DNA of 64,000 nt from Bacteroidales bacterium. Its GTDB lineage: Bacteria; Bacteroidota; Bacteroidia; Bacteroidales; JAADJA01. Positions 1 through 64,000 of this stretch are shown here, one piece after another; positions within the stretch are counted from its first letter, which is position 1; the number at the start of each line of letters is the position of its first letter. Location of the stretch: contig JAGVPB010000049.1 in the NCBI GenBank assembly GCA_020052415.1, positions 1 through 64,000 on the forward strand, read 5' to 3'. Under the pieces are notes generated by a model. That model saw nothing but the letters and a program-made list of their open reading frames with translations, was not told where the DNA came from and ran no database searches. A program made the position numbers and the translations under genes.

Positions 1-21
1 AAAAAGAGTTGCAACACTATA

Positions 22-60
22 ACCTTTAAAAGGTCTAAAAACCTAAAATTCTAAAAGGTT
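22..60. repeat. AACCT/AGGTT palindromes
   Basis: ACCTTTAAAAGGT at 22-34 is a near-perfect palindrome, and AACCT (40-44) faces AGGTT (56-60). The AACCT...AGGTT geometry resembles the operator described for MqsA of E. coli. A toxin-antitoxin pair with an MqsA-like antitoxin starts at 426, but its own promoter lies nearer the gene. These sites may serve a gene left of the window. An outer pair, AGTTGCA (7-13) and TGCAACT (64-70), encloses the block. Confidence 0.35.
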
Positions 61-74
61 CAATGCAACTTGAT

Positions 75-149
75 AAAAGAATGGGGACTATAACGGGGGG
101 ATAGGTCTCGATCCTATTCGGCTAAAAAGTTCACCCCATTCTTTTTTAT
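75..149. terminator. Structured element, possible terminator of a gene left of the window
   Basis: AAAAGAATGGGG (75-86) is perfectly complementary to CCCCATTCTTTT (134-145), and a T-rich run follows. The 47-nt loop holds an inner hairpin, ATAGG (101-105) with CCTAT (113-117). This could be a large rho-independent terminator, a small structured RNA or a mobile-element end. Confidence 0.35.
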
Positions 150-189
150 TACAATTTTATAACAAAAATTTCTGAGTGCAAATCTAAAG

Positions 190-247
190 GTTCGGCTGAG
201 GTTCTACCTCAGTCGCTCATATCCATTCAGGCTCCAGCCTGTTAAAA
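190..247. repeat. Double-hairpin dispersed repeat, copy 1
   Basis: This 58-bp unit begins GTTCGGCTGAGG. It forms two adjacent hairpins: CTGAGG/CCTCAG (196-201 with 207-212) and CAGGCT/AGCCTG (228-233 with 236-241). It is clearly related to 4624-4681, and to shorter versions at 258-288 and 4548. The rest of 1-425 shows no gene. Confidence 0.7.
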
Positions 248-257
248 ACAAATCATC

Positions 258-288
258 GTTCGGCTTAGGCTTTGCTTGGGTTGAACAT
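258..288. repeat. Double-hairpin repeat, short copy (first hairpin only)
   Basis: This begins GTTCGGCTTAGG and repeats only the first hairpin of the family. The stem CTTAGGC/GCTTGGG needs several G-U pairs. It lies 10 bp after the full copy at 190-247, so the two look like a tandem duplication with loss of the second hairpin. Confidence 0.55.
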
Positions 289-347
289 TAGATTTGACTC
301 AATTTTAATATTATTCCACAATTTCTAAAAAATATTTCTTAAAAAAC

Positions 348-379
348 TTGCATTCACCAACTTCAAAGTTGTATTTTTG
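348..379 (+). promoter_or_regulatory. Promoter of the mqsR-like toxin/antitoxin genes
   Basis: TTG (348-350) and TATTTTTG (372-379) are separated by 21 bp and match the Bacteroidota promoter form TTG-N19-21-TAnnTTTG. The palindrome AACTT-CA-AAGTT (359-370) sits between the two boxes, where a bound antitoxin would block RNA polymerase. Autoregulation is an inference. The predicted transcription start leaves a leader of about 40 nt before the ATG at 426. Confidence 0.55.
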
Positions 380-425
380 TCAAAAATTTGTTAAATGTCA
401 AACTTTATTTTAATTTTTATGTTTA

Positions 426-776
426 ATGATATCAAATCCAGAAGAAGTAAACACGTTTTTACGTGATTTCAAACTAAAGCATGAGTTCTTTGCCATCAGA
501 TTTATTGGAAGAAGCAAAAATCTCCAAACGTTACTCGACCTCGAAATTGACGAAGGTGATCGTTTAAAGTGCATTTTATCCCTGGAAACTAAAGATTATT
601 ATCGCGGCCCCAGCCCCGATCCGGATTTTCCTGAATCCGGTGAAGTTTGGGAATTTGGTACAAATGTTAAAAACACTGAAGTGTACATTAAAATTAAAAT
701 CGGAATGTTTAATAAATCCGTTATCTGCCTTTCATTTCATAAAGCAGAATTTGAAATTACCTATCCCTTTAAGTAG
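426..776 (+). CDS. MqsR-family-like toxin (predicted mRNA interferase)
   Basis: This 116-residue protein resembles the MqsR branch of RelE-fold ribonuclease toxins, which cleave mRNA during translation. The recognisable pattern is in the second half: a hydrophobic strand ending in a DYYRGP segment (compare DFYKS in E. coli MqsR), then WEFG, EVYIKIKI and LSFHKAE, which line up with MqsR's W, VYLKITV and VSFK strands. The length is close to the usual 98-120. The next gene, 79 bp downstream on the same strand, has an MqsA-like N-terminus, and toxin-before-antitoxin order matches mqsRA. The assignment rests on motif likeness and context; the catalytic residues were not verified. Confidence 0.7.
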   Translation: MISNPEEVNTFLRDFKLKHEFFAIRFIGRSKNLQTLLDLEIDEGDRLKCILSLETKDYYRGPSPDPDFPESGEVWEFGTNVKNTEVYIKIKIGMFNKSVICLSFHKAEFEITYPFK

Positions 777-855
777 AATTGTTTAAAAATTTAAAAATAT
801 TTTGTATTGCTGTAAATACTTAAGTCGGTAATCAAAGGACAAAAGGAACAAGCAA

Positions 856-1863
856 ATGAAAAAGCAAATGGAGTGCCCGTTATGTGATGGCATGGCTGAC
901 ATCACGATCAAAAAAAACGAATTCATCCTCCGCAAAGAAAAATTCATGATCAACGAACACTTTTATAAGTGTCATAAATGTGGTGAAGAATTCACCACAA
1001 ATGAGATTGATAAATTAAACCTCAATCAGGTCTTTAATTTATATCGTGAAAAGCATAGAATCCTTTTCCCCGATCAGATTGCTTATTTGAGAAATAAATA
1101 TGGATTTTCTGCTGCTAAAATGTCCGAAATCCTTGGCTTTGGCACTAACCAGTACAGCAAATATGAAAAAGGGGAGATACCCAATGAAAGTAATGCCACC
1201 TTATTAAGCCTTATTCAGGACCCTGCTGTTTTTAAAAACCTGGTCTTGGGTAAAAAAGAACTGTTTTCCGAAACACAGTTTAACAAACTTATTGGAAATT
1301 TGAATTCACTAAAAAATTTAGAACACAGCCATTATTTAAAAAATCATTTTTGGTCTCCGTCAACTTATCCAAATCGTTTTACAGGTTTCAGAATACCTGA
1401 TTACGATAAATTTGCCAATGTATCTGTTTATTTCATCGATAAGGTGAAGCCATTTATGGTTAAATTAAATAAGCTTCTCTTTTATGCCGATTTTTATCAC
1501 TTTAAAAGAACCGGATTTTCAATAACTGGTACCCAATATCTTGCCTTTCAGCATGGCCCGGTTCCCGATAATTATGATATTTTATTCGGAATACTTTCAC
1601 AGGAAAATATTTTAGGTCAGGAATATGTTGAATTTGAATTTTCCGATGGAGCAACTCGATTTTTCAGTAATATTAAATTCAATAGCGAAATCTTCGATAA
1701 AGAAGAACTCGAAACATTAGATGAGGTTCATAAGAAATTAGGGAAAGTAAAAACAACTGATATCAAAGATTTAAGCCATGATGAAATTGGTTGGATTCAC
1801 AATCATAATGATAAGGAAATAATTAGCTATATGGAATACGCATTTTCTCTTAAAGCTATTTGA
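856..1863 (+). CDS. Antitoxin with MqsA-like zinc finger, HTH and SocA/Panacea domain
   Basis: This 335-residue protein is the predicted antitoxin and autorepressor of the toxin at 426. Residues 7-42 carry two CxxC pairs (C7/C10 and C39/C42), as in the MqsA zinc-binding domain. Residues about 74-125 form an HTH with the segment YSKYEKGE, typical of Xre/MqsA DNA-binding domains. From about residue 190, KLLFYADFYHF and AFQHGPVP are typical of the SocA/DUF4065 (Panacea) fold, which is known to neutralise many unrelated toxins. E. coli MqsA is only about 131 residues, so the C-terminal domain is an addition. The start ATG follows an A-rich stretch. The specificity for this toxin is inferred from adjacency. 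Confidence 0.8.
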   Translation: MKKQMECPLCDGMADITIKKNEFILRKEKFMINEHFYKCHKCGEEFTTNEIDKLNLNQVFNLYREKHRILFPDQIAYLRNKYGFSAAKMSEILGFGTNQYSKYEKGEIPNESNATLLSLIQDPAVFKNLVLGKKELFSETQFNKLIGNLNSLKNLEHSHYLKNHFWSPSTYPNRFTGFRIPDYDKFANVSVYFIDKVKPFMVKLNKLLFYADFYHFKRTGFSITGTQYLAFQHGPVPDNYDILFGILSQENILGQEYVEFEFSDGATRFFSNIKFNSEIFDKEELETLDEVHKKLGKVKTTDIKDLSHDEIGWIHNHNDKEIISYMEYAFSLKAI

Positions 1864-1937
1864 TTCCCATAATTACAACATCTATACGTTTGCTTTGCCA
1901 ATCCCTCAAATGTATCTTAACTCTTTATTCATGCTCG

Positions 1938-2042
1938 CTGGCAAGTGTTAGCTTTACTCCGTGTCTTAGGATCACTTGTACCCTAATACTCATTTCCTCC
2001 TCTGTGGTACTCAGTGCCTTCCCTGTGAACCTCTGTGTTATA
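1938..2042. repeat. Dispersed repeat: CTGGCAAGTG module plus CTCTGTG tract, copy 1
   Basis: A 42-bp module (1938-1979) begins CTGGCAAGTGTTAGC and ends AGGATCACTTGT; CAAGTG and CACTTG are inverted. A pyrimidine-rich CTCTGTG/CCCTGTG tract follows to about 2042. The same two-part arrangement recurs at 5503-5650. Apart from this and the promoter at 2243, the 433-bp gap 1864-2296 shows nothing; an open frame across it is compositional. Confidence 0.65.
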
Positions 2043-2242
2043 AATTATATACTCCAGTCAAAAAATTCCCCGTCCATTAAATTCATTTCATTCGTCATTC
2101 ACTTAAATCACTTGGGGGAATAAACCCGCCTATTTGAAAAAGGTTTAATGAGAAGCAGGAATGTAAGCAAAGTTTACAAATTTGAATATATGGTTGTACT
2201 ACCATATTTCCCATCGTTTAAGGTATAAAAAGCAATCAATTA

Positions 2243-2273
2243 TTTGTCAATGTTAAATTATTTAATAATTTTG
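2243..2273 (+). promoter_or_regulatory. Promoter of the three-gene unit at 2297-4538
   Basis: TTTG (2243-2246), a 19-bp spacer and TAATTTTG (2266-2273) give a complete Bacteroidota-type promoter. The expected start of transcription near 2280 leaves a leader of about 17 nt before the ATG at 2297. Confidence 0.6.
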
Positions 2274-2296
2274 AACTCTAATTCTTTAAAACTGTT

Positions 2297-2986
2297 ATGA
2301 AAATTAGGCGATTGCAGTATAACATTGATTATACTCATATTCTTACTTTCAGAGAGGAATACAAACGATTAGTCTTACCTTATTTCGGTTTCGATAATCT
2401 TAGGTATGGTATTGATAATGAATATACAATAAATGAAAGTATTCGCTTAATCTTTGAAACGGAAAAGTTGGCGTTATCCATACGAAAAGAAGGAATAACA
2501 TGTTCTTTTGAAGGAGATATTAAAGATGTAAAAAATCAATCTGGTCCCATTAAGTTTTTTTGGGATATTTATGATGGAATAAAAAAATTAGAAGGTTATA
2601 AAAAAACAAATAGACACAGTTTATTGCTTCATGCAGTTGATATCATTGATAAAGATGAAATTGACAAAATTTTAACCAATAATCCCTATTTAAAAATTAA
2701 TCCCTTTAATAAGCTTGAAGAATTTGCTGCAGTCTATCACTTCAAAAAAGAGGATAAATTTTATAAATTTACCTTTGGCAATTACTCTGAAAAAGATATT
2801 AAGATATATGACTTGCGCCCTTTCAAAACAGAATATAATAAAGATCTTTTAGGAAGTTATGGATTAATGAGTCAGTTCGAACTATATGAAGATATAAGTA
2901 ATCCTACTTTTTCAAGGTTTAAAGCGTTATTGACTGATGCAGAAAGTAAAATTTCATCATTTGAATTAATCACCAATGTCAAATAG
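2297..2986 (+). CDS. Uncharacterised protein, first gene of the MBL-fold unit
   Basis: This 229-residue protein matches no family I recognise. It appears soluble: there is no signal peptide or membrane segment. It is rich in Lys, Asp, Glu, Ile, Tyr and Phe, and the sequence suggests mixed alpha/beta structure, with a charged region in the middle (about residues 70-110). Its last 11 bases overlap the next gene, so translation of the two is probably coupled. It has its own promoter at 2243 and is markedly AT-rich compared with the housekeeping genes further right, which fits acquired DNA. It may act with the 184-residue protein as partner or regulator of the MBL-fold hydrolase; this is inferred only from gene order. 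Confidence 0.75.
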   Translation: MKIRRLQYNIDYTHILTFREEYKRLVLPYFGFDNLRYGIDNEYTINESIRLIFETEKLALSIRKEGITCSFEGDIKDVKNQSGPIKFFWDIYDGIKKLEGYKKTNRHSLLLHAVDIIDKDEIDKILTNNPYLKINPFNKLEEFAAVYHFKKEDKFYKFTFGNYSEKDIKIYDLRPFKTEYNKDLLGSYGLMSQFELYEDISNPTFSRFKALLTDAESKISSFELITNVK

Positions 2987-3530
2987 AATCATTGAAGTCG
3001 AGGAAGGTTTGCTTAATCATAATTCTATCCCAGAAAGTAAAGGACTTATTCAATTTGAAGGTAATGATTCTGATGAAAGCAATTATGAAGGTGGCCAATT
3101 TCAGATAACCAAAAACTTTTTAAAGAATTTATTTGAAATTGATCGTAGATCTACAGAAATTAAATTATTTGAAGAAGAAAAACCTGCTGAAGAAACTATA
3201 TCAACGGGAATTGATAAAGTAATTTTAAAAGGATGGAAAAATGTTGAAAATATTTCAGCAAGATTAATAGATAGCTTTGATAATACAGTCGTGCTTGAAT
3301 GCCTGATTGATAAAGAAAATGGCATCTATGAAGAAAGAGAATTCAACAACTCCCTATTTGTTGATTATAAGAAAGAATTTGGAAGCCTGTTTCTATTACG
3401 AATTTTCGAACGGCAAAACGAAGTTAAATTACAAATACACAATGATCCTGGCTTAACATTAGCTGAAGACTTTCCAAAAACTGATTTCGTGAAAAAATAT
3501 AGTAATAGCTTTCTATTCAAAAAGGAATAA
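2976..3530 (+). CDS. Uncharacterised protein, second gene of the MBL-fold unit
   Basis: This 184-residue protein has no family I can name. The N-terminal 60 residues are acidic and probably flexible. Residues about 65-160 look like a small all-beta domain: alternating hydrophobic strands such as KVILKGW, NTVVLECLID and LFLLRIF. No signal peptide or membrane segment is visible. The start overlaps the previous gene by 11 bp, and only 3 bp separate its stop from the next start, so the three genes form a tight operon. An adaptor or inhibitor role is possible but unproven. Confidence 0.75.
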   Translation: MSNRIIEVEEGLLNHNSIPESKGLIQFEGNDSDESNYEGGQFQITKNFLKNLFEIDRRSTEIKLFEEEKPAEETISTGIDKVILKGWKNVENISARLIDSFDNTVVLECLIDKENGIYEEREFNNSLFVDYKKEFGSLFLLRIFERQNEVKLQIHNDPGLTLAEDFPKTDFVKKYSNSFLFKKE

Positions 3531-3533
3531 ATC

Positions 3534-4538
3534 TTGGCTTCGATTATTTTTAAAAACGTAGGGCAAGGTGATTCCATTATAATTGAATGGAATTTTGAGG
3601 AAAAAAATAAAATTGGGATAATTGACTGCAATTTATATGAAAATTCAAATCCTATCCTTAATTATCTTTCACAAAAAGACTTAAAAGAGATCGAATTTAT
3701 AATCCTTTCGCATTTTCATTACGACCACTTTTCCGGATTTCCAACCCTTTTCAAATATTGCTTTGAGAAAGGGATAAAAATAAAATGGTTTCTTCACACA
3801 CTTTCTGAACAAGTTTTGCATATTTACAATAAACTTGTTCCGACTAAAAAAGTTGAGAGATCTATTGAAGGATTTTTTAGCTGGTTAGAGTTGCTAAAGA
3901 ATAAAATTGAATTTGATATTTCTGTAAACTATCATAGTATTCCTATACCATTAACAGACAAAATTTTGTTGAGTTTTTTCGCACCAAGTGAAAAGACAGG
4001 TATAGCGATTGCTAAACAAATAAAGAGAAAAGTAAATAGAAAAGAGTTTTGTCGAGCTGATTTAAATAAATTTTCTACCATTACATATATTAGAAATAAT
4101 GAAAAGGGAATACTGATTACATCTGATGCTGTAAAAGCTCATTTTCGAAATCTACACAATCTACTGGACAAAGAAATTGTACTTGTTCAGGCACCTCATC
4201 ATGGCTCCTTTGCTAATATATACCAGGATTTTTGGAGTAAATTGATTAGAAAAAAAGAATGTCCTGCTGTTTTTTCAGTAGGTTATAATCCCAAAGATAA
4301 ATTACCAAACATTGAAAGTGTAAAATTTTTTGATGGATTGGGTTTTGAGATTTTTTCCACTAATTCTGTTTATGGCATTTCTGATTATATTAATCAAATA
4401 AACTTAAATCAATCTAATTACCAGCTTGATAAAAAAACACAATACTTAAATTATTTTTCGAAATTAAGAAAGGCCCAAAATCAACTCGGAAGTAATTCCA
4501 AATTTGAAGGTGATAAGAAATTTGAAATATTTAATTAG
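3534..4538 (+). CDS. ComEC/Rec2-type metallo-beta-lactamase-fold hydrolase (soluble)
   Basis: This 334-residue protein has the MBL fold in the form seen in the C-terminal domain of ComEC. The N-terminal strand FKNVGQGDSIII is the usual ComEC-type opening. The metal motif SHFHYDH (about residues 59-65), SDA in the middle, and APHHGSF later give a complete dinuclear site, so it is probably an active phosphodiesterase or nuclease. The membrane channel and OB domains of ComEC are absent. The start is TTG: no in-frame ATG precedes the conserved opening, and AAAAAGGA lies 6-13 bp upstream. Standalone proteins of this type are frequent in predicted bacterial conflict systems. The substrate is unknown. 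Confidence 0.8.
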   Translation: MASIIFKNVGQGDSIIIEWNFEEKNKIGIIDCNLYENSNPILNYLSQKDLKEIEFIILSHFHYDHFSGFPTLFKYCFEKGIKIKWFLHTLSEQVLHIYNKLVPTKKVERSIEGFFSWLELLKNKIEFDISVNYHSIPIPLTDKILLSFFAPSEKTGIAIAKQIKRKVNRKEFCRADLNKFSTITYIRNNEKGILITSDAVKAHFRNLHNLLDKEIVLVQAPHHGSFANIYQDFWSKLIRKKECPAVFSVGYNPKDKLPNIESVKFFDGLGFEIFSTNSVYGISDYINQINLNQSNYQLDKKTQYLNYFSKLRKAQNQLGSNSKFEGDKKFEIFN

Positions 4539-4547
4539 TTTACCTCT

Positions 4548-4681
4548 GTTCGGTGTAGTCTTTATGACATAGTCGCACTTAATCCTACCGCTCCTCCATT
4601 CTATTCGGAAATAAAATCTCTTTGTTCGGCTTAGGCTCTGCCCAAGTCGATCATATCTAAACCAGGCTTATGCCTGTAAAA
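4548..4681. repeat. Double-hairpin dispersed repeats, degenerate copy plus full copy 2
   Basis: A degenerate GTTCGG unit starts at 4548. A full 58-bp copy lies at 4624-4681, with hairpins CTTAGGC/GCCCAAG (one A-C mismatch) and CAGGC/GCCTG. Compared with copy 1 at 190-247, the third pair of the first stem changes from G-C to T-A on both sides. The remaining gap to 5099 is AT-rich and shows no gene. Confidence 0.65.
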
Positions 4682-5099
4682 CCCTGTCAGCCTCCCTTTG
4701 GGCGTATTCTTGTGCGTTTGCCCTTTCTTTGACTGCCTACGTCGTCTATGTAACTTTTCCCCCAATCCGATGCAAATGTTCAAACTTGGCTTCTTGTGCA
4801 TATTTCAGTCATCCAGACCCCCCAAATCAGTCATGTTGACACTCCAAATGTTATTGGTTCAATGACCGTGATAAGGTGACAAAATTATAATTTAAAATGT
4901 TCTCAAAAAAAAAAGTAGTCAATAAAAATTATATCTCATCAATATAATTATACAAAATTTATAAAATGAAAATTTATAAATCAGATTTTTTGTTGCAACG
5001 AAATTAATACTGTATCGTAAGATTCATTTTAAAAAGTTCTTTAAACTTTTATTTAATGAAAAAAGTTACAAAAAAATATGGCTATTTAATAGATTTTTC

Positions 5100-5450
5100 A
5101 TGTTTATTAAGATTAAAGATATAATAACCGGTGTAATAACTGGTATTCTTGCATCAATGATTTACTCTATGCTCATGTCTGGAATAAAAGAAATCAGTCT
5201 TTTCACATGGATTGGGAATAATTGGCGGGAAGTTGTTTATTTTTTGCTCTTAGTAAATTTGGTAGTACTGATTTTTTTTTATTTCTATAGAAAGAAAGTA
5301 GAATATATTGACATTCATTGCCCTAATTGCGGAAATTTGATCAAAAGGGAAATATTAGAGCGTGGAAATAGAGATATTACTTGTCCAAAATGTAATAAAA
5401 AATTTAAAATAACGATAAAAAAGAGACCTACAAGAATTAATATTTTATAG
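5100..5450 (+). CDS. Small membrane protein with C-terminal zinc ribbon
   Basis: This 116-residue protein has two predicted membrane segments (about residues 9-27 and 44-63), followed by a cytoplasmic zinc ribbon with CPNCG and CPKC about 18 residues apart. The layout, a membrane anchor plus a rubredoxin-like zinc knuckle, occurs in many unrelated small proteins, so no function can be given. It stands alone between repeat elements in the accessory region. The lysine-rich tail after the ribbon could contact nucleic acid or membrane phosphates. Confidence 0.65.
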   Translation: MFIKIKDIITGVITGILASMIYSMLMSGIKEISLFTWIGNNWREVVYFLLLVNLVVLIFFYFYRKKVEYIDIHCPNCGNLIKREILERGNRDITCPKCNKKFKITIKKRPTRINIL

Positions 5451-5502
5451 TTGAAATGTAGCTTTCAATAAATAGTGTTAAAGTTTTTATATTACTCCCT
5501 CT

Positions 5503-5650
5503 CTGGCAAGTGTTAGCCAGGTTCCGCGTGTGAGGATCACTTGTGCCTTTATCATAAAAAAAATAATTCTTCTTTTCTCCGTGACCCTCAGTACTCTCCG
5601 TGTCTCCGTTGTTTCCCCTTTCCCTCTGTGCCTCCTCTGTGTTCCTCTGT
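5503..5650. repeat. Dispersed repeat: CTGGCAAGTG module plus CTCCGTG tract, copy 2
   Basis: The 42-bp module 5503-5544 shares its first 15 and last 12 bases with 1938-1979, while the middle differs. Here CTGGC and GCCAG can also pair. The following tract (about 5575-5650) repeats CTCCGTG, CTCTGTG and CCTCTGTGG many times. Similar CTCTGTG tracts are widespread in environmental bacterial genomes. Confidence 0.65.
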
Positions 5651-5656
5651 GGTTAA

Positions 5657-5947
5657 AATATTCCACCCATTAATGCCCTTGCAAACCAGCTCGGTTTCTA
5701 TCCAGCTACCCTCTACAGGTCAATCAACTCAGCCAACCTCACCATCTCCCGCCTTCAACAAATATCCCATGCCCTCAACCACAACTTCTTCATTTATTTC
5801 ATCGAAAACACCGGCTCCTCCGAAGAACAACTACTCAAACTCGCGTCCGAAAACAAAGAACTCACCCTCAAAGTCGCCTCCCTTCAGAAAGAAATCACCT
5901 ATCTCCAGGAAATCGTCTCCCTCTTAAAAGCACATCATCAACCTTAA
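5657..5947 (+). pseudogene. 5'-truncated HTH protein with C-terminal coiled coil
   Basis: The frame from 5657 to the TAA at 5945-5947 has no usable start, and TAA lies directly upstream. It encodes LGFYPATLYRSI, then SRLQQISHALNHNFFIYF, the pattern of the small Xre-like Bacteroidota proteins that recognise DNA with an HTH. A leucine-zipper-like segment follows: ENKELTLKVASLQKEITYLQ. The N-terminal part of the HTH is missing and is replaced by the repeat tract at 5575-5650. Codons end in C far more often than in neighbouring genes, which hints at a different origin. A longer overlapping open frame (5541-5927) reads this DNA in the wrong phase. Confidence 0.65.
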
Positions 5948-5990
5948 TTAAAAACTATTTCCCATTTCCCTGTCGAAGCGAAGCGAAGAT

Positions 5991-6030
5991 CCCGCCATTT
6001 TCGGCGGGACTCCACGCTCCATGCTCCCCG
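5991..6030. repeat. Hairpin and three CTCCNNG heptamers
   Basis: CCCGCC (5991-5996) pairs with GGCGGG (6003-6008). Three consecutive 7-bp units follow (CTCCACG, CTCCATG, CTCCCCG; 6010-6030). All three occur again in the heptamer array at 25542-25590. Together with 5503-5947, this fills the gap before the gene at 6107. Confidence 0.6.
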
Positions 6031-6106
6031 CCTTTCCTCATTTTTTTATCCCGCTCCCTGTAACCAAAATTTTCCAAAACAGTTTAATAATCTACTTTAA
6101 TTTTTT

Positions 6107-6382
6107 ATGGAAAGCAGCATCATTCACGGAAAGAACAGGTTTTATAAAACAGTTGAGGGATTGAACTGTGAATTGGAATATATGATCTGCGATAATAACA
6201 CTATTAATTTTTTCCACACCTATGTACCTGAACCCCTGAGAGGCAGAGGAATTGCGAGAGAGATCATCAGGGAAGGGATTGACTATGCTATTGAAAACAA
6301 TTACAGGATTATTCCAACTTGTTCCGCAGTAAGAAAGTTTATGGATCGTAATCCTGAATACAGAGAATTAATCATGAAGTAG
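6107..6382 (+). CDS. GNAT-family N-acetyltransferase, small COG2388 type
   Basis: This 91-residue protein belongs to the minimal GNAT acetyltransferases (YidJ/GTLF3B-like). The acetyl-CoA pyrophosphate loop is PEPLRGRGIAREI (about residues 45-57), matching the family pattern RGxGIA. It is followed by the alpha helix and the strand IIPTCSAVRKFM, with the family's C-terminal NPEY. The length is typical (about 90-100). The substrate is unknown; a human homologue of this fold exists but gives little functional guidance. It is a single gene, convergent with korB across a strong terminator. Confidence 0.85.
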   Translation: MESSIIHGKNRFYKTVEGLNCELEYMICDNNTINFFHTYVPEPLRGRGIAREIIREGIDYAIENNYRIIPTCSAVRKFMDRNPEYRELIMK

Positions 6383-6430
6383 AGATCGGCAGAATGGCAT
6401 TGATTGACCCCCTGAATTTTTTCAGGTTAC

Positions 6431-6466
6431 ATAAAAAAGCCCTCTCGCGCACCGCGAGGGGGCTTT
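6431..6466 (-). terminator. Rho-independent terminator of korAB
   Basis: A 14-bp stem (6436-6449 with 6453-6466, one G-U pair) has a 3-nt loop. On the minus strand it is followed by TTTTTTAT. It also lies after the plus-strand gene ending at 6382, but the T-tract is strongest for minus-strand transcription. Confidence 0.75.
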
Positions 6467-6489
6467 GATTTACACTGAAACTTGACAGA

Positions 6490-6564
6490 TCCCGCCACAG
6501 GCGGGAGCTGATTAGTTTCAGTTATACTGAGCGATCGGGTTTGACTTTTTATGCAAACCCGATC
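6490..6564. repeat. Two hairpins downstream of korB
   Basis: CCCGCC-ACA-GGCGGG lies at 6490-6504. GATCGGGTTTG (6533-6543) and CAAACCCGATC (6554-6564) form a perfect 11-bp stem with a 10-nt loop. They may be mRNA-stabilising 3' structures of korB or remnants of short repeats. Confidence 0.5.
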
Positions 6565-6591
6565 AGCCGAAGTATATATCCTCAGAACCCA

Positions 6592-7617
6592 CTATATATC
6601 CCACGTTTTACCACTGTTCAAAAGATCGTCAACTGTTTTAATCGGATTTGTTTCCATTTCAGAAAGTATAATTTGGTCCATCCTCGATTCATAAGTAAAA
6701 TCAGCTACCGACCTTATCACACCCAATACCACCGGGAAAGCCGGAGGAGCCATCTTTGCAAGCATCACCTGGATACCCGGATCACGCTGATATTTATCAT
6801 GAATAAGGAGGTCTTTTTCTGTGATGCCATTTTCACCAATCCTTACGACCTCAAGATGCGTCCCTTTTAAAATTATACCTTTATCATTTTCTTTTCCGAA
6901 TATCATTGGCTCGCCATGGCGTAAAAATAACTGGTTCTCATCCTTGGTTTCCTTTGAAGTTACATCTGCATGAACATTATTATAGAAAATGACACAATTC
7001 TGGAGGATTTCAATCAATGAAGTTCCCTTATGGCGACCTGCCTCCAGCATGATTTCACTCATCATTTTAGGATTGTTATCAACTGCCCTGGCAAAAAAAG
7101 TTCCCTGCGCCCCGATTGCTAATTCACCGACATTAAAAGGATGTTCAATAGTTCCCTGGGGAGAGGTCTTTGTTTTTTTGCCCGCAGGAGTAGTAGGAGA
7201 GTACTGCCCTTTCGTCAAGCCGTAAATCTTATTATTGAATAACATTACGTTGATATCGAGGTTTCTTCTAAGCAGATGTATAAAATGATTTCCGCCGATC
7301 GCAAGCGAATCTCCGTCGCCGGTAATCATCCATACGTGCAGGTTGGGATTGGTTATCTTAATACCGGAAGCAAGCGGTGCTGCCCTGCCGTGGATCCCAT
7401 GAAAACCATAAGTTTTCACATAATAAGGAAACCTTGAAGAACAGCCAATACCTGAAACCACAACGACATCCTGTTTGCGAATACCAAGTTCGGGTAATAC
7501 TTTCAGAAATGATGACAGGATGGCATGATCGCCGCAACCGGGACACCATTTTACCATCTGGTCGCTTGTAAAGTCTTCTTTGGTTAGTGTAGTTATTTCC
7601 TGAATTACATCTGCCAT
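6592..7617 (-). CDS. korB: 2-oxoacid:ferredoxin oxidoreductase, beta subunit (probably 2-oxoglutarate)
   Basis: This 341-residue protein is the thiamine-pyrophosphate subunit of a two-subunit oxidoreductase that oxidises a 2-oxoacid to acyl-CoA and CO2 with reduction of ferredoxin. CPGCGDH (C25/C28) and C59 supply three of the cysteines that bind the single [4Fe-4S] cluster. GDGDSLAIGGNH (from residue 100) with NNKIYG binds Mg-TPP. LTKGQYSPT is typical of the KorB type. It starts 2 bp after korA, so the genes are co-transcribed and end at the terminator at 6431-6466. Substrate preference for 2-oxoglutarate over pyruvate is inferred from the KorAB architecture and the nearby TCA-cycle genes. 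Confidence 0.92.
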   Translation of the reverse strand: MADVIQEITTLTKEDFTSDQMVKWCPGCGDHAILSSFLKVLPELGIRKQDVVVVSGIGCSSRFPYYVKTYGFHGIHGRAAPLASGIKITNPNLHVWMITGDGDSLAIGGNHFIHLLRRNLDINVMLFNNKIYGLTKGQYSPTTPAGKKTKTSPQGTIEHPFNVGELAIGAQGTFFARAVDNNPKMMSEIMLEAGRHKGTSLIEILQNCVIFYNNVHADVTSKETKDENQLFLRHGEPMIFGKENDKGIILKGTHLEVVRIGENGITEKDLLIHDKYQRDPGIQVMLAKMAPPAFPVVLGVIRSVADFTYESRMDQIILSEMETNPIKTVDDLLNSGKTWDI

Positions 7618-7619
7618 GA

Positions 7620-9476
7620 TTACTTTTCCTCTAATATTTCATTGAATTTATCAACCAATTCCTTTACCATAAAGGGAAGTCCCTGAATTTTATTATACTG
7701 ATAAAATCTGAATTTTTGAAAATTCATACGCAAATAAAGCACGAACTGGCCTAAATTCAATTCGGGTACAATAATTCGCTTAAATCTTCCAAAAATTTCT
7801 TCAGTATTATTGGGTAACGGATTGATATAATGAAAATGAGCAAGGCTGACTTTTTTGCCGGCATCCTGCATTTCCTTTACAGCTTCGATCATTACACCAT
7901 AAGTGCCACCCCAGCTCACCACCAGCAGGTCACCGCTATCAGGTCCGAATATTGTCTGAGGTTCGATATAATTAGCCACCCTTTTCACTTTTTCAGCCCT
8001 CAATTCGCACATGAGCTGGTGATTTTCAGGATCGTGGGAAACATTTCCGGAAATATTTTCTTTTTCAAGCCCGCCAATTCTATGTCTTAATCCAAGTGTT
8101 CCGGGTATAGCCCATGACCTGTTTAATTTTTCCGGATTTCTGAGGTAAGGACGGTAAATCAAATCTTCTGCCTCCACAATAGGTGGTTTAATAGGTGGAA
8201 GATCAGTCATTTTTGGTATTTTAAAAACTTCGGAGCCGTTGGCAATATATCCGTCGGAGAGTAAAATTACTGGAGTCATGTGTTCCATTGCAATCTTACC
8301 GGCTTCATAAGCATAATAAAAACAATTGGAGGATGAGGATGCTGCCAGAACCACCACAGGGGCTTCGCCATTACGTCCGAACAAAGCCTGCAGCAAATCC
8401 GACTGCTCCGATTTTGTCGGCATTCCGGTTGATGGCCCTGCCCGCTGTACATCAACAATTACTATCGGAAGTTCAGTCATAACAGCCAGGCCAATTGCCT
8501 CAGTTTTAAGCGACAGTCCAGGCCCGGATGTAGAAGTTACTGCAAACGCGCCGGCAAAACTTGCTCCTATTGATGAAACGATACCTGCAATTTCATCTTC
8601 AGCCTGTAAAACTTTTGCACCTAAAGACTTATGGATGGAAAGTTCCTGTAATATTTCTGTTGCCGGTGTTATAGGATATGATCCTAAAAACAATTTCCTG
8701 CCGGATTTTTCGGAAGCTGCAAGTAGTCCCCATGCGGTAGCTATGTTGCCTGTAATATTCCGGTATTTTCCTTTTGAAAGTTTAGCAGGTTCAACTTTAT
8801 AAGTTATACTGCTCAGTGCCTCAATAGTATCAGCAAAGTTATATCCCGCTCTTAATATCCGTTTATTGGATTCGATGACCAGCGGATTGGCCATGAATTT
8901 TTTCTCAAAATATTCATCAGCAGAAGAAAACTCCCGGTTAAAAACAAAGAACATGATTCCCAAAGCGAACATATTCCTGCTTTTCAATATCATTTTAATA
9001 TCAAGCCCAAGATCTTCACAGCTTTTTTTTGTCAATGAACTTATAGGAGCTTTAATGACATTATATTCGGTGAGTGTACCATCAGTCAATGGATTATTTT
9101 TATAGCCTGCTTTTTCAAGCGATTTGTCGTTAAATGTTTCAGTATCAACAATGATGGTTCCGCCTTTTTTTACCCACATCAGATTTTTCTTCAATGGCGC
9201 CGGATTCATAGCTACAAGAACATCGGCCAGATCGCCGGAGGTAAAAATCTCCTTATGTCCAAAATGGATCTGGAAACCTGATACACCGGAAACAGTGCCT
9301 TGAGGAGCACGGATTTCGGCTGGGTAATCGGGAAAAGTCGCAAAATCATTTCCCGCAACTGCTGCTGCTTCGGAAAAAAGTGTTCCGGTAAGCTGCATCC
9401 CATCGCCTGAATCACCGGCAAACCTTACCACGACGTTTTCCAACTCTACCACTTTGTGTCTTTTGGTAGTCATCAT
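7620..9476 (-). CDS. korA: 2-oxoacid:ferredoxin oxidoreductase, fused gamma-alpha subunit
   Basis: This 618-residue protein combines two parts. The N-terminal gamma domain (residues about 12-200) has the motif FAGDSGDGMQLTG and binds CoA. The alpha domain (from about 230) has GSYPITPATEI and a glutamate-rich ADEIAG-type loop that contacts TPP from the partner subunit. No ferredoxin-like delta domain is present, as usual for KorAB. Two ATG codons in a row begin the gene; either may be used. A promoter -7 box, TAAATTTG, lies at 9502-9495 on the minus strand. The enzyme probably supplies or uses low-potential electrons, in parallel to the lipoamide-dependent SucA encoded at 54232. Confidence 0.92.
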   Translation of the reverse strand: MMTTKRHKVVELENVVVRFAGDSGDGMQLTGTLFSEAAAVAGNDFATFPDYPAEIRAPQGTVSGVSGFQIHFGHKEIFTSGDLADVLVAMNPAPLKKNLMWVKKGGTIIVDTETFNDKSLEKAGYKNNPLTDGTLTEYNVIKAPISSLTKKSCEDLGLDIKMILKSRNMFALGIMFFVFNREFSSADEYFEKKFMANPLVIESNKRILRAGYNFADTIEALSSITYKVEPAKLSKGKYRNITGNIATAWGLLAASEKSGRKLFLGSYPITPATEILQELSIHKSLGAKVLQAEDEIAGIVSSIGASFAGAFAVTSTSGPGLSLKTEAIGLAVMTELPIVIVDVQRAGPSTGMPTKSEQSDLLQALFGRNGEAPVVVLAASSSSNCFYYAYEAGKIAMEHMTPVILLSDGYIANGSEVFKIPKMTDLPPIKPPIVEAEDLIYRPYLRNPEKLNRSWAIPGTLGLRHRIGGLEKENISGNVSHDPENHQLMCELRAEKVKRVANYIEPQTIFGPDSGDLLVVSWGGTYGVMIEAVKEMQDAGKKVSLAHFHYINPLPNNTEEIFGRFKRIIVPELNLGQFVLYLRMNFQKFRFYQYNKIQGLPFMVKELVDKFNEILEEK

Positions 9477-9494
9477 TTATGTTTTAAAACTGCG

Positions 9495-9502
9495 CAAATT
9501 TA
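9495..9502 (-). promoter_or_regulatory. Predicted -7 box for korAB
   Basis: TAAATTTG on the minus strand matches TAnnTTTG and lies about 20 bp upstream of the korA start. No good -33 box is visible. The gap 9503-9937 also holds the inverted repeat GAGAATA/TATTCTC (9616-9634) and no other feature I can support. Confidence 0.4.
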
Positions 9503-9937
9503 AATGTTTTATTTTGTTATGATCACAGAAAGTTTACAAATTTTCGACACAATAATCCCGGTGATTTTCAGGTTACAATTTCACCTTTCCCTTTATTTAT
9601 AGGTATTCCACTCTTGAGAATATTAACTATTCTCCAAACCAATAGAATACGCACACATTAAATCAAAAAATGTCACGTTAAAAAAACGTTAAATTTAAAA
9701 CCGCATATAATGAAAGAGAAAAAAATGTCGTTTTAAAAATCCTTGTAAAAAAGTATTCTTGGTAAATATGGAAAATTTTTCTATATTGTAGATTGAAGCA
9801 GTAAACAATAATTCTATAAAAAGCTAAGAATGAATAAGATGAACAAATGGCATACAATTGGCGGTAATTTTTTTAATCAGCCAAAACACAGAATGTCTGC
9901 GTTCAAATACATGTTGTGAAATCAAAAACTTTATACC

Positions 9938-10117
9938 ATGCTTAAATACACAGAGATTATTTTACAAAAAGTAAGTTTCAATAAAGAATTGTTTAATCTT
10001 GAACTTCGTAAATCTGTAAAATGGCTGAAAAAGGAAGAAGCCGCGATTCTCAGAACCTGGTGTATTATTAACTTTGGGGCGGTTTATATGGATGTGATCA
10101 ACGAAGCTTTTAACTGA
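9938..10117 (+). CDS. Small conserved protein (59 residues)
   Basis: This short frame opens MLKYTEIILQKVSFNKELF. It continues with a Lys/Glu-rich amphipathic helix ending in LKKEEAAILRTW, and closes NFGAVYMDVINEAFN. The pattern of LKYTxIILxKVSFxxxLFxxEL, KWLKxxE and a C-terminal W...FG segment recalls a family of about 60-residue Bacteroidota proteins of unknown function. Its stop codon ends at 10117, directly before the end of queD, which is convergent. It is soluble and mostly helical. It could easily be missed because of its size; the coding pattern and family likeness make it probably real. Confidence 0.65.
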   Translation: MLKYTEIILQKVSFNKELFNLELRKSVKWLKKEEAAILRTWCIINFGAVYMDVINEAFN

Positions 10118-10567
10118 TCAATCGTTATCACTTGCAAACCATTCAGCATAGCAGGTAGTCGTTTCTCTCAACCTGAGACTAAATAAATTTAAATGGGAAG
10201 GAAGTTGTTTTCTTATCCTTTCCGCAAAATCCGAAACAAGATTTTCACTTGTAGGTTGATATTCAACAAAGATTACTTTATCAAACAGTTCAGCAGATTC
10301 TTTGAAATATTCATGCGGTGTTTCCTTATTCAGGACCAAAGCATGGTCAAAAATATCCACCACCTTATCTCTGACAATTCTTTTTAAATCACCGAAATCA
10401 ATGACCATTCCGAGTTTCGGATCCGGGGTTGAGCTATTCGGCTTACCTATCACAGTCACAGCCAATCCATACGAATGCCCGTGAACAAATTTACACGAGC
10501 CATCGTAACCCAAAAGTGCATGAGCCATTTCGAATGTAAATTCCTTTGTAACTCTGATATTTGCCAT
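10118..10567 (-). CDS. queD: 6-carboxytetrahydropterin synthase family protein
   Basis: QueD converts dihydroneopterin triphosphate to 6-carboxytetrahydropterin in queuosine (7-deazaguanine) synthesis. The zinc ligands are in FEMAHAL and HGHSY; the catalytic cysteine precedes the latter in SCKFVHGHSY; FDHALVLN provides the second histidine region; PTSENL is the conserved loop. I chose the ATG at 10565-10567, giving MANIRVTKEF as in relatives; ATG at 10576 is a possible alternative. The length of 149 is normal. A minus-strand TACTTTTG box at 10597-10590 may be the promoter. The divergent neighbour is nfo. Confidence 0.88.
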   Translation of the reverse strand: MANIRVTKEFTFEMAHALLGYDGSCKFVHGHSYGLAVTVIGKPNSSTPDPKLGMVIDFGDLKRIVRDKVVDIFDHALVLNKETPHEYFKESAELFDKVIFVEYQPTSENLVSDFAERIRKQLPSHLNLFSLRLRETTTCYAEWFASDND

Positions 10568-10652
10568 AGTTTCCATTGAATTTAGCTGACAAAAGTAGAA
10601 CAAAAACAGCAACTCCCTTGTTTTAGTATTTTTGAAGAAAAAATACCTTATT

Positions 10653-11495
10653 ATGAAATTCGTTGGAGCTCATGTCAGTGCCTCAGGTGGAGTTGAAAAT
10701 GCACCTGTTAATGCTCATGAAATCGGAGCAAAGGCTTTCGCTCTCTTTACTAAGAATCAAAAGCAGTGGTTTTCAAAACCATTGACACAGGAAAGTATTG
10801 ACCTCTTCGTGGAAAATTGTGCCAGGTATGGCTTTAATCCAAAACATATAATGCCACATGACAGCTACCTCATCAATCTGGGAAATCCGGTAAAAGAAAA
10901 CCTTTCAATGTCGCGAAAAGCATTTCTTGATGAAATGCAGCGTTGTGAATTACTTGGACTCCAATTGCTCAATTTTCATCCGGGAGCTCATTTGAAACAA
11001 ATATCGGAAGAGGAATGTCTGAGTCTTATTGCCGAATCTGTTAATATTGTCCTTGATAAAACCAAAGGAGTTACAGCCGTAATCGAAAACACAGCAGGCC
11101 AGGGAAGCCATGTAGGATATAAGATCGAGCACCTGAAATATATAATTGATCGAGTTGAGGACAAGAGCCGGGTAGGAGTATGCATTGATACTTGTCATTC
11201 TTTTACATCAGGTTATGACATAAAAACAGAAGCAGGTTATAAAAAAACCTTTGATGAATTCGAGAGAATCGTTGGTTTTAATTTCCTGAAAGGAATGCAT
11301 ATTAACGATTCAAAGAAAGAGCTTGCTTCACGAGTTGACCGCCACGACAGCCTGGGAACCGGTTTTTTGGGTGAAGAAGTTTTTAAGCGAATAATGAATG
11401 ATCCCAGGTTTGACGATATTCCTTTGATCCTCGAAACACCTGATGACAGTCTTTGGGAAAAGGAGATTAAATTGTTGTATGGGTTAGTTGAATAA
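10653..11495 (+). CDS. nfo: Deoxyribonuclease IV (AP endonuclease)
   Basis: This 280-residue TIM-barrel protein cuts DNA 5' to abasic sites in base-excision repair. The conserved zinc-binding elements are all present: GAHVSASGG at the start, [41 protein letters not shown] and ETPD. The ATG at 10653 was chosen because the conserved opening begins there; an upstream TTG at 10632 would add seven residues. TATTTTTG at 10627-10634 could be the -7 box. Uracil-DNA glycosylase, which makes substrates for this enzyme, is encoded at 39929. Confidence 0.93.
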
Positions 11496-11583
11496 AGGGG
11501 ATTGATATTGTAGGGATATTTCATTAAATTAAACTATTTTTTAATCAAAATATAGTACCTTTGCTGACTAAATTTACGTAAAT

Positions 11584-12717
11584 ATGGTCAGTGATATACC
11601 CAGATTATTGGAAAAATCAATCATTGTAAGTCTTAAACCAGGTATCGTAACAGGGTTGTTTGGCGCACGGCGAACAGGAAAGACTTACCTTATGGAGCAA
11701 ATTAAGAAGAAAATTGAAGGCAAAAGAATTTTAATGGTTCAGGGCGACAACCTTGATGCTGCAGAAATTTTATCCAGTCAGCGATTAGGTACACTTAAGC
11801 AGTTTACATCGGGTTATGATTGTCTTTTTATTGACGAAGCTCAAAAAATTCAAAACATTGGCAACAGTTTAAAATTGATAGTTGACACAATTCCGAAAAT
11901 GATCTTGTTTGTGACTGGATCATCTGCATTTGATCTGAAAAATAAAATCAGAGAACCGCTAACAGGCCGAAATAAGTATTTTTATCTTTATCCCATTGCG
12001 CAATGTGAGCTTAATGAAGATTTTCTTCAATCAAAACAAAATCTAGAAATTCGGTTGATTTATGGATCCTACCCGCAAGTAATTATAGCTGATAACGACA
12101 GGCAAAAATCCGATATCCTTGAATCCATTAAAAACGGAGTATTATTAAAAGATATCCTTGAATTGGACAACCTCAAAGACTCGATTTTTATTCTGAACCT
12201 GTTGCGAATGATCGCATTTCAAATTGGTAATGATGTTTCCCTTAATGAATTGTCAAATTCACTTGGTGTCAGTAAAAATACAGTAGCCCGGTATCTTGAA
12301 CTGCTTGAGAAATGCTATATTATTTTTTCTCTTCAAAGCTTTAGTCGAAATCTTCGGAAGGAAATCATTCGGTCAAAACGATATTTCTTTTGGGATAACG
12401 GTATCAGGAATATCATCATTTCCAATTTCAACCGTCTTTCAACACGTGATGACATTGGCAGATTATGGGAAAATTATTGCATATCCGAGCGGCTGAAAAG
12501 GAATCATTACTTATCGAATATCTGTAATTATTATTTTTGGCGAACTTATGATCAGCAGGAAATTGACCTGATTGAAGAGTCGGGAGGTAAGCTTACGGGA
12601 TATGAATTCAAATGGTCAGAAAAAAAATCAAGGATCCCTGAATTGTTTTTAAAAACGTATGATCATTCAGCCTTTAAACACATTCATCCTCAGAATTATC
12701 TTGAATTTATTTCCTGA
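11584..12717 (+). CDS. ATPase with AAA_14 and DUF4143 domains
   Basis: This 377-residue protein has Walker A GARRTGKT (about residues 27-34), Walker B CLFIDEAQKI (about 81-90), sensor-like FVTGSSAF, a winged-helix region near 220 (LSNSLGVSKNTVARYLELLE), and a C-terminal DUF4143 part resembling PD-(D/E)XK nucleases (WRTYDQQEIDLI and YEFKWS). This family is very common and often occurs as isolated genes of unknown role. ATP binding is near certain; a nuclease-like role for the C-terminus is inferred. A TACCTTTG box at 11556-11563 is a possible promoter -7 element. Confidence 0.88.
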   Translation: MVSDIPRLLEKSIIVSLKPGIVTGLFGARRTGKTYLMEQIKKKIEGKRILMVQGDNLDAAEILSSQRLGTLKQFTSGYDCLFIDEAQKIQNIGNSLKLIVDTIPKMILFVTGSSAFDLKNKIREPLTGRNKYFYLYPIAQCELNEDFLQSKQNLEIRLIYGSYPQVIIADNDRQKSDILESIKNGVLLKDILELDNLKDSIFILNLLRMIAFQIGNDVSLNELSNSLGVSKNTVARYLELLEKCYIIFSLQSFSRNLRKEIIRSKRYFFWDNGIRNIIISNFNRLSTRDDIGRLWENYCISERLKRNHYLSNICNYYFWRTYDQQEIDLIEESGGKLTGYEFKWSEKKSRIPELFLKTYDHSAFKHIHPQNYLEFIS

Positions 12718-12732
12718 TTAAATTAACTTCTC

Positions 12733-15700
12733 TTAAAAGTCAAGGCTCAAACTCAGATAAAAAATAGAAGGTTGTATCATATAATCTTCAACACCCCAGG
12801 CAAGGTCGGCGCGGATAAAATAGCCCAATAACCGGGTTCGTGCTCCAAAACCAAATCCGCCAACAATCGGTTCTTTCTGAACCTTAACAGTTACATTTAA
12901 TGGCGATTGCCGGATGTTGTTTGTATATAAAAAATTATCCTCCGAATAGGGATGAAGCCCCGTCCATGCTGTACCGATGTCACCGAACCCTACCATCTGG
13001 AAATTATTCATAAAATCCGACTTGATCGGACGGTTGGCAAAATACCTGAATACAGGGAACCGGATTTCACTATTAAAGACGGCAAAGCTGTTCCCGTTTC
13101 GGATATTCTGATCGAATCCGCGAAGATTCGTAGCAAGAGTTTGATAAGCATAATCCTGGTTTTCTTGATCAATCGGAGTATGGGTATTGAATTTTGGAAA
13201 TAACCAGTTATCTACGCTTCCCATATAATAGATTAATTTGTTATTCCCAAAGGACGAACTTACTGCAAACCTGTTTGCCCATATTAAAGTCCTGTGTATT
13301 CGCTGATAATTTCTGATATCAAATCCTACAACCTCCAGGTTCTTATTATCATTTTCAAGGATGTAATAGTATTCTCCAAAAAGTTTAAATCTTGTTCCGA
13401 CAAAAAGATTGACCCCAAGGTACTTGGTATTGTCATAAATTAGTTCACCTTTAATGCCAAAAAGATTCCGGTAATAGTTTGCACTGTCAAGGTTATTGGC
13501 ATCGGTCGAAAGATGAACGGTCATATCATTCCGGTAAGAGGCAGTACCTTTTAAAGCTAAAACCGGACTGAAAGGATATTTTAGAACGTAATACAACTCA
13601 TGGGAATAAATTCGATCAATCTGGCTGTACTGATCATAGTTTTCAACCGAGTTCCTGTGAAATACAATTTCCTTGTCCACGCGTTTTTTAAGATTGGCAA
13701 AGCTAAGCAGGTATTCATTGTTTACGAGATTCAGATTAAGCCTGATTCCTCCGACAATCCTGTAATCTTCCAAAAGGTCGGTCACGCCGACTTTGAACAA
13801 AACGTTAAATCCCGGATTTAGGAAAATGGGTGACGAACCACCTGTAAATGGCTGATAATTCTGGTTCAGATAAGAGAAATCAACCTGAGTTACAATCTGA
13901 TTTATAAAATATTCGACATTATAATTTAACCGCTTTGGCGGTTCGTCTTCGTCCGCTTCTTTCTGACCGGGCAAAGGAACACTGATCATAGTGAAAGTCC
14001 TGTTTTTACCGTCTTTTACCTGGCTTCCCGGCTGATTAAATTCATAATTGCTGATATTAATTTTTTCGGATGTATTTACAGAATCCGAAGAAATTATTTG
14101 CTGCATCTCCCTGAGAGCGTCGCTTTGCCGTACCGTCGTAAATCCTCTTTTTTCCTTTGCCTGACCATCAACTTCCTTTGCACCATCAGCACCCTCAATC
14201 TTTGGTTTTTTACCGTACTCCTCAACTAACTGATCCATGTACTGAGTGTTTTCGAGGGATTTTGCTTCCATTGCTGAAGCAGGAAGGACATCAAAAACCT
14301 GCAAATAATTCTTTCGGTCTTTGTAAACTACCTGAACATATTTATTTATTTCAGGGACAATGTCCTGTTCAAGAATATTCCTTGAATAATCGGTCACCGG
14401 AAATGAATTGGTAAAATAGCGATAATGAGTGGTTGTATCAATATAATTTATTGTACTGTCGAAACGTCCTATAAACCTGTTGTAAATACCATTTTCATCA
14501 CTTAAAAACGAGATGTATTTGTTTTCATATTCCATGGCATGGATTTCACTTGCAAGCGGTGTCCTGGTCACCCTGCGCAGAATCACATCCTTTTCGCGGT
14601 AATTGTAAAGAAACAAGTCGTATTTTTTCTGAGTTTCACCAGGTTTATATTTGCTTTCAAAGCGGATGGTGTCGGTAATCCTGTTTGAACTAAAGATAAT
14701 TTCTTTTGAACCATTGACAAACCGGGGATACAGGTCATCGAAATTATCTTTGGTTATTTGTTCGTAAGAGTTGGCACCGATATCATAAACAAAAATATCC
14801 GACTGTCCGTTTTGTACCGCCGACATCACCATACTTCGGCCATCAGGTGAATAAGCCATACCGAGGACTTTTTCAAACTGGTAAAGAATCACAGTTTCCA
14901 TTTTCTTATCGTCCATCAGGTAATAATACAGGAAAATTTCACCCTTTCTTTCAACCAGAATTGCTAAAATTTTACCTGTTGGATGCCAAGCCAGTAGCGG
15001 ATAAGAATAATCAATTTTATCTTCAAGCCGGTAACCTCCTTTCTTAATTTTTTTAACCTTGCCCGTTTTTGTATTTTTCAAATACACTTTATATTGCCCG
15101 AAATTATTGTAGGTGTACGCCAGATAATTACCATCCGGACTAAGTTTAAGCTGACTATAAATGCGCTGTGATTTGACCTTTTTAAGAATGGACCCTGTTG
15201 GAAATTCCCTTGTTGAATCTTCCGACGTATAGAGTTCCTTGTAGTAATTCAGTGCTTCGCTCTGCAAGTTTTTAAATGATATTCCAAGTACATAAAGAAA
15301 CCCGCTTTCCAGCCTCCGGCTTACTTTGGCCATATAAATGATATTGGAAATCGTGGATGCACCATATTTTTGGGCTATGTACCTCCAGAAAGCGTGTCCG
15401 GCAAAAGTTGCTTCTTCACCTGTAAGCTGATTGAACTTTTTGAATTTACCGGATAATATCCCGTCTTTAACTCTGTTATCAATATCGGTATTCCAGTCTT
15501 CTGAAATATATGAAACCAGGCCATTCATATACCAATCAGGGAATGGAAACAACGAAGTGTTTTTCATTTGAGAACCAACAGAACTGCCATATAATAACTG
15601 GTTAACTATAGATTGTGCCACACCTGCCCGGATTTGCCTCGCAAAATTTTCATGGCTGCCGTCGAAATAAACAAAAACTTTTTTCCCTATGATTTGGGTT

Positions 15701-16086
15701 ACACCTCCTGTATTGTACTGTTCATCATTGATTAATCCGATGTTGCTTTGCTTCAGGTCGGTAAGATTATTGAATATGATGAATTGTATTTTGTCATCGA
15801 GTCCGGTGTCTAATTTATCCTCAATATCATCCAACTGGTCCTCAATATATTTTGCGGCAAAAAAAGCAAGTTCCTTACCTCCCAAATAAAAATAAACATC
15901 GAAATTGTCATATTTATAGTAAGTCCAGAAAAACTCTTTGTACTGAACGCGGTTTTTGCCAAAACTCATCTGGGAGCCATTATAAAACTGGGCATAAGAA
16001 CCCGTGGCAAAAATCAGCAGTAAAATACCGGTAAGCAGTATCTTAGTAAATACATATGTTGAATTCAATAGTAAATTCTTTGCCAT
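12733..16086 (-). CDS. TolB-like beta-propeller outer-membrane protein
   Basis: This 1117-residue protein has a signal peptide (MAKNLLLNS to GSYAQ). A peptidase-like N-terminal region includes WYMNGLVSYISEDW (about residues 185-198), in the position of the HE...E helix of gluzincins but without an HExxH. WD40/PD40 repeats lie at about 300-500 (LSPDGNYLAYTY, YSPDGRSMVMS, IIFSSNR). The C-terminal ~350 residues look like an outer-membrane beta barrel ending in FYLSLSLDF with a terminal Phe. Relatives are annotated as TolB-like translocation proteins in Bacteroidota. The start at 16086 was chosen for the signal peptide; an ATG at 16131 lacks one. Role unknown. Confidence 0.8.
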   Translation of the reverse strand: MAKNLLLNSTYVFTKILLTGILLLIFATGSYAQFYNGSQMSFGKNRVQYKEFFWTYYKYDNFDVYFYLGGKELAFFAAKYIEDQLDDIEDKLDTGLDDKIQFIIFNNLTDLKQSNIGLINDEQYNTGGVTQIIGKKVFVYFDGSHENFARQIRAGVAQSIVNQLLYGSSVGSQMKNTSLFPFPDWYMNGLVSYISEDWNTDIDNRVKDGILSGKFKKFNQLTGEEATFAGHAFWRYIAQKYGASTISNIIYMAKVSRRLESGFLYVLGISFKNLQSEALNYYKELYTSEDSTREFPTGSILKKVKSQRIYSQLKLSPDGNYLAYTYNNFGQYKVYLKNTKTGKVKKIKKGGYRLEDKIDYSYPLLAWHPTGKILAILVERKGEIFLYYYLMDDKKMETVILYQFEKVLGMAYSPDGRSMVMSAVQNGQSDIFVYDIGANSYEQITKDNFDDLYPRFVNGSKEIIFSSNRITDTIRFESKYKPGETQKKYDLFLYNYREKDVILRRVTRTPLASEIHAMEYENKYISFLSDENGIYNRFIGRFDSTINYIDTTTHYRYFTNSFPVTDYSRNILEQDIVPEINKYVQVVYKDRKNYLQVFDVLPASAMEAKSLENTQYMDQLVEEYGKKPKIEGADGAKEVDGQAKEKRGFTTVRQSDALREMQQIISSDSVNTSEKINISNYEFNQPGSQVKDGKNRTFTMISVPLPGQKEADEDEPPKRLNYNVEYFINQIVTQVDFSYLNQNYQPFTGGSSPIFLNPGFNVLFKVGVTDLLEDYRIVGGIRLNLNLVNNEYLLSFANLKKRVDKEIVFHRNSVENYDQYSQIDRIYSHELYYVLKYPFSPVLALKGTASYRNDMTVHLSTDANNLDSANYYRNLFGIKGELIYDNTKYLGVNLFVGTRFKLFGEYYYILENDNKNLEVVGFDIRNYQRIHRTLIWANRFAVSSSFGNNKLIYYMGSVDNWLFPKFNTHTPIDQENQDYAYQTLATNLRGFDQNIRNGNSFAVFNSEIRFPVFRYFANRPIKSDFMNNFQMVGFGDIGTAWTGLHPYSEDNFLYTNNIRQSPLNVTVKVQKEPIVGGFGFGARTRLLGYFIRADLAWGVEDYMIQPSIFYLSLSLDF

Positions 16087-16239
16087 AATTCTTGACTCAG
16101 GAAGAAAAAAACAGTCAGCTAAAATAAACAAATTATTTGCCTTTCTATTGCTTAAAACGCCTGAAATTAATAAAGGTTTTGAATTGATGCCCTTTATTTT
16201 TAGATTGCGGAATTATTCTGGAAATTTTCTTCTCAGAGT

Positions 16240-17796
16240 TTAGAGTTCAAAAATTTCAACTGATTTAAATTGACCGATTTTATTTCTGAGATAGGATTCA
16301 ATGTTATTTTTCACACCTGCTTCTTTTTTATCGAGCATAAGATATTTTGCGCCTGATTTAATTGCTTTACCGATCATAACACTGTCATTGGAAATCCCAT
16401 AATTAGTCCAGCCTTTCTGGTTCATTAAATACAAACTGACATTAATACTGACATCAGATAAAGAAATTACCTTATCCTCCTTTTTAATACCCAGTGAGCG
16501 CAAATAGGGAGAGATTTCTTCATAAACTTTCATGTTTTCAATATACTCATGGTTTTGCCATCCTGTAATGCTGTACCTGTCTTCTATTCTCCTACGTGCA
16601 AAATCTACATTATGTATCAAAAAGGCTAATACAATAATTTTAAAAACCAGGGAATTAAATATGTTCGTGAAACTGTTTTTCAGGAGAAGTAAAAATGTCA
16701 GTAATATGAACGGGACCAACACCAATAAGTCGAGTGTATAATAATCGTGATGCTGCAATGCCTGAAAAAACAGGATGATAAACAAAAGAAATCCTAATGA
16801 AATCAAAGAAGTTAAATAAAGTAAAACCTTATTTGTTTTCCGGGAAAATATCCAAATGAATATAAACATTATTATAAAAATCACCTGCGTTTCTCTCCTG
16901 AAATAATCCCATCTTATGTGAATCAATATAGCATTAATTACCTCGGTGATTCGGGACTGGTCAAGGTCCCAGATGGGTAAAATCCCGATTAAAAAAACTC
17001 CGCCATTATAGATGGAATTATAATGATGAGCATAGAGATACCATCCAATCTGAACCAGCAATACTCCTAACAAAGGGAAAATCTGACTTTTTGGATTTTG
17101 AAAAATTTTTCTTCCTTCTGTAAGTTTAAAATTGAACAGATCAAGGATAAAAACAACCAAAATGGCCATGAAACTCAGTAAGGAAGAGATTTTAAATAAT
17201 CCTGAGAGTGTGTAGGCTATTGCCATCAAGTACAAATATTTATTCTTTGAAGTTTTGTAAAATCTGAAAAAGAAATAAAGACCAATTAAAGCTATTGAAA
17301 ATGCAGGCGCATTCATCAAAAAATTATTCGCATAGTACACAAGCATCGGTGAAGTAAAAAGAAACAGAGTAAAGGCCATTGAAAGGACCGAATCTTTTAA
17401 AACCGCCTCAAACACCTTGAATAATGCAAACAAACCGGTATAAAAAATTAATAGCACAATCAGCCTGAAAATATAGTCCTGATGGCCAATTATTTGCCAA
17501 ATTTTAGCTACCAAATAATAAATTGCCGGGAATTCACTTATGGTTTTACCGGTGCCGTCATGCCCAAGGTTATGTATAGCAGGCTCAAAAAAATTATTAC
17601 CATCCTGATAATAGTTCAGGGTTATTGATAAGCAGTCGCACTGTCTCCATAAGTGCAGGCTTTGCGGGGAAAGAAATAAGATGTTGTGGTAATGATAGAT
17701 GAAACTCATTACAAGCACCAGAATTATAAAAATCCATTTCGAATATTGAGGGAAATAAGAATGGTCTTTAATGTATCTGTTCAAGTTGTCTATCAT
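16240..17796 (-). CDS. GT-C family glycosyltransferase (ArnT/PMT-like membrane protein)
   Basis: This 518-residue protein has about 11-12 membrane segments and a soluble C-terminal tail. The first external loop holds acidic residues and WRQCDCLSIT, then GTGKTISEFPAIYYL, the typical region where GT-C enzymes bind a lipid-linked sugar. PMT/ArnT-like proteins transfer sugars from polyprenyl-phosphate donors to proteins or lipids at the periplasmic side. The acceptor and donor are unknown. It stands alone between the large TolB-like gene and lepA, all on the minus strand. A polyprenyl diphosphate synthase, the source of lipid carriers, is encoded at 21377. Confidence 0.75.
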   Translation of the reverse strand: MIDNLNRYIKDHSYFPQYSKWIFIILVLVMSFIYHYHNILFLSPQSLHLWRQCDCLSITLNYYQDGNNFFEPAIHNLGHDGTGKTISEFPAIYYLVAKIWQIIGHQDYIFRLIVLLIFYTGLFALFKVFEAVLKDSVLSMAFTLFLFTSPMLVYYANNFLMNAPAFSIALIGLYFFFRFYKTSKNKYLYLMAIAYTLSGLFKISSLLSFMAILVVFILDLFNFKLTEGRKIFQNPKSQIFPLLGVLLVQIGWYLYAHHYNSIYNGGVFLIGILPIWDLDQSRITEVINAILIHIRWDYFRRETQVIFIIMFIFIWIFSRKTNKVLLYLTSLISLGFLLFIILFFQALQHHDYYTLDLLVLVPFILLTFLLLLKNSFTNIFNSLVFKIIVLAFLIHNVDFARRRIEDRYSITGWQNHEYIENMKVYEEISPYLRSLGIKKEDKVISLSDVSINVSLYLMNQKGWTNYGISNDSVMIGKAIKSGAKYLMLDKKEAGVKNNIESYLRNKIGQFKSVEIFEL

Positions 17797-17878
17797 TATG
17801 GTGTGTCATTAACAGTACAGCATATAACAATACACTATTTTGTTACAGATTTATATATAGTTCAATTTTAAAAATAAT

Positions 17879-19666
17879 TTAGTCCAATTTTAAGACTGCA
17901 AGGAACGCCTGTTGCGGAACTTCAACATTGCCGACCTGCCTCATCCTCTTTTTACCTTTCTTTTGTTTTTCGAGGAGTTTCCGTTTTCGGGTAATATCTC
18001 CGCCATAACATTTGGCTGTAACGTCTTTGCGCAGCGCCTTAACCGTTTCGCGGGCAATAATCTTGGAACTGATGGCAGCCTGAATGGCTACATCATATTG
18101 TTGACGCGGAATAAGCTCACGAAGTTTTTCGCACATTCTTCTTCCAAAACTATAAGCATGGTCAAAATGGATCAGGGTCGAGAGTGCATCAACTGTTTCA
18201 CCATTCAATAATATATCCAGCTTAATGAGCCTGGCTTCCTTGTATCCTGACTGAAAATAATCGAATGAGGCATAACCTCTGGATATGCTTTTAAGTTTGT
18301 CATAAAAATCAAAAACGATCTCACTCAAAGGCATTTCAAAGGTGATCTCAACCCTGTCGGTGCCGATATAAACCTGGTTCTTTAGTACACCGCGCTTGTC
18401 AATGCAAAGTTTCATAATACTTCCAACGTATTCCGACTTCGAAATAATCTGGGCAATAATATAAGGTTCTTCGATGTGGCCGATATACTTTTGATCAGGC
18501 ATTCCCGAAGGATTGTGAACTTCGATGGTTTCGCCCTTGTTGGTGATCACGTTAAACGATACATTCGGTACGGTTGTGATCACACCCATGTCGAACTCAC
18601 GGTCGAGCCTTTCCTGGATGATCTCCATGTGAAGAAGGCCAAGAAAACCGCAGCGGAAGCCAAACCCAAGCGCAGCAGAAGATTCCGGTTCAAAGGTGAG
18701 TGAAGCATCATTCAACTGTAATTTTTCAAGTGACGACCTCAGCTCTTCATATTCATCCGCATCCAGCGGATAAATTCCTGCAAATACCATGGGTTTCACA
18801 TTTTCAAAACCGGCTATTATAGTTGGACTGGGCCGGTCAACATGTGTTATGGTATCACCGACTTTTACTTCTTTGGATGTTTTAATTCCCGAAATGATAT
18901 ATCCTACATCACCTGCACTAAGCTGTGGACGTGGTTCGGGTTTTAACTTCATCACTCCAACTTCATCAGCGTTGTATTCTTTGCTTGTTGCTATGAATTT
19001 TACAAAATCATTTTTATGTATTGTGCCGTTCTTGATCCGGAAGTAAGCGATGATTCCCCTGTATGAATTAAATATCGAATCAAAGATAAGCGCCTGCAAT
19101 GGAGCCTCCGGGTCGCCTTTGGGACAAGGAATTTTCTCAATGATCTTATCGAGTATCTTGTCAACCCCATAACCGGTTTTGCCACTGGCTTCGATAATAT
19201 CATCCCTGCGACATCCGATCAGGTCAACGATCTGGTCTTTTACTTCTTCCGGCATGGCTGCTTCCAGATCCATTTTATTCAGAACCGGAATTATTTCAAG
19301 GTCATGTTCAAGAGCGAGGTAGAGATTCGAAATCGTTTGTGCCTGAATACCCTGGCTTGCATCCACAATCAGTAAAGCGCCTTCACATGCTGCAATTGAG
19401 CGTGAAACTTCATACGAAAAATCAACATGTCCGGGAGTATCTATCAGGTTCAGAATAAATTTCTCCCCTTCGTGTTCATATTCCATTTGAATGGCATGGC
19501 TTTTAATGGTTATGCCCCGCTCGCGTTCAAGGTCCATATCGTCAAGCACCTGTTCCTGCATTTCGCGGCCGGTAATTGTACCAGTAAACTCCAGAAGCCT
19601 GTCAGCCAAAGTACTTTTACCATGATCTATGTGTGCAATAATGCAGAAATTGCGAATGTTTTTCAA
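17879..19666 (-). CDS. lepA: Elongation factor 4 (LepA)
   Basis: This 595-residue translational GTPase acts on stalled or misassembled ribosomes. G1 is AHIDHGKST (about residues 10-18), switch [15 protein letters not shown]4 NKMD. LepA-specific features are the C-terminal domain with [12 protein letters not shown]-like sequence ([13 protein letters not shown]), [15 protein letters not shown] and the terminal [10 protein letters not shown]. Length and domain order are standard. It is separated from the next upstream gene by a MITE-like element at 19735-19865, so its promoter lies within or next to that element. Confidence 0.96.
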
Positions 19667-19734
19667 TGCTGTTATCCCTTATTTTGTTTGGAGGCAAAGG
19701 TAAAAATAGTTTACGATTTTTTGGATTAAAGTTT

Positions 19735-19865
19735 GAGTCCACTCCGAAAAGTCATTTATTGTCATTGCGAACGTAGTGAAGCAATCCGTATGTATTGTTG
19801 ATCAACAGATTGCTTCAGGCTCCGCCTTCGCAATGACGTTCCACAATACTTTTCGGAGTGGACTC
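19735..19865. mobile_element. MITE-like palindromic element with 6-bp target duplication
   Basis: GAGTCCACTCCGAAAAGT (19735-19752) and its exact reverse complement (19848-19865) form 18-bp terminal inverted repeats. AAGTTT flanks both sides (19729-19734 and 19866-19871). Inside, GTCATTGCGA/TCGCAATGAC (19761-19770, 19828-19837) and GAAGCAATC/GATTGCTTC (19778-19786, 19808-19816) are inverted, so the 131-bp element folds along its whole length. The inner GTCATTGCGA...GAAGCAATC motif is known from repeats in many bacteria. It has no coding capacity and sits between lepA and the stop codon of the next gene. Confidence 0.8.
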
Positions 19866-19869
19866 AAGT

Positions 19870-20283
19870 TTAAAAATGCAACTTATGATAATCGAATTTC
19901 TGGTTATCGGTAAATGCCTTGATGAGCTTGGCAATCCGGATAAAAATCTGAAGGTCATGCATGGCAAGCCAGCGTATGGCATCAGGCTTCCCCCGGCTCG
20001 CATCAGCAACAACTATCAGAAAGTGAAATTTGTAACGGGCCAGCCATTCATAAGCTTTCTTATCATTTACAATGGCCATATCAAGTGCCGCATAGTGAGG
20101 ATAGCCATTGTTCATAAGCCACTGAAATGCTTCGTCGCTACCACGAATGGCTTTTGACAGGGCAGCCAGTTCAGGATATCCATGCTTTAACAGCCAGTTG
20201 AATATTTTATCATTCCCGTTAATGGCCTCACCAAAAGCGACCAGGATTTTTGCAGAATAATCTGTGAGTTGTTGAAGTACCAA
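19870..20283 (-). CDS. Helical-repeat protein with four 25-residue repeats
   Basis: This 137-residue protein consists mostly of four tandem 25-residue repeats. Consecutive units begin LVAFGEAINGND, LAALSKAIRGSD, YAALDMAIVNDK and LIVVADASRGKP; each has a Trp at position 17 followed by Leu (NWLLKHGYP, QWLMNNGYP, EWLARYKF, RWLAMHDL). The pattern predicts a two-helix repeat forming a small solenoid, a shape that usually binds proteins. I cannot name the family. There is no signal peptide. A MITE-like element is inserted directly after the stop codon, and the target duplication includes part of the stop. Confidence 0.7.
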   Translation of the reverse strand: MVLQQLTDYSAKILVAFGEAINGNDKIFNWLLKHGYPELAALSKAIRGSDEAFQWLMNNGYPHYAALDMAIVNDKKAYEWLARYKFHFLIVVADASRGKPDAIRWLAMHDLQIFIRIAKLIKAFTDNQKFDYHKLHF

Positions 20284-20351
20284 TTTATTAATTTATAAAT
20301 CAAAATTAATGATACAGAAATATGTAACCTGATATTTCCGACCGAATCATT

Positions 20352-21131
20352 CTAAAAGTAAGTTTTTGTCTTTATTCCAACAGCATTAACCCTGTCACTT
20401 ATGACTTCCAGCTCCTTTTTGGATATTTTTTCAAGTCCGGCAACCGGTGTATCTCTTGCTATCGGATAGATCATCACATAGCGCGGGGCGATTTCCTTTA
20501 AAACATCGAGCCAGGCAGCAAGTTCAAATTCAGTAGTGTTGTCAATGAAATTTCCATTGAATTTTCCGCGGATGAATAATGTCTGAATGATCTGACTGCC
20601 ATTGTATTTTTTGATGTTATTTATAATCGTTGAAAGGGATAATCCTGCATAAGGCTGGTTCAGCTTTATAAAAGTATCCTCCACAACAGTGTCGAGTTTA
20701 AGCACATTGTTGTTAACTTTCTTCAAAGCTTCAAATACAGATTTCTTTCGAAGCATGGTGGCGTTTGACAGTACGGTGATTTCAGTTGCGGGGAAATATT
20801 GATCTCTTAAACTGACGACATCTTCAATAATACCTGTGAACTCAGGGTGAATTGTAGGTTCACCGTTACCGGCAAAAGTGATGTTATCCGGAGAATTTTC
20901 CTCAGCTTTCATTGCCTTTAATCGTTCCTCAAGTTTTGCAGATATGTCCTTTCTTTCTGGGAGAGGCTGTTTTTTTGAATTTTTTTTAAAAGTCCAGCCA
21001 CATTCGCAATAGATGCAGTTGAAAGTGCAGAATTTATATCCTGAAGGCAATAGATTGATCCCGAGAGAAACACCAAACCGCCTGCTTTTTACGGGTCCGA
21101 AAATAATATCGTCAAACAGAAATGTAGCCAT
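20352..21131 (-). CDS. Radical SAM protein
   Basis: This 259-residue protein has the radical SAM cluster motif CTFNCIYC (CX3CX2C) near residue 35, followed by CGW. FAGNGEPTIHPEF is the glycine-rich SAM-binding segment, and LSNATML and KLDTV follow in the positions expected for the barrel strands. The opening FGPVKSRRFGVSLGINLLP is typical of the COG0731-like group annotated as wyosine-like or general radical SAM proteins. The substrate is unknown. The ATG at 21131 was preferred over one 24 bp upstream because the conserved strand begins right after it. Confidence 0.88.
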   Translation of the reverse strand: MATFLFDDIIFGPVKSRRFGVSLGINLLPSGYKFCTFNCIYCECGWTFKKNSKKQPLPERKDISAKLEERLKAMKAEENSPDNITFAGNGEPTIHPEFTGIIEDVVSLRDQYFPATEITVLSNATMLRKKSVFEALKKVNNNVLKLDTVVEDTFIKLNQPYAGLSLSTIINNIKKYNGSQIIQTLFIRGKFNGNFIDNTTEFELAAWLDVLKEIAPRYVMIYPIARDTPVAGLEKISKKELEVISDRVNAVGIKTKTYF

Positions 21132-21180
21132 GAAGCTGAAATATATTCCATGCAAAAATAGTTTTATGCAGGAAATAAGG

Positions 21181-21290
21181 TTGAAGATATTGTTAGAAAT
21201 TGTTAGATATTGGTGGATATTTGTTGATATGGATTGAAATAATTTTGAATGCCTTGAAACATGTTGAAATAGAATGAATTCATTGGATCA
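21181..21290. repeat. Degenerate tandem array, strict 10-bp period
   Basis: Eleven consecutive 10-bp units (21181-21290) follow a loose consensus NNNTTGAAAT: for example TTGAAGATAT, TGTTAGAAAT, TGTTAGATAT, TGGTGGATAT, TTGTTGATAT, GGATTGAAAT, ATGTTGAAAT. The phase does not slip over 110 bp. The array lies between divergent genes (radical SAM and polyprenyl synthase). A 10-bp spacing puts each A/T tract on the same face of the helix, which would favour bending; this is inference. Confidence 0.6.
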
Positions 21291-21376
21291 AACGAAGCAA
21301 TCAATTTCCACTAATTTCTATTTATTGCTATAAATTTCATTTCATATATTTCCATAATTTTGAACTTTTAATTAAC

Positions 21377-22351
21377 ATGGCAACACTCAGCGAAATAAAA
21401 CAGCCGATTCAATCCAACCTCGATGAATTCGAGAAGAAGTTCAGGGATTCGATGAAGAGCAATGTAGCATTACTTGATATTATTACCCGCTACCTTTATA
21501 AAAGGAAAGGCAAGCAGATGCGGCCCATGTTTGTCTTCCTGAGTGCTAAAGTAAACGGCGGGATCAATGAATCCACTTACATCGCTGCTTCACTGATTGA
21601 ATTACTACATACAGCAACACTTGTTCATGATGATGTGGTAGATGATTCGAACGTGAGACGGGGATTCTTTTCGATCAATGCACTCTGGAAAAACAAGGTG
21701 GCAGTGCTGGTGGGCGATTTCCTTCTTTCAAAGGGTTTGCTTCTATCACTCGATAGTAATGAGTTCGATCTTTTAAAGATCGTTTCCGAGGCTACCCGTG
21801 AGATGAGCGAGGGCGAGCTGCTTCAGATTGAAAAAGCCCGCAAGCTCGACATCAGCGAGGATATTTATTTCGAGATTATCCGCAAGAAAACGGCCTCGTT
21901 AATCGCTTCCTGTTGTGCCGCGGGAGCTGCTTCGGTAAAAGCTGATCCTGAAATGATAAAGAAAATGAAGGCCTTTGGTGAAAATGTGGGTATTGCATTC
22001 CAGATCAAGGATGATATTTTTGATTATGAATCTTCAAACCGTTCGGGTAAACCTAACGGAATAGATATAAAAGAACGGAAAATGACCTTGCCGCTGATTT
22101 ACCTGCTGAACCAATCGGATTTTGTTGAAAAGAGAAAGATCATCAACATTGTAAAGAACCATAACAACAATCCTGAAAAGGTCGCGATGGTGATCAATAA
22201 AGTGAATGAGAACGGAGGTATCGGGTATGCCCGTCAAAAGATGATCTCCTATCACGACAAGGCCATGCAAATCCTCGATGAATTCCCCGATTCCGAATCA
22301 AAGACTGCCTTGAAGCAGTTGGTGGATTTTACGATTGAAAGGAAAAAGTGA
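21377..22351 (+). CDS. Polyprenyl diphosphate synthase
   Basis: This 324-residue trans-prenyltransferase condenses isopentenyl diphosphate onto allylic diphosphates to make the long isoprenoid tail of menaquinone, or possibly another carrier. The first aspartate-rich motif is HDDVVDDSNVRRG (DDxxD), the second FQIKDDIFDY. KGKQMRP near residue 48 binds isopentenyl diphosphate and KMTLPLIY is the C-terminal family segment. The length is typical. Product chain length cannot be read with certainty. The 110-bp periodic array lies upstream. The 276-bp gap after the gene holds a decayed copy of its 3' end near 22572-22615. Confidence 0.92.
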   Translation: MATLSEIKQPIQSNLDEFEKKFRDSMKSNVALLDIITRYLYKRKGKQMRPMFVFLSAKVNGGINESTYIAASLIELLHTATLVHDDVVDDSNVRRGFFSINALWKNKVAVLVGDFLLSKGLLLSLDSNEFDLLKIVSEATREMSEGELLQIEKARKLDISEDIYFEIIRKKTASLIASCCAAGAASVKADPEMIKKMKAFGENVGIAFQIKDDIFDYESSNRSGKPNGIDIKERKMTLPLIYLLNQSDFVEKRKIINIVKNHNNNPEKVAMVINKVNENGGIGYARQKMISYHDKAMQILDEFPDSESKTALKQLVDFTIERKK

Positions 22352-22627
22352 AAAGTTAATAATCCAAAGTTAAAAATTCCTCCAAAGGAGTCTTTTGGAC
22401 AAAAACCAGGAATTCGTTCACTGACAATCTTCAAGAACTGGCAGAATAGAATTTACAATACCCATTTATGCGTATATTCGCTTTTCAAATTTAGCTGACA
22501 TTGAAAGAAAATAAAATGTCCATTCCAGTTAATAAATCGGAAGCGGGTACACTTTTTATTCCTGTATTGCACTGACAATTCTCTGATTCCAAATCAAAAG
22601 CCGAACTGAAGTAAGGATGGTAAACTT

Positions 22628-23050
22628 TTATGCCTCTTTCTTCCCCATTCCCATTACCAGGCCAATCACAGCCCCGATAATAGCTGTAAACACTGTTCCG
22701 ACAACAATATCAATAATCACAACATTCAGGCTGTTAAACATAGTGCTCATCGAATAAAAACTGAGATCGTAAGAGATGATCATAAATAAAGCTACAATAC
22801 CGGCGATTCTGGCACCATCCAGCCAACCTTTTGTGTTCGACCAACTAAATATAAATGCAAGTAAAAATCCGGATGCAAAGTTTGAAATGATGAGAGCCCA
22901 CCAGACCATTTCTTCCATCGGTCTTGATGCACAATTATTAAAGTTGGACTCCCAGAAATCCATTAACAGCACGCCGTAAACCAACCAGCCTAGAAGGAAT
23001 GAGGCTACACCACCGGCTAATCCTCCTAATAAAATTTTGTTTGCTTTCAT
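22628..23050 (-). CDS. Four-segment membrane protein of unknown function
   Basis: This 140-residue protein has four predicted membrane helices (about residues 7-28, 50-70, 82-103, 110-133) and short loops. The first external loop contains a conserved-looking FWESNFNNC...RPMEEMVWW segment. Similar small integral membrane proteins are frequent in Bacteroidota and are given only as hypothetical proteins. GGLAGGVASFLLGWLVYG and IGAVIGLVMGMG are glycine-rich helices that could pack tightly. It is a single gene and starts after an A/T-rich leader. No function is proposed. Confidence 0.7.
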   Translation of the reverse strand: MKANKILLGGLAGGVASFLLGWLVYGVLLMDFWESNFNNCASRPMEEMVWWALIISNFASGFLLAFIFSWSNTKGWLDGARIAGIVALFMIISYDLSFYSMSTMFNSLNVVIIDIVVGTVFTAIIGAVIGLVMGMGKKEA

Positions 23051-23296
23051 GTTGTAAAATTTTGTTTGTTATTATTATTAATTTTCGCCCATGAGAGGGT
23101 GGGTAAAAGTACAAACTTTATTTGTCTTTCTTATTAGGTATTAACCACCACAAGTTACAAACTTGCTGTAGTGTAGGGGCACCAGTCCTGCTTACGCACT
23201 TGCAAGGCTGGAAGATTTATCAGTCAAATGCTTGACACGTCTGCCGAAGACATGACTGGAGCCAGAGAAGTTATAATCTAAATATCAAATATCGAA

Positions 23297-24004
23297 TTAA
23301 TTATCCTTAATGCAACGAACACTAAAGCCGTGGTCCTTATCGTCGTGGATATGGTAAACACTGGCGTTGTCATTATCCAAGTACCGAATCCACGCGCCAT
23401 CGGTACCGTACTCCGCAGAGTGCCAGAAGTAAGCGCTGTAGCCCAGATAATAGAAACCACCATCCATGCTGCGGTTGCCGCCCGGAAGAGCTGTAAAACC
23501 GCTTTCGTTGGTCGCTCCAGTATTAGGACTATGCCAATGGCTTGTACCTGTTTCTTTTAGTTTACCCCCGGCAACACTTTCGCCACCCAAATAGGTTGTC
23601 AGTGTTGTCCACTCGTCATCGGTGGGTACATGCCATCCGGAAGGACAAATATTAAGTGCACCTTTAACAGCATACCAATTATAAAGTCTGCCATAAGTAT
23701 TGGAATTTGAGGGTATGTTATCGTAATCGCAGTAAGCCCCTGTTGAAAGGTTGGTCCATGCTGTGTTATCGGTTACATTGGATATATCTGTCCCATCACG
23801 GTATTTTGTGGTTTTCAAATTTTCAACCATCCAAATTTGAGTGCCAATCGTATCAGTGTAATAAACATTGCCATCAATGTCGGTTACTGTGTTGGAAGGA
23901 GGATTGTCGTTATTGTCATCATATTTATCACAACTGTTTGTAAGCATGAAATACATGCCTATTGCAAATAAAGGTAAAATCCAGAATCTATTTTTATTTT
24001 TCAT
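23297..24004 (-). CDS. FISUMP-domain lipoprotein
   Basis: This 235-residue protein has a lipoprotein signal ending in LTNSC (Cys at about residue 25), then an Asp/Asn-rich linker and a Fibrobacter succinogenes major paralogous (FISUMP) domain. Diagnostic pieces are GNVYYTDTIGTQIWMVENLKTT, YGRLYNWYAV, CPSGWHVPTDDEW, GFTALPGG and GFSVRCIKD. Such proteins are exported and probably bind carbohydrate or surface structures; biochemical proof is scarce. Both flanks (about 23181 and 24143) carry the sequence ACCAGTCCTGYTTAC, suggesting that the gene moved with its surroundings. The 245-250-bp gaps on either side show only these repeats and small hairpins. Confidence 0.88.
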   Translation of the reverse strand: MKNKNRFWILPLFAIGMYFMLTNSCDKYDDNNDNPPSNTVTDIDGNVYYTDTIGTQIWMVENLKTTKYRDGTDISNVTDNTAWTNLSTGAYCDYDNIPSNSNTYGRLYNWYAVKGALNICPSGWHVPTDDEWTTLTTYLGGESVAGGKLKETGTSHWHSPNTGATNESGFTALPGGNRSMDGGFYYLGYSAYFWHSAEYGTDGAWIRYLDNDNASVYHIHDDKDHGFSVRCIKDN

Positions 24005-24254
24005 ATTAATTTAATGTTACGATTCACACTCAGCTAGAGGACTTTTGTGTCTGACCTTCTACGTTGTTTACTTGTGCCTATTATTTCCTATTCTATTTTT
24101 AATGTCATAAACCTTAGTTTAACTATATCGCTTTTACCTGTTACCAGTCCTGTTTACTTGCGCCTTGGCTTGAACACTAGTCAGAGGGGGAATTTCCTTG
24201 TTACTCTGCTTCATGTTGGGTACTCATTTGTCCTACTGCACGAAATCATATTTA

Positions 24255-25040
24255 TTAAGTGCTGACTTTATTTTCCATTTCTTTTAAGTAGTTTGAAATA
24301 CAAAATTTTGATTTAATCAACTCTTTAATTTCATTATCATTAATTGTCCTTATATTGTTTCGAACATTATTTATGAAATATGAATAATAATTGCCTTCAA
24401 ACATTTTCTTTGCAATGTATTCTGCATTAGGATAATTGCCATCATCTGTTTTTGTGTCCGGTTGAATAATTGTAGATATTAAAAAATCATATTTTTCTAT
24501 GTTTTCTGACCACTCAATTTTAAAGACGCCATCTTTATTAATCATTAATGGTTCTTTTTTTATTGAAAATTTACTTGGTTCAAAATTTACTAGACTTCTT
24601 TTCCAGAATTCAAGTATATGGGTAATATCTTCATTTGTTTTATCTTCACAAATATGCTTTGGATTGACACAAATCCCAAGCACACCCCAATTCCAATTTA
24701 AAGTAAATGGTTCTCCTGATTTAATAACTTTCCATTCATCTTTTGTTCTATCTCTTTCAACCCTAATAACATTATCAGCAATTTCTTGAAGCTTTTCCAA
24801 TGTTGTTATTGGTTCTTTAAATCCGATTACTATACCTTGACCATATTCTTCTATTATTAGATTTTTTGAATAAGTCATTGTATATGTATCCATTCTGCTG
24901 CTAGAAATCCTTCCATATCGAATAGGAATTTTAATAGGGTTCTTTGTAGCATCTAAATATGCTTTTCTCCAGCATTTCCGTTTATTTGAATTATCCCATA
25001 ATAATGAGCCAATTGTTATAATTCCTATTTTTAGTTTCAT
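24255..25040 (-). CDS. Unrecognised protein, possibly gamma-glutamylcyclotransferase-like
   Basis: This 261-residue soluble protein opens IGIITIGSLLWD, followed after about 30 residues by IPIRYGRISSSR and TYTMTYSK. A G-S-L-W-D loop plus a second strand with R-x-S-x-x-R resembles the BtrG/GGCT-like fold, where the loop binds a gamma-glutamyl group. The rest (from about residue 90) does not fit known GGCTs, and no catalytic Glu was confirmed. The gene is AT-rich and isolated, suggesting transfer. The ATG at 25040 gives the conserved opening; one 24 bp upstream is possible. Low confidence in the family, fair confidence that it is a gene. Confidence 0.6.
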   Translation of the reverse strand: MKLKIGIITIGSLLWDNSNKRKCWRKAYLDATKNPIKIPIRYGRISSSRMDTYTMTYSKNLIIEEYGQGIVIGFKEPITTLEKLQEIADNVIRVERDRTKDEWKVIKSGEPFTLNWNWGVLGICVNPKHICEDKTNEDITHILEFWKRSLVNFEPSKFSIKKEPLMINKDGVFKIEWSENIEKYDFLISTIIQPDTKTDDGNYPNAEYIAKKMFEGNYYSYFINNVRNNIRTINDNEIKELIKSKFCISNYLKEMENKVST

Positions 25041-25136
25041 TGTTTTTTGTTTATTAGGTTGCACCTAACTTGTAAATATAATCAAGTTTTTAATAATTTC
25101 ATAATAAATAAAACAAATGTTTCCGTTTACCATTCC

Positions 25137-25247
25137 TTACTCCGGGTTCCCCACCACCACCTCATAACTACCTTCCTTATCAGGGTCAGCATTGTAAACC
25201 ATGAAATAGGTATTGCTTTCGGCGCCAGGTTCCGGGGCCATATAACT
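25137..25247 (-). pseudogene. Short remnant of a surface-protein gene
   Basis: On the minus strand, TGA (25250-25248) is followed by an open frame encoding MAPEPGAESNTYFMVY, then NADPDKEGSYEVVVGNPE and a TAA stop at 25139-25137. The ending looks like an Ig-like strand of an exported protein (YEVVVGNP). Nothing longer is open around it. It could be chance, but the amino-acid pattern is more protein-like than the surrounding frames. Confidence 0.35.
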
Positions 25248-25450
25248 TCATGGAGGATTAAATCTAAAAAATAACATTATTAACTGTTTCAAGGTCGCAG
25301 GGTATTTATGCAACAAATTTAAGTGAAATATTATAATTCGCCAATTTATTTTCTGAAGATATTTCTGTTTCTAAAAAAACTTTGAAACTTAAATCTGTCC
25401 TGCCGACGGTGGGATGAATCCCGAACATGAAACTCAATGGTTCATATTTC

Positions 25451-25514
25451 GCTCCTCCGGAGCTTGAGGTTGGTTGTACTTTGTTTTCTACTGGTATTTA
25501 GCTCCTGCAGAGCT
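25451..25514. repeat. GCTCC short-hairpin pair
   Basis: GCTCC-TCC-GGAGC (25451-25463) and AGCTC-CTGCA-GAGCT (25500-25514) are two short hairpins 36 bp apart. Repeats of the form GCTCCTCCGGAGC are common between genes in Bacteroidota. The rest of 25248-25541 shows no gene. Confidence 0.5.
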
Positions 25515-25541
25515 GATCCCCTTAACCAATCCCTCTCCCCA

Positions 25542-25619
25542 CTCCCTGCTCCCTGTTCCCTGCTCCACGCTCCCTGCTCCCCGCTCCATGCAACCTGAAA
25601 CCTTGAACCTGAAACCTTG
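25542..25619. repeat. Heptamer arrays reaching the rodA stop codon
   Basis: Seven 7-bp units of the form CTCCCTG (25542-25590) are followed, after one base, by AACCTGA/AACCTTG alternating twice (25592-25619). The next bases, AACTTAG, continue the phase and include the rodA stop codon (TTA, 25623-25625). The array therefore touches the gene end. Confidence 0.75.
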
Positions 25620-25622
25620 AAC

Positions 25623-26882
25623 TTAGAGCAACTGCAGCCTCACCGAGTCCAGCTTCACAAAAATGATCAGCAGCACGGTAAAACCCCACAGCGAGGAGCC
25701 GCCATAAGAAATAAAAGGTAAGGGAATACCGATGACCGGAAACAGACCGATGGTCATACCGATGTTCACAGCAAAATGGAAAAACAGGATAGAAGCCACA
25801 CCATAACCATAAATTCTGCTGAATCTCGACCGTTGCCGTTCGGCCATAATGATTATACGGGCAAACAACCCGATAAAGGTGAGAATGATCACAAAACTAC
25901 CGATAAAACCCCACTCTTCGCCAACGGTACAAAAGATAAAGTCGGTACTTTGCTCCGGAACAAAATCATATTTGGTTTGCGTTCCCTGCAAAAAGCCTTT
26001 TCCTAAAAATCCTCCCGAACCTATGGCAATCATTGATTGATGCACATTGTAACCGGCTCCTTTAATGTCGGTTTCTTTTCCGATCAGAACATTTATCCTT
26101 TTTTGCTGGTGCGGCTCAAGAATTTTTTCAACGACATAGTCTATACTGTAAATATAGGATGAAAAAATGACAAGGGATGCAATAAACCAGCCCCACTTCT
26201 TTCGAAGGTTCTTATAAAGGATAAAAATCAAAACTGCTATTCCGGCCAGGCAGCCGATCAACACAAACTTATCAATCATAAGGGCAAGAATGAATAAAGC
26301 TGCAAAGGCAACACCGAGAAGTAAAATGCTTCCTGACAAACCCTCCCGGAAAAGCACAAGGATAAATGCGCTGTAAACCATTGCCGAACCTGCATCGGGC
26401 TGCATCAATATCAGAATGGCCGGAATAAACATCAATCCGGCGGCGTTAATCCGTGTTGAAAGCCTGTTGATGTTCAGATCGAGGTTGCTAAGGTATTTGG
26501 CAAGGGCAAGGGCGGTGGCAAACTTTGCAAATTCCGCCGGCTGTAAAGAAAAATTACCGATTTCGAACCATGAGCGTGATCCGGCAATTTCCCTCCCAAT
26601 AACCAGTACCAGGATCAGTGTTATCAATATCACCAGGTAAATAAGATATGAAAAAGCAGAAAAAAACTTTGCATCAAGGATCATAATAATAAGTGCTAAT
26701 ACCAGCGATGTTAAAATCCAGATCATCTGCTTGCCGTAGTTTTGGGAAAGATCAAAAATACTTTTGTGCTCATCATTATAAACGGCAGCATATATATTTA
26801 CCCAGCCGATCAGTAATAAAAAGAGGAATATCGCTACTGTGATCCAGTCAATGTTCTGGAATATGTTTGTTTTATCTCTCAT
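25623..26882 (-). CDS. rodA: Rod-shape SEDS peptidoglycan polymerase RodA
   Basis: This 419-residue SEDS glycosyltransferase polymerises lipid II glycan strands in the inner membrane, together with PBP2, for cell elongation. About ten membrane segments are visible. The conserved elements include LQPAEFAKFA, MQPDAGSAMVY (with the catalytic Asp region), FVPEQSTDFIF, and the C-terminal GIPLPFISYGGSSL. The start overlaps the end of mrdA by 4 bp (ATGA), so translation is coupled. The 3' end abuts a heptamer repeat array. The usual mreBCD genes are not next to it within the window. Confidence 0.95.
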   Translation of the reverse strand: MRDKTNIFQNIDWITVAIFLFLLLIGWVNIYAAVYNDEHKSIFDLSQNYGKQMIWILTSLVLALIIMILDAKFFSAFSYLIYLVILITLILVLVIGREIAGSRSWFEIGNFSLQPAEFAKFATALALAKYLSNLDLNINRLSTRINAAGLMFIPAILILMQPDAGSAMVYSAFILVLFREGLSGSILLLGVAFAALFILALMIDKFVLIGCLAGIAVLIFILYKNLRKKWGWFIASLVIFSSYIYSIDYVVEKILEPHQQKRINVLIGKETDIKGAGYNVHQSMIAIGSGGFLGKGFLQGTQTKYDFVPEQSTDFIFCTVGEEWGFIGSFVIILTFIGLFARIIIMAERQRSRFSRIYGYGVASILFFHFAVNIGMTIGLFPVIGIPLPFISYGGSSLWGFTVLLIIFVKLDSVRLQLL

Positions 26883-28699
26883 TTCCCATGAATTAGATCG
26901 GCATCCAGTATCCTGAGCTCTACCTCCGGCCTCGAAATGGTGTCGTGCAGATATTTTTCAATCATAAGTGAGGCAATAGGCGCTGCCCATACCGAACCGA
27001 ATCCTGCATTTTCAACAATGACAGACATAGCTATTTTAGGATCTTCCAGTGGAGCAAATGCAATAAACATAGAGTGGTCCTTGCCATGCGGATTTTGCGC
27101 TGTTCCGGTTTTTCCGCAAATTTTAACACCTTCAAGTTTAGCCCATCGTGCAGTTCCGTGTGAACCTTCAAAAACTTCAAGCATCGCCTCCTGTAAAACA
27201 ATAAAGTTAACAGGGTCAATTGTTGTTTGAACAGGATGAGTGAATGCTTCCACAACATTATCAGGTGAACCGATTCCCTTTACAAGATGAGGAGGATAGT
27301 AGTACCCTTTGTTGGCTATAATAACCGCCATGTTTGCGTTTTGAAGCGGTGTTACAGTAATTTCTCCCTGACCGATACCCAGAGACCTTACGGTAAGCGC
27401 CCTCCAGTGATCCACACCGTATATTTTATTGAAATAAGTTGAACTTGGAATATTTCCCGACAGTTCAAATGGAATATCTGTATTATACTTTTTTCCGAAG
27501 CCCAGGCTTAAAATATGTTCTCTCCATTTGTTGTAGTTGCCTTCAGTCGAACCATAGCCACCGCGTTCCAGAATGGCTTTGTAAACATTCCAGAAGTAGG
27601 GGTTGCATGATTGCTCGATGGCTTCGCGAAGCTGAAGCGGCGATTTATGGTTGTGGCTGCATTTTATCGGGCTCGTCCTTGGTCCGGAACAAGAGTAGGC
27701 TGTTGACTCAAACAATGTACCCATCTGCAATCCGATGAGGGCATTTGCCATTTTAAAGGTGGAACCCGGAGGATAGGTTCCCATGATTGCCCGGTTCATT
27801 AGTGGTTTTGAGGTATCAGCCATCAGCTTTCTGAAATTTTCACCCCTTGCCCTGCCGACGAGTAAATTTGGATCATAAACAGGGCTTGTAACGAACGCCA
27901 GAATTTCACCTGTTTCAGGATCAATTGCCACAATGCTCCCTATTTTATTTACCATGAGTTTTTCACCGTAAGCCTGAAGGTCGGCATCTAAGGATAAATA
28001 TAAATTTTGTCCTAAAACAGCCGACGTATCATATTTCCCGTTTTTATAATGACCCTGTTCCCTGTTATGAACATCCACCATCACAATGTTGAAACCCTTT
28101 TCTCCTCTAAGTACTTTTTCGTATGCTTTCTCGATCCCGCTTCGGCCAATAAAATCGCCCATTTTATAATAAGGATCGGCAGCAATTTCCCTGTCGTCCA
28201 CTTCACCAACGTAGCCCAAAGTGTGTGCGGCGATTTGTGTTGGATAAATCCGAAGTGATCTGGATTGAATGAAAAATCCCTGGAATTTATATAACCTTTC
28301 TTCGATAAAGCCGATCTCGTTTTTTTTGATTTGGGCAATAAAAATCGTTGGTTTGTAGCGGGAATAATTAATTGCTTTTTTAATTCTTGTCCTGAAATCT
28401 TCAATCGTTATTTCGAGCAGCCTGCAAAATTCTGCAGTATCAATATCTTTTACCTGCCGGGGAATTACCATCAGATCATAGGCAGCTTCATCATAGACCA
28501 GCAATTTACCTTTCCGGTCAAAAATTACACCCCGGTTAGGGTAAATGGTGTTTTTCCGCAGCACATTGCTTTCCGCAGAAATGACATAGGACGCATCAAC
28601 CACCTGGATATAAAATAACCGCGCAAGAAATATCAGACCGACGATGATGAAAATCCCGATAATGATAATTTTCCGTTCCGATAAATTTCTGTTTACCAT
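26879..28699 (-). CDS. mrdA: Penicillin-binding protein 2 (elongasome transpeptidase)
   Basis: This 606-residue class B PBP cross-links peptidoglycan during elongation. There is one N-terminal membrane anchor (about residues 10-32), then a dimerisation/pedestal domain (FDRKGKLLVYDEAAY), and the transpeptidase domain with PGSTFK (SxxK), EQSCNPYF (SxN) and CGKTGTAQ (KTG). Partner RodA is encoded directly downstream with a 4-bp overlap. Length and order are normal. A strong terminator of the upstream aconitase-family gene lies between 28733 and 28758, so rodA-mrdA should have its own promoter in the short gap 28700-28732, or be read through. Confidence 0.95.
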   Translation of the reverse strand: MVNRNLSERKIIIIGIFIIVGLIFLARLFYIQVVDASYVISAESNVLRKNTIYPNRGVIFDRKGKLLVYDEAAYDLMVIPRQVKDIDTAEFCRLLEITIEDFRTRIKKAINYSRYKPTIFIAQIKKNEIGFIEERLYKFQGFFIQSRSLRIYPTQIAAHTLGYVGEVDDREIAADPYYKMGDFIGRSGIEKAYEKVLRGEKGFNIVMVDVHNREQGHYKNGKYDTSAVLGQNLYLSLDADLQAYGEKLMVNKIGSIVAIDPETGEILAFVTSPVYDPNLLVGRARGENFRKLMADTSKPLMNRAIMGTYPPGSTFKMANALIGLQMGTLFESTAYSCSGPRTSPIKCSHNHKSPLQLREAIEQSCNPYFWNVYKAILERGGYGSTEGNYNKWREHILSLGFGKKYNTDIPFELSGNIPSSTYFNKIYGVDHWRALTVRSLGIGQGEITVTPLQNANMAVIIANKGYYYPPHLVKGIGSPDNVVEAFTHPVQTTIDPVNFIVLQEAMLEVFEGSHGTARWAKLEGVKICGKTGTAQNPHGKDHSMFIAFAPLEDPKIAMSVIVENAGFGSVWAAPIASLMIEKYLHDTISRPEVELRILDADLIHGK

Positions 28700-28730
28700 A
28701 TTAATATTATGGCTTCAAAATTAGAAATAA

Positions 28731-28758
28731 AAAAAGCCATCCCGATAAAGATGGCTTT
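28731..28758 (-). terminator. Rho-independent terminator after the aconitase-family gene
   Basis: AAAGCCATC (28733-28741) and GATGGCTTT (28750-28758) form a perfect 9-bp stem with an 8-nt loop. On the minus strand TTTTTTT follows. It ends the TCA-cycle cluster and separates it from mrdA-rodA. Confidence 0.8.
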
Positions 28759-28794
28759 AAGTTATTGACAGATAATTTTTAATACATTAGCCTG

Positions 28795-30594
28795 TTAAAA
28801 TAGTCCTCCATTCTGATAAATCTCCATCTGAACCTCTGAGAATTTTTCACCCTGAACGGATCGTTTGTTTTTCATGTTGGTAATTTTCCCTGTTTCGAAA
28901 TTAATCCTGATTGAATCTCCGTTTACAAGATCAAGGTTTTCAATTGATTTGTAAGTAATGATAGGGAAAGCAGCATTGATGGCATTCCGTTCATAAATGG
29001 CACCGAATGACTCGGCCAAAACAGCTTGAATTCCCAGAGATTTAAAACAATCAACGGCCTGCTGGCGTGAACTTCCGCTTCCAAAGTTTTTCTGAACGAT
29101 GACAATATCACCACTTTCGGCATTTTTCGCAAAATCATCGTATCCCTTAAGATTATCGAAAGTGTATTTTCCCATTTCACTAATATCGGTAATGGTAAGA
29201 TAACGGTTATGAAAGATCATATCCGTATCTATATTGTCTTCCGGAATATACCATACTTTCCCTTCAACCTCAACCGGTTTTTCGACGACCTCTGATGATT
29301 TCCCGGTTTTTATCACATGATCTTTTTTAACCACTTTGAACAAAGCAGGATTTTCAGGAATATCATCCGGAGTGGTAATAAATCCTGCGACAGCAGATGA
29401 TGCAACAATAGCAGGCGAAGCTAAATAAACTTCTCCCTTGCCCTGCTTGCCCGGAAAATTACGGTTGCCGGTGCTGATGGTGATTTCTCCCGGACCGTTT
29501 TGTCCGACCTGACCCGCAGCACACCCGGCGCAGCCTGCATTGGATACCATAGCTCCCGATTTTTTGAATATGTCAATCAATCCTTCATGCAAAGCCTGGT
29601 TCCAGACTTCATCCGTTGACGGAACAATTTTCAACACAACTCCCGGAGCTACTTTCCGCCCTTTAAGAATTTCAGCTGCTGATCTCAGATCTTCAATTCT
29701 TCCGTTGGTGCATGATCCGATAAATCCTGAATCAATCTTGATTTGTTTGACATCATCCACCTTTACTGTGTCATGTGGTTTTCCCGGCCGTGAAACCCTT
29801 AGTTCGAATTTTGAGAGATCAATATCGAAAACCTGTGAATATTGAGCATCGGAATCAGCCCTGACAATTTCAATTTTTCGCCCTGCCCGTGCTGAACTGT
29901 AATCGAGGATTTCCTGGCTGGGTGTCAGTAATGTAATAATGGCGCCCATTTCTGTTCCCATTGAAGCAATGGTGATTCTTTCGTCAAGGGTAAGGCGATC
30001 AACTTCTTCACCATAGATTTCTACGGAATATCCTAAAAGTTTATTCGCTCCGAATATACCCAGCAGGTTAAGAATTATATCCTTGGCTGTAATACCGGCG
30101 GGACGTTTTCCATTCAGATTGATTTTCACCGATTCAGGTACTTTGAACCATATTTTACCTTTTGACCACGCCGCTGCAATGTCCTGGTCACCCATACCCT
30201 GTCCGAAAGCGCCAACAGCGCCAAGAATATTAGCGTGTGAATCGGTGGTAACGGCAGTTGATCCGGAGTATGCAAGGCCTTCATGCATCAGGATATGTGT
30301 GCCGATGCCGTTGTCAATGTCATAAACTTTTATCCCATGCTCGCGGGCAAATAATCTGCAAATGTGCTGGTTTACCGCATATTTCTGGTCTGAACCGGTG
30401 GGATTGCAGTCGAAGGTGAAAAAGGTTTTTGAAGGGTCATCAATTCCCAAACCATTGTCACGAATATTTTTTACAACATTGGCCCCGCCAAAATCCCTCG
30501 CAGCTCTTACATCCCATTCTACATCAACGATGTCGCCCGGTTTTACTTTTTCAAACTTTGAGTGATTAGCAATTATCTTTTCAATAAGCGTCAT
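28795..30594 (-). CDS. Aconitase-family hydratase, LeuC/LeuD-like domains fused
   Basis: This protein of about 599 residues joins a large [4Fe-4S] domain and a small swivel domain in one chain. Cluster cysteines are in GSCTNGR and NAGCAGCAAG (CxxC). FGSGSSRQQAV is the swivel-domain substrate loop. It is shorter than classic AcnA/AcnB (about 750-900) and closer to the homoaconitase/isopropylmalate isomerase-like group, which in several anaerobic lineages serves as aconitase. The isocitrate dehydrogenase gene in the same cluster supports that use here. The ATG at 30594 gives the conserved opening; a start at 30645 is possible and would nearly touch prsW. Confidence 0.88.
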   Translation of the reverse strand: MTLIEKIIANHSKFEKVKPGDIVDVEWDVRAARDFGGANVVKNIRDNGLGIDDPSKTFFTFDCNPTGSDQKYAVNQHICRLFAREHGIKVYDIDNGIGTHILMHEGLAYSGSTAVTTDSHANILGAVGAFGQGMGDQDIAAAWSKGKIWFKVPESVKINLNGKRPAGITAKDIILNLLGIFGANKLLGYSVEIYGEEVDRLTLDERITIASMGTEMGAIITLLTPSQEILDYSSARAGRKIEIVRADSDAQYSQVFDIDLSKFELRVSRPGKPHDTVKVDDVKQIKIDSGFIGSCTNGRIEDLRSAAEILKGRKVAPGVVLKIVPSTDEVWNQALHEGLIDIFKKSGAMVSNAGCAGCAAGQVGQNGPGEITISTGNRNFPGKQGKGEVYLASPAIVASSAVAGFITTPDDIPENPALFKVVKKDHVIKTGKSSEVVEKPVEVEGKVWYIPEDNIDTDMIFHNRYLTITDISEMGKYTFDNLKGYDDFAKNAESGDIVIVQKNFGSGSSRQQAVDCFKSLGIQAVLAESFGAIYERNAINAAFPIITYKSIENLDLVNGDSIRINFETGKITNMKNKRSVQGEKFSEVQMEIYQNGGLF

Positions 30595-30646
30595 ACTGTT
30601 TTCTTTAAAATTTTTTTCAAAAATAAATTCTTTAACGAAATTCATG

Positions 30647-31297
30647 TTATTTAACTGACAATTCTTTCATTTTTTTAAAACCCGATCTCCAGAGGTAGAA
30701 AAGAAAAGGAACGAAGAACAGGAGGTAGAGCTTATGTTGTGACATCAAAATAAAATCATAGATTCCATGCAGAATAACAGGTACTAAAAGAGCAGCGATA
30801 AAACGGATTTGCTTTTTCCCCGGATAGAATTTTGAAAGTGAAAAATAATAACCCATCACAACACCAAAAAGTGCATGGGCCGGAATGGCTGTGAATGCAC
30901 GGGTGTATGCCACAGGCTCACCATATTCGAAAACATATAGGATATTTTCAGTACCTGCAAATCCAAGAGAAATGAAAACAGCATACACAATCCCGTCAAA
31001 CCTTTCATTAAACTCCTTGTTTCTCCAGATCAGGTAAAAAAGTGCGACAAACTTGAAAAATTCCTCTACCAGTCCTGCCGAAATAAAAGCAGTGAAAGCG
31101 GTGTGTGCATAACCCGAATATCGTAATGAATAGTAATCAAAGAAGGATTCGACAAATATTACCGGAATTACTGTAAATGCGCCGACAATTAAAGATGCAG
31201 CCAGTAGAAAAATCGGCTCTCTTTCATATTTATCCCTGATATAAATATAAACAAGAATAATAAAAACCGGGGCTAAGGCAAGGATCAGAAGGTTCAT
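30647..31297 (-). CDS. PrsW-family intramembrane metalloprotease
   Basis: This 216-residue membrane protein has about seven segments. The family motifs are GLVEEFFKF (EExxK, catalytic Glu), GFAGTENILYV (with conserved EN), AHALFGVVMGYY (His ligand) and LHGIYDF (H...D). PrsW-type proteases cut membrane-anchored anti-sigma factors, among other substrates. The substrate is unknown here; no sigma or anti-sigma gene is in the window. It is placed within a block of central-metabolism genes on the minus strand, 2-50 bp before the aconitase-family gene depending on that gene's start. Confidence 0.9.
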   Translation of the reverse strand: MNLLILALAPVFIILVYIYIRDKYEREPIFLLAASLIVGAFTVIPVIFVESFFDYYSLRYSGYAHTAFTAFISAGLVEEFFKFVALFYLIWRNKEFNERFDGIVYAVFISLGFAGTENILYVFEYGEPVAYTRAFTAIPAHALFGVVMGYYFSLSKFYPGKKQIRFIAALLVPVILHGIYDFILMSQHKLYLLFFVPFLFYLWRSGFKKMKELSVK

Positions 31298-31391
31298 AAA
31301 GGAATATTTTTACAGAATATCCTGGTATTAGATAGTTTTCAGATATGCAGTGAAGTTTTCAGGATGATTGAATTATCCCTGTTCAGTATGG

Positions 31392-31943
31392 TTAAACCAT
31401 CAACCTTTCCCGGAATGGTTCGAAGGTCATAAAGTCGGCGTGATGAACGATGTAGGCTTCAGTGGAGCGCTTTACCATATCTCCTTCGCCGGCATGGGTG
31501 GCAATGATATGACAAACTTCAGCCGGCACACCACATTGTTCAGCCAAAGAAACACCGGAAAAAGGATGACGCAGGTATTTCCCGTATTTTCCCTGAACCG
31601 CTTTTCCATCCTTGTCAAGTTCATATTCCAGCAATTTGCCCACATCGGCAAGAATAGCTCCAGCGATCAGGACATCCATATTTACTTTCAGCTCACCATG
31701 ATACCACCCGTTTACAACTTCTCCCGAAGCCTTTGCGATGTGGACTACCGAGCGTTTGTGATCCATAAAGGTGACTTTGAGGTTTGGACCGCATAAAAGC
31801 GTAAAAGGAATCCTGTTTAAATCCCCGGGTGTCAGAACACTTTTTTCAAGCGCAAGATCCCACGTCCTTGCAGTTTTTTCTTTTAATTCTGCATCCTGAA
31901 TCCACTCTAATTCAGGCCAAAGTGCTAATATTTTTGCGTTCAT
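31392..31943 (-). CDS. HD-like domain protein with the HD doublet replaced by AD
   Basis: This 183-residue protein has the layout of HD phosphohydrolases: an early His (VVHIAKASGEVVN), then ILADVGKLLEY in the place of the usual HDIGK, HPFSGVSLAE, and HIIATHAGEGD. The His of the doublet is Ala, so a classical metal site would lack one ligand, although later histidines (HPFSG, THAG, VHHADF) are kept. I believe the AD version is a constant trait of this Bacteroidota group, so the protein may use an altered site or be a binding protein. It lies 100 bp after icd and may share its transcript. Confidence 0.8.
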   Translation of the reverse strand: MNAKILALWPELEWIQDAELKEKTARTWDLALEKSVLTPGDLNRIPFTLLCGPNLKVTFMDHKRSVVHIAKASGEVVNGWYHGELKVNMDVLIAGAILADVGKLLEYELDKDGKAVQGKYGKYLRHPFSGVSLAEQCGVPAEVCHIIATHAGEGDMVKRSTEAYIVHHADFMTFEPFRERLMV

Positions 31944-32043
31944 TATAAATTAATTAAATTTTTAATTTTGAAACAGAAAAGCGATCAATGAAAACAACCA
32001 TTGATTTTTCACTGATCACTATTCATAAATTTCCAAAAGTTAT

Positions 32044-33240
32044 TTATAATCCGGCGATGATCGCATCCGTCATCTGCTGTGTTGAAGCTGCTCCTTTTTC
32101 AATAACATCAGGCTTTCCGGTCATTTTCATCATGTCATAAGTCCTGACTTTTCCTTCTTCAATTACTGCAGCGACGGCTTTCATTATCTTAGCCGCGATC
32201 GCGTTTTCATCAATATAATCAAGCATCATACATGCTGATTCTATCATAGCGATCGGATTTACTATCGAGGTTTTATAACCGGCATATTTTGGTGCTGAGC
32301 CATGGGTCGGCTCGAAAACACCGATTCCGGTATCAGGGTTGAACTGTGCACTGCATGCAAATCCGAGACCGCCGATAAGGCCGGCAAAACCATCCGATGC
32401 AATATCTCCAAACATATTCCCGGCGACGATCACACCATAGTCCTCCGGATTTTTGGTAAGCCACATCATCTGAGCATCAATGTTCGTATTCCACAATTCA
32501 ATTCCCGGATAATCTGTCTTTTGAATCGCTTTCGCCAGGGTGTACATCATTCCTGAGGTTTCCCTTATTACATTAGGCTTTTCGCATAATGTCACGGATT
32601 TGTAACCATACTTTTTTGCATATTCAAAAGCCGCACGAAGAATGCGTTCAGTATATTTCCTGGTAAAAATACGGGTCGAAACCGAAAGCTCTTCTTTGGG
32701 GCACCAACCGAAATTCTTTTTAAATTTGGGATGGGTCATCAACGCCTGATATACCTGGTCGGGGGGGTTACTCCATTCGACCCCGCCATATAAGCCTTCA
32801 GTATTTTGCCTGAAAATAACGACATCAATGGCCGGTTCTTCAATACTATTATTTTTACCTCTTCTTATAAAGTTCAGAGGATTTCCAATATACGACCGGC
32901 ACGGTCTGACGCATATATCAAGCCCGAAATGCTGACGAAGCCCAACAATAGGACTGGCATAGACCAGGCCTTTATCTTTGAGGTCCGCAGATAATTCGGA
33001 CAATGCGGCATCTTTTGGTTTGGAAGTAATAGCTCCGAAAAGTCCAATTTTATGGGTTTCGAGAAGTTTGATAGTCCGATCAGGAAGGGGATTGCCTTCT
33101 TTGCACCAGAAATCCCAGCCAATGTCGCCTTCGACATAATCTGCCTGAAAACCTGCAGAATCAAGTACCCGGACAGCTTCCTCAAGTACAACTTTTCCAA
33201 TGCCGTCACCGGGCATTTTTACAATGGTTCTTTTCGCCAT
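32044..33240 (-). CDS. icd: Isocitrate/isopropylmalate-type dehydrogenase, probable isocitrate dehydrogenase
   Basis: This 398-residue decarboxylating dehydrogenase has MPGDGIGK at the N-terminus, the substrate-arginine segment (CVRPCRSY and the RQNTEGLYGGVEW loop), the metal-binding GNMFGDIASD, and HGSAPKYAG. Lys-Tyr in the last motif is the pair that binds the 2'-phosphate of NADP in E. coli ICDH, so NADP use is likely; this is inference. Context (aconitase-family gene in the same cluster, korAB and sucA in the window) supports isocitrate rather than isopropylmalate as substrate. A promoter is predicted at 33305-33334. Confidence 0.88.
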   Translation of the reverse strand: MAKRTIVKMPGDGIGKVVLEEAVRVLDSAGFQADYVEGDIGWDFWCKEGNPLPDRTIKLLETHKIGLFGAITSKPKDAALSELSADLKDKGLVYASPIVGLRQHFGLDICVRPCRSYIGNPLNFIRRGKNNSIEEPAIDVVIFRQNTEGLYGGVEWSNPPDQVYQALMTHPKFKKNFGWCPKEELSVSTRIFTRKYTERILRAAFEYAKKYGYKSVTLCEKPNVIRETSGMMYTLAKAIQKTDYPGIELWNTNIDAQMMWLTKNPEDYGVIVAGNMFGDIASDGFAGLIGGLGFACSAQFNPDTGIGVFEPTHGSAPKYAGYKTSIVNPIAMIESACMMLDYIDENAIAAKIMKAVAAVIEEGKVRTYDMMKMTGKPDVIEKGAASTQQMTDAIIAGL

Positions 33241-33304
33241 ATCTTTTTCTTTTTTAATGAATTAGTTTAATATATAAATCTCTTGTTTATAAATTTAAAG
33301 TTGT

Positions 33305-33334
33305 CAAAAATACAATTTTCATATTTCCGTCAAA
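33305..33334 (-). promoter_or_regulatory. Promoter of icd
   Basis: On the minus strand, TTTG (33334-33331), an 18-bp spacer and TATTTTTG (33312-33305) form a Bacteroidota-type promoter. The predicted leader is about 60 nt. Confidence 0.5.
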
Positions 33335-33540
33335 CTATTTCGTTATTGAATTTCCGAAACAATCAAATTTGGAATACATATAAATTAAACTTTCCGGGTT
33401 GATCACTATTTATTTGAACCTTAATCACCTGGCTGAATAAAATCCGGACTTCACTTATCCGGACCATTTAATAAATTAGCCAATTTTCATTCTTTCAAAA
33501 ACCGAAAACTGATTAATTACCGCCGTTAACTGATTTGCTG

Positions 33541-33570
33541 TTGCAATTTTTAAAAAATCGTCTATTTTTG
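33541..33570 (+). promoter_or_regulatory. Promoter of the T9SS surface-protein genes
   Basis: TTG (33541-33543), 19 bp, and TATTTTTG (33563-33570) match the Bacteroidota promoter form. A second TAnnTTTG box, TAACTTTG, occurs near 33643. The leader to the ATG at 33766 would be about 190 nt. The rest of the 525-bp gap 33241-33765 is AT-rich and shows no gene. Confidence 0.5.
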
Positions 33571-33765
33571 TCACGGTTTGAAAATTAAATTAAAAGCATC
33601 TTATAAATATTTGTTTGGTTCAGTTTTCTGTAATAAAATAATTTAACTTTGTTAAAATATTTTTATAAAAATCTTCTTTGCATATATTTAAAAAGGTGTA
33701 ACTTGTGCCACTCAATTAAAGGGGTGATTTTTGAATTGAGAAAACAATAATCAAATAAAAATGAT

Positions 33766-36700
33766 ATGAAAAAAAGACTTTTACCTATTGGATTATTTTC
33801 TTTATTAATAATTGGCTTTACTGCATTTTACCTGATTCAGGCAATGGCTGGCGATGAGAGGTCTGGAATTACACAAAAAGGGCCCGGCATTTTAAGTTCA
33901 GCCGATTACCTTGCAAAGATCAGAAACAACCAGCTCACAGGGACACTTGATCCGCGTGATGTTGTGACAGCAAGGAAACAAAATGAAGACCGTACCTATT
34001 ATAAATCAGGTAAATCTTTCAGTGATTTGAATTGGATTGAAATGGGTCCCGATAATATAGGCGGAAGAACCCGGGCTCTTATCTTTGACAACAGGGATGC
34101 TTCATCAATGACGATTTATGCCGGAGGGGTAAACGGAGGTATGTTTAAATCAACAAGTTTGGGTTCAAACTGGTCGAAAATAAACCAGTCTAATGGAACA
34201 GAAAACCTGAATGTGACCTGTATGGTGCAGGATGCCGGTGGTACAATTTATGTCGGAACCGGTGAAGGCCTGAACACTGAGCTTTATTCAGGTTACAGTC
34301 AGTTGGGATATGAAGGTGGTTTCGTTGGACAGGGAATTTACAAATCGGACGCCAGCGACAATTTTCAACTTGTACCCGGTACCAAACCCGTTATAAATGG
34401 GGATACTATTGAGTGGGCATACATTAACAAACTTGCTATTGATACCCATGGGAACAGGCTTTTTGCAGCGACACATACCGGATTGAAATATGCCACTTTA
34501 CCGGGACTCAGCGATTGGCAGTCAGTAAACAAATACCTGCTTGACAGTACCATCATTTCGAGAACAATAACCAGCGACTCCATCATTGTTTGCGACAGTT
34601 TTAAGATTGAAGGCGGTAATTATATCATTTATGGCCTGGGCAATACTGACTATGAAATAACACAGGATGATACAACCGAAGTAAATACTCTTTACAGCCA
34701 ATATATCCCGTTTGAGAATCCGGGAAATTGTTACGATGTAAGTATCGGTTCCGACGGCTGGATAATATCATCTTTTATGGGATTTGTTTATGTTTCTGAA
34801 ACCGGTGATCCGAATAAGTTCATTAATAAATCTATTTATCCGAATAATCCGGATGATATCAGAAAAGACATCATTAATTACTCTACCAACATCGTAATTA
34901 AAGATAAATCAGGAGCAATTCTTCACGATTCAACAAACATATATTCTAAAGAATTTAACTGGCATACAAACTATATTACACTGGATGCTACGGTGCAGCA
35001 AATTTTAGCCCAGTATCCTTCCAGCGCAAATGTAGGAAGGGTATCTTATGCTATTGCTCCTTCCAACCAGAGTATCGTATATTGCATGGCTGCAAAGTCA
35101 GGCAATCCAAAAAGAAATAGTTTGTTCAATGTTTACCTTTCGGAAGATAAGGGAAATTCATGGAGGATTATTGCCCCGGGAGAATCCGACGCACTTAATA
35201 TTTTAGGCTACCGGTATTATGCTGTTGCGGCTACAGATCCGACTTTATATTACAGAGGTGATTACAGTAATACACTTACAGTATTCCCTGATGACCCTTA
35301 TAGAATTCTTGCAGGAGGCGTGAACCTGTGGGAAGGTGTAAAAGTACAGGAAACGGGATATTATCAATGGACAGAAAAATCTATTGGAACTGTTATTAAC
35401 AGTGATGGCTCCGCTCAAATTTTCAATGGAATTTTTAATCCGCTGTATTGCCACGCCAATCATCATTCTTATGTTTTTGTACCCGGCTATTCCAATGTAT
35501 TTTTTGCGACTACAGACGGTGGGATTTATGGTGTAGGCTATTCAGAGCCATATTATGTTTTCGAAGCAATGAATAAGAATTTTAATGTAACACAATATTA
35601 CTCTATTGATATTTCAAATTCAATTGGAGAAGTCCTTGGTGGAACACAAAATATGGGTTCGCTGTACATCAGTGGTACAGGAAATACTCCAAATAAAGGT
35701 GAAGATTTATGGAGGCCTGCGAATCTTGACGGGAAATATCCCGAAGGCACCGATGGAGGATTTGTGGCATTGTCAAATATCAGAAGCAAAAAGGATGGTG
35801 AAGATGAAAAATTACCTCCTTCCTTTTATTCGAAGAGCCCCATACCCAAAGCTGAAGCATTGGTTGACCGTATCAGGAGATCGGAAACCTTAGGCTACGA
35901 CTGGTCAATTAATTTCTTCTCGGACATTGGCACAGCACCTGCCAATACTAATTTTCTCACTCCAATGGTTCTTTGGGAAAGTTATAATAATACACTGAGC
36001 GGGGATTCGATTTACTTCGTTGCTGATAAGAATTACAGCGCCGGTGATTCAATTACGGTTAGAAGTAATAATTTCAGACATCCTTTCCATTCGGTAATTT
36101 CTGCAGATTTGATTGAAGGTGATACTCTGAAAGTACAGGATATAATTTCAGCCAAATTTTTTATGGCAACTAAGGATAATGTCTATATGACGATGCAGGC
36201 ATTAAGGTTCGATCTGAATCCTGCCTGGTTTAAAATTTCTGATAAGAGCCATGCGGGATTTATGGATAATCCAAGCTGTATAGCATATTCAGCCGATGCA
36301 AACTACCTTTTCGTAGGGACTTATGAAGGTCAGATTTATCGTATTTCAAATATCGCTTTTGCTTATAATGAAGATTTGGCTGATGTAACAAGTTCAAACT
36401 GTATCATTGCCACATCACAGTTGGATGTCTATGAAGGAAATACACAGGTTATAACTTCCATTGCAGTTGATCCGAAAAATGCCAATAAAGTCCTTGTTAC
36501 CCTTGGCAACTATGGCAATTCGGATTATGTATATTATTCAACCAATGCTCTTGCCAATACCCCTGAATTCAATTCGGTGCAGGGGGATCCTGCAACCACA
36601 GGATTACCGACATTTCCTGTTTATTCATCCCTGCTTGAAATGCAGCCTGAAAATGACATGGCTATGGTCGGAACGGAAGAAGGTATTTGGGTTTCTGATA

Positions 36701-37221
36701 ATGTAGCCGGTGGCGTTTGGTACCAGGCCGGCGGTGACATTGGTAAAGTACCTGTAATGGATTTAAAGCAACAAACAGTATATAAGGGACAATTTGTTAT
36801 AACCATTTATGATCCTGCAACCGGTGAACCCAGTTATGAGTATTTCCCGAAAATTGAAAATTACGGGATGATCTATGCCGGAACTCATGGAAGGGGCGTT
36901 TTTCGGAATGAAACCTACTTTACCGTTGGCGAGGAAGAACATCCAATTGCCGGCAATTCCAACAGCCTTAATTTGAATATTTTTCCCAACCCGGCTTCAG
37001 ATCACATAAGTGTAGTGTTTAACCTTTCTGAAAAATCGGATATTGTGCTGAATGTTTATGACTTGTCGGGCAGGCTTGTTTATAGCGAAGCTCAGAATGA
37101 CGCAAACAAAGGCCAGCAGAAATTAACTATAAACACCGGTTCGGTTACCAGGGGTTCATATATCCTACAACTTGTAGCCGGTAAAACAACAAGTTCATCA
37201 AGGTTGATTATCGTAAAATAA
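33766..37221 (+). CDS. Large secreted BNR/sialidase-like propeller protein with T9SS signal
   Basis: This 1151-residue exported protein starts with a signal/anchor segment (LLPIGLFSLLIIGFTAFYLI) and a propeptide-like region up to about residue 85. Repeated blades follow, typical of BNR/Vps10-like propellers (GVNGGMFKSTSLGSNWSKIN, IYVGTGEGLN, LFAATHTGLKYA, FVGTYEGQIYRIS, IYAGTHGRGVFRNE). The last ~80 residues are a T9SS type A sorting domain (NIFPNPASDHISVVF, LNVYDLSGRLVY, GSYILQL). It is probably displayed on the cell surface or released. The ligand is unknown; sialidase activity should not be assumed, because these blades are generic. The next gene follows closely and is probably co-transcribed. 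Confidence 0.85.
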   Translation: MKKRLLPIGLFSLLIIGFTAFYLIQAMAGDERSGITQKGPGILSSADYLAKIRNNQLTGTLDPRDVVTARKQNEDRTYYKSGKSFSDLNWIEMGPDNIGGRTRALIFDNRDASSMTIYAGGVNGGMFKSTSLGSNWSKINQSNGTENLNVTCMVQDAGGTIYVGTGEGLNTELYSGYSQLGYEGGFVGQGIYKSDASDNFQLVPGTKPVINGDTIEWAYINKLAIDTHGNRLFAATHTGLKYATLPGLSDWQSVNKYLLDSTIISRTITSDSIIVCDSFKIEGGNYIIYGLGNTDYEITQDDTTEVNTLYSQYIPFENPGNCYDVSIGSDGWIISSFMGFVYVSETGDPNKFINKSIYPNNPDDIRKDIINYSTNIVIKDKSGAILHDSTNIYSKEFNWHTNYITLDATVQQILAQYPSSANVGRVSYAIAPSNQSIVYCMAAKSGNPKRNSLFNVYLSEDKGNSWRIIAPGESDALNILGYRYYAVAATDPTLYYRGDYSNTLTVFPDDPYRILAGGVNLWEGVKVQETGYYQWTEKSIGTVINSDGSAQIFNGIFNPLYCHANHHSYVFVPGYSNVFFATTDGGIYGVGYSEPYYVFEAMNKNFNVTQYYSIDISNSIGEVLGGTQNMGSLYISGTGNTPNKGEDLWRPANLDGKYPEGTDGGFVALSNIRSKKDGEDEKLPPSFYSKSPIPKAEALVDRIRRSETLGYDWSINFFSDIGTAPANTNFLTPMVLWESYNNTLSGDSIYFVADKNYSAGDSITVRSNNFRHPFHSVISADLIEGDTLKVQDIISAKFFMATKDNVYMTMQALRFDLNPAWFKISDKSHAGFMDNPSCIAYSADANYLFVGTYEGQIYRISNIAFAYNEDLADVTSSNCIIATSQLDVYEGNTQVITSIAVDPKNANKVLVTLGNYGNSDYVYYSTNALANTPEFNSVQGDPATTGLPTFPVYSSLLEMQPENDMAMVGTEEGIWVSDNVAGGVWYQAGGDIGKVPVMDLKQQTVYKGQFVITIYDPATGEPSYEYFPKIENYGMIYAGTHGRGVFRNETYFTVGEEEHPIAGNSNSLNLNIFPNPASDHISVVFNLSEKSDIVLNVYDLSGRLVYSEAQNDANKGQQKLTINTGSVTRGSYILQLVAGKTTSSSRLIIVK

Positions 37222-37256
37222 ATTATATGAAATTGAAAAATAAAAAATATAGTGAG

Positions 37257-38753
37257 ATGAAAAATTTACTATTAACAATCCTGTTTACTGCATTAACAAT
37301 AGGCCTTTATTCACAGCCGGATATTTTACCTCCTGTTCTTACAAAACCGACTGATGCTGCTACGAACCAAATGCCGGATGCAGAACTGGATTGGTATGCA
37401 GTTAACGGTATCGGAACGATTACTTATGAAATTCAGATAGATACAAGTGACCAGTTTCCGGATCCGGTTATAATGACTTCTGTAACCACAGCCATAAATG
37501 CTCAAAATTTAATTTTTGGCGACCAGTATTTCTGGAGGGTTAGGGCATCAGACAATACGGGTACAAGTGACTGGTCGGCAGTATTTAGTTTTACAGTATT
37601 TGATGTTGTGGCATTAAATAAGCCTACCGATGCGGCTACCAACCAAATGCCGAATGTAGGGTTATCATGGAGTAACAGGAAGGGGGCGATATATATTACC
37701 GGCATCACATTTTATGATATTCAGGGAAGTTTTCTGGAAGATTTTTCGACGGTTGATTTCAGTGATTCCATAGCCACCGGAACCTTTCCCGCTGATTCTA
37801 ATTTCATACTTTACAGGACTTCCAATTTATTATTTGATACAACTTATTATTGGCGGGTTAGGGCAAGACACAATTTTGGAGCATGCGAATGGTCAGAACC
37901 CTGGTCGTTCAGTGTAGTTTCGGGTGTTACTCCACTTACACCGGCGAACGGTGCAACTAACCAGGATCCTACCATTACACTGACCTGGGAACCTCTGACA
38001 GGAATAAATGATTATATCTATCAGGTTTGTTCTGATCCGAATTTTACATTTCCATGTATAACCGGATTAGCCAACGACGATTATACAAGTATAACTGTTC
38101 CCGAACTACTTTTCGGTAATACCTATTATTGGCGTTTACGGGTTGCCCATGATGTGGATACCTCGGATTGGTCGGCTGTGAGAAGTTTTCAGGTAATCAA
38201 TACTGTTCTTTTACACCTTCCTGTAAACGGATCAGCCGGGCTTACAACATTACCTGCTTTGGACTGGCTTCCAATTACCGGTGTTGATGGCTTTGAGCTG
38301 AGAGTTTATGATGAAGGTTTTACTTACAGTGATACTGCCTTCCTCGATACCAATATGTATAATGTATTCAAACCGCTTGAACTTGGGAAGGACTATTTCT
38401 GGAAGGTTCGTACCTATTCGAACGGGGATACTACCAACTGGAGTGAAACATGGCAATTCCATACAGGGCCGCAGGGAACCGGAGATATTGCATTAAATGA
38501 AGACAATATTAATTTATACCCCAATCCTTCAAAAGGTTTGCTCACTTTTGAGCTGAGGTCCGCCAGGGAAACGGAAATCCAGGTGACAGTCGTGGATTTT
38601 GTGGGCAAAGTTGTTTTTGAAAAATTCTTCTTATTCCGGCAGGGATCGGATGCCGTGAATATTGATCTGAATAATTTAAATGATGGTTTATATTTCATCA
38701 GGTTTAAGACGGGGCAAAATGTCTATACCAGGAAACTGATCATCAATAAATAG
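37257..38753 (+). CDS. Secreted fibronectin-III-like protein with T9SS signal
   Basis: This 498-residue protein has a signal peptide (MKNLLLTILFTALTIGLYSQ) followed by four similar Fn3-like domains of about 95 residues. Each begins near LxxPTDAATNQMP or similar and ends with TYYWRVRARHNFG.CEWS-like sequence (YFWRVRASDNTGTSDWS, YYWRLRVAHDVDTSDWS, YFWKVRTYSNGDTTNWS). A C-terminal T9SS type A domain follows (NLYPNPSKGLLTF, GLYFIRF). An alternative ATG at 37227 lies 6 bp after the preceding gene's stop; I chose the later one for the cleaner signal peptide. It may be an adhesin or structural partner of the large protein upstream. Confidence 0.82.
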   Translation: MKNLLLTILFTALTIGLYSQPDILPPVLTKPTDAATNQMPDAELDWYAVNGIGTITYEIQIDTSDQFPDPVIMTSVTTAINAQNLIFGDQYFWRVRASDNTGTSDWSAVFSFTVFDVVALNKPTDAATNQMPNVGLSWSNRKGAIYITGITFYDIQGSFLEDFSTVDFSDSIATGTFPADSNFILYRTSNLLFDTTYYWRVRARHNFGACEWSEPWSFSVVSGVTPLTPANGATNQDPTITLTWEPLTGINDYIYQVCSDPNFTFPCITGLANDDYTSITVPELLFGNTYYWRLRVAHDVDTSDWSAVRSFQVINTVLLHLPVNGSAGLTTLPALDWLPITGVDGFELRVYDEGFTYSDTAFLDTNMYNVFKPLELGKDYFWKVRTYSNGDTTNWSETWQFHTGPQGTGDIALNEDNINLYPNPSKGLLTFELRSARETEIQVTVVDFVGKVVFEKFFLFRQGSDAVNIDLNNLNDGLYFIRFKTGQNVYTRKLIINK

Positions 38754-38777
38754 AATAACTTGATTTAAGGTTTGAAA

Positions 38778-38806
38778 AAGGATGGTATTCAATGCCGTCC
38801 TTTTTT
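38778..38806 (+). terminator. Rho-independent terminator after the T9SS gene pair
   Basis: AAGGATGG (38778-38785) pairs with CCGTCCTT (38795-38802) with one G-U, and TTTTTT continues to 38806. It also overlaps the stop codon of the convergent gene (38805), so it may serve both directions. Confidence 0.8.
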
Positions 38807-39566
38807 AGTTATATCTCTTTCCGAAATTAAAACTGAAATAGAAAGTAAGGAAATAGTAATTCGGATCGTTAAAAGCCATAATAGGAACCGGCCTTGCAAA
38901 GACATCCAAAATAACTCCGACCTCCAGTGATTTTACTTTGGAATTATAAACCCCGTAGTCAAAATCCAGCCCTATTTTGGTATGGATTCCGGGATAAATG
39001 CTTAGCTCGTCAAATCCTTTGGTAAAGGATGCCCTGCCAAAAATATTATCTACAAAATGCTCATCAGGATTATAGCGTTCTTCGGTAATTGAGTACTCGT
39101 ACCCAAGGGGTGAAATGGGTTTAAGAATGTATAAATAAACCGGTTTTGCTATCGCCAGATCCAATCCACCCATATAAAAAAATCTAAGCTCGATTCCTCC
39201 CCAGTAAGGTTTTCTGTTAAGCTGTTTGTGAATACCATAAGAACCTCTGAGTATAAATACGGAATTCAATTTTCCGTAAACATAACTTTTGGAGTTGGTG
39301 AAATATGGATTGATTGTACGGATTTGTTTCTGTGACTGCATTTCAAGAAATTCAATTGTAATCATTCTTTTCCTGAAAGCAGTTTTATGGTAACCTTTGT
39401 TGAATTTCAATCCCCAGCCCTGGGTGTGCAAAGTAATACCTGCGCTAGTTTCTTTCAGCAATATAATATTTCTGGAGGTATCAACAGTCATTTCTTCCTG
39501 AGCATGAATACCTGAAGAAAACAACAAGAAAATGAATAATATTAAAATTGTAGAAATTCTAATCAT
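38805..39566 (-). CDS. Secreted protein, predicted outer-membrane beta barrel
   Basis: This 253-residue protein has a signal peptide (MIRISTILILFIFLLFSSGIHAQ is 23 residues; cleavage after HAQ). Alternating hydrophobic strands follow (AGITLHTQGWGLKF, SVFILRGSYGIHK, YWGGIELRFFYMGG, KIGLDFDYGVY, LEVGVILDVFA, YFLTFYFSFNFG), suggesting an 8-strand barrel. Many Bacteroidota genomes carry similar proteins annotated only as hypothetical. No enzymatic motif was seen. It is convergent with the T9SS gene pair. Confidence 0.7.
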   Translation of the reverse strand: MIRISTILILFIFLLFSSGIHAQEEMTVDTSRNIILLKETSAGITLHTQGWGLKFNKGYHKTAFRKRMITIEFLEMQSQKQIRTINPYFTNSKSYVYGKLNSVFILRGSYGIHKQLNRKPYWGGIELRFFYMGGLDLAIAKPVYLYILKPISPLGYEYSITEERYNPDEHFVDNIFGRASFTKGFDELSIYPGIHTKIGLDFDYGVYNSKVKSLEVGVILDVFARPVPIMAFNDPNYYFLTFYFSFNFGKRYN

Positions 39567-39667
39567 GAATATCGTGAAATGAGCGACTATAAAAATAAAA
39601 AATATTTACCAAATAACGAAATCCGATAAATATTTATTTCCTGTGGAAAATGATTGTTCTCAAAGAA

Positions 39668-39796
39668 TCAACGCCTTTGCTCTATCTGGAACTTTTTTGC
39701 CTCCCCGTAAGCCGGGCATTTTTCTGCTGTTTTACATGAAACCATTATTATTCCGAATGTCATTACAGCGATTAAAAGGACAATAACTTTTTTCAT
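39668..39796 (-). CDS. Small lipoprotein (42 residues)
   Basis: The minus-strand ATG at 39796 begins a frame encoding a short lipoprotein: MKKVIVLLIAVMTFG, then a lipobox IMVSC, then KTAEKCPAYGEAKKFQ and a short basic end. The arrangement (signal, Cys, KCPAYG) resembles tiny lipoproteins often seen in Bacteroidota. After cleavage only about 24 residues would remain. No other gene explains this 361-bp gap (39567-39928), and the signal pattern is hard to get by chance. Function unknown. Confidence 0.65.
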   Translation of the reverse strand: MKKVIVLLIAVMTFGIIMVSCKTAEKCPAYGEAKKFQIEQRR

Positions 39797-39928
39797 TTTT
39801 TTATTTTATCAAGGTTAGCAAAAATAAACTATTTTTTAGAATCCGGACTTCTGTCAATAAAACTTAAATTTGTCAGCCATATTGCAATTAATGCGCCATT
39901 CAGAAATTTATCGTCTTTTATTGACTTT

Positions 39929-40606
39929 ATGAAAATTGAACCGAATATCGAAACCAGTTGGAAACAGGAGCTTTCAGAGGAATTTCAATCTGAATATTTT
40001 TTCTCGCTCAGAAATTTTCTTATCGAAGAAAAAAAGAAGTATATCATTTTCCCTCCGGGATCGGAGATTTTTGCCGCTTTTAATTATACACCTTTCCAAC
40101 AGGTTAAAGTCGTTATTTTGGGACAGGACCCTTATCATGGTCATGGGCAGGCAAATGGGCTTTGCTTTTCGGTGAAACCGGGAATTGCCAAACCACCATC
40201 CCTTCAGAATATTTTCAAAGAACTTAATGCTGATCTCGGATTGCCTGCTTCGGTTTCCGGAAATCTAGAAAAGTGGGCAAAGCAGGGTGTCCTTTTGTTA
40301 AATGCTACTCTGACTGTGAGATCGGGCCAGGCAGGTTCGCATCAAAATAAAGGCTGGGAAATTTTTACAGATTCTGTAATAAAAACCCTTTCGGAAAAAA
40401 AAGATAATGTTGTCTTTATCCTTTGGGGAAATTATGCCCAGGCAAAACAATCACTGATTGACCCCTTTCGCCACTTCCTTATTTTATCGGCTCATCCGTC
40501 ACCATTTTCTGCAGAGCGGGGATTTTTCGGAAGCAAACCATTTTCAAGAACGAATACCTATCTCAAAGAAAAGAATATAAGTGAAATTGACTGGAATCTG
40601 TCATAA
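39929..40606 (+). CDS. ung: Uracil-DNA glycosylase, family 1
   Basis: This 225-residue enzyme removes uracil from DNA. GQDPYHGHGQANGLCFSV carries the catalytic Asp and the uracil pocket (Phe); LLLNATLTV with the conserved Asn region, and HPSPFSAERGF, the DNA-intercalation loop with catalytic His, complete the family set. The length is standard. The product, an abasic site, is processed by Nfo encoded at 10653. The gene stands alone, convergent with the peroxidase gene. Confidence 0.96.
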   Translation: MKIEPNIETSWKQELSEEFQSEYFFSLRNFLIEEKKKYIIFPPGSEIFAAFNYTPFQQVKVVILGQDPYHGHGQANGLCFSVKPGIAKPPSLQNIFKELNADLGLPASVSGNLEKWAKQGVLLLNATLTVRSGQAGSHQNKGWEIFTDSVIKTLSEKKDNVVFILWGNYAQAKQSLIDPFRHFLILSAHPSPFSAERGFFGSKPFSRTNTYLKEKNISEIDWNLS

Positions 40607-40628
40607 TTCAAACTTAAAGTATTTCACT

Positions 40629-41192
40629 TCAGTTCATTAGATTCGATCCCTTTATCCAATCTACGATTTTATCCGACAAAGGATTTTCTTTGGGAGCCAC
40701 AACGCTCACGAGAATACCGTTTTCATCAATTAAATACTTTTGGAAATTCCACCTTACCGATGAATCCATTACACCATTTTCTTCTTTGGTAGTAAGCCAT
40801 TTGTATAAAGGACTTATATCCTCTCCCTTCACCGATATTTTTGACATCATAGGAAAAGTAATGCTGTAATTTACATCGCAAAACTCTTTAATTTGTTTAT
40901 CGGTTCCGGGTTCCTGACTTCCAAAATTATTTGCCGGAAATCCGATAATAATGAATTTTTCTCCGCCATATAATTTGTACAATTCTTCCAGGTCTTTATA
41001 TTGCGGTGTATTCCCACACTCCGAGGCTGTGTTTACGATAAGCACTTTTTTCCCCTTCAAATTTGAAAAATCAAATATTTCTCCATCTATAGTCCTTACT
41101 GAAAAATCATAGAAGCTCTTGTTTTGTGCATTCAAATTACTAATGACCAAAATATTTATTAAAATTAGTGCAATTACATTTCTGACTCTCAT
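40629..41192 (-). CDS. Glutathione peroxidase-family thiol peroxidase, exported
   Basis: This 187-residue protein has an N-terminal signal peptide (VIALILINILVISNLNAQ), then a thioredoxin-like peroxidase domain. NTASECGNTPQY contains the peroxidatic Cys (in place of selenocysteine), and SVRWNFQKYLI has the conserved Trp-Asn-Phe. FPANNFGSQEPG includes the catalytic Gln. Bacterial Cys-GPx proteins usually use thioredoxin; in the periplasm another thiol donor would be needed. It is adjacent to and divergent from rubrerythrin, so both may belong to an oxidative-stress response. Confidence 0.92.
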   Translation of the reverse strand: MRVRNVIALILINILVISNLNAQNKSFYDFSVRTIDGEIFDFSNLKGKKVLIVNTASECGNTPQYKDLEELYKLYGGEKFIIIGFPANNFGSQEPGTDKQIKEFCDVNYSITFPMMSKISVKGEDISPLYKWLTTKEENGVMDSSVRWNFQKYLIDENGILVSVVAPKENPLSDKIVDWIKGSNLMN

Positions 41193-41258
41193 TTTATATA
41201 CTTTTAACTCATTAATTCAACATAATAGATTATTCATTGTTCACTGAAATTTATTTCT

Positions 41259-41834
41259 ATGTCAACGATTACCGGATCAAAAACAGAAAAAAACCTGATG
41301 AACGCATTCGCAGGTGAATCCATGGCAATCAGCCGTTATACCTATTATTCAAAAGTTGCACAAAAAGAAGGTTATGAACAGATTGCTGAATTTTTTCTTG
41401 AAACCGCCGAACAGGAAAAGTCACATGCAAAGACTTTTTACCGTTTCATTGAAGGCAGCCCGATTGAGGTTAATGCCCGGTTTCCCGTGGCCATTATCGG
41501 AACTACAATTGAAAACCTGAAAGCTTCACTTGCTGGTGAACACGAGGAGTGGAGTGAATTGTATGCCGCATTTGAAAAGACAGCCTGGGAAGAAGGCTTT
41601 AAGGATGTTGCCACAAAGTTCAAACTGATCGCCACGATTGAAAAATTTCATGAAGAGCGGTTTGCCCGGTTGCTTGAAAACATCGAAACCGGAAAAGTAT
41701 TCAAGCGTGATAAAAAGGTAAAATGGCAATGCAGGAAATGTGGCTACATACATGAAAGTAAAACAGCATTAAAAAATTGTCCGGCTTGTGCTCATCCGGA
41801 GGCGTACTTCGAAATACTCGCTGAAAACTACTAA
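41259..41834 (+). CDS. Rubrerythrin
   Basis: This 191-residue peroxide-reducing protein has an N-terminal ferritin-like di-iron domain (AFAGESMAISRY, ETAEQEKSHAK with E..EKSH, and the later EKFHEERF) and a C-terminal rubredoxin-like domain (CRKCG...CPAC, residues about 157-178) that binds one Fe(SCys)4. It reduces hydrogen peroxide in anaerobes using rubredoxin/NADH. Domain order is the classical one. The divergent neighbour is the periplasmic peroxidase, and an FprA-type flavodiiron protein is encoded at 62363, together forming oxygen and peroxide defence. Confidence 0.95.
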   Translation: MSTITGSKTEKNLMNAFAGESMAISRYTYYSKVAQKEGYEQIAEFFLETAEQEKSHAKTFYRFIEGSPIEVNARFPVAIIGTTIENLKASLAGEHEEWSELYAAFEKTAWEEGFKDVATKFKLIATIEKFHEERFARLLENIETGKVFKRDKKVKWQCRKCGYIHESKTALKNCPACAHPEAYFEILAENY

Positions 41835-41889
41835 ATGCTTAGTTTTTCATGTCAATTAAGCTGGAAAAAATCAGGTAAAAAGACATAGA

Positions 41890-43191
41890 ATGAACAGGCA
41901 AATACTCCGGCTTGCGATCCCGAATATGATCAGTAATATTACTGTTCCTTTGGCGGGAATGGTTGACATGGCCATCCTCGGCCACCTTGAATCGGAGATA
42001 TACATTGGCGCTATTGCCCTTGGCACACTTATATTCAATTTTATTTATGCCGTTTTCAGCTTTCTGAGAATGGGCACAAGCGGCTTTACTGCCCAGGCTT
42101 TCGGAGAAGATAATAAAACCGAACAAATTGCATTATTTGGAAGGTCGCTGATTATTTCATTGGCAGGCGGTGCTTTGCTTATCCTGTTACAATATCCTGT
42201 TGATTTGCTTGGATTTTATCTTATCGGTGGTTCGGAAGAAGTTAAATCGCTTGCACGTGATTATTACTGCATAAGAATTTATGCTACACCGGCCATGCTT
42301 GGAATCCTTGCCCTTTCAGGGTGGTTCACCGGTATGCAGAATGCCAAATACCCTATGATTATTGCACTTGCTGTGAATATCATAAATATTGTCGCTAATC
42401 TTTTTTTCGTTTTGGTTTTGGGAATGAAATCGGATGGTGTTGCCTGGGGAGGATTAATTGCAATGTATGCCGGTTTGCTTCTTGGATTAGTTCTGTTCAG
42501 GAATAAATATTCCTTTCTCCTGAAATTCTGGTCAACGGCTGTATTTATGAAATGGCAGAATATAGTTCGGTTTTTTAAAGTCAATTCTGACATCATCATC
42601 CGTACCCTATGCCTGATTTCAACTTTTGCTTTTTTTACTTCCAGATCAGCGGTAATGGATGATACAGTGCTGGCGGTAAATACGGTTTTATTGCAGTTTT
42701 TATTTTTATTTTCGAACCTTGCTGATGGTTTCGCTTTTGCTGCAGAGGCTTTAATCGGAAAATTTATCGGTGCAGGAAACCGCGAAAATCTTAAAAAAGC
42801 TATTCGCCATCTTTTTTATTGGGGATTATACATCAGCATACCTTGTTCATTGTTATATTTTTTTGCCGGTGGAAAAATCATGAGCCTTCTTACTGACAAT
42901 AGCAAGGTTATTGAAACCGCAATCCCTTATCTATTCTGGATAGGCTTGGTCCCGGTAATTACTTTTGCAGCTTTTATCTGGGATGGAATTTATATTGGCG
43001 CTACTTCGTCGGTCGCACTTCGAAACACCATGATCATTTCTACCTTTCTGATTTTCTTTCCATTCTTTTACTTGTTAACAGCCTTTTTTGGGAACCATGG
43101 CCTTTGGTTATCGCTTATGCTTTTTATGCTGAGCCGGGGAATTCTGCTGACAATCTATTCAAAGAAATACATTTATGCAGTAATAAAATAA
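41890..43191 (+). CDS. MATE-family efflux transporter
   Basis: This 433-residue membrane protein has 12 predicted segments in two homologous halves. The opening ILRLAIPNMISNITVPLAGMVDMAILGHL is the typical MATE start, and the DinF-like group has this length. It exports organic cations or other compounds in exchange for H+ or Na+; the substrate is unknown. It begins 55 bp after rubrerythrin on the same strand, so the two may be co-transcribed. Confidence 0.92.
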   Translation: MNRQILRLAIPNMISNITVPLAGMVDMAILGHLESEIYIGAIALGTLIFNFIYAVFSFLRMGTSGFTAQAFGEDNKTEQIALFGRSLIISLAGGALLILLQYPVDLLGFYLIGGSEEVKSLARDYYCIRIYATPAMLGILALSGWFTGMQNAKYPMIIALAVNIINIVANLFFVLVLGMKSDGVAWGGLIAMYAGLLLGLVLFRNKYSFLLKFWSTAVFMKWQNIVRFFKVNSDIIIRTLCLISTFAFFTSRSAVMDDTVLAVNTVLLQFLFLFSNLADGFAFAAEALIGKFIGAGNRENLKKAIRHLFYWGLYISIPCSLLYFFAGGKIMSLLTDNSKVIETAIPYLFWIGLVPVITFAAFIWDGIYIGATSSVALRNTMIISTFLIFFPFFYLLTAFFGNHGLWLSLMLFMLSRGILLTIYSKKYIYAVIK

Positions 43192-43239
43192 CAGTAACTG
43201 TTAAGCTTTAGCAAGATTTAGGAAATAGCTGTTTTATGA

Positions 43240-44799
43240 TCACCACCAGATTTGCTGGTCTTCTTCATCAATGGTAAAGATCCGTTCTTCCTCTCTTGAA
43301 TCATCTTCCACCAGCCAGTATATTGCATTTGAAGGCACATTGCTGAATATTAAAGGCCCTTCACCTGCTTCCTCTGTTCCTATCTTTTCCCATTTATCAT
43401 TCCAATAATATAATGTATAACTGCTGCCCGGATTAAACTTTGCCTTTTCTGTAAAATCGGTTGTTTCTTTGGTCAGCCTTTGAGTGGTCGAATAAAGCGT
43501 CAAGGTAAGTTTACTTTTATGGTCGGGAATTTTTGCTTCAATCTTACCTGAATCGCTCAGAATTATAGCATTGCCGGCCGGGATAATTTCTTCGTCATAA
43601 TAAAATGCCGGCAGGTAAGCGATTCCCATACCCATTTTTGAAAAGGTAGCTTTCATTCCATAAGGCCTCGTATAATCAATAGCACACCATTCGCCTGAGT
43701 TGAATACGCAGATGTAAACGAAATTAGTGCTGTCGGGAATGCCTTTGGTCAGTTCAACTTTAATTGGCGTAACCGGTATGTATTTATCTGTCACATCCTT
43801 GATTGTCTTGCTGCTTAGATATTTTGGTGCTTTTTCCCATTCTTCCATTTTCATCGCCAGACTATTACCCTGAATGGCAAATGTCTTTCTCCAAACCTTT
43901 GCCAGCTTGTTACCGAGATGATATTCTCCCGGATTTGACTCGCCTCCCATAAAAATAATGACACTGTCATTCTTATCCAGAACAGCATTCCAGGCATGGT
44001 TGTTTCCAGTATTTGCCCAGTAAGGTGTAAAATCGCTCATGACAGGGATTGCCAGTGCCCGCATCGCATAAATAGCAAGATTGGTCATGTCTTCACATCG
44101 TCCCATTTTATTCAGAAGCATTTCTTTAAGTCCCTGGTCGGTCGGATGCTCATAATAACGCGGATCGAAACTGAACCAGGACTTGATATAATCGTTTACA
44201 ATGCCTGTAGCTTCCACAGGATCTGTTTTGTCTTTGAGTGAATCTTTCACCCAGGCCAATTCCTGTATAAAATATTGTCGCCAGTTTTCGATGGGTTCAT
44301 TGCTGCTTCGATAGGGCAAAACGTATTCGCAAAACTGGTCGAATCCAAGATTCTTTGCCCACGGATTCTTTTCCCATGCTTCAAAAGCAAGGTCAATATT
44401 GGTAATCAGGTAATCTGCAGTAAGCGTATTATAATCTCTTATCAATGTGTCGAGCTCAAACCTGAGGGTGCCCTTTTCTTTTTCAAGTTTGTCCCAGCCG
44501 GTCAGCAACGAATCATAATTTCTGTAATCCAAAACATTGAATTCAACCTTTTTTCCGGTCGTATCCACCAATCTGTAAACTGCATAGCCCTGACCTTCGA
44601 GATTACCAATGAGATAATAGGCTGCTTCTTCCTTGATAACCTCTTTACTATCTTTGTAATGCCTGATCACAGCCTCAAGTTCAGGTTTGTTATTACCTGA
44701 TTTTTCAAGAATGGCGGTCACCTCTTCCGGGGCTTTGAAATCCCTTGGACCGCAGGAGATCAGCAATGCAGTGATAAACAGAAAATTTATTTTTTTCAT
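43240..44799 (-). CDS. Transglutaminase-like lipoprotein
   Basis: This 519-residue lipoprotein (lipobox LLISC, Cys at about residue 16) has a transglutaminase-like core. The Cys is in LLNKMGRCEDMTNLAIYAMRA, the His in NTGNNHAWNAV and the Asp in the following strand (DKNDSVIIF). The N-terminal part is helical. The C-terminal ~200 residues look like beta domains (FVYICVFNSGEWCAI, IILSDSGKI). Such proteins act in the periplasm or on the surface, as peptidases or isopeptide hydrolases. The last residues, DEEDQQIWW, are family-like. The target is unknown. Confidence 0.85.
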   Translation of the reverse strand: MKKINFLFITALLISCGPRDFKAPEEVTAILEKSGNNKPELEAVIRHYKDSKEVIKEEAAYYLIGNLEGQGYAVYRLVDTTGKKVEFNVLDYRNYDSLLTGWDKLEKEKGTLRFELDTLIRDYNTLTADYLITNIDLAFEAWEKNPWAKNLGFDQFCEYVLPYRSSNEPIENWRQYFIQELAWVKDSLKDKTDPVEATGIVNDYIKSWFSFDPRYYEHPTDQGLKEMLLNKMGRCEDMTNLAIYAMRALAIPVMSDFTPYWANTGNNHAWNAVLDKNDSVIIFMGGESNPGEYHLGNKLAKVWRKTFAIQGNSLAMKMEEWEKAPKYLSSKTIKDVTDKYIPVTPIKVELTKGIPDSTNFVYICVFNSGEWCAIDYTRPYGMKATFSKMGMGIAYLPAFYYDEEIIPAGNAIILSDSGKIEAKIPDHKSKLTLTLYSTTQRLTKETTDFTEKAKFNPGSSYTLYYWNDKWEKIGTEEAGEGPLIFSNVPSNAIYWLVEDDSREEERIFTIDEEDQQIWW

Positions 44800-44905
44800 A
44801 TTTCAAATTTCCAATAATGGACAAATTTAGAAATTGTTTTAATACGCAATGAATGGCATTTTATTTACACAATATTAATGGCTAAATTTGCATAAAATTA
44901 TATCT

Positions 44906-45925
44906 ATGAAATTCACTTTTGTTGTGGGTTTTTCAATAATCATAAGCCTTTACGCAATAGCGCAAATACCACCCGGATATTACAACAGTGCCAATGGACT
45001 CACCGGCGAATCCTTAAAAACGGCTCTGCATAACATCATTAATAACCACACCGAATATCCTTACAGCCAGACCGACGAGCTTTTGATGGAAACCGATGAG
45101 GACCCGGATAATTCAAACAATGTAATTCTGTTGTATAAAGGAACCTCTCAGGCTAAATCAACCTTTGGAGGCAATCCTGACGACTGGAACCGCGAACACG
45201 TTTGGGCTAAATCTCATGGTGATTTTGGCGATAATCCACCATGCGGTACCGACCTTCATCACATGAAACCGGAAGATGCATCAGTGAACGCCGATCGCGG
45301 AAACAAAGATTTTGACAATGGGGGAGTGCAGCATCCTGAAGCAACAGGATGTTACTGGGACGTTGATTCATGGGAACCCCGCGACGAAGTGAAAGGAGAT
45401 GTGGCCAGAATGATTTTTTACATGTCGGTAAGATATGAGGGAGGTAACGGCGAACCTGACCTGGAGGTGGTTGACTGGGTTAATTCAGCGCCGGAACCGG
45501 AACACGGAAAATTTTCGGCATTATACCAGTGGCACCAGGACGATCCTCCTGATGCATTCGAGATCAACCGGAATAATGTGATTTATTCCTATCAGGATAA
45601 CCGAAATCCGTTCATTGATCATCCTGAGTATTTGATTTTGATTTACGATCCGACGAATTCAATCAATGATATTTATTACAATAAGCTGGGTGTTTTTCCG
45701 AATCCGGCTATTGATCATGTTTCAGTTACCATTCCCATGGCCTTGGGTTCCAAAGGTATATTATATGTATCCAATATTTTTGGTCAGCAGTTAAAAATTC
45801 AAAATATATCCTCTGTTTCCCTGGTTCAGAGCCTCGATATTACCTCATTACCTGTCGGGTTGTATATTCTCTCCTTTAAAAGCGAAAGCCTTGTCCTTAA
45901 GGGTAAATTCGAAATCAGCAGATAG
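44906..45925 (+). CDS. Secreted endonuclease I family nuclease with T9SS signal
   Basis: This 339-residue protein has a signal peptide (MKFTFVVGFSIIISLYAIAQ), an endonuclease I domain with NREHVWAKSHGDF (catalytic His), GTDLHHMKPEDASVNADRGN and a C-terminal T9SS type A domain (GVFPNPAIDHVSV, GLYILSF). These beta-beta-alpha metal nucleases cut DNA and sometimes RNA without sequence preference. Export suggests breakdown of extracellular DNA. The ATG at 44906 was chosen for the signal; an upstream TTG at 44888 is unlikely. TAAATTTG at 44883-44890 looks like a promoter -7 box. Confidence 0.92.
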   Translation: MKFTFVVGFSIIISLYAIAQIPPGYYNSANGLTGESLKTALHNIINNHTEYPYSQTDELLMETDEDPDNSNNVILLYKGTSQAKSTFGGNPDDWNREHVWAKSHGDFGDNPPCGTDLHHMKPEDASVNADRGNKDFDNGGVQHPEATGCYWDVDSWEPRDEVKGDVARMIFYMSVRYEGGNGEPDLEVVDWVNSAPEPEHGKFSALYQWHQDDPPDAFEINRNNVIYSYQDNRNPFIDHPEYLILIYDPTNSINDIYYNKLGVFPNPAIDHVSVTIPMALGSKGILYVSNIFGQQLKIQNISSVSLVQSLDITSLPVGLYILSFKSESLVLKGKFEISR

Positions 45926-45981
45926 TCAGCAAACTCATCCGATGACTTGAAGTCACCGGATGACTGTTAAATCTTGTTAAA

Positions 45982-46001
45982 ATTACGAAAATATTCGTAA
46001 T
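45982..46001. promoter_or_regulatory. BlaI-type operator 1
   Basis: ATTACGAA-AATA-TTCGTAAT is a perfect 8-bp inverted repeat. Its centre lies 30 bp upstream of the centre of operator 2, which is close to three helical turns, so two repressor dimers could bind on the same face. Confidence 0.7.
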
Positions 46002-46005
46002 TAAA

Positions 46006-46038
46006 TTTGCAATTACGAAATACTTCGTATTACATTTG
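46006..46038 (+). promoter_or_regulatory. Promoter of the blaI-M56 peptidase operon
   Basis: TTTG (46006-46009), 21 bp, and TACATTTG (46031-46038) form a Bacteroidota promoter. Operator 2 fills nearly the whole spacer and touches the -7 box, so bound repressor would exclude RNA polymerase. The leader to the ATG at 46072 is about 27 nt. Confidence 0.7.
46012..46031. promoter_or_regulatory. BlaI-type operator 2
   Basis: ATTACGAA-ATAC-TTCGTATT repeats operator 1 with one mismatch in the last arm. It lies inside the spacer of the promoter 46006-46038. Confidence 0.7.
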
Positions 46039-46071
46039 CGTTACAAATTTATTCATGTCAAATTAAGGCTC

Positions 46072-46455
46072 ATGGCAAAATTGAAAATTAAACCTACAGA
46101 AGGAGAGCTGGAAATCCTCCAGATGCTTTGGAATTCCGGCCCACGTTCGGTCAGGGAATTGAATAATGAACTGAATAATACCAAACCTGTCGGTTACACC
46201 ACCACACTGAAAATATTACAGATCATGTCTGAAAAAGGATTGGTAACCAGGATTAAAGATGGCCGCAACCATATTTATACAGCCGCAGTCGAACAAAAGG
46301 CCGCTCAAAAGCAGCTTCTGGATAAATTGCTTAACGGTATTTTCGGAGGTTCGGCCAAAAAGCTTGTCATGCAGGCACTGGGTAATCATACAGCCTCCAG
46401 GGAAGAGCTGGAAGAAATTAAAAAATACATCGAACAACTTGAAGAAACCAAATGA
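46072..46455 (+). CDS. BlaI/MecI/CopY-family transcriptional repressor
   Basis: This 127-residue winged-helix repressor contains LKIKPTEGELEILQMLW at the start, the recognition-helix region RSVRELNNELN and PVGYTTTLKILQIM, and the C-terminal dimerisation helices (LLDKLLNGIFGGSAKKLVMQAL) typical of BlaI relatives. It probably binds the two operators upstream and is inactivated by proteolysis when the partner M56 protein is stimulated. The ATG at 46072 fits the conserved opening; a TTG at 46036 overlaps the promoter and is rejected. Stop and next start overlap (ATGA). Confidence 0.92.
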   Translation: MAKLKIKPTEGELEILQMLWNSGPRSVRELNNELNNTKPVGYTTTLKILQIMSEKGLVTRIKDGRNHIYTAAVEQKAAQKQLLDKLLNGIFGGSAKKLVMQALGNHTASREELEEIKKYIEQLEETK

Positions 46456-48512
46456 TGAATCCATTACCTGACCTTGCCGGTGAAAATATAATAAGCGCTT
46501 TAGGGTGGACACTGATCCATTCTTTATGGCAAATTTCCCTGTTGGGATTATTGCTAAAAATCAGCCTGATAGCGTTCAGAAAAAGATCTGCTGAATTCCG
46601 GTATCTTTTGACCACAGTTTCATTATTTGCAATTACAATCGTGTCTGTAATAACTTTTACCAAAATTTATAGTACTGGTGTACCTTCCAGCCAAACTGTT
46701 TTATCTGAATTCAGTGTTATTTTGAGCGAGCAAAATCAGTTAAACTCAGGCAGCTTTAACGCTTCGGGTACAATTAGGGGTAGTGAGATTATGGCAATTT
46801 TTGAAACTCTTTCCCGGTTTATAAATGCCAACCTCAGATTAATCGTAGTATTGTGGCTGGCAGGAACGGTATTCTTCTCGCTGAGGTTTGCCGGAAGCTA
46901 TCTTTATGCCAACAGGCTTAAATATAAAAATACCCTTCCTGTTTCGCGAGTTTTGATGGAAACCATAGCCCTCTTTGTACAGAAATTAAATATTAAGAGG
47001 AAAATCAAGATAGTCGAATCATTGGTGGTAAAAATCCCGATGGTCATCGGACATTTTAAACCATTCATTATTATGCCTGCAGGGCTGGCCACCGCACTGC
47101 CTTATGATCAGGTGGAAGCAATAATAGCCCATGAACTGGCTCACATCAAAAGGAACGACTACTTCATCAATATCCTTAAATCAATTTTGGAAGTGATATA
47201 CTTTTATCATCCGGTGATCTGGTGGATTTCTTCACTGATTGAAAAAGAAAGAGAAAATTGCTGTGACGATATAACGATTGAAATATGCGGCAATGAAAAA
47301 CCATTACAAAGTGCGTTGCTCAGTCTTGAGCAATTCGAACAAAAATCAATATTTATTGCAGCAGCTTTATTAAACAAAAATTATAAATTATTAAACAGAA
47401 TTAGGCGTATGAAAACAACAAATCAGTTCAAACATGGATTCAGAGGCAGCCTGGCAGGATTTATCATATTGCTTGGCGGAATTATCATTCTAACTACAAG
47501 CTCTGCTTTTTCTCCAAAAGGGTCGGACCTGCCCAAAGAGTATTTGACACAGGAGGTGGGAATATTAACTGACAATATCCTAAGTGGCGGGTCAAAAGCC
47601 ATGAATAATCTTTCTCAAAATGAGGTTACAAACCCTGTTCATGAAATAATTGTCAATCCGTTGTCCCCGGATACAGTCAAAGGTTCCACAGCGCTTTCGC
47701 CGGAAGAAAAGGCCAAAGTGACCCTGGAACTCGACGGGAATTATAATCTGATCAGTGTAAAGAAAGACGGAAAACTTCTGGATGGCGACGAAAAGAAAGA
47801 ATATGAAGCTATGGCCGAAAAGCTGAAAAAGCTGAGTGAACAGGAAAAGGAAAAGGAAGATCAGCATCTTGCCATGGAAAAGGCTGAGAAGGAATTGCAG
47901 ATCGCACAGGAGAAAATTGAAAAAGCAAGAGAAGAATATGAAAAAGCTATGGAGGCCTATAATAAAAACCTTTATGAAACCGTCGAAAGCAAGCATTCAA
48001 ATGTAATGGTTTGGTCAGAAATGGATTCCGAAGATCCGCAGGTAGTTAAAGAAGTTAAAATTGTAAGACACCCGGATTTTCCTGATACTCCTGAAACCTA
48101 CTCCTTTAATCTGTCGGAGGATGCATTCGCTGAAGCTTATTCCGAAAGCCTGAAAGATGTTGACCGGGTAATAACCATATCGGGTGATAATCTGAAGAAA
48201 CTGGATGATTTGGACAAAGAAATGAAAATGATCGAAATCCATAAAGAAATGGATGGCCCTCATGGTTCAAATAAAGTTATAATCAGGCATTCGGGTTCTG
48301 ATAATTTGTTACCGACCCTGCGCAAAGAGCTTGTTAATGATGGTGTTCTCAAAAGTGATGATGAAAAGCTGACCTTCAGCCTTACTCAGGATGAAGTGGA
48401 AGTGAACGGTAAAAAACTCTCCGGCGAACTTCATAAAAAGTATTTGAAAATATACAGGCAATCAACCGGAAACAAATTAAACGGTGAATTTAAGATTGTT
48501 ATAAAAGACTGA
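46452..48512 (+). CDS. BlaR1-like M56 metallopeptidase without penicillin-sensor domain
   Basis: This 686-residue integral membrane protein is the likely signal transducer for the adjacent repressor. Membrane segments occupy about residues 15-38, 52-70, 133-153 and 322-345. The zinc-peptidase motif HELAH begins at residue 227, with the third ligand region ENCCDD. After the last membrane segment, instead of a BlaR1 penicillin-binding domain, there is a periplasmic region with a Glu/Lys-rich coiled coil (about 455-510) and a C-terminal domain with repeated hydrophobic/charged strands. The signal sensed is therefore not beta-lactam by the classical route. A terminator follows at 48558-48606. Confidence 0.88.
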   Translation: MMNPLPDLAGENIISALGWTLIHSLWQISLLGLLLKISLIAFRKRSAEFRYLLTTVSLFAITIVSVITFTKIYSTGVPSSQTVLSEFSVILSEQNQLNSGSFNASGTIRGSEIMAIFETLSRFINANLRLIVVLWLAGTVFFSLRFAGSYLYANRLKYKNTLPVSRVLMETIALFVQKLNIKRKIKIVESLVVKIPMVIGHFKPFIIMPAGLATALPYDQVEAIIAHELAHIKRNDYFINILKSILEVIYFYHPVIWWISSLIEKERENCCDDITIEICGNEKPLQSALLSLEQFEQKSIFIAAALLNKNYKLLNRIRRMKTTNQFKHGFRGSLAGFIILLGGIIILTTSSAFSPKGSDLPKEYLTQEVGILTDNILSGGSKAMNNLSQNEVTNPVHEIIVNPLSPDTVKGSTALSPEEKAKVTLELDGNYNLISVKKDGKLLDGDEKKEYEAMAEKLKKLSEQEKEKEDQHLAMEKAEKELQIAQEKIEKAREEYEKAMEAYNKNLYETVESKHSNVMVWSEMDSEDPQVVKEVKIVRHPDFPDTPETYSFNLSEDAFAEAYSESLKDVDRVITISGDNLKKLDDLDKEMKMIEIHKEMDGPHGSNKVIIRHSGSDNLLPTLRKELVNDGVLKSDDEKLTFSLTQDEVEVNGKKLSGELHKKYLKIYRQSTGNKLNGEFKIVIKD

Positions 48513-48557
48513 TCTTCCCGGATTTTATCATAGGATACTTGTAAATCAGGCTTAATT

Positions 48558-48606
48558 CGTCCCTGCGACTTGCCAACTGACGGGCAGCAGGGACGATTGT
48601 TTTTTA
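48558..48606 (+). terminator. Rho-independent terminator of the blaI-M56 operon
   Basis: CGTCCCTGC (48558-48566) and GCAGGGACG (48587-48595) form a perfect 9-bp stem; the 20-nt loop contains a further TGCC/GGCA pair. TTTTTT follows at about 48600-48605. Confidence 0.75.
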
Positions 48607-48645
48607 TATCGGTCAACCATTTTCATACTTTTGTGTTTTTCTGCA

Positions 48646-50448
48646 ATGGCAAGACATCATAATTCGACTGACGAAAGAGACACTCCTAAAAAGAAGATAA
48701 CCCGGCAGGGATTAAAACGGATGGCAAGGCTGTTCCGCTTTGTTAAACCACAACAGGGCGTTTTTATTGTCGGGCTGATATTCCTGTTGTTTTCCAGTCT
48801 CACCACCCTGATATTCCCGGCACTCATGGGCGACCTTCTGGATTCGGCCACCAAAGGTACCCTCGAAACCATCAATAAAACAGGATTAATTCTGATAGCA
48901 GTATTTCTTGCCAATGCAGTGTTCTCCTATTTCAGGATCTACCTTTTTGCGATCGTAACCGAACGAACCCTTGCTCTTTTACGACAAACGACTTACAATC
49001 ACCTGATCAAACTACCCATGGTGTTTTTTTCAAGCCGGAGGGTTGGTGAGCTAAACAGCCGTATTTCAGCGGATGTAGCTTTGCTTCAGGAAACATTTAC
49101 TTCAACTCTGGCCCAATTTATCCGGCAGGTGATCACGATAGTTGGCGGAATAGCATTACTTACCATCATTTCCTATAAGCTGACCTTGTTCATGCTTGCA
49201 TTCGTACCGGTAGTGGCAATTATTTCAAGAGTTTTCGGAAGCTTCATCCGTAAATTATCAAAAGAAGCGCAAACCAAAGTGGCGGAATCCAATACCATTG
49301 TTGATGAAACCCTTCAGGCCATTGCCAACGTGAAAGCATTCGCAAATGAAGCCTTTGAAATAACGAGGTACAGGAAAAAGACGAATGAAGTGGTGGATGT
49401 GGCTTTGAAGGGAGCCAAATGGCGGGGCTTATTTGTTTCTTTTATCTTTTTTGCCTTGTTCGGATCCATTGTAGGGGTGATCTGGTATGGAGTCTATCTT
49501 GTGAACCAGGGCGCCGGGATGAGTTCGGGCGATTTATTCAAATTTGTATTATATACCGTATTTATCGCAGGCTCGATCAGTGGTATGGCCGATCTGTATT
49601 CACAACTGCAAAAGGCTATCGGAGCAACAGAAAACCTCATGGATATTCTGGATGAAGAGCCCGAACTTATTTCCGAAAGTTACAATAAAACCGAAAGTTT
49701 ACTTTCCGGTGAAGTCAGGTTTAATCATGTTTCCTTTTCTTACCCGACCCGCAAGGATGTGATGGTTCTGACCGATATTTCATTTGAGGTGAGGCGAGGT
49801 GATCAGGTTGCACTTGTAGGTCCGTCAGGTGCAGGTAAAAGCACAATAGCCGGTCTTTTGCTCAGGTTTTACCAGCCCGATAAAGGTGTGATCTTTATTG
49901 ACAGAAAAGACATTTCAGAGTATAACCTTACCGAACTCAGGAGCAACATGGCAATTGTTCCCCAGGAGGTATTGCTTTTCGGCGGAACCATTCGTGAGAA
50001 CATTGAATACGGAAAGCCCGGAGCCTCGGAAGCAGAAATTCTTAAAGCCGCAGGTCAAGCCAATGCACTCGAGTTTATCAATACTTTTCCCGAAAAGCTG
50101 GAAACAATTGTTGGTGAGAGAGGAATTCAACTTTCAGGAGGGCAGCGCCAGAGAATTGCGATCGCCCGTGCAATTTTAAAAGATCCTGCCATTCTGATCC
50201 TCGATGAAGCCACCAGTTCCCTGGATTCCGAATCGGAACGCCTGGTACAGGAAGCACTTGAAAAGCTGATGGCCGGACGTACTTCAATTGTAATTGCTCA
50301 CCGGCTCTCAACGGTTCGGAAAGCAGATAAAATCATCGTGATTGATAAGGGTGGGGTTAGAGAGACGGGCACACATGAAGAACTGTTAACTCTTGAAAAC
50401 GGTATTTACAGAAATCTGAGTACGCTTCAGATTGAAGTGATGGGGTAA
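48646..50448 (+). CDS. ABC exporter, fused membrane and ATPase domains
   Basis: This 600-residue half-transporter has six membrane segments (about 30-310) and a C-terminal ATPase domain. Walker A is GPSGAGKST, the signature LSGGQRQR, Walker B ILILDEATSSLDSESE, and the H-loop IVIAHRLSTV. It works as a homodimer or heterodimer and is similar to MsbA and peptide/lipid exporters; the substrate is unknown. The N-terminus is basic and polar (ARHHNSTDERDTPKKK). The ATG at 48646 was preferred to a TTG at 48631. It is transcriptionally separate from the preceding operon because of the terminator. Confidence 0.93.
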   Translation: MARHHNSTDERDTPKKKITRQGLKRMARLFRFVKPQQGVFIVGLIFLLFSSLTTLIFPALMGDLLDSATKGTLETINKTGLILIAVFLANAVFSYFRIYLFAIVTERTLALLRQTTYNHLIKLPMVFFSSRRVGELNSRISADVALLQETFTSTLAQFIRQVITIVGGIALLTIISYKLTLFMLAFVPVVAIISRVFGSFIRKLSKEAQTKVAESNTIVDETLQAIANVKAFANEAFEITRYRKKTNEVVDVALKGAKWRGLFVSFIFFALFGSIVGVIWYGVYLVNQGAGMSSGDLFKFVLYTVFIAGSISGMADLYSQLQKAIGATENLMDILDEEPELISESYNKTESLLSGEVRFNHVSFSYPTRKDVMVLTDISFEVRRGDQVALVGPSGAGKSTIAGLLLRFYQPDKGVIFIDRKDISEYNLTELRSNMAIVPQEVLLFGGTIRENIEYGKPGASEAEILKAAGQANALEFINTFPEKLETIVGERGIQLSGGQRQRIAIARAILKDPAILILDEATSSLDSESERLVQEALEKLMAGRTSIVIAHRLSTVRKADKIIVIDKGGVRETGTHEELLTLENGIYRNLSTLQIEVMG

Positions 50449-50641
50449 ACTATTCAATACATAGGATAAAACCATCATTCTGTAAATTGGAAGATGCAGT
50501 TTCCGTCATGAGCCGGACAAGAAGGGGATATAAGGGATATAGGGGAAATAGGTAAAGCCAAACCATTGATTGAACCCAAAATCCGCATTAGAAAATGCGA
50601 ATTTTGCCAAAAGGCCGCTTTCATTTCATTTCAGCGGGATT

Positions 50642-50713
50642 AACCCAGATGCTAACACACAGGCTTACTCACTAAGCATTAGTGCATTACATTTCTAATG
50701 CTTAATCTGGGTT
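50642..50713. repeat. Nested inverted-repeat element
   Basis: AACCCAGAT (50642-50650) and ATCTGGGTT (50705-50713) enclose TAAGCATTAG (50673-50682) and CTAATGCTTA (50695-50704). The two stems together make a 72-nt cruciform-like structure. It follows the ABC gene and precedes the end of the convergent nuclease gene; it may end transcription or be a mobile short repeat. The rest of 50449-50727 shows nothing else. Confidence 0.6.
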
Positions 50714-50727
50714 GAAAGAAATCCTGC

Positions 50728-51840
50728 TTATTCCAGAAGTATAATCTTTCTCACCTCCACAGCCTGACCGGCATGCATCACAAGGAAATATAATCCGCCG
50801 GGTAATCCGTTTGATTTCCAAATATATTCGTGCTCTCCCCTGGCGATAGTCCCATCAATTAAAGTATCCACAACCCTGCCTTCAGAATCTCTGATAATCA
50901 TCAGGACATCCCTGTTTTCTGTCAGCTTGTAGCGTATTGCAGCAGTATCTTTAAATGGATTTGGAATAATTTTCTCCAGAGAAATTCCGGAAACATTGGC
51001 TGAATAATAATCAACTGAGGCCGTCATCGGCGGACTACCGGCCTGCAGCCAGGCATTGTAGATCATTTCGGCAAGGGTATGCGAGGCTTTCCTGAAAAGC
51101 CCGATGGTGAACAAATGTGATTTTTCCCACAACGCCTGTTTATAAGCCGAAGAGTTCGTATTCGAAGAAACGGTCTTTGCATAATCATCGGCTGCCAGCA
51201 CCGAATCTACCCAGGTGTAGTTGGTATAGAGATAATCAAATACATACTGGTTAATATCGCTGACAACTTCAACCGAATAACCATCATAAATGATGCTGTA
51301 AATATTGTTGTTGACCATAGTTGACTCATACCTTGAATGGATGCCCTCATTCCCTGAATATTGCCCGTTGTAATTTCGGGTGATGTGCAGGGGCATGTGG
51401 CCGTCACCCACATAATGGCTGAGGTCGGCGGCAAAAATGACTGCCTGTTCCCAGTCGCTGCGCTCAAAACAAGCCTTTAAGGAATCAAAGGTTGTAAGTG
51501 TCGCCCAGGGCAATATCCCCTGATCATAAACAAAATAATCCCCGTAAATGGCTATGACTGAATCCCATAATTGAGGGATCGTGCCTGATAAAATGAACTG
51601 ATCGTAATTATCAATATCTATATAATGCTTCGGGGCTTCATCCGGATCCCACTGCTTGCGCTCATCGGCGTCGGAGGAATGGGAAGAAAGAAATTCCGTC
51701 CAGGCGTTAAACTGAACCATTTCGGGAGGATAGGATAGCTGAGCTTCCTGTCCGATCTTTTCGTGGCCGGTATATCCCCAACTCATCAGGATGATTGAAA
51801 CAGCAGGAAGAATGATAGCGAAAAATAATTGTCTTTTCAA
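50728..51840 (-). CDS. Secreted S1/P1-family nuclease with T9SS signal
   Basis: This 370-residue protein resembles S1/P1 zinc nucleases. After a signal peptide, the mature chain is expected to begin with Trp in SWGYTGHEKIGQEA, whose Trp and His bind the zinc cluster. PKHYIDID, FAADLSHYVGDGHMPLHI and HSRYE provide the remaining His/Asp ligands. The C-terminal part is a type A sorting domain (IIPNPFKDTAAIRY, GLPGGLYFLVM). The family hydrolyses single-stranded DNA and RNA and 3'-nucleotides. A TACCTTTG box at 51873-51866 on the minus strand could be the promoter. It is one of three secreted nucleases in this region. Confidence 0.9.
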   Translation of the reverse strand: MKRQLFFAIILPAVSIILMSWGYTGHEKIGQEAQLSYPPEMVQFNAWTEFLSSHSSDADERKQWDPDEAPKHYIDIDNYDQFILSGTIPQLWDSVIAIYGDYFVYDQGILPWATLTTFDSLKACFERSDWEQAVIFAADLSHYVGDGHMPLHITRNYNGQYSGNEGIHSRYESTMVNNNIYSIIYDGYSVEVVSDINQYVFDYLYTNYTWVDSVLAADDYAKTVSSNTNSSAYKQALWEKSHLFTIGLFRKASHTLAEMIYNAWLQAGSPPMTASVDYYSANVSGISLEKIIPNPFKDTAAIRYKLTENRDVLMIIRDSEGRVVDTLIDGTIARGEHEYIWKSNGLPGGLYFLVMHAGQAVEVRKIILLE

Positions 51841-51982
51841 ATCTATGATTTTACATATAAGTTGTCAAAGGTATAAATAAACTGCTTTGAAAAAAACAAC
51901 TTAACTTCAAACGAATTGCATTCAGGAATAGGTGAGGTTAAAATGAAAGGCAATCTTAAGAAGCATTATTCCTCATCTTTTG

Positions 51983-52055
51983 TGGAGCATACCGGATTCG
52001 AACCGGTGGCCTCTGCAGTGCGATTGCAGCGCTCTACCAACTGAGCTAATACCCC
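51983..52055 (-). tRNA. tRNA-Ala (anticodon CGC)
   Basis: The 73-nt cloverleaf on the minus strand has a 7-bp acceptor stem (GGGGTAT/ATGCTCC), D arm GCTCAGTTGGTAGAGC, anticodon stem CTGCA/TGCAG with loop ATCGCAC, a 5-nt variable region and T arm ACCGG-TTCGAAT-CCGGT. The anticodon CGC lies at 52022-52020. Position 3-70 is G-U, the identity element of alanine tRNA, which confirms the reading. The discriminator is A, and CCA is not encoded. Position 32-38 is A...C, which is unusual. Confidence 0.93.
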
Positions 52056-52168
52056 GTTTGGAAAATCAAAAGTACAAATATTACCGCTTGCACAACTTGT
52101 CACCCATGATCCGTGATTCAAAATAGTCCTGTATCTTACGGTTAAACTTAGAATACAGAAAAATCCCC

Positions 52169-52196
52169 CCTGTCCTCCTGCCTTCGGTGGGACAGG
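52169..52196. repeat. Short GC-rich hairpin
   Basis: CCTGTCC (52169-52175) pairs with GGACAGG (52190-52196) around TCCTGCCTTCGGTG. The sequence CTGCCTTCGGTGGGACAGG is the type of short palindromic repeat also hinted at near 5991 and 25400. It lies between the tRNA and ppnP and could assist termination of ppnP. Confidence 0.45.
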
Positions 52197-52236
52197 CTCT
52201 TCAAAGCGGGAAAAGAACCAGAGATCTGAAACATTT

Positions 52237-52518
52237 CTACTTGTAAAGGCAAACGTAAGCGCTGTCTGTTTTAATCTTCAACTTGAACTTTTTGTCTTTA
52301 GCCACAATAAAGGTATCGTAAGGCTTGTAATCTTTCCATTCGGTTTGCCCCGGTAACTGAACGGTCATCACTCCTGAAACAACAGTTACATATTCAGTTG
52401 TTGAAGTTCCGAACTCATATTCTCCCGGTGCCATAACTCCAACTGTAGCCGGGCATTCCGGGGTTTTATAAGCAATTGATTTGACATTGCCGTCGAAATA
52501 TTCATTTACTTTAAACAT
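52237..52518 (-). CDS. ppnP: Pyrimidine/purine nucleoside phosphorylase PpnP
   Basis: This 93-residue single cupin-fold protein (DUF1255) matches PpnP throughout: KVNEYFDGNVKSIAY, TVGVMAPGEYEFGTST, EYVTVVSGVMTVQLPG, W.DY and FKLKI...YVCLY. It catalyses phosphorolysis of several nucleosides to base and ribose-1-phosphate. It fits salvage of nucleosides produced by secreted nucleases encoded nearby, although co-regulation is not shown. The length is typical. Confidence 0.95.
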   Translation of the reverse strand: MFKVNEYFDGNVKSIAYKTPECPATVGVMAPGEYEFGTSTTEYVTVVSGVMTVQLPGQTEWKDYKPYDTFIVAKDKKFKLKIKTDSAYVCLYK

Positions 52519-52763
52519 GGTATTAATTTTTTGGGCGAAAATATAAATTTAAATAATTGCCGATAAATAATTATTTGTCACCATTCGCTCAGACAGGGTC
52601 ACCGTTGTCTAATTCATCCTTGAAATCGCTTTTTCATTACGGTAATTTCGCCTCATTAAAAAATTAAGATTCTGGTAATCTCAGAAACAAATTGTTGTCA
52701 TGAAAAATTTAAATATTACTTCGGCCTTGCTACTTATGAAACAACCACTAAAACTTATTCACT

Positions 52764-53531
52764 ATGAAAGCAAAAATACTATCGGCAGCATTGATCTGTC
52801 TGACTACCGGATTTTTTATTCCCTGCTCTTGTTATTCCCAGGAATGGGGTGGAACCGGGCCAATAGGTCTTTTAACTGGCTGGTCATTAAACACTAACGG
52901 GGGATTAACCTCTTACTTTGGCGATTTGAGCCTGCATGATTCCGATTTCGGAGCTAAACTTGCAAAAGAAAGTGGACCCGCAATGAGTATTATTCTATCT
53001 AAAAATATCTATAAGAATGCAATTAGTCTCTCTGGACAACTGCTTGCCGGAAAACTTGAGGGGCGGAAAGGAAACATTTCATTTACTGCTGAACTGATGG
53101 AATATAACGTGCATGCCCGCATTGATTTTGTTGACCTTTTTATGTTAAAAAGGAGCCATTCTTTTGGAATAGTGGGATATGCAGGCGTCGGACAGTTCTT
53201 GTTCGGTACGAAAAAGATAGAAATAAATGAAAGATTGGTAAAGAATTTTCAACACGATACCCGCGTTGGGGAATTTGTCTTTTTCTTTGGCGGTGGGATT
53301 TATTATAAATTAAATGCAAACCTTGGCTTAACGGCTGATCTGGCTATTCGCCAGTGCCAGAACGACCGTTTGGATGACTATGTAAAAAATGATGATTACG
53401 ATTATTATTCCTATCTCAGTGTAGGGATTAGTTATTATATCAATACGTTTAAACGGGAACCTCTTAAAAACAAAGCCCGGCTGGCAAATACCAGTTTTCT
53501 TTTCCGGTCGGCGGCTCATACTGCTCAATAG
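52764..53531 (+). CDS. Exported outer-membrane beta-barrel protein
   Basis: This 255-residue protein has a signal peptide (ILSAALICLTTGFFIPCSCYSQ) and then a beta-rich sequence like an OmpA-type eight-strand barrel: SLNTNGGLTSYFGDLSLH, ISLSGQLLAGKLEG, HSFGIVGYAGVGQFLFG, FVFFFGGGIYYKLN, LGLTADLAIRQ and YSYLSVGISYYI. The C-terminal ~25 residues are polar and basic. There is no OmpA peptidoglycan-binding domain. Two cysteines near the cleavage site could also suggest a lipoprotein signal, but the spacing is not convincing. Function unknown. Confidence 0.75.
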   Translation: MKAKILSAALICLTTGFFIPCSCYSQEWGGTGPIGLLTGWSLNTNGGLTSYFGDLSLHDSDFGAKLAKESGPAMSIILSKNIYKNAISLSGQLLAGKLEGRKGNISFTAELMEYNVHARIDFVDLFMLKRSHSFGIVGYAGVGQFLFGTKKIEINERLVKNFQHDTRVGEFVFFFGGGIYYKLNANLGLTADLAIRQCQNDRLDDYVKNDDYDYYSYLSVGISYYINTFKREPLKNKARLANTSFLFRSAAHTAQ

Positions 53532-53558
53532 CAGAATGATGTCTTTGTAAAAGAATAA

Positions 53559-53726
53559 TTAAGTCTTTTTATTGCAGAATTTCCGAAACGGCACCCCAAT
53601 TATCTGCTTCGCCGCCGAAATTATATTTCTTTCATTGTTATCTACATGTAAAGCTTTCAATTCTTCTTCGAATGATTTCCACCGGTTGCCGAGACAAACC
53701 ATTTCACAGTCTTTTTCAGGATTAGT
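53559..53726 (-). pseudogene. Decayed copy of the sucA 3' end
   Basis: The minus-strand frame reads EKDCEMVCLGNRWKSFEEEL, then KALHVDNNERNIISAAKQII. This is a clear relative of the C-terminus of sucA (54232-57081): EKDCKMVCIGNRWKSFEEEM, then KAMKVDHIESKSISALKQIK. A TAA stop at 53729-53727 lies just upstream, so nothing larger is encoded. About 12 residues after the matching end are new. It is either the remnant of a tandem duplicate of the E1 gene or a captured 3' fragment. It lies about 500 bp beyond the sucA stop, in the same orientation. Confidence 0.8.
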
Positions 53727-53762
53727 TTAGATGCCGGTTAAATAATTCCATACTGACCCACA

Positions 53763-53793
53763 TTTGGTTACACAAGGAAAATCGCTATTTTTG
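53763..53793 (+). promoter_or_regulatory. Promoter of the antitoxin gene and toxin remnant
   Basis: TTTG (53763-53766), exactly 19 bp, and TATTTTTG (53786-53793) form a full Bacteroidota-type promoter just upstream of the ATG at 53810. The predicted leader is about 10 nt. Confidence 0.65.
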
Positions 53794-53809
53794 TAACAAA
53801 TAATAAGTT

Positions 53810-54025
53810 ATGAAATCGCAGGTTTTAAAGTTTAACAACATAATCGAGACGATTTATTCGCTTCCTCTTGAGGATAAGGTGGAAATTAAAACTCTCCTGG
53901 AACACAATATTGCGGAGGCAAGGAGAGACGAGATTGAACTGAATTTCAGAAAATCAAAAGCGGAACATAAATCAGGCAAATTGAAATTTTCTTCCAGAAT
54001 AGATGAACTTAAAAAAATGCTGTAA
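53810..54025 (+). CDS. Antitoxin-like protein of a RelE/ParE-type TA pair
   Basis: This 71-residue protein opens with KFNNIIETIYSLPLEDKVEI, then KTLLEHNIAEARRDEI, and ends KLKFSSRIDELKKML. Proteins with this pattern are common in Bacteroidota directly before a RelE-like toxin and are presumed antitoxins: an N-terminal DNA-binding/dimerisation helix and a C-terminal toxin-wrapping region. The stop overlaps the next start (TAATG), a typical TA arrangement. The toxin frame that follows, 54025-54090, is only 21 codons long. The promoter is intact, so the antitoxin may still be expressed. Confidence 0.75.
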   Translation: MKSQVLKFNNIIETIYSLPLEDKVEIKTLLEHNIAEARRDEIELNFRKSKAEHKSGKLKFSSRIDELKKML

Positions 54026-54090
54026 TGGAAGTGTCATTTAGCAGTTTTTTCAAGAAAGTTGACATAGGTACTCACAATGAAGTATATTAA
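54025..54090 (+). pseudogene. RelE-like toxin reduced by internal deletion to 21 codons
   Basis: The start overlaps the antitoxin stop. The product would be MEVSFSSFFKK joined directly to VDIGTHNEVY. The first part resembles the N-terminus of RelE-like toxins paired with this antitoxin family, and the last part resembles their C-terminus (FVDIGTHxEVY). About 60-70 central residues are missing while the frame is kept. The deletion therefore removed the catalytic core, without disturbing the antitoxin. It could be chance similarity, but both ends match in the right order and position. Confidence 0.65.
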
Positions 54091-54231
54091 TTTCTAACTT
54101 TTGTAAACCTGCAATTTTATCCCCGTTGTCTTTTGTCTTCATGCCTGTAATGTCAACAAACAGGACCCCGGATCAGATTAAAATTTAAACCGGAATTTTA
54201 TTGACGTTATTTCCAAAACGATAAGTCGTGC

Positions 54232-57081
54232 TTATTTTATCTGCTTCAGTGCCGAAATAGATTTGCTCTCAATGTGATCAACCTTCATGGCTTTCATTTC
54301 TTCTTCAAACGATTTCCACCGGTTGCCGATACAAACCATTTTGCAGTCCTTTTCGAGGTTCGGACAGATACATTCTTCAAAGGTTTTTTCAATAATTTTC
54401 CTCTGCCTTACAAAATGGAATTTGCTTGAGCCGGTCGCCGGGCTTCCGCTTGCGGGGCGGGCAATAAGCTTTAACAGTACTTCATTAAATTCAAGGTGAA
54501 TGTATGGCCAGGCACCCATATTGTACGGCTCTTCCTGAACCCAAATCCAGGTCTGGGCATTCCTGTATTTCTCAATGATCTTATTGAGTTGCTTTCGCGG
54601 TAAAGGTGACAGTTGTTCTATTCTGACAACTGCAACCGATTCATTTTTTATCTTTTCCTTCTCCTCCAAAAGATCATAAAATATTTTGCCTGTGCAGAAA
54701 ACTACTTTTTCAATCTTACCAGGCTTAGCTGTTGAATCATCTAATACTTCCCTGAATTTTCCAGTGGTCAGTTCTGCGATGGGGGAAACACAAAGAGGAT
54801 GACGCAACAAACTTTTGGGAGTAAAAATGATCAGGGGCTTGCGGAAAGGCCGGTGTATCTGACGACGCAGTACATGGAAAAAATTAGCCGGGGTCGTGCA
54901 GTTAACAACCTGCATGTTCATTTCTGCACTCATCGTCAGGAAACGTTCCATTCTGGCGCTGGAGTGTTCCGGTCCCTGCCCTTCATAGCCATGCGGGAGA
55001 TACAAAACTAGGTGGTTCATTACATTCCATTTGTCTTCGGCGCTGGTGATATATTGATCAATGATGACCTGTGCAACATTATGGAAATCGCCGAACTGCG
55101 CCTCCCAAATCACAAGGTTGTTGGGTGATAGGCATGCATATCCATATTCAAATCCAAGCACGCCGTATTCCGACAGATGAGAATTGTAAACTTCAAATCG
55201 TGCCTGGTTTTCGCCAAGATTATTTAACGGAACATACTCTTCCTCCGAATCTTCAACTTTCAGGAGTGCATGACGGTGCGAAAAAGTTCCTCTTGCCGAA
55301 TCCTGCCCGCTGAGCCTTACAGGATGACCCTCATCGAGTAAAGAACCGTAAGCCAGTAACTCTCCCATCGCCCAATCAATCATCCCGGTCTTTTCGATCA
55401 TTTCACGTCTCGATTCCTGCAATCTGATAATCTTTTTGAAAAGATTTATGCCGACAGGCACTTCCGTAATTCTTCTTCCTATTTCTAAAATTTTCTTATT
55501 GGCTACGCCGGTTTCAGGAGAAACATCGAAGTCATCAGGTTTGGCTTTGCGTATATCTTTCCAGCCTTCCTGAAGGAAGGAAATATTGACTTTTTCGGTT
55601 TGCCTGGCTTCGGCAAGATTGTTCTCGAAAACTTCATTGAGATGCTTTTCGGTTTCGGTGGCCTCTTTTGCAGTAATCACTCCAATGCCAACGAGCTTTT
55701 CTTTATAAATCTGCATCGGATCGGGATGATTTTCAATGAGTTTATAAAGAAGAGGCTGGGTAAATCTGGGTTCATCCCCTTCGTTGTGGCCGTATTTCCT
55801 GTAACACAAAAGGTCAATAAATACATCGTTGTGAAATTTTTCCCTGTACTCCATTGCCAGTTGTATAGTATAACCGAGCGCTTCGACATCATCTCCGTTA
55901 ACATGAAAAACCGGTGAAAGAATGGTTTTACCAACATCGGTGCAGTATGTGCTGGTTCTGGCATCGAGGTAATTGGTCGTAAACCCTACCTGGTTATTCA
56001 CCACAAGGTGAACCGTACCGCCGGTTTTATAGCCTGCAAGCCCTGACATTTGTAAAACTTCATAAACAACTCCCTGTCCTGCGATAGAGGCATCGCCATG
56101 AATGAGTATAGGGCAAACTTTTTCAAAATCGCCCTTATATTCCCTGTCAATTTTAGCCCTTGCAATTCCCTGTACGACCGGATCAACGGCTTCGAGGTGA
56201 GAGGGATTGGGGGCCAGTGTAAGTTTGATGTTTTGACCGGTAGTTGTTTTTCTTTCCGCTACATAGCCGAGGTGATATTTTACATCACCCAGCAGGCTTT
56301 CATCTTCGTATTCCTTACCTTCAAACTCGTTGAAAATATTGTGAAAGGGCTTTTTCAGGATATTAGCCAGAACATTCAGCCGGCCACGGTGCGGCATACC
56401 GATCACGAATTCTTTTGCTCCCAGAATTGCACCTTTTTCAATAATGGTATCAAGAGCAGGGATCATTGCTTCAGCGCCTTCGAGTGAAAAGCGTTTCTGA
56501 CCCGGAAATTTTTTATGAATGAACTTCTCAAACAAAACCGCCCTGCTAAGATGCCTGAAAATATATTTTTTCTCTTCCTGGCTAAAGGGATAAATGTTTT
56601 TTGATCCTTCCATTTTCGATTTCATCCACGAAAGAATTTCAGGTTGGCGGATATATAAAAATTCAACACCGACTGATGCGCAATAGGTTTCTTCCAAGTG
56701 GGAAATAATGTTTTTTAGTATTGTCTTTCCCAATCCAATTTCATTTCCGGCCTGAAATTCTTTTTCAAGGTCATCTTTCGTTAACCCGAAATTTTCAATG
56801 GCCAATGTAGGTGTGTATGTTCTCCGGGTTCGTACCGGATTTGTTTTGGTGAATAAATGTCCCCGCTGCCTGTAACCGTTAATAAGGTTTATGACTTTAA
56901 ATTCCGATGGATAGAGTTCGGCTTTTTCTGAACTCTTTGAAAAATCAGTTCTGGCAAATTCGAAACCCTCAAAGAACTTTTTCATGCTCTCCTCCACCGA
57001 ATCCGGATCTTTTTTATAACTTTTATAAAACTGGTCAATTAAATCCGGATCAGCACCATTCAACCAGGAAAATTTATCCAT
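54232..57081 (-). CDS. sucA: 2-oxoglutarate dehydrogenase E1 component
   Basis: This 949-residue thiamine-dependent enzyme decarboxylates 2-oxoglutarate and transfers the succinyl group to lipoyl-E2. FSWLNGADPDLIDQFYKSY is the N-terminal E2-binding segment. IGMPHRGRLNVLANI, GDASIAGQGVVYE, VNNQVGFTT and the C-terminal domain with HGYEGQGPEHSSARMERFL and QEEPYNMGAW are present. The ATG at 57081 gives the conserved opening; an upstream start at 57141 is not supported. No sucB (E2) is adjacent, which differs from many bacteria. A decayed copy of its 3' end lies at 53559-53726. It forms a second 2-oxoglutarate oxidation route beside KorAB. Confidence 0.94.
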   Translation of the reverse strand: MDKFSWLNGADPDLIDQFYKSYKKDPDSVEESMKKFFEGFEFARTDFSKSSEKAELYPSEFKVINLINGYRQRGHLFTKTNPVRTRRTYTPTLAIENFGLTKDDLEKEFQAGNEIGLGKTILKNIISHLEETYCASVGVEFLYIRQPEILSWMKSKMEGSKNIYPFSQEEKKYIFRHLSRAVLFEKFIHKKFPGQKRFSLEGAEAMIPALDTIIEKGAILGAKEFVIGMPHRGRLNVLANILKKPFHNIFNEFEGKEYEDESLLGDVKYHLGYVAERKTTTGQNIKLTLAPNPSHLEAVDPVVQGIARAKIDREYKGDFEKVCPILIHGDASIAGQGVVYEVLQMSGLAGYKTGGTVHLVVNNQVGFTTNYLDARTSTYCTDVGKTILSPVFHVNGDDVEALGYTIQLAMEYREKFHNDVFIDLLCYRKYGHNEGDEPRFTQPLLYKLIENHPDPMQIYKEKLVGIGVITAKEATETEKHLNEVFENNLAEARQTEKVNISFLQEGWKDIRKAKPDDFDVSPETGVANKKILEIGRRITEVPVGINLFKKIIRLQESRREMIEKTGMIDWAMGELLAYGSLLDEGHPVRLSGQDSARGTFSHRHALLKVEDSEEEYVPLNNLGENQARFEVYNSHLSEYGVLGFEYGYACLSPNNLVIWEAQFGDFHNVAQVIIDQYITSAEDKWNVMNHLVLYLPHGYEGQGPEHSSARMERFLTMSAEMNMQVVNCTTPANFFHVLRRQIHRPFRKPLIIFTPKSLLRHPLCVSPIAELTTGKFREVLDDSTAKPGKIEKVVFCTGKIFYDLLEEKEKIKNESVAVVRIEQLSPLPRKQLNKIIEKYRNAQTWIWVQEEPYNMGAWPYIHLEFNEVLLKLIARPASGSPATGSSKFHFVRQRKIIEKTFEECICPNLEKDCKMVCIGNRWKSFEEEMKAMKVDHIESKSISALKQIK

Positions 57082-57263
57082 AATATGCCTGTTAAATAAA
57101 GGAATGCAAAAATAGTATATAATAAACAATTGTATTCCCACAAATAAAGGTAAAACCCGGAGAAATGTTCACCCTGTATGATGATTTGGAAAATTAAAAT
57201 GCTAAAGTTCTTTTAAATATTTTAGATACAAGGAATTTTAAAATGCGTGTATCTATGCGATGG

Positions 57264-58103
57264 TTATTTCTTTTCCCGCTTTACCAGTTCCTTCTTTTTC
57301 TTTGTTTCCGGTAAATAATTGTCTTCTGAAACAATTTTATTACCTGTTTTTAATTCCAATGCTTTTCTTGCGTCACCGGCAATTGTCCCACCTTGTTTAG
57401 CAACAGTTTTATTTTGTACAAATCCCCTGGGATTTTTTGTTTTCACAATAGCCGATGTTGATGCTTCACCCAACATCGAAAAAATCAATTCAAGGTCATT
57501 CATGTGATCCCGAAGGTTCTGGCTTTTCAATCCTTTGACTTTCTTATATTCAGAAGGGGTCAAACCAAAGGTTGCTTTTGAGATTTCTGCAGTAAGAATT
57601 GCATATTCAATTTGTTCCTTTACACCCCTGTTTTTCCATTCTTCAGTTAGTTCTTCACGAATGGCTATGCTTCGCATCCGTTTTTCAATCCAGTCATCAG
57701 GATAACCTTTCAACTTGTAGAATTCCCTTGTCCGCTGAGTTGCTAATTCCGGATTTTCAATTTCTTCGAGACGATCAGAACCCACTTTTGCCAACCATAT
57801 TTTAAAAGGCTCGGCTTTGGGTGATGGAATGGATTGAATAATTCTTAAAAGTCCTTTTGTGTCCGCTGCTTGAACTTTTCGTTTTTTACCATCAGCTGCT
57901 TTCATTTCTACCAGGGTACAAATTGTACCCCAGTTGCTTTTTAGCATTTCATCCCGACTTAATATTCTCTTTATGTATTGTTTAACATCGGAACTATCTG
58001 TTAGAATTTCAACTACATCCTGAACTGAAAAATACCATTTTCCCTCTGTTTCATTCCAAACCGTCCTTATTTTCTTACTTTCAAATAGTTTAATATTGCT
58101 CAT
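57264..58103 (-). CDS. BRO-N domain protein (phage antirepressor-like)
   Basis: This 279-residue protein opens LFESKKIRTVWNETEGKWYFSVQDVVEIL, cut here only for pattern: the key parts are IRTVW, KWYFSVQDVV and the later TKGLLRIIQSIPSPKAEPFK, which identify the BRO-N domain. The second half (WIEKRMRSIAIREELTEEW, ILTAEISKATFGLTPSEY, LRDHMNDLELIFSMLGEAS) resembles DinD-like/BRO-C sequences of bacterial chromosomal homologues. The C-terminus is Lys-rich. BRO-N proteins bind DNA; many are phage-derived. No other phage gene is adjacent, so it may be a domesticated gene. Its exact role is unknown. Confidence 0.85.
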   Translation of the reverse strand: MSNIKLFESKKIRTVWNETEGKWYFSVQDVVEILTDSSDVKQYIKRILSRDEMLKSNWGTICTLVEMKAADGKKRKVQAADTKGLLRIIQSIPSPKAEPFKIWLAKVGSDRLEEIENPELATQRTREFYKLKGYPDDWIEKRMRSIAIREELTEEWKNRGVKEQIEYAILTAEISKATFGLTPSEYKKVKGLKSQNLRDHMNDLELIFSMLGEASTSAIVKTKNPRGFVQNKTVAKQGGTIAGDARKALELKTGNKIVSEDNYLPETKKKKELVKREKK

Positions 58104-58212
58104 AAATTGTAAATATTTGATACTGCTATGCGACAGATTTTTTTTTTAATGGAAGTTAATGCGATACTGAATTAAATCTTCTTAGATTTCTACAAGGTTA
58201 ATGTCAGTCTGA

Positions 58213-59481
58213 TTACTGTTTAACGATCTTTCTTGTTGTTACGAAATTTTTGTGATTATGTATTTTCAGTAAATAGACATTGCCTGCAAATTTATCCATC
58301 GGAATAATAACAGTATTGACTGGTTCATGAAGATTATAGCTCCCCGAAAAAAGTATTTTTCCCTGCAAATTAATTATGTCTGCAAAAAATGGCATCGGTT
58401 CTTTAAATGAAATATGTAATTCCAACTGATTCTGTACCGGGTTCTGAAAAGACAAGCTCACATTATCACTGAAATAGCTTTCGGTTCCCAGATCCTCACC
58501 GACAAGCATTTCTATTACGACCGGTAAATGATCGGACATGCTGTAAAGTGAATTCAGGACATCCGTCGGTACGGAATTATTTTGAGGTGAAGAGTTGACT
58601 GAACTGTTAAAGTGCTCACCATCCTGGCCTACTGCATGATAAGACCCGTTAATGTATTTCATGTATGTTGAACCATTCATGATTTCGTCTGAAACCAGAA
58701 TGAAATCAAAGCGGTCATCGAGGCCTCCGGATGATGCGCAATCTCCTGAAGTATGTGTTGATTGTGTATGATAGTCGGCATAGTAGGAATTATTATTCCA
58801 GTCGCCAACCTTGTTCACAGGATCATAAAACCTGACATTTTGATCGGAATAAAAAAGGAGGTTCTGAAATGCCTGCTCTGCTGCCGTATAAAGATTAAAA
58901 TCTCCTGAAAACGTGTAATTGCCTGTGGCACTTGCATTATGAAGGTAATTCATGAGCTTGTTCGTCTCGTTGGCACGTTCATTCTCATCGGAAGTTTCAT
59001 TTCCGGCTTTAAGATGTGCTACAACACAATTCAGATCAACCTGTGCAGGCTGACCTGTTGTATAAAATTTCATTTTAAAAATATCAATATCCCTGACATT
59101 GGTTTCGATGGCAACATTCGATACCATACCCAGCTTATTGCTGTTGAAATAGATTTCATTTACAATATCGGAATTTGAATAATTCGGAGGATTTCCCCGT
59201 TCCCAATAATTTACCCCATCCACATTTAAAGCGTGGGTCAGTATATAGTCGTGGTAAAGCGTTGATTCATTGATTTCATTTACAAGTAAAATATCCGGCT
59301 TAACATAATTTACAATGGTTTTCAGGTTGCTGGTTTTTGTAATGTAGCTGTTGTTCGACTGATTACACGAAGAAAAGTTATTGCCAAACATCAGCAGGTT
59401 ATATTGCATAATCCTTAGGGTGTCCTGAGAATAAGAGGAAATGCCTGCAAGCAGGAAAAGAACGCAGAATATAAATTTCAT
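58213..59481 (-). CDS. Secreted endonuclease/exonuclease/phosphatase-family protein with T9SS signal
   Basis: This 422-residue protein has a signal peptide (MKFIFCVLFLLAGISSYSQ) and an EEP domain beginning LRIMQYNLLMFG (metal-binding Asn), with PDILLVNEIN (catalytic Glu), CVVAHLKAG (His), FSGDFNLYT (Asp-Asn) and SDHLPVVIEM (Asp-His). The C-terminal ~80 residues form a T9SS type A domain with SFQNPVQNQLELHI and LLKIHNH. EEP enzymes cut phosphodiesters in nucleic acids or other substrates. Secretion and the presence of two other secreted nucleases suggest nucleic acid. The ATG at 59481 fits the signal peptide. Confidence 0.88.
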   Translation of the reverse strand: MKFIFCVLFLLAGISSYSQDTLRIMQYNLLMFGNNFSSCNQSNNSYITKTSNLKTIVNYVKPDILLVNEINESTLYHDYILTHALNVDGVNYWERGNPPNYSNSDIVNEIYFNSNKLGMVSNVAIETNVRDIDIFKMKFYTTGQPAQVDLNCVVAHLKAGNETSDENERANETNKLMNYLHNASATGNYTFSGDFNLYTAAEQAFQNLLFYSDQNVRFYDPVNKVGDWNNNSYYADYHTQSTHTSGDCASSGGLDDRFDFILVSDEIMNGSTYMKYINGSYHAVGQDGEHFNSSVNSSPQNNSVPTDVLNSLYSMSDHLPVVIEMLVGEDLGTESYFSDNVSLSFQNPVQNQLELHISFKEPMPFFADIINLQGKILFSGSYNLHEPVNTVIIPMDKFAGNVYLLKIHNHKNFVTTRKIVKQ

Positions 59482-59601
59482 AATACAAATATTAGGGCAC
59501 AAATATACTAAAGTGAATAAAATTTCAATGTTTCACCCAAGCGGAATTTATTTAATTTATATTTTTGGTGCTTTGTGAATAATAACAAAGGACTGGAAGC
59601 A

Positions 59602-62340
59602 ATGAACGACATTGAAGAACCGGGAATTGAGAATTTTGAGGAACCAAAAACTTCGGCCTCGGGTACGGTCGAAAGCCATAAAACGATACACCTGTCAGGG
59701 ATGTATGAGAACTGGTTTCTCGATTATGCTTCTTATGTGATCCTCGAGCGGGCGGTTCCCGATCTCAAAGATGGATTAAAACCGGTGCAGCGGCGCATAC
59801 TGCACGCTATGAGGAATCTGGACGACGGAAGGTATAACAAGGTTGCCAATATTATCGGCCATACCATGCAATACCATCCACACGGCGATGCATCCATCGG
59901 AGATGCTCTCGTTCAGCTGGGTCAGAAAGATATTCTTATTGACATGCAGGGCAACTGGGGGAATATTCTTACCGGCGACAGCGCAGCAGCACCAAGATAT
60001 ATCGAAGCCCGGCTTTCAAAATTAGCAAATGACGTGGTTTTCAATCCTAAAACCACAGCCTGGAAATCCTCTTATGATGGAAGAAATAAAGAACCGGTTA
60101 CGCTCCCGGTTAAATTCCCGTTGTTGCTGGCTCAGGGAGTTGAAGGGATAGCTGTAGGACTTGCCTCGAAAATCCTTCCGCATAATTTCAATGAACTTTT
60201 AGATGCTTCTGTTAACATCCTTCGGAATGAAGATTTTGAATTGTATCCTGATTTCCCGACAGGAGGACTTGCAGATGTTTCAAAATACAACGACGGACTC
60301 AGAGGTGGTCGCATCCGGATTAGGGCCAAAATAAGCCAGGTGGACAAAAAAACACTTACCATCACTGAAATTCCTTTCGGAACGACGACAACGAGCCTGA
60401 TCGAGTCAATTGTTACGGCCAACGACAAAGGTAAAATCAAAATTAAAAAGATTGATGATAATACGGCTGAAAACGTTGAAATTCTGATACAACTTGCACC
60501 CAATGTATCACCCGACCAAACCATTGACGCGCTTTATGCCTTTACCGATTGTGAAATTTCAGTTTCACCAAACTCCTGTGTGATTGATGAGGGTAAGCCC
60601 CGTTTCCTGGGAGTAAGGCTAATACTTCAAACTTCAGTCGAAAATACGGTTGCTCTTTTAAAAAGCGAGCTGGAGATCAGAAAAGAAGAATTGCTTGAGC
60701 AATGGCATTTTTCCTCCCTCGAAAAAATATTCATCGAAAAAAGGATTTACCGCAAAATAGAGGAATGTGAAACATGGGAAGCCGTGATCGAAGCCATTGA
60801 CAAAGGATTAAAGCCTTACAGAAAGCTTTTGCACCGGGATATAACTCAGGATGATATCCTAAAGCTTACCGAGATAAAAATTAAACGGATTTCCAAATTC
60901 AATTCAAACAAGGCTGACGAAATTATTAATGGAATTGAGCTCGAAATTGATGAGGTAAACAATCACCTCGAGCACCTGATTGATTATGCAGTCAATTATT
61001 TCAGGCAGATTAAGAAAAAATATGGAGCCGGAAGGGAAAGGAAAACCGAATTGCGGAATTTTGATGTCATCGAAGCGACGCGTGTAGCAGCAGCAACACA
61101 AAAACTCTACGTTAACCGTGAAGAGGGCTTTGCCGGAACCACTCTTCGCAAAGACGAATATGTATGCGATTGCTCCGACATTGATGATATTATTGTATTC
61201 CGTGAAGACGGAACTTTCCTTGTTACAAAAGTAGCTGCGAAAATCTTTGTCGGGCACAACATAGTTTACATCAATGTATTCCAGAAAAATGATGACAGGA
61301 CAATTTACAATGTCATTTTCCGCGACGGGAAAAAAGGTATTGCCAGAGTTAAACGTTTTGCAGTAACAGGAATGATGCGCGATAAGGAATACACCCTCAC
61401 CAAAGGGACTGAAAATTCCAAAATACTCTACTTTACCGCCAATCCAAACGGCGAAGCGGAAGTGGTCAAGATATTTTTAAAGCCAAAACCAAAATTGCGG
61501 AAGCTCACCTTCGAATATGATTTCAGCCAGCTTGAAATCAAAGGAAAAGGATCGCAGGGAAACATCATTACCAAGCAAGGGATTAAAAGTATTATCAAGC
61601 GTGAAGAAGGCGTTTCTACACTCGGGGCAAGGGATTTATGGTATGATGATACGGTAAAAAGGCTTAATACCGAAGGGCGTGGTAAACATCTCGGCGCTTT
61701 TAAATCGGACGACAAAATCCTTACAATACAGCAATCGGGCTTTTATAAGCTTATGAATTATGACCTTTCAAACCATTTTGAGGAGGACATGATCGTAATT
61801 GAAAAATTCAATCCTGACCGGGTGATTTCTGCGGTTTATTTTGAAACGTCCTCCGATTCTTATTATCTGAAACGTTTCCGGATTGAAGGAGATAACGGCG
61901 TGAATAAAAAAATTGATTTTATCGGCGAAAATCCTGAGAACCGTTTGGTGAATCTTAGTCTTGACAGGCTGCCCCGTATTCAAATCGTATATGATCCAAA
62001 AACAAATAAAAAAGAAATACCTGAATTAATTCTTAATGCGGATGAATTTATCGGAATCAAGAGTCCCAAAGCCAAAGGGAAAAGGATCACAACAAAAGCC
62101 ACCCTGAAAATAGAATTTATTGAACCTTTGCCGTTTAATGAACCTGAAGGGGATACTAAAGAAGCCGAACCTGTTATTTCCGGCGAAGATGAAATAATGC
62201 AGGATATCGTGCCTGATGATCTTTCTGAGATTCAGACTGCCGGAGAACCGGAAGAGGAAAAGCCTGTCATCGTGCCTGTTAAAAAAGAAAAACGAAAGGA
62301 AGCCGGTGACGACTCAGTTAAACAAATGGAATTGTTTTGA
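59602..62340 (+). CDS. parC: Topoisomerase IV (or gyrase-type) subunit A
   Basis: This 912-residue type IIA topoisomerase subunit has the breakage-reunion core. FLDYASYVILERAVPDLKDG opens the winged-helix region, and SAAAPRYIEARLS carries the catalytic tyrosine (Tyr133 of the chosen start). The coiled-coil/C-gate region follows (about 340-470), then a C-terminal propeller (VREDGTF-like repeats such as IIVFREDGTFLV and KILTIQQSGFYKL). The acidic tail is long. The start could be GTG at 59575, but TATTTTTG at 59560-59567 looks like the promoter -7 box, which favours ATG 59602. The parE gene is not adjacent in the window. Confidence 0.9.
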   Translation: MNDIEEPGIENFEEPKTSASGTVESHKTIHLSGMYENWFLDYASYVILERAVPDLKDGLKPVQRRILHAMRNLDDGRYNKVANIIGHTMQYHPHGDASIGDALVQLGQKDILIDMQGNWGNILTGDSAAAPRYIEARLSKLANDVVFNPKTTAWKSSYDGRNKEPVTLPVKFPLLLAQGVEGIAVGLASKILPHNFNELLDASVNILRNEDFELYPDFPTGGLADVSKYNDGLRGGRIRIRAKISQVDKKTLTITEIPFGTTTTSLIESIVTANDKGKIKIKKIDDNTAENVEILIQLAPNVSPDQTIDALYAFTDCEISVSPNSCVIDEGKPRFLGVRLILQTSVENTVALLKSELEIRKEELLEQWHFSSLEKIFIEKRIYRKIEECETWEAVIEAIDKGLKPYRKLLHRDITQDDILKLTEIKIKRISKFNSNKADEIINGIELEIDEVNNHLEHLIDYAVNYFRQIKKKYGAGRERKTELRNFDVIEATRVAAATQKLYVNREEGFAGTTLRKDEYVCDCSDIDDIIVFREDGTFLVTKVAAKIFVGHNIVYINVFQKNDDRTIYNVIFRDGKKGIARVKRFAVTGMMRDKEYTLTKGTENSKILYFTANPNGEAEVVKIFLKPKPKLRKLTFEYDFSQLEIKGKGSQGNIITKQGIKSIIKREEGVSTLGARDLWYDDTVKRLNTEGRGKHLGAFKSDDKILTIQQSGFYKLMNYDLSNHFEEDMIVIEKFNPDRVISAVYFETSSDSYYLKRFRIEGDNGVNKKIDFIGENPENRLVNLSLDRLPRIQIVYDPKTNKKEIPELILNADEFIGIKSPKAKGKRITTKATLKIEFIEPLPFNEPEGDTKEAEPVISGEDEIMQDIVPDDLSEIQTAGEPEEEKPVIVPVKKEKRKEAGDDSVKQMELF

Positions 62341-62362
62341 AATTTGATACAAATTATCAATA

Positions 62363-63571
62363 ATGAACGACAATAAGGTATTAGAAATAACATCTGATGT
62401 AAAATGGATCGGTGTTCTCGATTTTGACATCGTGACTTTTGATGTAGTAATGGAAACGGAATACGGCACAACCTATAATTCCTATTTTATCAATGCTCAT
62501 AAAAAAACCATTATAGATACGGTTAAGGAGAAATTTTGGGATGAATACCTTGTTAAGATTAAGAGCCTGGTTGATCCTTCTGAAATAGAATATATCGTTG
62601 CTCTTCATACCGAACCAGATCACTCAGGAAACATCAGGAATTTGCTCGATATTGCCCCGAATGCCACAGTGGTTGGAAGCGGAAATGCCATCCGGTATCT
62701 TAAAGACATTATCGGTCCAGATTTCCCTTATATGATTATCAAAGACGGACAATCTCTCAATCTTGGAAACAAGACTCTGCGTTTTATGGGCGCTTCTAAT
62801 CTGCATTGGCCCGATACCATGTACACCTACCTGGAAGAAGATAAACTGTTGTTCACATGCGATTCATTCGGCTGTCATTTTTGCCATGAAGATATGTTCG
62901 ACGATAAGGTCGGCGATTTCAAAGATGCTTTCGATTATTATTTCAATGTCATTCTTAAGCCGTTCAGCAGGCACATGGTCAGGGCAATTGAAAAGATCAG
63001 GCCGCTTGAAATAAATGCCATTTGTCCGGGTCATGGTCCAATTTTAAGAACGCAATGGAAAAAATATGTTGACCTGTCAGAAAAATACGCCCGTGCAGCA
63101 TTGCTTGTTATGGATAAGCACAGGGTTTACATTCCCTATGTTTCGGCTTACCACAAAACAGGAGTAATTGCTGAAAAAATTGCAGAAGGAATAAGGCTTG
63201 CCGGTGATATAGAAGTTGATTTACAGGATATTGAAAAAACGCCTATCGGTGAACTCGACGAACGAATTGCGAGAGCGACGGCGATCATTGTCGGTTCGCC
63301 AACAATAAACCAGAATATTCTACTCCCTGTTTATAAACTTTTTGCTGTAATCAGCCCGCTCCGCGATCACGGAAAACTTGCAGGGGCTTTCGGGTCATAC
63401 GGCTGGAGCGGGGAGAACAAGACCATGATTGAAACCAACCTTGTGAACCTTAAACTTAGATATTTCCGCGAGGGTATTTTCGTCAAATTCACTCCCAGTA
63501 GTGAAGAAATAGAAAAGTGCCTGGAATACGGCAAAGCCTTTGGAGAAGAAGTACTCAAAATGGAAAAGTAA
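62363..63571 (+). CDS. fprA: FprA-family flavodiiron protein
   Basis: This 402-residue enzyme reduces oxygen to water or nitric oxide to nitrous oxide in anaerobes. The N-terminal MBL-like domain (about residues 1-250) has the di-iron motif HTEPDHSG, then [14 protein letters not shown] in the middle and CPGHGPIL. The C-terminal flavodoxin domain (from about 255) has [21 protein letters not shown] and [11 protein letters not shown], which bind FMN. It begins 22 bp after parC and may be co-transcribed. With rubrerythrin (41259) it would detoxify oxygen and peroxide. Confidence 0.95.
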
Positions 63572-63581
63572 AACGATCAAA

Positions 63582-64000
63582 ATGCCCTCAACAAAAAAAA
63601 CTATAACTAAATTTCGAATTTTCTGTATCCTTCTTGGGTTATCCTTCTTATCGTCCTGCTATCCCGAATGGAAGCTCGCTAAAACATTCATTGAATCCAA
63701 ACCTAATATTTCATTGATGATCATTCCTGCGGATTATATTTTCAAAAACAATTTAAAGTTGAGTGAAACAGGTGATACTACCGGAAAGTCAGGCAATCAA
63801 ACCGACTCTCTCTTAATGGCCAAAAGCCTTTTTCTGAAGGATATTTCCGACTCGGTATTCCTTGAAACCTTTATCAACAGCATGATCGCTGAGTTTGAAA
63901 AACTGGGTATCAAAGTTTATGTAAATAATACCGACACTTTTTTGTTTTTATCATCCCCGGCCTTTGTTTTGAACATTGCACAATTAGAAGTCGAGGAAAC
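63582..64000 (+). CDS. Lipoprotein, partial (runs off the window)
   Basis: The frame starts 10 bp after fprA with ATG and encodes a lipoprotein signal (ILLGLSFLSSC, Cys at about residue 26), followed by CYPEWKLAKTFIESKPNISLMIIPADYIFKNNL-like sequence given here only in part (key segment: SLMIIPADYIFKNNL). At least 139 residues are visible and no stop is reached. Small Bacteroidota lipoproteins of this kind have no assigned role. The close spacing suggests the same transcript as fprA, though a role in oxygen defence cannot be inferred from this alone. Confidence 0.8.
   Translation, partial: MPSTKKTITKFRIFCILLGLSFLSSCYPEWKLAKTFIESKPNISLMIIPADYIFKNNLKLSETGDTTGKSGNQTDSLLMAKSLFLKDISDSVFLETFINSMIAEFEKLGIKVYVNNTDTFLFLSSPAFVLNIAQLEVEE

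Follow-up and report, generated by a model that had tools for sequence, protein, structure and literature searches.

Probable decay of a chromosomal toxin-antitoxin pair in a Bacteroidales genome, with an intact antitoxin and a 21-codon toxin remnant

An intact antitoxin gene is followed by a 21-codon toxin remnant

Within the 64,000-nucleotide stretch of Bacteroidales DNA analysed here (the window), which belongs to a 4.67-Mb draft assembly of 94 contigs that is 97.4% complete, we find a two-gene locus in which a complete antitoxin frame, its protein beginning MKSQVLKFNNIIETIYSLPLEDKVEIK, runs directly into a reading frame of 21 codons (Table 1). The antitoxin stop and the start of this second frame share one base, within TAATG. 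Upstream of the antitoxin lies TATTTTTG, which has the form TAnnTTTG and which we take to be a Bacteroidota-type -7 element; a TTTG further upstream is a candidate -33-like element. In all eight loci examined for this feature out of the 26 described below (the window, L003, L005, L031 and L038-L041), TAnnTTTG starts 20-25 bases 5′ of the antitoxin start (a raw count). At the level of the open reading frames, the TAATG overlap and the -7 element, the locus is as the preliminary description had it: a toxin-antitoxin pair with antitoxin and promoter intact and the toxin down to 21 codons.

Table 1. Features of the window and toxin lesions at related loci, each in the coordinates of its own locus
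Locus	Feature	Coordinates	Strand	Basis or remark
Window	Candidate upstream (-33-like) promoter element, TTTG	53763-53766	+	Read from the sequence; 19 bases ahead of the -7 element
Window	Putative Bacteroidota-type -7 element (TAnnTTTG)	53786-53793	+	Starts 24 bases 5′ of the antitoxin start
Window	Undamaged antitoxin frame of 71 aa, modelled as all-helical	53810-54025	+	ORF; AlphaFold2 model
Window	Remnant toxin frame, 21 aa, MEVSFSSFFKKVDIGTHNEVY; first 11 residues match a RelE/YafQ-like toxin at its N-terminus, last 10 at its C-terminus	54025-54090	+	Alignment and profiles
Window	Putative in-frame deletion junction	54057-54058	+	Alignment with 14 intact homologues; about 200 bp lost, 204 bp relative to the 89-aa L031 toxin
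Window	Relic of the 3′ part of sucA plus the sequence downstream of it (flanking, outside the pair)	53567-53732	-	Local alignment; tblastn
Window	sucA, 2-oxoglutarate dehydrogenase E1, convergent with the pair (flanking)	54232-57141	-	ORF; named by eye
L005	Toxin with a single internal stop, TAG			
L022	Second toxin relic; both ends present, unrelated sequence in the middle, ends not joined in one frame	1171-1475		
L032	Toxin of which only a few start codons remain			By eye
L036	Toxin truncated and frameshifted			
L041	Toxin with about 17-30 N-terminal residues left			

The remnant matches both ends of a RelE/YafQ-like toxin

The remnant aligns to both termini of all 14 intact homologues (87-93 residues long), relative to which it is missing 66-72 residues (68 when compared with the 89-aa toxin of L031). 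From the first 11 and the last 10 residues of these homologues, leaving the window sequence out, we built one profile for each end and scored the stop-free segments of the six-frame translation of the window. The remnant was the top-scoring segment for both ends, with 27.8 bits among 74,458 segments for the N-end profile (runner-up, 13.0) and 35.2 bits among 77,857 segments for the C-end profile (runner-up, 14.0). When the six-frame translations were shuffled 30 times, the best scores were 18.1 bits for the N end and 18.6 bits for the C end, both below the remnant, and the 14 members from which the profiles were built themselves score 18.9-31.7 and 26.0-38.4 bits, respectively. Because both profiles coincide in one 21-codon frame, directly after an antitoxin that has relatives with toxins of this type as partners, chance is no serious explanation for these sequence matches. 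The preliminary description had read the frame as 11 N-terminal and 10 C-terminal family-like residues around a deleted middle, and had named alignment to full pairs as the check; profile scores and alignment bear this reading out, with both end segments present in 14 of 14 full-length homologues.

The intact homologues are related to the RelE/YafQ/YoeB superfamily in both structure and sequence. In the model of the L031 toxin (pLDDT 91.7), a strand (residues 2-5) is followed by two helices (7-16 and 23-35) and three further strands (55-58, 63-69 and 76-84), and the chain closes with a short helix at the C-terminus. This is the same fold as in toxins of this superfamily; among solved structures the model matches the YoeB/ParE toxin 6n90, HP0894, YafQ and YoeB (Foldseek E 1.7e-06 to 6.7e-06). 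By sequence, the toxin profile matches Helicobacter pylori HP0892 and HP0894 as well as YoeB, and the C-terminal His motif of the family aligns with that of HP0892. All 14 intact relatives match TIGR00053 (YafQ) at E ≤ 0.001, and the two for which scores were compared with its curated cut-off of 87.25 bits fall under it (23.0 for L031, 35.0 for L004). Matches to TIGR02385 (RelE/StbE) at E ≤ 0.001 were found for 12 of the 14, with L004 above the cut-off of 27.9 (34.9) and L031 slightly below it (26.9). The homologues thus have what marks an ancestral pair of the RelE/YafQ superfamily, a RelE-fold toxin of about 80-95 aa encoded second in the operon, and the window holds a remnant of one. As in the E. 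coli DinJ-YafQ and H. pylori HP0892/HP0894 pairs, the antitoxin comes first and stop and start overlap; unlike in pairs of that superfamily, the window toxin is only 21 codons long.

The invariant C-terminal His and Tyr (H85 and Y89 in L031 numbering) are kept in the remnant. Residues 12-79 are lost, including the invariant P37, T44, H45, L47, G49, L51, R64 and F67, so that the window copy is no functional pair of the superfamily if this is taken to mean a complete toxin with its conserved residues. Placed on the L031 model, the remnant would retain strand 1 and helix 1 up to its midpoint and, from the other end of the toxin, the close of the last strand plus the C-terminal tip that carries the His motif, with helix 2 and the middle strands gone. 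Given the absence of helix 2 and these strands, the peptide is presumably incapable of RNase activity. The C-terminal His is named as a key catalytic residue of YafQ, HP0892 and HP0894 in PMC7584586.

For the antitoxin, the AlphaFold2 model (mean pLDDT 87.5, pTM 0.55) has helices at residues 8-16, 20-55 and 64-70 and no strand, and hence predicts no ribbon-helix-helix. The antitoxin matches no fold in the PDB at E ≤ 0.001 and reaches the cut-off of none of the Pfam and NCBIfam models; the best sub-threshold antitoxin match, the VapB15 antitoxin model (E 0.0024, 18 of 80 bits), was rejected. Homology and models point to an ancestral toxin of about 89 residues, belonging to the RelE/YafQ superfamily, with an all-helical antitoxin of 71 residues as its partner.

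The toxin is damaged or absent at ten of 25 antitoxin loci

Our searches for related loci started from the antitoxin and took no account of whether a toxin was present or intact. They comprised the 99 nearest genomes (E 0.01), 395 genomes of the phylum (1e-4), 393 of the order (1e-4) and 395 of the class (1e-7), with the own genome in each of these partly overlapping sets, and one scan of genome contigs (E limit 1e-3). The antitoxin family is rare, with matches in 3 of the 99 nearest genomes, 9 of 393 in the order, 9 of 395 in the phylum and 7 of 395 in the class, the own genome counted each time. Distinct antitoxin loci number 26, window included; L002 was left out (31% identity, internal stops, E 0.6), and L029 stops at a contig edge, which leaves 25 assessable loci.

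A full open toxin is present at 15 of these 25 loci (L004, L020, L021, L023, L024, L026, L027, L028, L031, L033, L038, L039, L040, L042 and L043) and missing at the other ten (the window, L003, L005, L022, L025, L032, L034, L035, L036 and L041). Behind the antitoxins of L003, L025, L034 and L035 no toxin was found, and five further loci carry the lesions listed in Table 1. That of L022 resembles the window state. The same 21-codon remnant was seen at none of the other loci found, and no strain or species with the identical deletion came to light among them. In a tree of the 25 antitoxins, good support is limited to 3 of the 22 inner branches, too little to count independent losses; parsimony on this tree gives six changes of toxin state, compared with a mean of 8.1 for shuffled labels, of which 47 of 500 were as low. 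Where traces of the toxin are left, the variety of lesions is a better argument for separate losses than the tree.

The antitoxin itself is open, and alignable over at least residues 8-62, at seven of the ten toxin-less loci (the window, L003, L005, L022, L025, L035 and L041). At the remaining three it is damaged, with a frameshift in L034 and no alignable N-terminal part in L032 or L036. Directly behind the orphan antitoxin of L003 (genome G055, positions 1130-1340 of that locus), we read by eye an array of repeats of about 21 bp that are GGTTAACTACAGTTTTCGCGC-like.

Across the 28 pairs formed by eight antitoxins, pN ranges from 0.10 to 0.41 and pS from 0.67 to 0.99, and at such pS values pairwise dN/dS decides nothing as a test of selection. 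Synonymous sites are saturated, with infinite dS, in 25 of the 28 pairs. The other three have dS of 1.65-3.10 and dN/dS of 0.14-0.15, values to which divergence from before toxin loss may contribute; they include L003 and L005, both without a working toxin, whose dN/dS is 0.14. As judged from these sequences, the antitoxin family is constrained over the long term, a signal that carries no information on the time since toxin loss.

The pair has probably lost its toxin first

We consider it likely that the window locus is an ordinary decaying type II toxin-antitoxin pair of the chromosome, in which the toxin was lost first. A toxin can be lost safely while its antitoxin works, and the antitoxin only afterwards. 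In the window, as the alignment shows, an in-frame deletion of about 200 bp has taken out everything after residue 11 up to the last 10 residues. The toxin would go first because losing the antitoxin beside a working toxin harms the cell and losing the toxin is harmless; once the toxin is gone, the antitoxin would be free to decay. Since the toxin must be lost first, antitoxin and promoter would still be present, and since it is lost only while the antitoxin works, a snapshot of decaying pairs should mostly catch them with the toxin broken and the antitoxin whole. The damaged antitoxins of L034, L032 and L036 are what would be expected if antitoxin decay comes after toxin loss. An undecayed antitoxin together with two remnant ends near consensus suggests that the deletion in the window is recent, and with its promoter and open frame the antitoxin is probably still made.

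Several observations sit less easily with decay. The seven open antitoxins among ten toxin-less loci could also mean that selection keeps the antitoxin, and the low dN/dS of the three unsaturated pairs, L003-L005 among them, counts on the same side. Furthermore, the deletion has kept the reading frame and the 21 codons remain open, an outcome that chance would give in about one case in three.

Decayed pairs and orphan antitoxins are already known in print. PMC7167474 and PMC2654758 describe chromosomal pairs decaying through deletion or nonsense mutation. For Klebsiella pneumoniae, PMC7192599 gives 2253 occurrences of orphan antitoxins in 105 of 233 groups, 8% of them without a coding sequence of more than 50 aa in the toxin position and some belonging to groups shown to be inhibitory. 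The window locus is like these in having an antitoxin gene without a functional toxin; unlike them, it belongs to a different family and phylum, and its lesion is described at one locus. The toxin of ccd targets gyrase. The ccdO157 pair of E. coli, described in PMC2654758 as degenerating within the species, is likewise a decaying chromosomal pair, of another toxin family. Our literature search returned no paper on a solitary antitoxin or a truncated toxin in Bacteroidetes.

If decay is the right reading, this family of loci pictures the disarming of an addiction module, in which the toxin goes before the antitoxin; its ten toxin-less loci show about six kinds of lesion, and the frequency of toxin loss within one antitoxin family is of some interest.

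Functional readings and an assembly error are improbable

The preliminary description had gone beyond anatomy and offered two functions for what remains, an anti-addiction state and an antitoxin-binding peptide. Its anatomical reading stands; neither function gains support from our data, and because decay is expected to take the toxin before the antitoxin, no function is needed.

The first of these, by analogy with ccd of Erwinia chrysanthemi, is that selection might keep the antitoxin to neutralise related toxins arriving on mobile elements. The undamaged antitoxin and promoter, the open antitoxins at most toxin-less loci and the dN/dS of the orphans L003 and L005 would fit this idea, and a chromosomal ccd, its toxin present, is reported to act in this way in PMC2654758. 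We nevertheless regard it as unlikely, on several grounds. First, the toxin profile has no match at E ≤ 0.01 in the host assembly, near-complete as this is; in the genus, 8 of 17 genomes have matches, of which the sole strong one (E 2.2e-35) is the toxin of L004 in G003, one of the sequences that make up the profile. Second, antitoxin relatives are absent from 72,556 plasmid records at E ≤ 1 and from viral contigs, in which 94 pattern matches to the family contained no real relative. Third, relatives of the L031 toxin are absent from 50,697 phage records, and those in plasmids are three distant copies, all cyanobacterial and 38-39% identical; that two of the three lie on plasmids predicted to be conjugative is a point in favour of this reading. 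Finally, the antitoxin family is rare among the genomes searched.

A broader form of the same idea would have the toxin lost repeatedly in a rare Bacteroidota antitoxin family, with promoter and antitoxin kept for a use of their own, most likely protection against related toxins, and the 21-mer a by-product. We find this unlikely as well. Should the orphan antitoxins prove to stay under selection, their family would offer a natural setting in which to test anti-addiction.

It is quite improbable that the full-length toxin is real and that the assembler joined across it. The assembly is a draft in 94 contigs, and in L005 an 8-base repeat, AAAAAAGC, of a type prone to slips, lies near both borders. 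A join on AAAAAAGC would, however, leave A-V-F ahead of VDIG, which is absent from the remnant, a comparison made on the DNA of L005, and nine other loci carry other toxin lesions.

That the 21-residue peptide might still bind the antitoxin, tuning antitoxin stability or promoter repression, is hardly credible, even though its frame is open, overlaps the antitoxin stop and has ends near consensus. Most of the toxin fold is gone, including, by the positions in the L031 model, helix 2 and the strands in the middle, and with a strandless antitoxin model that matches nothing in the PDB, autoregulation is itself hypothetical. In TfiT, a YafQ-family toxin, deletion of the C-terminal HSELFKK left antitoxin binding in place according to PMC7584586, so the retained C-terminal end would not be expected to determine binding. 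The recurrence of this remnant at other loci, which might have spoken for a function, is not seen among those found. A new toxin partner downstream of the antitoxin was rejected, as the next gene is sucA, on the opposite strand and about 140 bp away.

The pair lies between sucA and a relic of its 3′ end

Local alignment of 53567-53732 with 54196-54369 gives a score of 150, where 200 shuffles reached 35 at most. SucA's 3′ end and its downstream flank are thus present twice, one copy being a diverged relic, and the toxin-antitoxin pair sits between the copies. Of 13 sucA genes compared, that of the host itself is closest to the relic (tblastn, 71% over 41 codons). In the genus, 13 of 17 genomes match the C-terminal part of sucA; one of the 13 is the own genome, and the other 12 have one match each. 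At all 12 genus loci read (L007-L018), a frame that by eye encodes a sucB-like lipoyl E2 follows sucA, starting 14-628 bp behind it. In the window genome, the nearest sucB homologue (76%) is on a different contig, C46, so that sucA is split from sucB; the 1.5 kb ahead of this homologue contain no recognisable piece of sucA. In one relative, a different toxin-antitoxin-like pair, by eye a small protein and a PIN-like toxin, lies between sucA and sucB (L014, positions 1335-1968). The sucA relic and the split of sucA from sucB indicate that the site has been rearranged here, and, with the L014 pair included, two species of the genus have toxin-antitoxin genes next to sucA. Both findings would agree with the pair being mobile and dispensable in origin.

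Two further frames lie near the locus. A 279-aa frame on the reverse strand (57264-58103), which by eye has a BRO-N/antirepressor-type look, adjoins sucA. At 52764-53531 there is a possible outer-membrane beta-barrel gene (Pfam OMP_b-brl, under cut-off), whose paralogous family is large, with nine matches in the own genome and, at E ≤ 0.001, members in every one of the 17 genus genomes.
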